NCBI GenBank assembly: GCA_003542325.1
Contig: DPKV01000154.1
Span: 1 to 22,685, forward strand
Direction: 5' to 3'
DNA from: Anaerolineaceae bacterium
Lineage (GTDB): Bacteria; Chloroflexota; Anaerolineae; Anaerolineales; Anaerolineaceae
Length of the DNA: 22,685 bases
The translations under genes and the position numbers were made by a program. This document shows, one piece after another, positions 1 through 22,685 of the stretch (position 1 is the first letter of the stretch; each line of letters starts with the position of its first letter). The notes under the pieces are model-generated. The model had not been told where the DNA came from. It worked only from the letters and a program-made list of their open reading frames with translations, and ran no database searches.

Positions 1-54
1 AGTCATTTTAGCGCGCTCAGAACTGCCTTGATTTAATACTATTCTGTTTTTCAC

Positions 55-90
55 TCAGGGTCCCGAGTTCTGTGACCCTGATTTTTTTTT
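55..90 (+). terminator. Rho-independent terminator of an upstream gene
   Basis: An 8-bp perfect stem, TCAGGGTC (55-62) with GACCCTGA (74-81), has an 11-nt loop and is followed directly by nine T residues (82-90). It should end a plus-strand transcript that enters the window from the left. Two reading frames stop just before it (TGA at 29-31, TAA at 34-36), so positions 1-36 may hold the last codons of that gene, but which frame is real cannot be decided. Confidence 0.85.
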
Positions 91-131
91 GACCATGATG
101 TGAATAAATTTGAGAAGAGAGGCTTTTTATT

Positions 132-1166
132 ATGTTAGATTTTTTAGCAACGAACATGCCATTACTAATTCTGTTTGGCGTGGTTTCGATCGCAGTTTTG
201 GTGATTTCTTCCAATGTTGCGGTCAAGAAATTAACCGGCCTGGCCGGCTATTTCCGACTGTCAACAACGTTCATGGGTGTAACGGTCGTATCTCTTGCAA
301 CCAGTATCCCTGAAATCGCAGCGCATTTCACAGCCTCAGTTGGGATTCTCAGTGGGGCATTGGATTTCGAAGTTAGTTCTGCTGTCGTGCTGGGGGCAAA
401 TATTGGTTCGGATGTCGTCCAGCAGACGTTGATCATGGCTATTGTTGTCCTTATTGCGGGAGGTCTGCATTTCAAACGTTATTTTCTCTGGAAGAGCATG
501 ATCCCCATGATCGCCACGACTATCATGTGCATTGTCCTGGGTATTGATGGGATCTACTCCCGGCTGGATGGCGCCATCTTATTCGGTTCCTTTATTGCTT
601 ACATGTATTACCTTTATGTGGATGAGCGCAAACATTACCGTGAGGAAGATCACGGTTTTACCGAAGATGGTGAGAAACCGGAAGGCGTCCCTGAAAATGC
701 GAAACAGGCCTGGCGTGATGCGTTCATTGCCCTGTTTGCGTTGACGTTGACTGTTGGCAGCGCCATGGTTGCTTTACAAGCCACCGAGGTCGTCGTTGCA
801 AAAACCGGGATTGGCGGTTCATTGATTGGTGTCTTAACCCTTGGTGTGGCTTCAGCATTGCCGGAACTCATCACAGCCATTGCAGGTGCGAAAAATGGCG
901 ATGCTGGAATTTCACTGGGAACACTGGTCGGCAGCAATATCACGAACCCGCTGGTTGCCATCGGAGGCGGTGCACTCATCAGCCAGTATTGGGTGCCGAG
1001 GCCGCTGGTCCTTTGGGACCTGCCCTGGGAGACGGTTACCGGTGCGATCCTTTGGATTGTCTTATGGCTCAATAAAGGGAAATTAGGCAAGTGGAGTGCA
1101 GTATATCTGATAGGGCTCTATTTTGTATATATCACCCTGCGGATGATCTTTTTCTCCGTGGATTAA
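132..1166 (+). CDS. Sodium/calcium exchanger family (CaCA) antiporter, YrbG-like
   Basis: Predicted integral membrane cation antiporter, 344 residues, of the bacterial YrbG/CaCA family, which exchanges Ca2+ (or K+) against Na+ or H+. The two inverted alpha repeats are visible. Alpha-1 lies near residues 46-96 (SLATSIPE with E61, then LGANIGSD) and alpha-2 near residues 232-275 (ASALPE with E245, then SLGTLVGSNITNP). The two Glu residues correspond to the ion-binding acidic residues of the family. A hydrophilic loop (about 164-196) separates two groups of about five helices each, the usual topology. ATG at 132 follows AGAGAGG with normal spacing. The gene stands alone between two terminators; no clear promoter is seen in the 41 bases after the upstream T-run. 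The ion cannot be fixed from sequence. Confidence 0.9.
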   Translation: MLDFLATNMPLLILFGVVSIAVLVISSNVAVKKLTGLAGYFRLSTTFMGVTVVSLATSIPEIAAHFTASVGILSGALDFEVSSAVVLGANIGSDVVQQTLIMAIVVLIAGGLHFKRYFLWKSMIPMIATTIMCIVLGIDGIYSRLDGAILFGSFIAYMYYLYVDERKHYREEDHGFTEDGEKPEGVPENAKQAWRDAFIALFALTLTVGSAMVALQATEVVVAKTGIGGSLIGVLTLGVASALPELITAIAGAKNGDAGISLGTLVGSNITNPLVAIGGGALISQYWVPRPLVLWDLPWETVTGAILWIVLWLNKGKLGKWSAVYLIGLYFVYITLRMIFFSVD

Positions 1167-1187
1167 TCCACATCATCTGGAAAAATT

Positions 1188-1220
1188 AAACCCTGCTGAT
1201 TTCGATTGGCAGGGTTTTTT
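1188..1220 (+). terminator. Terminator of the antiporter gene, probably bidirectional
   Basis: AAACCCTGC (1188-1196) pairs perfectly with GCAGGGTTT (1209-1217) around a 12-nt loop, and six T residues (1215-1220) follow. It lies 21 bases after the antiporter stop. The A-rich bases on its left (1181-1190) give a T-rich tail in the other direction, so it may also end the minus-strand PspC gene transcript, whose stop is about 100 bases away. Confidence 0.9.
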
Positions 1221-1317
1221 ATACATAAATTCCAACTGAATCACGCGGTGATTTGATGGTGGGTTTGTTGCCGAATTGACTTGAACTCTTTCCAGGCAGG
1301 CGATCTAGATAACGATA

Positions 1318-1521
1318 TTAATCGCGTCCGGCTTTTGGGATGATAACCCACAATATAATATAGGGGACGAGGCCGGGTACGCCGCTGGGGATGAGCAGGA
1401 TGACGAACAACAGGCGGAACCAAAAAGCGGAAATAACGAAGAATTCGCCCAGGCCGCCGCAGACTCCAGCGACAATCCGATTATGCCTTGAACGGCGTAA
1501 TTTATTTTCTGATGGGGTCAT
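1318..1521 (-). CDS. Small PspC-domain membrane protein
   Basis: A 67-69 residue protein consisting of one PspC domain: a basic N-terminus, the hallmark RIVAGVCGGLGEFF (residues 17-30 from the first ATG) and a single hydrophobic stretch ending in LWVIIPK. PspC proteins are inner-membrane partners in phage-shock or envelope-stress responses; stand-alone short versions are common and of unknown role. There are two in-frame ATGs, 1525-1527 and 1519-1521. The GGAG at 1531-1534 is only 3 nt from the first but 9 nt from the second, so I prefer the second. No pspA-like neighbour is in the window. The gene lies opposite the membrane-gene remnant at 1545-1826. Confidence 0.85.
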   Translation of the reverse strand: MTPSENKLRRSRHNRIVAGVCGGLGEFFVISAFWFRLLFVILLIPSGVPGLVPYIILWVIIPKAGRD

Positions 1522-1544
1522 ATCCATTTACTCCTTACCTTTAA

Positions 1545-1826
1545 TTTACGACAAATCCACCAGAAGGTCGCGGTAGCGCTTTTGAATTGGGCCCTGGTAA
1601 ACACAAAAGAAAACCCCAACCGCTTTTTGACGAAAAACAACGGCAGGACGTGGGGTGGTCGGCTTTTATGACATTTATCATTGTTTCGGCAATGATGGTT
1701 CTTGTTTTTGCAATTAATATTCATTCGCTGGATGCAGCGATCAGTTATTTATAGCTGCTGCTGTATTTGTTCACGTCTACCCTGGTCTTTTCCATTGGGA
1801 ATCTGTACTTCAATAGTAAGGTTTGA
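1545..1826 (+). pseudogene. Two-helix small membrane protein gene interrupted by TAG
   Basis: One frame is open from 1545 to a TAG at 1752-1754 and then continues in the same frame to TGA at 1824-1826. Before the TAG it encodes a basic, polar stretch (KHKRKPQPLFDEKQRQDVG), then the membrane segment MTFIIVSAMMVLVFAINIH. After the TAG comes a second hydrophobic segment, LLLYLFTSTLVFSIGNLYF, then NSKV. The resumption of membrane-protein character in the same frame suggests a single ancestral protein of about 90 residues with a nonsense mutation. No ATG precedes 1668; GTG 1650 and TTG 1587 are weak starts. ATG 1668 has GGGGTGG 9 nt upstream and could make a 28-residue single-helix peptide on its own. 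The family is not recognised. Confidence 0.45.
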
Positions 1827-1858
1827 GCACAATCCGGTTTGTGAATGAGTAGTACTCG

Positions 1859-1899
1859 AAAAAAATGAACTCCGGCCAGGTTTCAGCCGGAGTTCATTT
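1859..1899 (-). terminator. Terminator of the LuxR/MalT regulator operon
   Basis: A 14-bp perfect inverted repeat (1863-1876 with 1886-1899, core GAACTCCGGC/GCCGGAGTTC) has a 9-nt loop. Read on the minus strand the stem runs into seven T residues (complement of the A run 1859-1865), a classic intrinsic terminator located 27 bases past the stop of the minus-strand regulator gene at 1926. On the plus strand no long T tract follows, so its direction is leftward. Confidence 0.9.
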
Positions 1900-1916
1900 A
1901 CATAAAGGAGGTAGAA

Positions 1917-1991
1917 ATGAAGACTTTAGGATGTTTCGCGGTCTTTCTTCACAAAGGAGGGTTTTCCCTGGTTGGGGAGGATGCCCAGTAA
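1917..1991 (+). other. Possible 24-residue ORF with consensus ribosome binding site, antisense to the regulator gene
   Basis: ATG at 1917 is preceded by AAAGGAGG (1904-1911) at 5-nt spacing, an almost perfect Shine-Dalgarno. The frame encodes a 24-residue peptide beginning MKTLGCFAVFLHKGG and stops at TAA 1989-1991. It lies almost entirely antisense to the 3' end of the LuxR-type gene and begins 17 bases after the big hairpin. No promoter is evident and the peptide has no recognisable motif; it may be chance. Confidence 0.2.
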
Positions 1992-4649
1992 TCGGGCTTT
2001 GGAAATCGCTTGACTACGGGATTTAACATTCAGTTTACGATAGATTTTGCTGCTATGCGATTTGATTGTATTGATCGACAGAAACAATTTGACAGCGATC
2101 TCACGATTGTTCATTCCCTGGGCAAAGAAGTGCAAGACTTCCAATTCCCGGTGACTGAGTGGGTCAACCAGACAAAGGTCATTTAACGAAGCTCTTTTGG
2201 ACCGTTCCTGATCAGATAGTGTCGAGAGAAGCAGCTGGATGAACTGGGATGGACTGTCTGTTGCCAGCATCTCGTCGAATAGCGGCTCCAGGTCTGCGCC
2301 GGCGATCATGAAATCCCCGATGTCTTCTTCCGGTTCAGCGAGCAGGATGGCCTCAGATAACAGATGAATCGCATTTTCATGTTCGCCAATCTGGTAAGAC
2401 GCTGCCGCCGCAGCACACAAAGCTCGGATCAGGAAGGCGTTTGCCTTCTGCTTCCTGAATACCGGTATTGCGGATTCGAGGATTTGAATCGCCTTCTCAG
2501 GTTTTTTGTCTGCGCAATATACTTTTGCCGCGATCGGCAAAACGTATCCCAATTCAAATCCGAATTTACCAAGCAAATCATCCAAAGAATACAACTCAAT
2601 GCCAGATGCTGAAAGCCATGAACGAGCCAGATCCACCTGACCCGCTTCAAGCTGGATCAGAGCTTCGATGGCCAGGGAATACTGGAATTGGCTGTTGTGA
2701 TAGTTGTCCTGCTTTTCCTGAGCTTGAGATCTTAATTCCTGGATCATCATTAAAGCACTGCGGATATCGTTCTCATGGAGGAACGCTAAACTGAGATCCT
2801 GATAAGCATTCTGAGCATACATCCCGCTTGTTTTGCGGGCAAGTTGAATGGCGCGTTTTAAGGCAATCTTCGCACTGTCCACACGGTTCCATTTAAGGTG
2901 CAAATGTCCATAACCTGAAATTATCCTGATGCTATAGGGGAGCAGTTCAAGCGATTTTTCATCGATAAATAAAAGGGATTTTTGATACAGCTCAGCAGCC
3001 TCAAAAAGACGCCCCTGAATTTTTAGGAATGTTGTTAAATAATAGTAAGCAGCCAGGATGCCGCCCCAGTCGTTCAATTTTGTGCTTGATTTGAGGAGTT
3101 TTCCAAACCAGATATTTGCATTTTGAATATCGTTCGCCTGAGCATAGGCTATGCCCAGATTTCGTTCGACCAGGTTTTTAAAGAAAACATGTTTTGGTTG
3201 TATTTTTCGCAAAGCCTGCTTTGAAATTTCAATACCCATTTCCGGGTGTGCACTGCTTTTTTGGATGATTCCCCGGATGGCATCAATCTCTCCTTCCCAT
3301 TCTTCAGCGTCCACCTGGTCATGGATGCGGTCGAGGACTCCCAGGATTGCTTTTCGGGGATATTCATTGAACAACATTGCTGCTGCCTTGAAAATTAAGA
3401 TTGTTGTCGATGCAGATTGTTGAGATTTGGGAAGCTGATCAACCAACCGGAGATATTGACTGTAACCACCGGCCAGTATCATGGCTTCCGCGTTATCCTC
3501 AATCAACGTAAAGGCGCGGGGTTGGTCGTTCGCCTGGAGACTGTGATGAACTGCCTGGTCAATCATCCCGTGGGTCTCGAACCAGTCGCTTGCGATCCGA
3601 TGCAGGGCTTTGACCTGGTATTTTAATGTTGAATCAAAGTGGTTTCGGAGCAGATTCAGAAATAAAGGATGGTACCGATACCAGGTATGTTCCCGATCCA
3701 GGGAGAAAATGAACAGGTTTTGTTGTTCCAGTGATTCGAACATAGCCTGAGAGGCTTCAGGCGGTTGGTGGAGGAGTGCGGCTGCCAGGGAGCAGCAAAT
3801 TTGGTCCGGGATGGATGTCGTATATAGAAAGTTCAACACTTCCAGGGGCTGCCCTGAGAGCACTTCATTTGCCAGGTAATCCAGGACCAAAGGGCCTCCG
3901 TCGGGTGAATTGTTTATATATTGGGTTAGGGCGGGTTCACCCTGACATCCTGCGGCTGTAAGCTGTATACCAGCCGCCCAGCCTTCGGCTTTCTCATCTA
4001 AATGGCGTAATAATTCAGGTGAAACAGGTAGATTTGAATTGAGTTTGAGAAAATCCTTAGTCTCTTCAATAGTAAAACGCAGATCTTTATCGGTAATCTC
4101 AGTTATTTGGTCACGTTTACGAGACAGGTAGAAGGTTATGGCTGGGATTGTCCTGGATAGTAAAACCAAAGAGACCCGCTTTGGTAAATTTTCAATCAGC
4201 AGGGAGATATGTTCATTAATCAGTGGGGATTCGATGAGGTGATAATCGTCCAGGACAATGATCAAAGGTTGGCCTGCCTCGGAGATTTCATTCACCAGCA
4301 ACTTAATCATAAACTCAGCGGTTGGTTGAGGTTTTGACCGGGAAACGGATTGCAGGTGCTCTGAAATTTCCGGGAGCGCCAGGCTGATCGCGTTCAGTAA
4401 ATACTTCCGGAATTGCCAGGGATTGCTGTCATCATGGTCCAGCGAATACCAGGCGACCGGTGTATTGAGTGTTTCGATCCAGGAACGGGCCAGGGTTGTT
4501 TTTCCATAGCCGGCAGGAGCAGAAATTAATAGGAGGGGGTGGTGGCTGTTGATACCGTAATCCAGTTTTTCCAGAAGACGGTCACGCTTGACCAGTTTTG
4601 TTCCCAAATTGGGGATGAAGAGTTTTGTTTTAAGATAAAAAGACTGCAT
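1926..4649 (-). CDS. MalT/LAL-type ATP-binding LuxR family transcriptional regulator
   Basis: A 907-residue signal-responsive transcription activator of the MalT/LAL (STAND NTPase) class. The N-terminal start KTKLFIP is typical. The nucleotide-binding domain has Walker A SAPAGYGKTT (residues 43-52) and Walker B IIVLDDYH (D134, D135). A long helical region of about 400-800 resembles the TPR-like sensor section. The C-terminal LuxR HTH spans residues 830-892, with SHRELEVLHFFAQGMNNREI followed by a TIKSH recognition helix. Length matches MalT (about 900). ATG at 4649 has no obvious Shine-Dalgarno, but homologues also begin just before KTKLFIP. It is 67 bases downstream of the pseudo-receiver gene and probably co-transcribed with it, ending at the 1859-1899 terminator. 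The ligand and target genes cannot be read from sequence. Confidence 0.93.
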   Translation of the reverse strand: MQSFYLKTKLFIPNLGTKLVKRDRLLEKLDYGINSHHPLLLISAPAGYGKTTLARSWIETLNTPVAWYSLDHDDSNPWQFRKYLLNAISLALPEISEHLQSVSRSKPQPTAEFMIKLLVNEISEAGQPLIIVLDDYHLIESPLINEHISLLIENLPKRVSLVLLSRTIPAITFYLSRKRDQITEITDKDLRFTIEETKDFLKLNSNLPVSPELLRHLDEKAEGWAAGIQLTAAGCQGEPALTQYINNSPDGGPLVLDYLANEVLSGQPLEVLNFLYTTSIPDQICCSLAAALLHQPPEASQAMFESLEQQNLFIFSLDREHTWYRYHPLFLNLLRNHFDSTLKYQVKALHRIASDWFETHGMIDQAVHHSLQANDQPRAFTLIEDNAEAMILAGGYSQYLRLVDQLPKSQQSASTTILIFKAAAMLFNEYPRKAILGVLDRIHDQVDAEEWEGEIDAIRGIIQKSSAHPEMGIEISKQALRKIQPKHVFFKNLVERNLGIAYAQANDIQNANIWFGKLLKSSTKLNDWGGILAAYYYLTTFLKIQGRLFEAAELYQKSLLFIDEKSLELLPYSIRIISGYGHLHLKWNRVDSAKIALKRAIQLARKTSGMYAQNAYQDLSLAFLHENDIRSALMMIQELRSQAQEKQDNYHNSQFQYSLAIEALIQLEAGQVDLARSWLSASGIELYSLDDLLGKFGFELGYVLPIAAKVYCADKKPEKAIQILESAIPVFRKQKANAFLIRALCAAAAASYQIGEHENAIHLLSEAILLAEPEEDIGDFMIAGADLEPLFDEMLATDSPSQFIQLLLSTLSDQERSKRASLNDLCLVDPLSHRELEVLHFFAQGMNNREIAVKLFLSINTIKSHSSKIYRKLNVKSRSQAISKARLLGILPNQGKPSFVKKDRETS

Positions 4650-4716
4650 ATTAGAATCTTAGCATGCAGGATTCATCCTAACCCAATACTCCGGTAGGGT
4701 TTTTTCTGGGAAAATA

Positions 4717-5382
4717 TTAATATTCAAATGAAGACCGGAACCGGGACAGACCGGATGTGATGTTTTCGTATTGTTTTTGAGCGATATCCACAAAGTGGAT
4801 TTTTTGCAGAATGTTATCGACATGCGCTTTCACCAGGTCAGGGGAAACATCGAGTTTTCCCGCCTCGGTTTCCATTGTCATTTCGCTGGAAAAGCCATTC
4901 AGAATCGCCCGTTCTCTGTTGGTCAGAATGAATGGAAATTCCGTTGGAGATTGGTTTTCCCGCTTCGATTTTTCAAGCAGACTTTTAGCAATATACTCAG
5001 GGAGATAAAATTCGTTTTCCAGCAGAGAGTGTAGAATGTCAGGCAATTGTTCAAGATCAGGGTTTTCCGGCAGAAAGACATCTGCACCTGCTTTTATGGC
5101 ATCAAAAATCGTCTCATAATCACAAGTATTCCCAATGACCAGAATCCGGGTCCTTGGACTGATGGTTTTGAATCGGTTGACCAGGGTGTTGGTCTCCTTA
5201 CAACTTGTGTCCAGGTGAATGAAAAGGAATTCGGGGGCATATTGGTTCAGAAGCGTGCGGGTATTATCGACTGTGTCACTGATCCCGCCTATGGTAAAGA
5301 TTGAATCCTGTAATACCCGGGCGATGGTTTCCACAGTCGTTTCTTGATTGCTGAAAATGATCACAGTAAATTTATCAGTCAT
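4717..5382 (-). CDS. Pseudo-receiver response-regulator-like protein with LuxR-type HTH
   Basis: A 221-residue protein with the layout of a NarL/FixJ response regulator: a receiver-like domain (about 1-120) and a C-terminal HTH near residues 150-205 (LTNRERAIL, later KAHVDNILQKI). The receiver looks inactive. The acidic pair after strand 1 is replaced by FSNQ, the phospho-acceptor position of strand 3 reads FIHLD with His where Asp is expected, and the conserved Lys is replaced in FLPEN. The HTH is also diverged. The protein probably works without phosphorylation or as a partner of the adjacent MalT-type regulator. I use ATG 5380-5382 because GGAGG (complement of 5389-5393) is 6 nt upstream; the ATG nine codons earlier lacks a site. 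The assignment as regulator is firm, the signal unknown. Confidence 0.75.
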   Translation of the reverse strand: MTDKFTVIIFSNQETTVETIARVLQDSIFTIGGISDTVDNTRTLLNQYAPEFLFIHLDTSCKETNTLVNRFKTISPRTRILVIGNTCDYETIFDAIKAGADVFLPENPDLEQLPDILHSLLENEFYLPEYIAKSLLEKSKRENQSPTEFPFILTNRERAILNGFSSEMTMETEAGKLDVSPDLVKAHVDNILQKIHFVDIAQKQYENITSGLSRFRSSFEY

Positions 5383-5423
5383 AACAACCCTCCGAAGAGA
5401 ATGAGTCATACTGCTAATAGGGT

Positions 5424-5443
5424 CATTGGTAGTATAGCCAATG
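5424..5443 (-). promoter_or_regulatory. Dyad overlapping a probable -10 element of the pseudo-receiver gene
   Basis: CATTGG (5424-5429) and CCAATG (5438-5443) form a 6-bp inverted repeat with an 8-bp spacer. The spacer contains AGTATA (5431-5436), which on the minus strand reads TATACT, a good -10 hexamer about 45 bases upstream of the minus-strand start at 5382. No good -35 is seen, as expected of an activated promoter. A regulator bound to the dyad would cover the -10. Confidence 0.4.
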
Positions 5444-5462
5444 TACCGAAGTGATGCGTACC

Positions 5463-5493
5463 CCCATAGTTGGGATTCTTATAGCACTATGGG
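5463..5493. promoter_or_regulatory. Inverted repeat CCCATAGT/ACTATGGG in the divergent regulatory region
   Basis: An 8-bp perfect inverted repeat (5463-5470 and 5486-5493) with a 15-bp spacer lies between the minus-strand regulator pair and the plus-strand lacI-type gene. There is no T-run of the kind a terminator would need. It could be an activator or operator site for the minus-strand promoter about 25 bases away. The remaining bases to 5628 show nothing further that I can support. Confidence 0.4.
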
Positions 5494-5628
5494 AGGGTTT
5501 GGTGTCAACCTGCCCTGCACAGATAACAAAAAATGCAATCAGCCCGGCCCCTGAAAGTTAATCAGAAGGGATGGTAAGTCTTGGCTTTCCCCGTTAGGCT
5601 TGTGGAAACCAATTAATGTTAACACATG

Positions 5629-5657
5629 TTGAAAATCAAAACGTTTTGGTTTATACT
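5629..5657 (+). promoter_or_regulatory. Sigma-70-type promoter of the lacI-sugar transport operon
   Basis: TTGAAA (5629-5634), a 17-bp spacer and TATACT (5652-5657) make a near-consensus housekeeping promoter, with transcription expected near 5664 and a leader of about 50 bases. The spacer contains one LacI-type operator and a second follows the -10, so the promoter should be repressed by the product of the gene it drives. Confidence 0.75.
5637..5648. promoter_or_regulatory. LacI-family operator 1
   Basis: CAAAACGTTTTG is a 12-bp perfect palindrome with the central CG typical of LacI/PurR/CcpA-type operators. It sits wholly within the -35/-10 spacer of the promoter at 5629-5657. Confidence 0.75.
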
Positions 5658-5668
5658 ATTATTAATCC

Positions 5669-5678
5669 AAAACGTTTA
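5669..5678. promoter_or_regulatory. LacI-family operator 2
   Basis: AAAACGTTTA contains the perfect 8-bp core AAACGTTT (5670-5677), the same core as operator 1. The two centres are 31 bp apart, about three helical turns, so dimers would bind on the same face of the helix. It lies at about +10, where binding would block clearance. Confidence 0.7.
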
Positions 5679-5712
5679 AGTTACTTAATATTGTTAACAG
5701 GTGAGGGATCTT

Positions 5713-6744
5713 GTGAAGGTTACGATCAAAGACATTGCCAAAAAAGTAAATCGATCAATTACAACTGTTTCAAGAGCTTTGAATGGTTATGATGATGTTA
5801 GTTCCAAAACAAAAGCTCTCATTATCAAAACCGCACAAGAGATGGGATATACCCCCAATACGTTTGCCCAAAGGTTGCAGAAGCAATTCACAGATACGAT
5901 AGGTCTAATTTTACCTACCTTTAGTCCCCGATTTGCAGATCCCTATTTTAGTGAACTATTAGCGGGCATTGGCAATAAAGCGGCCACATTGGACTATGAC
6001 CTTCTGGTATCGACTCGGGCACCAGGTGAACAGGAGATTGAGGCTTATCGTAAACTGATTGAGGGTGGTCGTGTTGATGGGTTCATTGTCGTTCGGACAC
6101 GGAAGCAAGATGCCAGAATTGATTATTTAATTGATCGGGAATTTCCTTTTGCCGCATTTGGTCGTTCGGAGAAAAACTCAGATTATTCCTATGTTGAAGA
6201 AGATGGATATTATGGTATGCAGTTGATTGCTGAATATATCGCTGGTTTGGGACATAAAGATATTGCTGTGATTATTTCCGATCCGATGCTAAATTTCACC
6301 GGTGAACGGATGAGCGGTTTACGGGACGGTCTTTCCAGCCATAACATTTCATTAAAAAATGAATTTATCCGAACCGGGGATTTAACTCAAAAGAGCGGTT
6401 ATGATAACGCACTTGAATTATTGAAGCGATCAGATCGCCCAACGGTCATAATTGCTTTCAATGACTTAATGGCTCTAGGTGCGATGAGTGCTGCCCAGGA
6501 ATTGAGTCTTGAAGTGGGAAGAGATGTATTGGTGACCGGTTTTGATGATATTCCCATGTCAGAACACAGTCATCCACCTTTGACGACAGTTCGCCAACCT
6601 GTTTATACGATTGGCGGGATGCTCTGCGAAATGTTGATAAAAATTATCAAGAAAGAGATTACTACCCACCAACAAGAGTTATTTAAACCCGCGCTTGTCA
6701 TAAGGCAATCGACAGGGGAGGTGGATAGTCTTTCTGAGGAATAA
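5713..6744 (+). CDS. LacI family sugar-responsive transcriptional repressor
   Basis: A 343-residue LacI/GalR regulator. The N-terminal HTH (about residues 4-25, TIKDIAKKVNRSITTVSRAL) and the hinge region (about 46-60) precede a periplasmic-binding-type effector domain (from about 62, DTIGLILP) with the usual D-dimerisation features, including VTGFDDIPMSEH and a C-terminal TVRQP. I choose GTG at 5713, since GAGG (5703-5706) is 6 nt upstream; the alternative GTG at 5701 has no ribosome site and would add four residues before the conserved KVTIKDIA. It is first in the apparent operon with the binding protein and permeases and is predicted to repress its own promoter through the AAACGTTT sites. 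By context the effector is the transported glucoside or a breakdown product. Confidence 0.93.
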   Translation: MKVTIKDIAKKVNRSITTVSRALNGYDDVSSKTKALIIKTAQEMGYTPNTFAQRLQKQFTDTIGLILPTFSPRFADPYFSELLAGIGNKAATLDYDLLVSTRAPGEQEIEAYRKLIEGGRVDGFIVVRTRKQDARIDYLIDREFPFAAFGRSEKNSDYSYVEEDGYYGMQLIAEYIAGLGHKDIAVIISDPMLNFTGERMSGLRDGLSSHNISLKNEFIRTGDLTQKSGYDNALELLKRSDRPTVIIAFNDLMALGAMSAAQELSLEVGRDVLVTGFDDIPMSEHSHPPLTTVRQPVYTIGGMLCEMLIKIIKKEITTHQQELFKPALVIRQSTGEVDSLSEE

Positions 6745-6828
6745 CGGGTAAGGAGGTTGATTAGGGAAAACAACTTGTCTTGAAAATTAAGAACCGAATT
6801 ATGAATCAATGGAAAAGGAGTTGAAAAA

Positions 6829-8262
6829 ATGAAGAAGTTTTCATTAATTTTGTTGGTTACATTGCTAATCAGCATTGTGCTAACGGCTTGTCAACCTCAG
6901 GTTGAGGTGACTGAGCCAGTCTCTGTACCGGAAGAAGAGGAGACTGAGGAAATATCTGAACCTGAGGAGGTTGTTACCGAACCTGAAGTTGAAGAGGTCG
7001 TGATTGAGTTCTGGACGACCGACAATGAAGAGGAACGCATCATAGCGTATGAAGCTGTTGCAGAAGCGTTCATGCAACTTCACCCAGAAGTAGATCTTCG
7101 TATTGTTCCAATTGACGAGGCAGGAATTGCCCAACGGATCGCCACTGCGCAGGCAGCCAATCGCTTACCCGATATCATTCGGATGGGTGTGGAGCGCGTT
7201 TCTTCATTTACGGCTGATGGAATTCTTGATCAAGATGCGGCAGTTGCTACCATCCAAGCTATAGGAGAAGATGATTTCCACGCGGGTCCGTTGGAGATGG
7301 TCACGGATCCGGAAACTGGTTTGTTCTCTGCTGTACCCTTTGACGGATGGATTCAGGCGCTCTGGTATCGATCAGATGTCTTTGCTGAACTTGGACTTGA
7401 ATCGCCAATTAGTTGGGACGCGATCAACACTGCATGCGATACTTTAACAGGTACTGGCGATATCATCTATGCATTGACACTTGCAACCGACCCGGGACAA
7501 AACTATCCCCATCAGGTTTTTGAACAAGTCGCGATCTCAAATAATGCATGGCCATTTGATGAAGATGGCAATGTCACAATGAACACACCGGAAATGATTG
7601 AAGCCCTTCGATTCTATTCCGAGCTACAGCGCTGTGCTATGCCTGGGCCGCAATATTGGCGGGGTGCACGTGAATCCTATGAGTTAGGTCAATCAGGTAT
7701 GATGTTCTACAGCACCTATATCATGGATGACCTGGTCGATGGCTCAGGGATGGAAGGCGGAGGAAATGTCGAAATCGCCGTTGAAAATCTGCCTGAGAAC
7801 TCAGGGTTTGCACCATTGATGGAAGGTCCCAATGGACAGGCAACATATGGTCAGCTGGTTACACTGGGTATCCTCAAAGGCGCCGATCCAATGGCGCAGG
7901 AAGTCGTCAAGTTCTTCATGGAAGGACAAAATTACCTTGATATCCTCGCTTTAGCCCCCATGGGTAAGGTTCCCGTTCTGAAAAGCGCTGTTGAGGGATG
8001 GAGAGGACTGAGCGAATACTTCCAGTATTATTCAGCTGATACGATTGAACAGGTAGCCAGCGGGTTCGAGACGATGCAACGATGGCTCTTCCGCCCGGAT
8101 TATGGTTCACTTGAACGAGCTGTTGTTGGTGATATTGAAGGTCGTTTGTTAATTTCTCAGGCAATAAGCTATATCGCCTTGGAAGGGACAATGACGCCGG
8201 AGACCGCAGCTGAATGGCTTCAGGAACAGGTTGAAATTCTAGTTGCAGATCGAAGTCAATAG
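6829..8262 (+). CDS. Sugar ABC transporter substrate-binding lipoprotein (CUT1, SBP family 1)
   Basis: A 477-residue extracellular solute-binding protein for the importer whose permeases follow. The signal peptide (KKFSLILLVTLLISIVLTAC) ends in the lipobox LTAC with C21 as the lipidated residue. It is followed by a very acidic Glu-rich linker (about 26-58) that tethers the binding domain. The mature part starts VVIEFWTTDNEEE, the usual strand of family 1 sugar-binding proteins, and has the downstream pattern of Trp and Tyr-rich ligand site segments. The start has AAGGAG at about 8-nt spacing. It lies 84 bases after the lacI-type stop, with no operator repeat in the gap, so co-transcription is likely. 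The ligand is not readable from sequence; the phosphorylase downstream suggests an alpha-glucoside. Confidence 0.92.
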   Translation: MKKFSLILLVTLLISIVLTACQPQVEVTEPVSVPEEEETEEISEPEEVVTEPEVEEVVIEFWTTDNEEERIIAYEAVAEAFMQLHPEVDLRIVPIDEAGIAQRIATAQAANRLPDIIRMGVERVSSFTADGILDQDAAVATIQAIGEDDFHAGPLEMVTDPETGLFSAVPFDGWIQALWYRSDVFAELGLESPISWDAINTACDTLTGTGDIIYALTLATDPGQNYPHQVFEQVAISNNAWPFDEDGNVTMNTPEMIEALRFYSELQRCAMPGPQYWRGARESYELGQSGMMFYSTYIMDDLVDGSGMEGGGNVEIAVENLPENSGFAPLMEGPNGQATYGQLVTLGILKGADPMAQEVVKFFMEGQNYLDILALAPMGKVPVLKSAVEGWRGLSEYFQYYSADTIEQVASGFETMQRWLFRPDYGSLERAVVGDIEGRLLISQAISYIALEGTMTPETAAEWLQEQVEILVADRSQ

Positions 8263-8284
8263 CAAGTAGTAAGGTTATGCATGT

Positions 8285-8313
8285 GGGGATGCTCAGAAGT
8301 TTTGGGCATCCCC
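8285..8313 (+). promoter_or_regulatory. Intercistronic hairpin between binding protein and permease genes
   Basis: GGGGATGC (8285-8292) and GCATCCCC (8306-8313) form an 8-bp perfect stem with a 13-nt loop and no following T tract. Such hairpins after binding-protein genes usually protect the upstream message and lower downstream translation, giving excess binding protein over permease. That role is inferred from position. Confidence 0.6.
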
Positions 8314-8343
8314 AAAAGATAATTTAGGTGAGGGATTGAAAGG

Positions 8344-9297
8344 ATGGACCTCGGAATGGTGAATGCCAAGGGTATTTCCAGAAAACCCCATAAGACAAAC
8401 ACAGCGCGATTGGCTTGGGCTTTGATTACTCCGACAGCTCTCATTGTTTTCGGACTTGTGATTTTCCCAGCCGTATTTAACATTTGGGTGAGTTTTCATA
8501 ACGTCGGTTTGCATAATTTGAATGATGTATTTCATGCGCCCTTCGTTGGTGTTCAGAATTACCAGCGGGTCTTCAAAGATTTTTCCTTTGAATTTCAAGG
8601 CTGGGATAATTGGGGAGCAGCTGTAACGACGGTCGTTTACGCCTTTTCAGCCACGACCCTTTCGACAACCTTAGGATTAATTGCAGCGTTGTTGTTGAAT
8701 CAACCATTTAAAGGCAAGGGGGTAGCCAGGGCAATTTTCTTGTTCCCATATGTCGCACCCATGGTAAGTATTGCTTTTGTATGGCGATGGATTCTCGATC
8801 CCAGACCCTCCGGTGTTCTCAATGATTTATTATTACGTCTGAATATCATCGATACATCACACGCATTTTTATCAACCCGTGGCTTATCGTTGATTGTTGT
8901 CATCCTTCTGGATGCCTGGCGCTATTTTCCATTTGCAATGTTAATGATCCTTTCTCGTTTACAGGCGGTAGATGATACATTGTATGAAGCTGCGACAGTT
9001 GATGGTGCGAATAGTGTTCAAAAATTTTTCTTTATCACACTGCCCGAATTGCGCTATGTGATTGGTGCGATTTTCCTGTTGCGATTGATGTGGACTTTTA
9101 ATAAATTTGATGACATCTTTCTTTATACAGGTGGGGGATTTGGCACAAAAGTGCTGTCGATCTTGACATATGAATTCAGCTTCCGGTTATATGATTTTGG
9201 GCGTGGGGCAGCGACCTCTGTTATCCAGTTGCTCATTCTGGTTGTCTTTTTAGTGGTCTATATCAGTCTTGTTATGAAAAGTGTCGGCAAGGAGTAA
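8344..9297 (+). CDS. Sugar ABC transporter permease, MalF/UgpA type
   Basis: A 317-residue inner-membrane permease of the CUT1 family with about six membrane helices. The first helix is at about 25-48 (LITPTALIVFGLVIFPAVF). The EAA loop that contacts the ATPase is at about residues 215-234, EAATVDGANSVQKFFFITLP, with the conserved Gly. ATG 8344 follows GTGAGGG (8328-8334) at 9 nt; ATG 8356 is possible but less well placed. It ends two bases before the next permease, so the two are translationally linked. No ATPase gene accompanies them; a shared MsmX/UgpC-like ATPase elsewhere is presumed. Confidence 0.95.
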   Translation: MDLGMVNAKGISRKPHKTNTARLAWALITPTALIVFGLVIFPAVFNIWVSFHNVGLHNLNDVFHAPFVGVQNYQRVFKDFSFEFQGWDNWGAAVTTVVYAFSATTLSTTLGLIAALLLNQPFKGKGVARAIFLFPYVAPMVSIAFVWRWILDPRPSGVLNDLLLRLNIIDTSHAFLSTRGLSLIVVILLDAWRYFPFAMLMILSRLQAVDDTLYEAATVDGANSVQKFFFITLPELRYVIGAIFLLRLMWTFNKFDDIFLYTGGGFGTKVLSILTYEFSFRLYDFGRGAATSVIQLLILVVFLVVYISLVMKSVGKE

Positions 9298-9299
9298 TC

Positions 9300-10199
9300 A
9301 TGAAGCAAACTAAAAAAAACCTGATTGGACATTTAGCTGACTGGTTAACCTGGAAACGGTTTTTATTTTCAATTCTGATGATATTCTTCCTGACCGGAAT
9401 ACTCTTTCCTTTTTATTGGATGGTAAGTTCTTCTTTTAAAACAAAAATGGAAATTGGCGGCAGGCAACCCGTTTATATCCCTTCAGGTCTGAAATTGGAT
9501 GCTTATCGGGAGCTGTTTGATCCAAACCACCCAAGCTATCAGAATTTTGGTAGGAACATCGTTAATACACTCAAGGTTTCTCTTCCAACTTCAGTAATCG
9601 CAGTTATTTTGGCGGTATTGGGTGCTTATGCCATCGCGAGACTTAAATTTAAAGGAAGAAACCTTTTGCTTAATGGTATTTTGATGGTGTATCTGTTTCC
9701 AGGGGTGCTGTTGGTTATTCCATTATTTGCTATGCTGACTCAAATTGGTGATAAACTCGGGTTTGCCATCCAGGATAATTTGGCGGTTTTGATATTTACC
9801 TATCTATCGCAAACACTCCCTGTTGCTTTATATATGCTGACTAATTATTTTCGCACGATACCCGATGAGATTGAACAGGCTGCATTAATCGATGGGTGCA
9901 CCCGCCTGGAAGTTATCTATAGGGTAACTTTACCATTATCGATTCCAGCACTGATATCTGTAGGAATCTATACATTTATGATTGCGTGGAATGAATTTCT
10001 CTATGCCTTCATTTTCCTGAATGATCGCATGATGTTTACGATGCCAATTAAAATTAATACCATCTTTAATGATCCAAGCCCAAGACCTAATGTAGTTATG
10101 GCTGCCTCGACGATTATGACAATTCCGATCATAATCCTTTTCCTCGCATTGGAGAAATATCTGGCAGCCGGTTTGACAGCCGGGGGTGTTAAGGGGTAA
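9300..10199 (+). CDS. Sugar ABC transporter permease, MalG/UgpE type
   Basis: A 299-residue permease, partner of the preceding one. Six helices are predicted, starting at about 20-42 (FLFSILMIFFLTGILFPFYW). The EAA loop is at about 192-211, EQAALIDGCTRLEVIYRVTL, followed by PLSIPALISV. AAGGAG overlaps the end of the upstream gene and is 5-6 nt from the ATG, while the intergenic gap is two bases. The C-terminal helix ends AAGLTAGGVKG, typical of MalG-type permeases. It is the last transporter gene; hairpins follow in the next gap, before the phosphorylase gene. Confidence 0.95.
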   Translation: MKQTKKNLIGHLADWLTWKRFLFSILMIFFLTGILFPFYWMVSSSFKTKMEIGGRQPVYIPSGLKLDAYRELFDPNHPSYQNFGRNIVNTLKVSLPTSVIAVILAVLGAYAIARLKFKGRNLLLNGILMVYLFPGVLLVIPLFAMLTQIGDKLGFAIQDNLAVLIFTYLSQTLPVALYMLTNYFRTIPDEIEQAALIDGCTRLEVIYRVTLPLSIPALISVGIYTFMIAWNEFLYAFIFLNDRMMFTMPIKINTIFNDPSPRPNVVMAASTIMTIPIIILFLALEKYLAAGLTAGGVKG

Positions 10200-10215
10200 A
10201 CACCTCAAAATGGGA

Positions 10216-10284
10216 GGATCTTCTTGAATAGTTGAGATCCAGTAACTCTTGAAAGCCTGCTGGTTTCGAGTTACCTTGGTTTTT
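10216..10284 (+). terminator. Tandem hairpins after the permease genes, possible terminator
   Basis: Two stem-loops follow the permease stop. The first is GGATCT (10216-10221) with AGATCC (10235-10240). The second is GTAACTC-TT-GAAA (10242-10254) with TTTC-GAGTTAC (10264-10274), a stem interrupted only by a TT bulge. Five T residues come after a six-base gap (10280-10284). The offset T tract makes termination partial at best. It would separate transporter from phosphorylase expression. Confidence 0.4.
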
Positions 10285-10400
10285 ACGTTGCTATGCAAAC
10301 TTATTTTCATTTTGCAAACCACCCCTCCTGATCTTGGAGGACTATATGCCTTTTCCTTGACCTCTGGGGTTCCCAAATGGAGTTCCTTGATTTGTATCGA

Positions 10401-10434
10401 ATCCTAAAATGAAAGTTTTCCTTTAGGATATAAT
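10401..10434 (+). promoter_or_regulatory. Operator-like palindrome and TATAAT -10 before the phosphorylase gene
   Basis: ATCCTAAA (10401-10408) and TTTAGGAT (10422-10429) are perfect 8-bp inverted arms with a 13-bp spacer. A consensus -10, TATAAT, begins on the last base of the right arm (10429-10434). No matching -35 exists 16-18 bases upstream, so an activator bound to the palindrome may substitute. The palindrome differs from the AAACGTTT operators of the LacI gene, which implies a second regulator. Confidence 0.45.
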
Positions 10435-10436
10435 GT

Positions 10437-12212
10437 TTGCAACCTGAATCATCAATATTGGGTTATGAAAGGTGGTTAATCCTGGCGTACGAAAAAGTAT
10501 TGCAAATATTTGAAGCCATCTATGGTGCGAATCTTCATAAAAATTATCTTAATAAAATTATTGATGTGTTGGATAATTTCTCTCCGACAATGCCGCAACC
10601 TTCGACAAGGCTTGACTCAAGAGACTCACTTTTGATCACCTATGGGGATGCGATTCAATCAGAGGAGACACCACCAATCCAAACACTTCATAGGTTTTTA
10701 TCAACAGAGGTAAAGGACGCTATCAGTGCAGTTCACTTGCTTCCGTTCTTTCCTTACTCTTCAGATGATGGCTTTTCAGTGGTTGAGTACACTCAGGTGA
10801 ACCCTGATCTGGGGGATTGGTCGGATATCGTCGCATTGGGAAAGGATTATGACCTGGCCATCGATGCCGTGATTAATCACATCTCCGTAGAAAGTATCTG
10901 GTTCCAGCGGTTTTTAGCGGGGGATAAGCCTTTTACAGATTATTTCATCACAATTGATCCGAGTGAGGATTTACGAGAGGTTTTCAGGCCCCGGGACTTG
11001 CCTTTGCTGACCTTATTTGAAACACAATCTGGGCAGAAATATGTATGGACGACTTTTAGTGAGGATCAGGTTGATCTAAATTATCATAATCCCGAGGTAT
11101 TGATTGAGGTAATCAGGATCTTACTGATGTTTGTTGAACGCGGCGCCAGATATTTTCGCATGGATGCCATCGCATATCTTTGGAAAGACATAGGGACTTC
11201 CTGCATTCACCTCGATAATACGCATCGAGTCGTCCAATTACTCAGGGCAATCTTTGACGCTGTCGCACCCTATGTCCAAATAATTACAGAAACCAATGTG
11301 CCTCATGAAGAGAATGTATCCTATTTTGGCGATGGAACAAATGAAGCGCAGATGGTCTACAATTTTTCTCTGCCCCCTTTAGTGCTGAATGCCTTTCATC
11401 ATCAGAACGCATCCATTTTGAGTCGGTGGGCAAAGACTCTGAAGTTTCCCTCGGATAAGACTCATTTCTTTAACTTTACGGCCTCTCATGATGGAATTGG
11501 TATCACCCCGGCCAAGGGACTGATACCGGATGAAGACATCCAGGAGATGTGTGAACAGATTGAAGCATTGGGTGGATTTGTATCTTACAAGATAAACCCT
11601 GATGGCTCGCGCAGTGCCTATGAATTAAATATTAATTATCTGGATGCATTGGGCGATCCTAATTTCCCAGATGAAGATGATGGCTTGATTGCAGATCGGT
11701 TTCTCGCCTCTCAGGCAATTATGTTGGCTCTGAAAGGTGTTCCGGGCATATATTACCACAGCTTGTTAGGATCAAGAAGCTGGCGCGAGGGTGTAAAACA
11801 TACAGGCAGAAAGCGTACTATCAATCGTGAAAAACTAAATTATCAAGACTTACTTGACGAGGTTCACAAAGGAGGCACATTACGATCGAAGGTCTTTAAT
11901 GGCTATTTAGACTTATTGAAGGCGAGAGGAGAAGGAGCAATTGAAGCTTTTGACCCAGCTGCTGGCCAGGAAATTATCGAATATGATGACCGCCTTTTTT
12001 GCATTATGCGCAATGCTTTGAGTGGAACCCAGTGTGTTTTGTGTGTTATGAATGTAAGTAGGGATGGCCTTGTTTTGGACCTGGATCATGATCTGTACCC
12101 AGGTTTATGGGAAATCTTATACACCCATAATTCTGATCTGAAACTTGCAGGGGATGTTTTGCAGATTACCTTTGCACCTTATGGTGTAATATGGCTATTG
12201 AATCAAACATAA
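10437..12212 (+). CDS. GH13 subfamily 18 sugar phosphorylase (glucosylglycerate/sucrose phosphorylase type)
   Basis: A cytoplasmic phosphorylase that should cleave an alpha-glucoside with phosphate to glucose 1-phosphate. Numbered from 10437, the catalytic triad is D243 (RMDAIAYLW, nucleophile), E285 (IITETNVPH, acid/base) and D352 (TASHDGIG, transition-state stabiliser). The segment LWKDIGTSCIHLDNTHRVVQ and TASHDGIG look more like the glucosylglycerate phosphorylase branch (E. coli YcjM) than classical sucrose phosphorylase; this comparison is from memory. Length, about 570-590, fits. The start is uncertain: the frame has no early ATG. TTG 10437 lies at the -10 element, whereas AAAGGTGG (10468-10475) points to a start near CTG 10482 or TTG 10500. 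The 3' end overlaps the convergent glycosyltransferase by 10 bases. Confidence 0.88.
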   Translation: MQPESSILGYERWLILAYEKVLQIFEAIYGANLHKNYLNKIIDVLDNFSPTMPQPSTRLDSRDSLLITYGDAIQSEETPPIQTLHRFLSTEVKDAISAVHLLPFFPYSSDDGFSVVEYTQVNPDLGDWSDIVALGKDYDLAIDAVINHISVESIWFQRFLAGDKPFTDYFITIDPSEDLREVFRPRDLPLLTLFETQSGQKYVWTTFSEDQVDLNYHNPEVLIEVIRILLMFVERGARYFRMDAIAYLWKDIGTSCIHLDNTHRVVQLLRAIFDAVAPYVQIITETNVPHEENVSYFGDGTNEAQMVYNFSLPPLVLNAFHHQNASILSRWAKTLKFPSDKTHFFNFTASHDGIGITPAKGLIPDEDIQEMCEQIEALGGFVSYKINPDGSRSAYELNINYLDALGDPNFPDEDDGLIADRFLASQAIMLALKGVPGIYYHSLLGSRSWREGVKHTGRKRTINREKLNYQDLLDEVHKGGTLRSKVFNGYLDLLKARGEGAIEAFDPAAGQEIIEYDDRLFCIMRNALSGTQCVLCVMNVSRDGLVLDLDHDLYPGLWEILYTHNSDLKLAGDVLQITFAPYGVIWLLNQT

Positions 12213-13492
12213 GGATTATCCCAGAACATATTATCAAGTAATACCTTAAGCTTGGCCTCTAACACTTTATAAGAGTAATATTTTAGCGCAAGGCCATAAT
12301 TGTAATCTGTCATCTTAAATTCTTCCTCAGGATTATCGAGGATGAATCGGGTTTGTTCAACCGTATTGTCTGTGATGTAACCGTCAAATTCAATTACTTT
12401 GAACCCTTTGGTCCGAATATCAATTTTATAGATCGTGTAATTATTGACGACGATTGGCTTCCTGAAGTAGACAGTTTCAAGGAAAGCGTTTCCAAAACCT
12501 TCAATGAGTGAGGGATAGGTGACAAGGTCAGCATGCGGATAGGCATCCCAAAGACTGTAAACTTTTTTCCCTTCTGGTGTCATCCCGCGTTTCTCATCAA
12601 AGATTTCTGAAGCAAAAATTGTTGGCACATGCATGAGTTCGGCATAATGCCGTAAATGTTCTTCATATTCATAGCCCTCATCTCCAGATGCATGAGAAAT
12701 AACCAGGACGGCATCTTTTCCAAGACGAGAGAGCAGCTCAATTGAATGCTCAATACCCTTTCGCTGCACAACCCGCGTGGGTTGGAGAACAAATAACTGG
12801 TCTTTGGATATTCCCAGGGCTTTTCTCAGGTCATGGTTATAGTCATCAATCCCAGGCGCTGATTTTTCAAATTGCATCACATTTGGGATGATGGAAGACA
12901 CCACCCCTTTCCGTCGGGCGAGTTGATGACGACCAGAAGAGTTAATCGTAACGTGTTGGATGGCATGCAGGGTGGGGGGAAATGCCATGGAGATATAATC
13001 CCAGACATTATTCACCAGGAAGCGTTTTCGTTCCCAACTGAAATCGTGGTGGTGGGCGATGGTTGGGATGTTAGTCTCTGCGATGAATTCTGTGGTGGCT
13101 AACCCCAGAGGAATATTTATCGGGATAGCCAGACTATTTTCCGGAATCAGCATCTGGATGTCGAATCGCTCCTTGAAGACATAAAGCTTGGATTTCAAAA
13201 AAGCGGTTTTTTCATGGATCCAGATTGTATCTTGAGGAGATCGTTGTTCCTGTCCGTAGAAATTTTGGTGTCGGATTTCAATTTCAGGATGGCGGTAATG
13301 AGCTTCCGGCACGATCATTGAAATCTCTGGATCCCGGTCACATTCGCCGGCAAAATAAAAACATTGGTGACCAAACTTCTCAAGGACTTCCGCCCATTTT
13401 TCAGTTTCAAGTGATACACCATCTGTACCTGCAAAACGAAATGAAACAAACCCAATATTTAATTTGAGAGGTGAAATCGGCAAGGTGGGCAT
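12203..13492 (-). CDS. GT4 family glycosyltransferase
   Basis: A 429-residue retaining glycosyltransferase of the GT-B fold, GT4. The N-terminal Rossmann half begins LNIGFVSFRFAGTDGVSLE (the glycine-containing acceptor-side loop). The C-terminal half has the donor-site PTRVVQRKG (R240, K245) and the EX7E pair EGFGNAFLE (E331, E339). There are no membrane segments, so it acts in the cytoplasm. ATG 13492 has AAAGGAG at 6 nt. It converges on the phosphorylase gene, with overlapping 3' ends. The opening GTDGVSLE-type motif and the neighbouring GH13_18 gene suggest a small-molecule transferase such as a mannosylglucosylglycerate-type synthase, but a cell-wall or glycogen-like role is not excluded. 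No signal or partner gene is present. Confidence 0.8.
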   Translation of the reverse strand: MPTLPISPLKLNIGFVSFRFAGTDGVSLETEKWAEVLEKFGHQCFYFAGECDRDPEISMIVPEAHYRHPEIEIRHQNFYGQEQRSPQDTIWIHEKTAFLKSKLYVFKERFDIQMLIPENSLAIPINIPLGLATTEFIAETNIPTIAHHHDFSWERKRFLVNNVWDYISMAFPPTLHAIQHVTINSSGRHQLARRKGVVSSIIPNVMQFEKSAPGIDDYNHDLRKALGISKDQLFVLQPTRVVQRKGIEHSIELLSRLGKDAVLVISHASGDEGYEYEEHLRHYAELMHVPTIFASEIFDEKRGMTPEGKKVYSLWDAYPHADLVTYPSLIEGFGNAFLETVYFRKPIVVNNYTIYKIDIRTKGFKVIEFDGYITDNTVEQTRFILDNPEEEFKMTDYNYGLALKYYSYKVLEAKLKVLLDNMFWDNPYV

Positions 13493-13575
13493 TGTTTACT
13501 CCTTTGGTCTTAGGTTGACTATATTATAAAACCTTGTTTGAAAGTGAATGCCCTAAAAGAATCTCAGATAGCGAT

Positions 13576-13603
13576 AAAAAAACTCTTCGGTTAGCAGTTT
13601 TTT
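13576..13603 (-). terminator. Probable terminator of the S10 peptidase gene
   Basis: AAAAAACT (13577-13584) pairs with AGTTTTTT (13596-13603) around an 11-nt loop. Read leftward, the stem ends in a T run of seven. It is about 40 bases beyond the minus-strand peptidase stop at 13641. The stem is A/T-rich and weak, so termination may be partial and readthrough into the glycosyltransferase gene is possible. Confidence 0.5.
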
Positions 13604-13640
13604 GTCGGTTGGAATTTCTTTGCGATTATTCTCGGATTTC

Positions 13641-15110
13641 TTATTTTGGATCCATAATAAAGGCATGCAGGTCTTCTGAAACCTTCTCAAGCGACGGCAA
13701 ATGCAGATACATCATGTGACCGGCCGGATAATACTTCATCTGGATGTTACGCTGCTGTGCTTCCGGCAGGGGGATATGGTTGAAGGTGTATTCAGTCGCC
13801 AGGAGGGGGGTGGCAAGGTCGTAATACCCATTGCACACAATCACTTTCAGTCCAGGATGGTATTGGAAACCCTGGCGTAGGTCAGAAGCGGTGTTTACAT
13901 AATGGTTTTGGTATTCTTCATATTTCCAGGTTTGGTACAGTGATGTCAGTACCTCATAAGGGAGGTCCGTTTCATACCCCAGTTCACTGCGCAGGTAATT
14001 GTACATGGTCGCAGTATAGGGTCCGAGGATGGCTGTGTAGCTGGGATCAACTTCGTGGACCTCGCCGACGGAGTCCTGGTCAAAACCGGTGTACCGGCTG
14101 TCCAGCCGGCCAACGGTCAGGCCTCGATCGCGCAACAACTCCTTGCAAAAACGGTGGATGTTAATCCGCAGGTTGGTTCCCTCAATATAGGCTTTGGAAA
14201 GCCCGGTTAACGCTGAAAGGCGGTCAATGATCTGTTGACGTTCTTCTCCCTTGAGGGCATTGCCTTTCATCAGGGCCAATGTGTACTCATTCAGGGCAAA
14301 ATCACGGGCCTCTGCGACTGCCTTTTCGAGGTCCACCTGGCGGTCATCCGAGAGTTTGTGGTGGTACCAGGCTGTGGCGGTGTATGTCGGCAGAAAGAGG
14401 ATGTAGGGCAGGTCATTGCCTTCGTCAAATTGAGCCGTGATGAAGTTCAGGATGGAGGAAATGAACATGATCCCATTCAGATACATCCCGTGGCGTTGGT
14501 GCAAATACCCAGCCAATCCGGCAGCCCGGGTTGTCCCGTAACTTTCGCCAATCAGGAACTTGGGTGAGGCCCAGCGTTGATTGCGGGTTGTCCAGACCCG
14601 GATGAAATCACCAACCGATTGAATGTCTTTCTTGACAGTATGGAATTGATCCGGCTTTTCTTTAGGGACTGTCCGGCTGTAACCGGTACTGACCGGATCG
14701 ATAAAGACCAGATCAGTCTGATCGAAGAGAGAGAACTCGTTGTCCACCAATTGGTATGGCGGCCCAACCGGTTCGCCTTCATCGGTCATCAAGACCCGTT
14801 TTGGGCCAATGAGTCCAAGATGCATCCAGACGGAGGAGGAACCGGGACCGCCATTGAAGGAAAATGTAATCGGACGGTTGGCTTCGGGTTCATCCTTCGT
14901 ATAGGCAATATAGAAGATGCTGGCTTTCTGCTTTTCACCTTCTTCAAAATCCTCTTCTTTCAGGATAATGGTTCCGGTCGTAACGGAATATTCAATGATG
15001 TCCCCCTTAATTCGGATGGTGTGGTGGGTTTTGGATATGCTTTCTTCTCCAGCAGGGACGGGTGTCTTTTCCTTATCAGTTGAATCGTTAGCCGGCTTGT
15101 TTTCTGTCAA
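13641..15110 (-). CDS. Serine carboxypeptidase, peptidase family S10
   Basis: A 489-residue alpha/beta-hydrolase peptidase of family S10, which removes C-terminal residues from peptides. The oxyanion segment FNGGPGSSS (86-92), catalytic S190 in GESYGTTRA, D431 in NGYYDLATP and H465 in AGHMMYL are all present, so it should be active. Length fits bacterial S10 members. The N-terminus (MTENKPANDSTDKEK) is polar, with no signal peptide or lipobox, so it appears cytoplasmic, unlike eukaryotic vacuolar and many bacterial secreted forms. The start is TTG at 15108-15110, supported by GGAGG 6 nt upstream. The gene is monocistronic or loosely linked to the glycosyltransferase downstream. Substrate is unknown. 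Confidence 0.92.
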   Translation of the reverse strand: MTENKPANDSTDKEKTPVPAGEESISKTHHTIRIKGDIIEYSVTTGTIILKEEDFEEGEKQKASIFYIAYTKDEPEANRPITFSFNGGPGSSSVWMHLGLIGPKRVLMTDEGEPVGPPYQLVDNEFSLFDQTDLVFIDPVSTGYSRTVPKEKPDQFHTVKKDIQSVGDFIRVWTTRNQRWASPKFLIGESYGTTRAAGLAGYLHQRHGMYLNGIMFISSILNFITAQFDEGNDLPYILFLPTYTATAWYHHKLSDDRQVDLEKAVAEARDFALNEYTLALMKGNALKGEERQQIIDRLSALTGLSKAYIEGTNLRINIHRFCKELLRDRGLTVGRLDSRYTGFDQDSVGEVHEVDPSYTAILGPYTATMYNYLRSELGYETDLPYEVLTSLYQTWKYEEYQNHYVNTASDLRQGFQYHPGLKVIVCNGYYDLATPLLATEYTFNHIPLPEAQQRNIQMKYYPAGHMMYLHLPSLEKVSEDLHAFIMDPK

Positions 15111-15272
15111 GGTTATCCTCCATTCGATTAGTCTATTCTATTGTAATGCGAAATTTACAACCATCTATCATCTTTTTATGGACAATAACGTTAGATTGCT
15201 GATGCAATGCCTTGGAAATATGGCCGCAATGAGATTGTAATGGTTAAGAAGACCTGTAAAAGTATTGACCGC

Positions 15273-15301
15273 TTGATTAAAAACAGCTTAAACGCTACAC
15301 T
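15273..15301 (+). promoter_or_regulatory. Possible promoter of the 15427 membrane protein gene
   Basis: TTGATT (15273-15278), a 17-bp spacer and TACACT (15296-15301) match the sigma-70 pattern moderately. The leader would be about 120 bases and includes a small CTCC/GGAG hairpin near 15365-15377. The rest of the gap between the divergent genes (15111-15426) shows no other feature I can support; the S10 gene promoter on the other strand is not clear. Confidence 0.35.
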
Positions 15302-15426
15302 ATTAAAAAGTTCTGAAACAACTTAAAGGGAGAAGTTCGATGATGGGGATGCAGGATGGACCGACTCCTTTGTGGAGAGCAGGCTGAAGAATAAAGTGTT
15401 TTGATTACTGACCAGGAGAACATGAA

Positions 15427-16236
15427 ATGCAATCAAAAACATCACCGCAATACTGGTTTCAATTACCTGCAAAATCAACCGAAGAATTAACGCAAATTTG
15501 GGAGTCCGGTGTGGCTGTGGATGACCCGGAGATCAATCTGGAATTGGTGGAACAGGTACTGATGGCCCGGCATGTCATTGAACCGGATCAATCCTTTCTT
15601 GCAATACCACAGGTTGGTAAGCAGGAGAAACCGGTTGTCCAAGTCTTTTCGATTTCGCAGAAGATCGGTAAACAAATGAGCCGCCGTTGGGATATTACTC
15701 TCAACGAAGATTATGCGGTTTTCAGTGCCCGGGATGGCGGCGACCGGTTCATAATTGATCGACAAAAGGGTCGCCCCGAGTTTCAATTCAGGCGGAGCGG
15801 TTTCTTGCTGCTCACCGAAGGAACGAGCGGTATTCTTCGGGGAAAGGTTTTTGATTTCGGAAAATACAAGGACATTCTCTCGAGGTGGCTGCCGGCACCT
15901 TCTCCTGCTGATCTCCGTAAGGAACAAACAGGTTGGGGCGTTGGGCTGGTTTTGATCGGGGCAGTATCCCTTTTATTAAATTTATCTCTCGCGCCAATAC
16001 TTGGAAGTATCCTGATCCTGTTGGGGGTGATGAATTTCATCCTGCATAAACAAGGCATCTGGCTTTTCAATGGGATGGGGCTTTTGGTGAATGGCGCATT
16101 TATGGTGGGCAGCACCACCTTCACACATTTACCCTGGCAAAGTTCAAATACTATCGTGACATTGTTTTGGATCGCTCTGGGTTTGGTACAGGTAATCCTG
16201 GGATTTCAAGCCGCGCATCAGTTTGACCGATTTTAG
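15427..16236 (+). CDS. Membrane protein of unknown function
   Basis: A 269-residue protein not recognised by family. Residues 1-50 (LPAKSTEELTQIWESG) resemble a short helical motif often seen at the ends of uncharacterised bacterial proteins, in which a TEEL..IW segment is followed by a helix ending in an Arg-containing turn. Residues 55-165 form a soluble domain, and three to four membrane helices follow (about 170-205, 211-230 and 242-260). ATG 15427 has AGGAG at 8 nt; an overlapping ATG at 15422 is out of frame. It stands alone between the S10 gene and the ECF operon. No function can be assigned. Confidence 0.75.
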   Translation: MQSKTSPQYWFQLPAKSTEELTQIWESGVAVDDPEINLELVEQVLMARHVIEPDQSFLAIPQVGKQEKPVVQVFSISQKIGKQMSRRWDITLNEDYAVFSARDGGDRFIIDRQKGRPEFQFRRSGFLLLTEGTSGILRGKVFDFGKYKDILSRWLPAPSPADLRKEQTGWGVGLVLIGAVSLLLNLSLAPILGSILILLGVMNFILHKQGIWLFNGMGLLVNGAFMVGSTTFTHLPWQSSNTIVTLFWIALGLVQVILGFQAAHQFDRF

Positions 16237-16326
16237 CCAGGCATATGGGTTTAGCAAACAAAACGGTTTTTGGCAACCTATGATCCTCTTACATAATCTC
16301 AATTGGTTTTTTTTGGAAAGATTCGT

Positions 16327-16355
16327 TTGACAATTTGAATTAGTTTATCTATAAT
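16327..16355 (+). promoter_or_regulatory. Consensus sigma-70 promoter of the ECF operon
   Basis: TTGACA (16327-16332), a 17-bp spacer and TATAAT (16350-16355) match the housekeeping consensus exactly. Transcription would start near 16362, giving an untranslated leader of about 225 bases before the ATG at 16587. I do not recognise a purine, preQ1, SAM or other known riboswitch in that leader. The 90 bases before this promoter (16237-16326) show no convincing terminator for the upstream gene. Confidence 0.8.
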
Positions 16356-16493
16356 CATCTACATCATAGTTAAAATTTATCGGTATCAATCATCAACTTG
16401 GCATTACTGTTGCACTAGGGTAAACCAATGTCCATGAGAGTACAGGCAATCCATTTTTTTAATTTCCCCAACACTATAAAAAGCATAATACTG

Positions 16494-16524
16494 TTGTATA
16501 TCCCTGAATTCAGGACTGTATAAT
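16494..16524 (+). promoter_or_regulatory. Second promoter-like element with palindrome CCTGAATTCAGG
   Basis: TTGTAT (16494-16499) and TATAAT (16519-16524) are 19 bases apart, and the perfect 12-bp palindrome CCTGAATTCAGG (16503-16514) fills most of the spacer. It could be a repressor operator on an internal promoter or a small hairpin in the long leader of the upstream promoter. The spacing is longer than ideal, so promoter function is uncertain. Confidence 0.4.
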
Positions 16525-16586
16525 CATGCGTAATTTTTTTCCAATAAAATAAGCTGTTCTCGAAATTTCATAATAGGAGTTATTTA

Positions 16587-18293
16587 ATGACAAAAACGGT
16601 TGTATCGATAAAGGACCTAAAGTATCGCTACCGGGGTCAACCGCGCAACGCGCTGGATAACATTAACCTCGACCTTGAGGAAGGCGATTTTCTGGTAGTG
16701 ATGGGTCCCAGTGAAGCAGGGAAGAGCACCCTGGCAGCAACAATTAATGGCTTGGTACCTCATTTCTTCAAAGGGACAATTAAAGGTGATGTTATCGTAC
16801 TGGATAAAAACACCCGGGAATTTTCCGTAGCCGAAATGGCGAAAGAAGTCGGCATGGTCTTTCAGGATTTTGAGGCCCAACTTTTTTCAACCAATGTGGA
16901 GTTGGAAGTTGCGTTCGGTCCCGAGAATTTTGGCGTAGACCGTCAGGAAATCGCTCATAGGATTGAAGAGAATCTTAAATTAGTGGGGTTGGAAAATTTG
17001 AAGAATCGACCCCCATCAACGCTCTCTGGCGGCCAAAAACAAAAACTGGCAATTGCCTCAGTATTGGCCATGCAGCCGCGGGTTCTGGTGATGGATGAGC
17101 CAACCACTGACCTGGATCCGATCAGTAAATATGGGGTGTTTAAGATTGCAGATGAATTACGCAACCGGGAAGACCTCACATTGATCGTGGTCGAACATGA
17201 AACCGAGGAAGCGATTAACGCAGGAAAAATTCTGCTCATCAATGAAGGTGCACCTTTGATGTATGGGCCTGCTGGTGAGATCCTTCGCAATGTTGAGTTA
17301 ATGGAAACCCACGGGGTAATGCCACTAGGTATTACCCTTTATTTTTCTCGGATGGGCAGTAAGTATCTGCCGTTAACTGTTGAAGATGGCTTGGAAACCT
17401 TCAAGAAAAATAAATGGCAAATCTCTGATCTGTCTTATCAGAAACTGGTAGAAAAGGATAAAGAGCATTTACAGGAACATCAGGAACCTTTGATTATTTG
17501 TAAAGGGCTTGAACATACCTACCCCAACGGTTGTCAAGCGTTACGTGGGGTTGACCTTCAAATCAATCGCGGTGAAATTGTTGCGATTATAGGTCAAAAT
17601 GGAAGTGGTAAAACCACATTGGTCAAGCATTTCAATGGTTTATTTATGCCTACCAAAGGTGAGATTTCCATAAATAATAAACCGACCAGTGAGCAAGGTG
17701 TATTTGAGTTAGGAAAGCAGGTGGGGTATGTGTTCCAAAACCCGGACCATCAGATCTTCTCAGATACGGTTTTCGATGAAGTAGCGTATTCTCTCAAACT
17801 ACGAAACGCTGATGAAGAATTAATTAAAGAGCGAGTTGCCGAAGCATTGGAAGCGGTCGGCCTGGTTGGGTTTGAAAAGGAAGACCCCTTCAGCTTGACG
17901 AAGAGCGGACGGCAGCGTGTGGCAGTTGCTTCAGTAATGGCGGCCAAACCAGAGGTGCTTATTCTTGACGAGCCGACGACAGGTCTGGATTATGCTGAAC
18001 AACGAAGCATGATGGAATTGGTAAAACGACTTAACGAAAGCGGGAGCACGATCATTTTTGTCACCCATCACATGTGGGTCGTCGCTGAATATGCAGAACG
18101 CGTTTATGTGGTCAAAGACGGCTTGATTATGTTAGAGGGCACACCCCGTGAAGTGTACGCACATGAAGAAGAATTAACCAAAGCTTTTCTCAGGCCGCCA
18201 CATCTGGTCAGTCTCTCAAACCGGTTGGGTAAAACAATGCTAAATGTTGAAGAATTTATGGCTTGCACTTCGAAAGATGGAGAGGAATACTAA
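16587..18293 (+). CDS. ECF transporter ATPase, two fused CbiO/EcfA domains
   Basis: A 568-residue protein with two ABC ATPase domains, the energising subunit of an energy-coupling factor importer. Domain 1: Walker A GPSEAGKST (40-48), Q93, signature LSGGQ (146-150), Walker B with D170 and E171, H204. Domain 2: Walker A GQNGSGKTT (336-344), Q384, signature LTKSG (437-441), Walker B with D461 and E462, H494. The second signature departs from the LSGGQ consensus and also from the LSKGE-type variant known in fused ECF ATPases, as its fourth position is Ser instead of Gly. TAGGAG is 7-8 nt before the ATG. The stop TAA shares a base with the EcfT start, indicating translational coupling. Confidence in family is high; substrate is set by the S component. 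Confidence 0.95.
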   Translation: MTKTVVSIKDLKYRYRGQPRNALDNINLDLEEGDFLVVMGPSEAGKSTLAATINGLVPHFFKGTIKGDVIVLDKNTREFSVAEMAKEVGMVFQDFEAQLFSTNVELEVAFGPENFGVDRQEIAHRIEENLKLVGLENLKNRPPSTLSGGQKQKLAIASVLAMQPRVLVMDEPTTDLDPISKYGVFKIADELRNREDLTLIVVEHETEEAINAGKILLINEGAPLMYGPAGEILRNVELMETHGVMPLGITLYFSRMGSKYLPLTVEDGLETFKKNKWQISDLSYQKLVEKDKEHLQEHQEPLIICKGLEHTYPNGCQALRGVDLQINRGEIVAIIGQNGSGKTTLVKHFNGLFMPTKGEISINNKPTSEQGVFELGKQVGYVFQNPDHQIFSDTVFDEVAYSLKLRNADEELIKERVAEALEAVGLVGFEKEDPFSLTKSGRQRVAVASVMAAKPEVLILDEPTTGLDYAEQRSMMELVKRLNESGSTIIFVTHHMWVVAEYAERVYVVKDGLIMLEGTPREVYAHEEELTKAFLRPPHLVSLSNRLGKTMLNVEEFMACTSKDGEEY

Positions 18294-19075
18294 TGGATCA
18301 GGAAATTTATCTCGATCGAAACACTTTTTTTCACCGCCTTGATCCTCGCACCAAAATTTTGATTTTGGTTGTGGCGTTTGTCGTAATTCTTTATTTTGAT
18401 AATCCATTGTGGGTCCTTCCACTTTCATTACTAATAATTTTGCACGGGTTTTTTGCCAAAAGCCTGATCAACCTCAAACGAATCAGCTTTATCCTTGTGA
18501 TATTAACAATTTCCAGTATGGTTCTATGGTCCTTCTTTGCCAATGGCGAAAAGCCGTTGTTCTGGGTCATTGAATTGGAGGCATTTGAATTCGCGATCGC
18601 AAGAACCTTGATAATGCTTTCCTTGGTTACCGAGGGTATGATCTTCCTAAGTACCACACGAACCGAAGAATTTGTTCTGGGTATGATCCGACTTGGACTG
18701 CCATACCGGGTGGGGTTTGCCATTTCAACTGCCTTCCGTATGGTGCCAACGATTGTCAGCAATGTTTTCATTATTGCCCAGGCCCAGCGCAGCCGCGGTT
18801 TGGATCTGGATAGCGGCAATTTGATAGAACGTATCCGTAAATATATTCCTTTGTTAATCCCCGTATTCGTTTCCACGATTAGGAACACAAATGTTTTTGG
18901 TATGGCGCTTGAGGCGAAAGGTTTTGGGGCCCAAAATGACCGCACCTTTTATTACTCATCTGAGTTTAACAAGAATGATTATATCGTTATTGCCTTTTTG
19001 ATCATATTATTTGCGGTCGCTACATATTTGAAGATTAATGGATATGGCACTATCCCTGGTTTGACCAAGTTTTAA
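18293..19075 (+). CDS. ecfT: ECF transporter transmembrane coupling protein EcfT
   Basis: A 260-residue membrane protein linking the ATPases to the substrate-binding S component. The N-terminal FFHRLDPRTKI is typical of EcfT/CbiQ. Several hydrophobic helices follow, and the two cytosolic coupling motifs are present as QRSRGLDL (around 165-172) and LEAKGFGA (206-213), variants of the Ala-Arg-Gly type motifs. ATG 18293 is chosen: GGAGAGG lies 7 nt upstream and it overlaps the ATPase stop (TAATG). An upstream in-frame ATG (18263) would run ten residues into the ATPase gene and lacks support. It lies directly before the phosphorylase gene, 14 bases apart. Confidence 0.93.
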   Translation: MDQEIYLDRNTFFHRLDPRTKILILVVAFVVILYFDNPLWVLPLSLLIILHGFFAKSLINLKRISFILVILTISSMVLWSFFANGEKPLFWVIELEAFEFAIARTLIMLSLVTEGMIFLSTTRTEEFVLGMIRLGLPYRVGFAISTAFRMVPTIVSNVFIIAQAQRSRGLDLDSGNLIERIRKYIPLLIPVFVSTIRNTNVFGMALEAKGFGAQNDRTFYYSSEFNKNDYIVIAFLIILFAVATYLKINGYGTIPGLTKF

Positions 19076-19089
19076 TCGGAGAGAAATCG

Positions 19090-19878
19090 ATGTTATCTGC
19101 AATCATTGGCGGGACGGGATTTTATAGTATTCCTGGCGGTATATTTAATGAAGAGATCATTGAAACGCCTTTCGGAAAAGCGAAGATTTACCGTGGAGAA
19201 GGTGAATTTTCGGACCTGGTTTTCTTGGCAAGGCATGGTGTAAACCACTCCGTCCCACCCCATAAAATTAATTTCAAAGCCAATATCAAAGCATTAAGTA
19301 TGCTGGGGATAAAGAATGTCCTGGCGACTTTCGCAGTGGGATCATTGCGTGAAAGTGTTCCGCCTTTGGGCCTTGTCGCCCTTGACCAATTCCTGGATTT
19401 CACTTCTGGGCGAGATTTCACTTTTCATGAAGGCGGAAAATGGGGATTCGCCCATACCGTTATGACCCATCCATACTGCCAGAGTCTTCGTAAACGATTA
19501 CTGGAAGTTGCTCAACAGAAAGCTATTCCAATTCAATCAGCAGGGACCTATGTCTGCACAAACGGCCCCCGTCTGGAAACAGCGGCTGAGGTGCGCATGT
19601 ATGCTCAGCTAGGTGGAGACGTGGTAGGGATGACAGGGATACCTGAAGCCCCCCTGGCCCGTGAGTTAGGTCTTCATTATGCGGCGGTAGCTTTTTCAAT
19701 CAATTGGGGTGCAGGATTGAAAAGTGAAATTATGGAGATGCATGAAGACGGTTTGGAGAATGTAAAGTCTTCCATACTGGATTTATTTATCACCACGTTA
19801 AGGACTATCCAAATTTCGGGATGTGAATGCGAGTTTGCTTCGTTAGGCTACCATCCTCCTGTGGAAGAAGAGGACTAA
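19090..19878 (+). CDS. Methylthioadenosine/methylthioinosine (purine nucleoside) phosphorylase family
   Basis: A 262-residue PNP/MTAP-family enzyme catalysing phosphorolysis of a purine nucleoside to base plus (thio)ribose 1-phosphate. Family motifs are visible: IIGGTGFYSI at the start (phosphate loop), ARHGVNHSVPPHKINFKAN (47-65), FAVGSLRESV, a DQFLDFTSGR segment (99-108), and NGPRLETAAE with VGMTGIPEAPLARE (158-192). Near residue 205 the adenine-specific MTAP Asp pattern (TDYD-like) is replaced by SINWGAG, with Asn where Asp is expected. By analogy with 6-oxopurine enzymes, this suggests hypoxanthine nucleosides, that is methylthioinosine or inosine rather than MTA. The MtaD-type deaminase in the same operon would supply such substrates. 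GGAGAG lies about 7 nt before the ATG. The exact substrate is inferred. Confidence 0.88.
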   Translation: MLSAIIGGTGFYSIPGGIFNEEIIETPFGKAKIYRGEGEFSDLVFLARHGVNHSVPPHKINFKANIKALSMLGIKNVLATFAVGSLRESVPPLGLVALDQFLDFTSGRDFTFHEGGKWGFAHTVMTHPYCQSLRKRLLEVAQQKAIPIQSAGTYVCTNGPRLETAAEVRMYAQLGGDVVGMTGIPEAPLARELGLHYAAVAFSINWGAGLKSEIMEMHEDGLENVKSSILDLFITTLRTIQISGCECEFASLGYHPPVEEED

Positions 19879-19986
19879 GGAGTAAATTTTCATTTGGAAG
19901 GAGGTGAACCTGATTCAATAACCAGGAGAAAAATAGAAGAATGGTTTTTCATTATCGATAAAGTCAATTAGAACTGGAGGAATGTT

Positions 19987-20823
19987 ATGCGTGAAGTATT
20001 TAAAATGTGGAAGTACACAAGAATGATTATTCTTGTAGCGCTTTCCGCTGCGATTTACGCAGCAGTGTTGATTCCCTTCAAGGGTGGTATTCCCTTGATT
20101 CCTGGTATCACTGAAGTTCGTCCGGCGAATGTATTCCCGGTTATCTTTGGCCTGATGTTTGGTCCTGCAGGTGCCTGGGGTGCAGCCATCGGTAACACCA
20201 TTGGTGACCTCTTTGGCGGCACTCTGGGTTGGGGCAGCATCTTCGGTTTTGTTGGCAATTTCTATCTGGGATTTGTTGCCTATAAGTTGTGGGGTGCATT
20301 GGGCTTAGTCCCCAAGGACAACATGGAACAGAATGTCAACAAATGGACGAAGTTGCTGGCCTATATCATCATTACAATTGTTGCGGCTGCTGCTTGCGCA
20401 GTTATCATTGCCTGGTACCTTGATATTGTCAAGATCGTTCCATTCGCATTCCTGGCAGTCACAATCACATTGAATAACGCGGTTGCAGAAATCCTGCTTG
20501 GGCCTCCGCTGCTCCTGTTGCTTTATCCCCGTGTCAAGAAATGGGGCCTGATCTGGACAGACATCATGGACAAAGAGGATGTTGCTCGTGGATTTGCCAA
20601 ACATATCGGCGCAGTTCTCATGATTGTTGGCGCCATCGGTGGTGTGGTTGTTGGCGTCGGTATCTCCACCGGTTTATATGGTCAACAGATCTTAGGTTTC
20701 ACCGGCACACAGGGTGAGGTTGGCGTTTGGGCCGGTGTCGCACCCTTCCTGGCGATGATTGTTCTGGCCAGCTTCATGCTTTCCGGCCGAGAGCAATTTG
20801 TTGAAGAAGAGGAAGAAATCTAG
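19987..20823 (+). CDS. ECF transporter S component, substrate-specific membrane protein
   Basis: A 278-residue integral membrane protein, the likely substrate-binding subunit of the ECF importer encoded just upstream. Helix 1 contains ALSAAIYAAVL, the small-residue pattern by which S components dock on EcfT. Conserved-looking loops follow: ITEVRPANVFPVIFGLMFGP (41-60), GAWGAAIGNTIGDLFGG (62-78) and GFVGNF (87-92). It is longer than usual S components (about 180-200), with one or two additional C-terminal helices (about 205-228 and 248-266) and an acidic tail EEEEEI. It resembles the QueT/QrtT-like group in overall style, but I cannot place it in a named family. GGAGG is 6 nt before ATG 19987. 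A gap of 108 bases after the phosphorylase gene holds only a short false start (MVFHYR). Confidence 0.8.
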   Translation: MREVFKMWKYTRMIILVALSAAIYAAVLIPFKGGIPLIPGITEVRPANVFPVIFGLMFGPAGAWGAAIGNTIGDLFGGTLGWGSIFGFVGNFYLGFVAYKLWGALGLVPKDNMEQNVNKWTKLLAYIIITIVAAAACAVIIAWYLDIVKIVPFAFLAVTITLNNAVAEILLGPPLLLLLYPRVKKWGLIWTDIMDKEDVARGFAKHIGAVLMIVGAIGGVVVGVGISTGLYGQQILGFTGTQGEVGVWAGVAPFLAMIVLASFMLSGREQFVEEEEEI

Positions 20824-20855
20824 GTTCGGTAGAATCAATTTGAGGAAGATATAAG

Positions 20856-20895
20856 AAAAAATCTGCCCCTTGCTGGAAATCCGGTGAGGGGCAGA
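20856..20895 (-). terminator. Hairpin between S component and deaminase genes, terminator-like on the minus strand
   Basis: TCTGCCCCT (20862-20870) pairs perfectly with AGGGGCAGA (20887-20895); the loop region CTGG/CCGG can extend the stem. On the plus strand no T tract follows, so it acts there as an intercistronic structure. On the minus strand the stem runs into six T residues (complement of A run 20856-20861), a good intrinsic terminator, although no minus-strand gene is seen to its right. Confidence 0.5.
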
Positions 20896-20920
20896 CGTTC
20901 ATCGGGCGATAGGAAAAACG

Positions 20921-22234
20921 ATGCCAGAACAGATCGATCAATTAATTGTTGGTGGAGAAATTCTTACTCAGAATTCTATTGGTGAACGAATAATTGACGG
21001 CGCCCTTGCAATAAGTGGTGAAAAAATCGTCGCTGTAGGAAGCCGTGAGGATTTGTTGGCGCGTTATCAGGCAAAAGAGACCATTGATGTCAGTGGTAAG
21101 GTGGTTTTACCTGGGCTGGTCAATGCGCATACTCATGCGGCGATGACCATTTTTAGGGGTATTGCTGATGATATACCCCTGGAACCATGGTTGCGGAAAA
21201 TCTGGCCATTGGAGTTGAAATTTGCGACTGAAGAGAATGTCGCATTAGGAACAGAAATTGCCTTTGCCGAAATGATCCGTGGGGGAACAACTACCGCTGC
21301 GGATATGTATTGGCACTACCAAACCATAATCGACACCGCGAAAAAAGTCGGGTTTCGATTAGCAACGGGTATTGGTGTACTTGAAGCTCTTTATGAAGAA
21401 AGTAAGGAGATCCTGAAAAACAGGATCTGTGAGTATATTGAAACCTATCAGCATGATGAGCTTATAACGCCCTGTACATTGATCCATTCCACCTATACAG
21501 TTGGTCGAGAGACGCTATTGTTAGTCAGGCAAATCAGTCAAGAGTATGGCGTTGTTTTCATGACCCATGCCGCAGAGTCCAGAGCTGAATTGAAAGATGT
21601 TTTGGAACAAACAGGGAAAACCCCCATTAATTATCTGGAAGAATTGGGTATGCTGAGTAGCAACTCGTTGTTGGCACATGGCGTTCATCTTGACGATAAT
21701 GAAATTCGATTGTTGGCTGAACGAAAGACTTCAATTGCGCACTGCCCTTCATCAAATCTCAAGTTGGGGTCGGGTATCGCGCGTGTGGCGGATTTACTTG
21801 CAAATGGTGTGAATGTGGCGATCGGTACAGATGGATGCGCATCAAACAACAATTTGGACATGTGGGAAGAAATGCACCTGGCATCGTTGGTCCAAAAAGG
21901 TGTTAACTTTGATCCGACAGTATTACCCGCTGAACAGGTTCTGTATATGGCGACTATGGGCGGGGCGAAAGCTCTAAATCTGGATGACAAAATCGGGTCT
22001 CTGGAAGCTGGAAAACAGGCTGATCTGATCATCGTGGATTTAAATAGCTTGCATACAACGCCAGTCTTTGATGCAGCTTCGCATTTGGTGTTCACATCGA
22101 AAGCCAGCGACGTTGAGGCGACCATGATTGCTGGACGCTGGCAAATGCGCGACAAGAAACTTTTAACAATCGATGAAGAGGGGAAAAAAGATGAAATCCG
22201 ACAGTTGGCAGAGATGATAAAGCAAGAACTTTAG
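20921..22234 (+). CDS. mtaD: Methylthioadenosine/S-adenosylhomocysteine deaminase family amidohydrolase
   Basis: A 437-residue amidohydrolase (COG0402) of the MtaD/SAH deaminase type, which converts adenosine derivatives (MTA, SAH, adenosine, 5'-deoxyadenosine in known members) to inosine derivatives plus ammonia. Metal and catalytic residues: H70 and H72 in NAHTH, H216 with E219 in THAAES, H253 in LAHGVH, D304 in GTDGCASNN. The segment VLPGLVNAHTHAAM followed by IADDIPLEPWLRKIWPLE is characteristic of MtaD. Start ATG 20921 has only a weak AGGAAA. It is last in the ECF operon, 97 bases after the S component, with a stable hairpin between. Together with the phosphorylase it makes a two-step route from a 5'-modified adenosine to hypoxanthine and a sugar phosphate. 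Substrate is inferred from family and context. Confidence 0.93.
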   Translation: MPEQIDQLIVGGEILTQNSIGERIIDGALAISGEKIVAVGSREDLLARYQAKETIDVSGKVVLPGLVNAHTHAAMTIFRGIADDIPLEPWLRKIWPLELKFATEENVALGTEIAFAEMIRGGTTTAADMYWHYQTIIDTAKKVGFRLATGIGVLEALYEESKEILKNRICEYIETYQHDELITPCTLIHSTYTVGRETLLLVRQISQEYGVVFMTHAAESRAELKDVLEQTGKTPINYLEELGMLSSNSLLAHGVHLDDNEIRLLAERKTSIAHCPSSNLKLGSGIARVADLLANGVNVAIGTDGCASNNNLDMWEEMHLASLVQKGVNFDPTVLPAEQVLYMATMGGAKALNLDDKIGSLEAGKQADLIIVDLNSLHTTPVFDAASHLVFTSKASDVEATMIAGRWQMRDKKLLTIDEEGKKDEIRQLAEMIKQEL

Positions 22235-22253
22235 TCCAATTGAACACTTCTGA

Positions 22254-22490
22254 ATTATCCTTCTCTCAGTGGTGAATAACCGGATGAACAGCGTGATGAA
22301 GATGCTGACGATTATTACAACCTTATTCATGCCGATCTCGTTCCTTGCCGGGTTCTTTGGTATGGACTTCTCGAAGCCGGGAGAAGGCATGGACTTCTGG
22401 ACGAACGGGCCAGTGTTTTATGTGGTTCTGGCTGTTACGGTCCTTTTTCCAGTTGTCCTGATCATTTATATCACTTGAAAAGGCTGGCTG
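22254..22490 (+). pseudogene. corA: Decayed C-terminal fragment of a CorA-type Mg2+/Co2+ transporter
   Basis: The frame from 22254 reads LLSVVNNRMNSVMKMLTI, then TTLFMPISFLAGFFGMDF, a second hydrophobic helix ending LFPVVLIIYIT, then a TGA (22476-22478), and after it KGWLKW. This matches the last two helices of CorA, including the NNRMN start of TM1 and the GMN selectivity loop (here GMD). Everything upstream of the SVVNNRMN region, about 250 residues, is missing, and the usual KGWL C-terminus lies behind an in-frame TGA. The 69-residue open frame starting at GTG 22269 is therefore a remnant, not a functional transporter. An Asp in place of the Asn of GMN also argues for decay. Confidence 0.7.
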
Positions 22491-22685
22491 AAGTGGAATG
22501 CAGACCGATCGCTCTCCTGTAAAAGTGTATGTAAAAAATTATGGAGTTTGTAACGTATGTTGGGCAAGGACTGACTACAAAATTGGTTTTCCCGCTCATT
22601 AACAATCTTCAGTTAAAACAATTTGACCCAGAATAATCAGAAAAATTCTTCTATAATTGACTCTACTGCAAAAACCTGAACTTTA
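22491..22685. other. Right-edge region without a recognisable gene
   Basis: About 195 bases follow the CorA remnant. TTGACC (22623-22628) and TATAAT (22652-22657) lie 23 bases apart, too far for a standard promoter, although the TATAAT may belong to a plus-strand gene outside the window. No terminator or ORF can be supported here. Confidence 0.4.

Follow-up and report, generated by a model that had tools for sequence, protein, structure and literature searches.

A candidate ECF importer of 5'-modified adenosines, encoded with a deaminase and a nucleoside phosphorylase in an Anaerolineaceae bacterium

1. A Putative Importer Operon and Its Proposed Route

An operon of five genes in an Anaerolineaceae bacterium probably imports 5'-modified adenosines, for instance methylthioadenosine (MTA) or 5'-deoxyadenosine, with its amidohydrolase deaminating the nucleoside and its phosphorylase splitting the product. 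The operon lies in a contig of 22,685 nucleotides, analyzed whole and called the window here. The genes encode a fused EcfA ATPase, EcfT, a phosphorylase, an S component, and the amidohydrolase, all on one strand (Table 1).

Table 1. Positions of the operon's features in the window.
Feature	Coordinates	Strand	Basis
Sigma-70-type promoter-like box, TTGACA-N17-TATAAT	16327..16355	+	perfect match, 5' of the five genes
Fused ECF ATPase EcfA-EcfA', 568 aa	16587..18293	+	PF00005 twice; TIGR04520 and TIGR04521 over cut-off
EcfT transmembrane component, 260 aa, ATG start	18293..19075	+	PF02361 CbiQ 85.7 bits, cut-off 25
MTAP/MTIP-type nucleoside phosphorylase, 262 aa	19090..19878	+	PF01048; Asn205 at purine-6 position
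ECF S component, 278 aa, QueT family, MtaT-like by context	19987..20823	+	PF06177 62.8 bits, cut-off 33.7
15-bp perfect RNA hairpin, gap between S gene and deaminase gene	20862..20895	+	MFE of gap -35.6 kcal/mol, z -4.97
MtaD/DadD-type amidohydrolase, 437 aa	20921..22234	+	PF01979 263.9 bits

The proposed route, which presumes expression of the genes and flux through the encoded enzymes, would run as follows. The S component, MtaT-like and of the QueT family, would bind the nucleoside outside the cell, and EcfT with the fused ATPase would drive its release into the cell. The deaminase would then produce methylthioinosine or 5'-deoxyinosine plus ammonia, and the Asn-type phosphorylase would yield hypoxanthine and methylthioribose-1-phosphate or 5-deoxyribose-1-phosphate. 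The sugar phosphate would be used by MtnA and a class II aldolase (the DHAP shunt) or by a methionine-forming branch.

A wider proposal, which we offer tentatively and at somewhat less than an even chance, is that the module is a self-contained scavenger of foreign SAM by-products. That is, a QueT-fold S component, wider by two helices, would take MTA, 5'-deoxyadenosine, or SAH as food. The imported pool would be kept apart through the deaminate-first, Asn-type (6-oxopurine) route, the internal pool being left to a housekeeping Asp-type MTAP, and members of the S subfamily, bacterial and perhaps haloarchaeal, would swap the adjacent enzyme (MTIP, PNP, or SAHH) according to cargo.

2. Operon Layout

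The original prediction had placed five same-strand genes behind a perfect TTGACA-N17-TATAAT promoter, and a check of the open reading frames and their coordinates bears this out. When both strands were scanned, the box proved to be the sole TTGACA-N15..19-TATAAT in the window. It lies at -260 from the ATPase start, and a TTGACA/TATAAT box is found at -254 in the nearest relative, Ornatilinea L030; no such box occurs within 420 bases in the Thermanaerothrix loci L036 and L041. A structured 5' leader was sought at 16362-16500, where folding was no better than that of shuffles (z 1.18), and no SAM riboswitch reached the gathering score in the window, in 29 of the best 80 loci (see Section 5), or in nine loci of the phylum search.

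Because of the 15-bp hairpin between the S and deaminase genes, co-transcription of the deaminase with the whole operon is uncertain. Strong hairpins are present in the same gap of all six relatives that were folded, the folding being done without a shuffle control. The contig stops 451 bases past the deaminase gene, so genes for downstream steps of the pathway may have been cut off.

3. The Predicted Transporter

In a group I ECF system, an S component is encoded along with EcfT and a pair of ABC ATPase domains; the window has this combination in one run, as the fused pair of PF00005 domains, PF02361, and PF06177. The second half of the ATPase has a non-canonical ABC signature, LTKSGRQ, as seen in a motif comparison of 65 sequences. 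In the list of open reading frames, that of EcfT reaches back to a TTG at 18263.

The AlphaFold2 model of the S component resembles solved ECF S components and has their six-helix fold, as a predicted structure. A sequence search found no homologue of solved structure at E 10. The PF06177 match spans residues 15-180 of 278, and the C-terminal residues, about 80 in number, are extra and include two more predicted helices. The protein belongs to a large group, of which a cut-off of E 0.001 takes in 2653 members. That this S component falls in the Pfam QueT family had been missed in the original prediction.

4. The Predicted Deaminase and Phosphorylase

The amidohydrolase is predicted from its sequence to be an MTA/5'-deoxyadenosine/SAH deaminase. 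The nearest solved chain is 4f0r, labeled MTA/SAH deaminase (1.2e-84), and there is a further match, of 273.7 bits, to 4gbd, which we take to be a Pseudomonas enzyme. Metal-ligand motifs are found at residues 68 (NAHTHAAM), 187 (LIHSTYTV), 214 (MTHAAES), and 301 (IGTDGCASNN), and the most frequent variants in an alignment of 33 sequences retain them. The protein misses every NCBIfam cut-off listed, including PRK07228 for 5'-deoxyadenosine (386.1 against 522) and PRK15493 for MTA/SAH (296.8 against 779); the deaminases of Ornatilinea L030 and Caldanaerobacter L085 are likewise under all of those listed.

The phosphorylase is also below every NCBIfam cut-off listed, scoring 230.7 with TIGR01694 MTAP (cut-off 274.85) and 220.4 with PRK09136 MTIP (cut-off 223), so that the raw bits lean slightly to MTAP. 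Among three linked relatives of the MTAP/MTIP type, that of Caldanaerobacter L085 passes the MTIP cut-off (246.4), and those of L030 and L059 miss it. The nearest solved chain is 3ozb (171.3 bits), whose entry is labeled methylthioadenosine phosphorylase and which we take to be the Pseudomonas MTI phosphorylase.

At the purine-6 position, the residue aligned to Asn205 is Asn in 3ozb and Asp in both of the MTAP chains displayed (2a8y, 9vs8). Asn is present in all 47 S-linked phosphorylases, and Asp in all eight MTAP-like copies fetched from elsewhere in eight genomes, including the copy (C79) that the host of the window carries apart from the operon. Asn versus Asp here presumably distinguishes 6-oxopurine-type (MTI) phosphorylases from MTAP. 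Given this contrast with the MTAP-like copies, the window enzyme is predicted to be 6-oxopurine-specific. In one locus, L091, the phosphorylase role is filled by a PNP that exceeds its own cut-off, PNP being a 6-oxopurine family too, and the motif in L082 is similar to that of this PNP.

Guan et al. (cited in PMC6302742) reportedly described an MTA deaminase and an MTI phosphorylase of Pseudomonas in 2011 and 2012. Two solved matches of the window enzymes, 3ozb and 4gbd, recall this pair. The window pair differs in that it is predicted to be coupled to a dedicated importer, in a genome with a separate Asp-type MTAP-like gene.

5. Gene Linkage among Relatives of the S Component

The loci compared were the best 80 of 180 confirmed relatives of the S gene; neighbors were counted if they shared the strand of the S gene and lay no more than 6.5 kb away, and gene families were named from one representative each. 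The original prediction had proposed that the gene order around S homologues be compared, and the linkage expected from it is persistent: a phosphorylase is a neighbor in 46 of the best 80 loci, MtnA in 41, and a deaminase in 35. These counts amount to linkage with MTA/methionine-salvage genes, one of the marks of MtaT. The further neighbors are a class II aldolase (17 loci), an RpiR regulator (16), a Met-gamma-lyase/sulfhydrylase-like protein (13), and SAHH (6). When the count is confined to the 35 loci whose flanks reach 6.5 kb or more upstream and 5.5 kb or more downstream, it gives 20 with phosphorylase, 20 with MtnA, 18 with deaminase, and 10 with aldolase.

The position of the phosphorylase gene between those of EcfT and the S component, pointed out earlier for the window, is confirmed there and recurs in 36 of the 46 phosphorylase-bearing loci, 40 of which have MtnA. 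The order T-(x)-P-S-D is found in 27 of the best 80 loci. Going by record titles, Chloroflexota, Bacillota, and Spirochaetota all show the linkage. As a control, 13 other S loci of the phylum search (L017-L029, mostly distant) have no phosphorylase (Fisher p 9e-5, uncorrected for kinship); some phosphorylase homologue is present in 187 of 201 genomes of the phylum. In 27 of the best 80 loci, and in 13 of the 35 that are fully flanked, the 6.5 kb searched on the same strand holds none of six SAM-by-product gene types, and in L096 and L103 the S gene stands amid other enzymes.

The original prediction had named a 5'-modified purine nucleoside as the cargo. That the S gene is persistently accompanied by MTIP-type, MtaD-type, MtnA, aldolase, and SAHH genes supports this class, as does the lack of TGT homologues among the neighbors; the cargo itself is still an inference.

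6. Other Readings of the Operon

The Pfam name suggests that the system imports a queuosine precursor, the nucleoside enzymes being adjacent by chance or as processors of queuosine nucleosides. The S component does exceed the PF06177 cut-off, a family that it has in common with the QueT/QrtT S components, which are described as Q-precursor importers in passages of PMC11130926, and a TGT (partial) in the host genome makes use of queuosine by the cell likely. Yet the neighbors at the 80 S loci include no homologue of this TGT at E 1e-5, which runs counter to the outcome once named as refuting, S homologues found mostly with queuosine genes. Nor is any Q enzyme among the 12 of 19 recurrent neighbor clusters that were given a family (five belong to the operon itself and seven are others), and a scan for preQ1 riboswitches, which covered the window and 38 loci (29 of the best 80 and nine of the phylum search), gave none at the gathering score. 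Instead, MtnA, MtaD, and MTIP-type genes recur near the S gene. The window S component also differs from QueT/QrtT in the residues beyond the Pfam match and in its MTA-salvage neighbors. Queuosine import, for which TGT was the Q gene covered, is thus largely set aside and seems to us quite improbable.

It is also rather unlikely that the importer takes a wider or another set of nucleosides (SAH, adenosine, inosine, or further purine nucleosides), with MTA and 5'-deoxyadenosine as only some of the substrates. The SAHH loci favor this reading, an opposite-strand SAHH adjoining the S gene of Halolamina L105 being a seventh case, as do the MTA/SAH label of 4f0r and the PNP of L091 with the similar motif in L082. 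However, MtnA, which acts on 5-methylthio and 5-deoxy sugars, accompanies the phosphorylase in most loci, and in the tree the SAHH loci fall into small groups of their own (three changes for six rows), the window itself having no SAHH. We consider it very improbable that the enzymes simply recycle the cell's own SAM by-products while the ECF genes work for some unrelated nutrient. A cell's own MTA and 5'-deoxyadenosine do call for enzymes of this route, and some S relatives have no such enzymes nearby; but the host already has the Asp-type MTAP-like gene and, elsewhere in its genome, a canonical MtnA (C91), and neither the insertion of the phosphorylase gene between the EcfT and S genes nor the recurrence of the linkage in three phyla fits a passive cluster.

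7. Relation to Known Systems

The MtaT of TCDB 3.A.1.33 is presumably of ECF type, and an ECF-type MtaTUV is said to have been predicted by Rodionov et al. in 2009. The window S component is likened to this transporter family, assigned to MTA, by gene context and not by sequence. In a 2013 table (PMC3654945), the row for TCDB family 33, "The Methylthioadenosine (MTA) Family", gives MtaT as 33.1 with 6-7 predicted TMS, citing Rodionov et al. 2009, and carries no "(ECF)" mark. In the literature searched for an MTA ECF importer, this table was the only find, and no biochemical test turned up. The earlier statement that no such ECF class had been characterized therefore holds for that literature, but the MTA family had already been named in the portion of PMC3654945 that contains the table. 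The value of the operon is that of a clear, testable case, and we do not claim a wholly new machine.

Production of MTA and 5'-deoxyadenosine is very widespread, and cells generally export the two or their products as waste, according to sections of PMC12632272. Strains of E. coli that grow on them are known, and the operon given there lists only a "putative permease". If the proposal is correct, the entry step would be assigned to an ECF importer that is dedicated to it and linked with degradation genes, a high-affinity binder would be at hand for assays, and the automatic name "QueT transporter" would be corrected for some members of a large S-component group.

In the DHAP shunt and the DrdKIA 5-deoxyribose salvage, as described in parts of PMC6079011, PMC10986504, and PMC12632272, an MtnA-type isomerase and a class II fuculose-phosphate-type aldolase act on 5-methylthio and 5-deoxy sugars, and both recur near the S gene. 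Some of the DHAP-shunt clusters in PMC6079011 include putative sugar transporters. Entry into the E. coli salvage, in the same portions of these sources, is by a nucleosidase and a kinase, whereas the window would use ECF import, the deaminase, and the Asn-type phosphorylase. No MtnA is found within the window, and a search of the host assembly, which is 66.6% complete, gave no class II aldolase. MtnA, whose subtype might tell MTA from 5'-deoxyadenosine as cargo, was seen as two paralogue types, and none of the solved relatives of the Ornatilinea MtnA is named for 5-deoxyribose specificity. In Caldanaerobacter L085, the genes for the deaminase, an aldolase, an ADH, MtnA, the ATPase, EcfT, the phosphorylase, and the S component follow one another in a single stretch.

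The Window Operon and Its Probable Transporter Class

MtaT reportedly was predicted by Rodionov et al. to be the ECF-type system MtaTUV. The window operon is a clear new member of this named, apparently untested class, since the MtaT family is named, no experimentally tested methylthioadenosine (MTA) ECF importer was found in the literature searched, and the E. coli DHAP-shunt operon, as far as the available text describes it, has merely a putative permease. The original prediction doubted that a class of this kind had been characterised; that stands as regards tested importers but not as regards naming, for a 2013 table lists "The Methylthioadenosine (MTA) Family" as TCDB family 33 and MtaT as 33.1, citing Rodionov et al. 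2009, and in the portion of the table available the MtaT row lacks the "(ECF)" mark of adjacent rows (PMC3654945).

The window is contig C20 of an assembly of 257 contigs that is 66.6% complete. Its five operon genes lie on one strand, separated by short gaps, at the positions first assigned to them, and the perfect promoter-like box described with them is present. The box recurs in the closest relative, Ornatilinea locus L030 (S component 90% identical), at −254 versus −260 in the window, and is absent from two Thermanaerothrix loci.

Features of the window operon and its surroundings
Feature	Position	Strand	Description
TTGACA-N17-TATAAT box	16327–16355		single occurrence in window
ATPase	16587–18293	+	568 aa, a fusion of two ABC ATPase domains
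EcfT		+	CbiQ-type (profile match)
Phosphorylase		+	PNP_UDP_1 family (profile match)
S component		+	QueT family (profile match)
Hairpin	20862–20895		long, near-perfect, between S and deaminase genes
Deaminase		+	amidohydrolase family (profile match)
CorA-like fragment	~22254–22481		C-terminal part of putative transporter, N-terminal part missing

The first ATPase half has the LSGG[QE] signature in 65/65 aligned sequences. In the second half (residues 436–449), the ABC signature is non-canonical in the ten commonest variants of these 65, reading LTKSGRQ in the window and LTKGERQ or LSKGERQ elsewhere. A hairpin also occupies the S–deaminase gap in 6/6 relatives folded (L030, L031, L036, L041, L049, and L063), with a sequence that varies from group to group; possibly it is a partial terminator or a message stabiliser that sets enzyme dosage.

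Recurrent Neighbours of the S Component

A scan of genome contigs yielded 180 S relatives. In the best 80 of these 180, to which the counts refer, ORFs were called at all loci, compared with the five window proteins, and clustered without prior labels, and representatives of seven neighbour clusters were assigned to families. On the same strand and within 6.5 kb of the S gene, an ATPase is found in 71/80 loci and EcfT in 70/80. The gene-order comparison proposed with the original prediction bears out the enzyme linkage: phosphorylase in 46/80 loci, an MtnA-type isomerase in 41, and deaminase in 35, followed by a class II (fuculose-phosphate-type) aldolase (17), an RpiR regulator (16), a methionine-gamma-lyase/sulfhydrylase-like gene (13), and S-adenosylhomocysteine (SAH) hydrolase (6). 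Where both flanks are long (35 loci), phosphorylase and MtnA are each present in 20, deaminase in 18, and aldolase in 10. The phosphorylase lies in the EcfT–S interval at 36 of its 46 loci, upstream of the ATPase at 3, and downstream of S at 5; at the remaining 2 the sequence ends before EcfT. Among the best 80 of 180, 31 of the 32 loci labelled Chloroflexota carry the phosphorylase, and the linkage extends to Bacillota and Spirochaetota. Mapped onto a tree of 90 S proteins, linkage to salvage genes needs to change state 6 times, compared with 30.3 times on average when the labels are shuffled, a difference partly due to near-copies.

S genes 63–69% identical to the window's occur at L050, L052, L061, and L062, in bins labelled Desulfuromonadales, Rhodobacterales, Planctomycetota, and Pseudomonadota, respectively, reflecting either horizontal transfer or contaminated bins; L050 and L052 carry a linked phosphorylase. 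The same S subfamily adjoins SAH hydrolase at L070, L071, L076, L080, L101, L104 (+ strand), and L105 (opposite strand), in Actinomycetota, a Treponema, a Clostridia bin, and a haloarchaeon, which suggests SAH or a related nucleoside as the cargo there.

Controls and the Queuosine Alternative

Thirteen other S loci from a phylum search (L017–L029; L017 58% identical, the others at most 50%) served as controls, and 0/13 have the phosphorylase, while some phosphorylase homologue is present in 187/201 phylum genomes. Fisher's exact test gives 9e-5, uncorrected for relatedness. None of six SAM-by-product gene types is on the same strand in 27/80 loci (13/35 of those fully flanked; best 80 of 180).

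The QueT family assignment of the S component would point to a queuosine precursor, QueT/QrtT being described in the available text as importers of such precursors (PMC11130926). Linkage to queuosine genes, named at the outset as one example of a refuting case, did not appear: homologues of the partial TGT of the window's own genome, the sole queuosine gene queried, are absent at E 1e-5 from the neighbours of S in the best 80 loci. No SAM or preQ1 riboswitch exceeds the cut-off in the window, 29 of the 80 loci, or 9 phylum loci. The cargo class first proposed, a 5′-modified purine nucleoside, is supported, and we infer the cargo itself.

L096:10001–12194 (a Zixiibacteriota bin) and L103:7971–10181 share a conserved neighbourhood unlike the window's, with enolase-superfamily-like and GHMP-kinase-like neighbours, read from first residues. 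Neither has an ATPase or EcfT within 6.5 kb of S; a weak ATPase match lies further away in L096.

A Predicted Deaminate-First Signature

The solved structure nearest to the phosphorylase is 3ozb, which we take to be the Pseudomonas methylthioinosine (MTI) phosphorylase, and which has Asn in a segment where the two listed MTA phosphorylase (MTAP) chains, 2a8y and 9vs8, show Asp; this residue presumably reads the purine 6-position. Asn is found in 47/47 linked phosphorylases (window plus 46). The motif of L082 and L091 deviates from the other linked copies; the L091 enzyme is a PNP, over its family cut-off, and by family a 6-oxopurine enzyme. The window's own genome holds, on contig C79, an additional MTAP-like copy with Asp, as have 7/7 further MTAP-like copies retrieved; we label these copies "housekeeping". 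The best solved match of the deaminase is 4f0r, an MTA/SAH deaminase, and linked deaminases retain the amidohydrolase motifs. From the Asn phosphorylases, the Asp MTAP-like copies, and the closest structure and motifs of the deaminase, we predict that a 6-amino nucleoside would be imported and deaminated, and its inosine form then phosphorolysed, beside a separate MTAP.

Both window enzymes score below the specific NCBIfam cut-offs; in raw bits the window phosphorylase scores slightly higher with the MTAP than with the MTI phosphorylase (MTIP) model. Among three MTAP/MTIP-type linked relatives tested against the MTIP cut-off, Caldanaerobacter L085 passes and L030 and L059 fail. Because of these misses, the predicted order rests on residue and linkage. 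We have not seen this signature stated for ECF loci in the literature searched.

Proposed Downstream Sugar-Phosphate Steps

MtnA and class II aldolase form the DHAP shunt for 5′-deoxynucleosides, according to the available parts of the sources (PMC10986504, PMC12632272, PMC6079011). Neither gene is in the window. A canonical MtnA is on contig C91 of the same genome, and no class II aldolase was found in its assembled part (66.6% complete). Within 1.5 kb after the Ornatilinea deaminase gene come an SDR and an MtnA paralogue; in the window, the deaminase gene is instead followed by a CorA-like tail fragment (by reading), which is a remnant of a gene or else the result of an assembly join, and then by the contig end. 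The neighbours resembling sulfhydrylases would be compatible with a capture of methanethiol into methionine such as occurs in Rhodospirillum according to the text available (PMC4958253).

MtnA paralogues near these transporters (at L030:13666–14718 and elsewhere) are of two types, canonical with a DQR motif (like the C91 copy) and divergent with a DRR motif; L073, L082, and L102 have both. The divergent type, which might be a 5-deoxyribose-1-phosphate enzyme, predominates in Chloroflexota loci.
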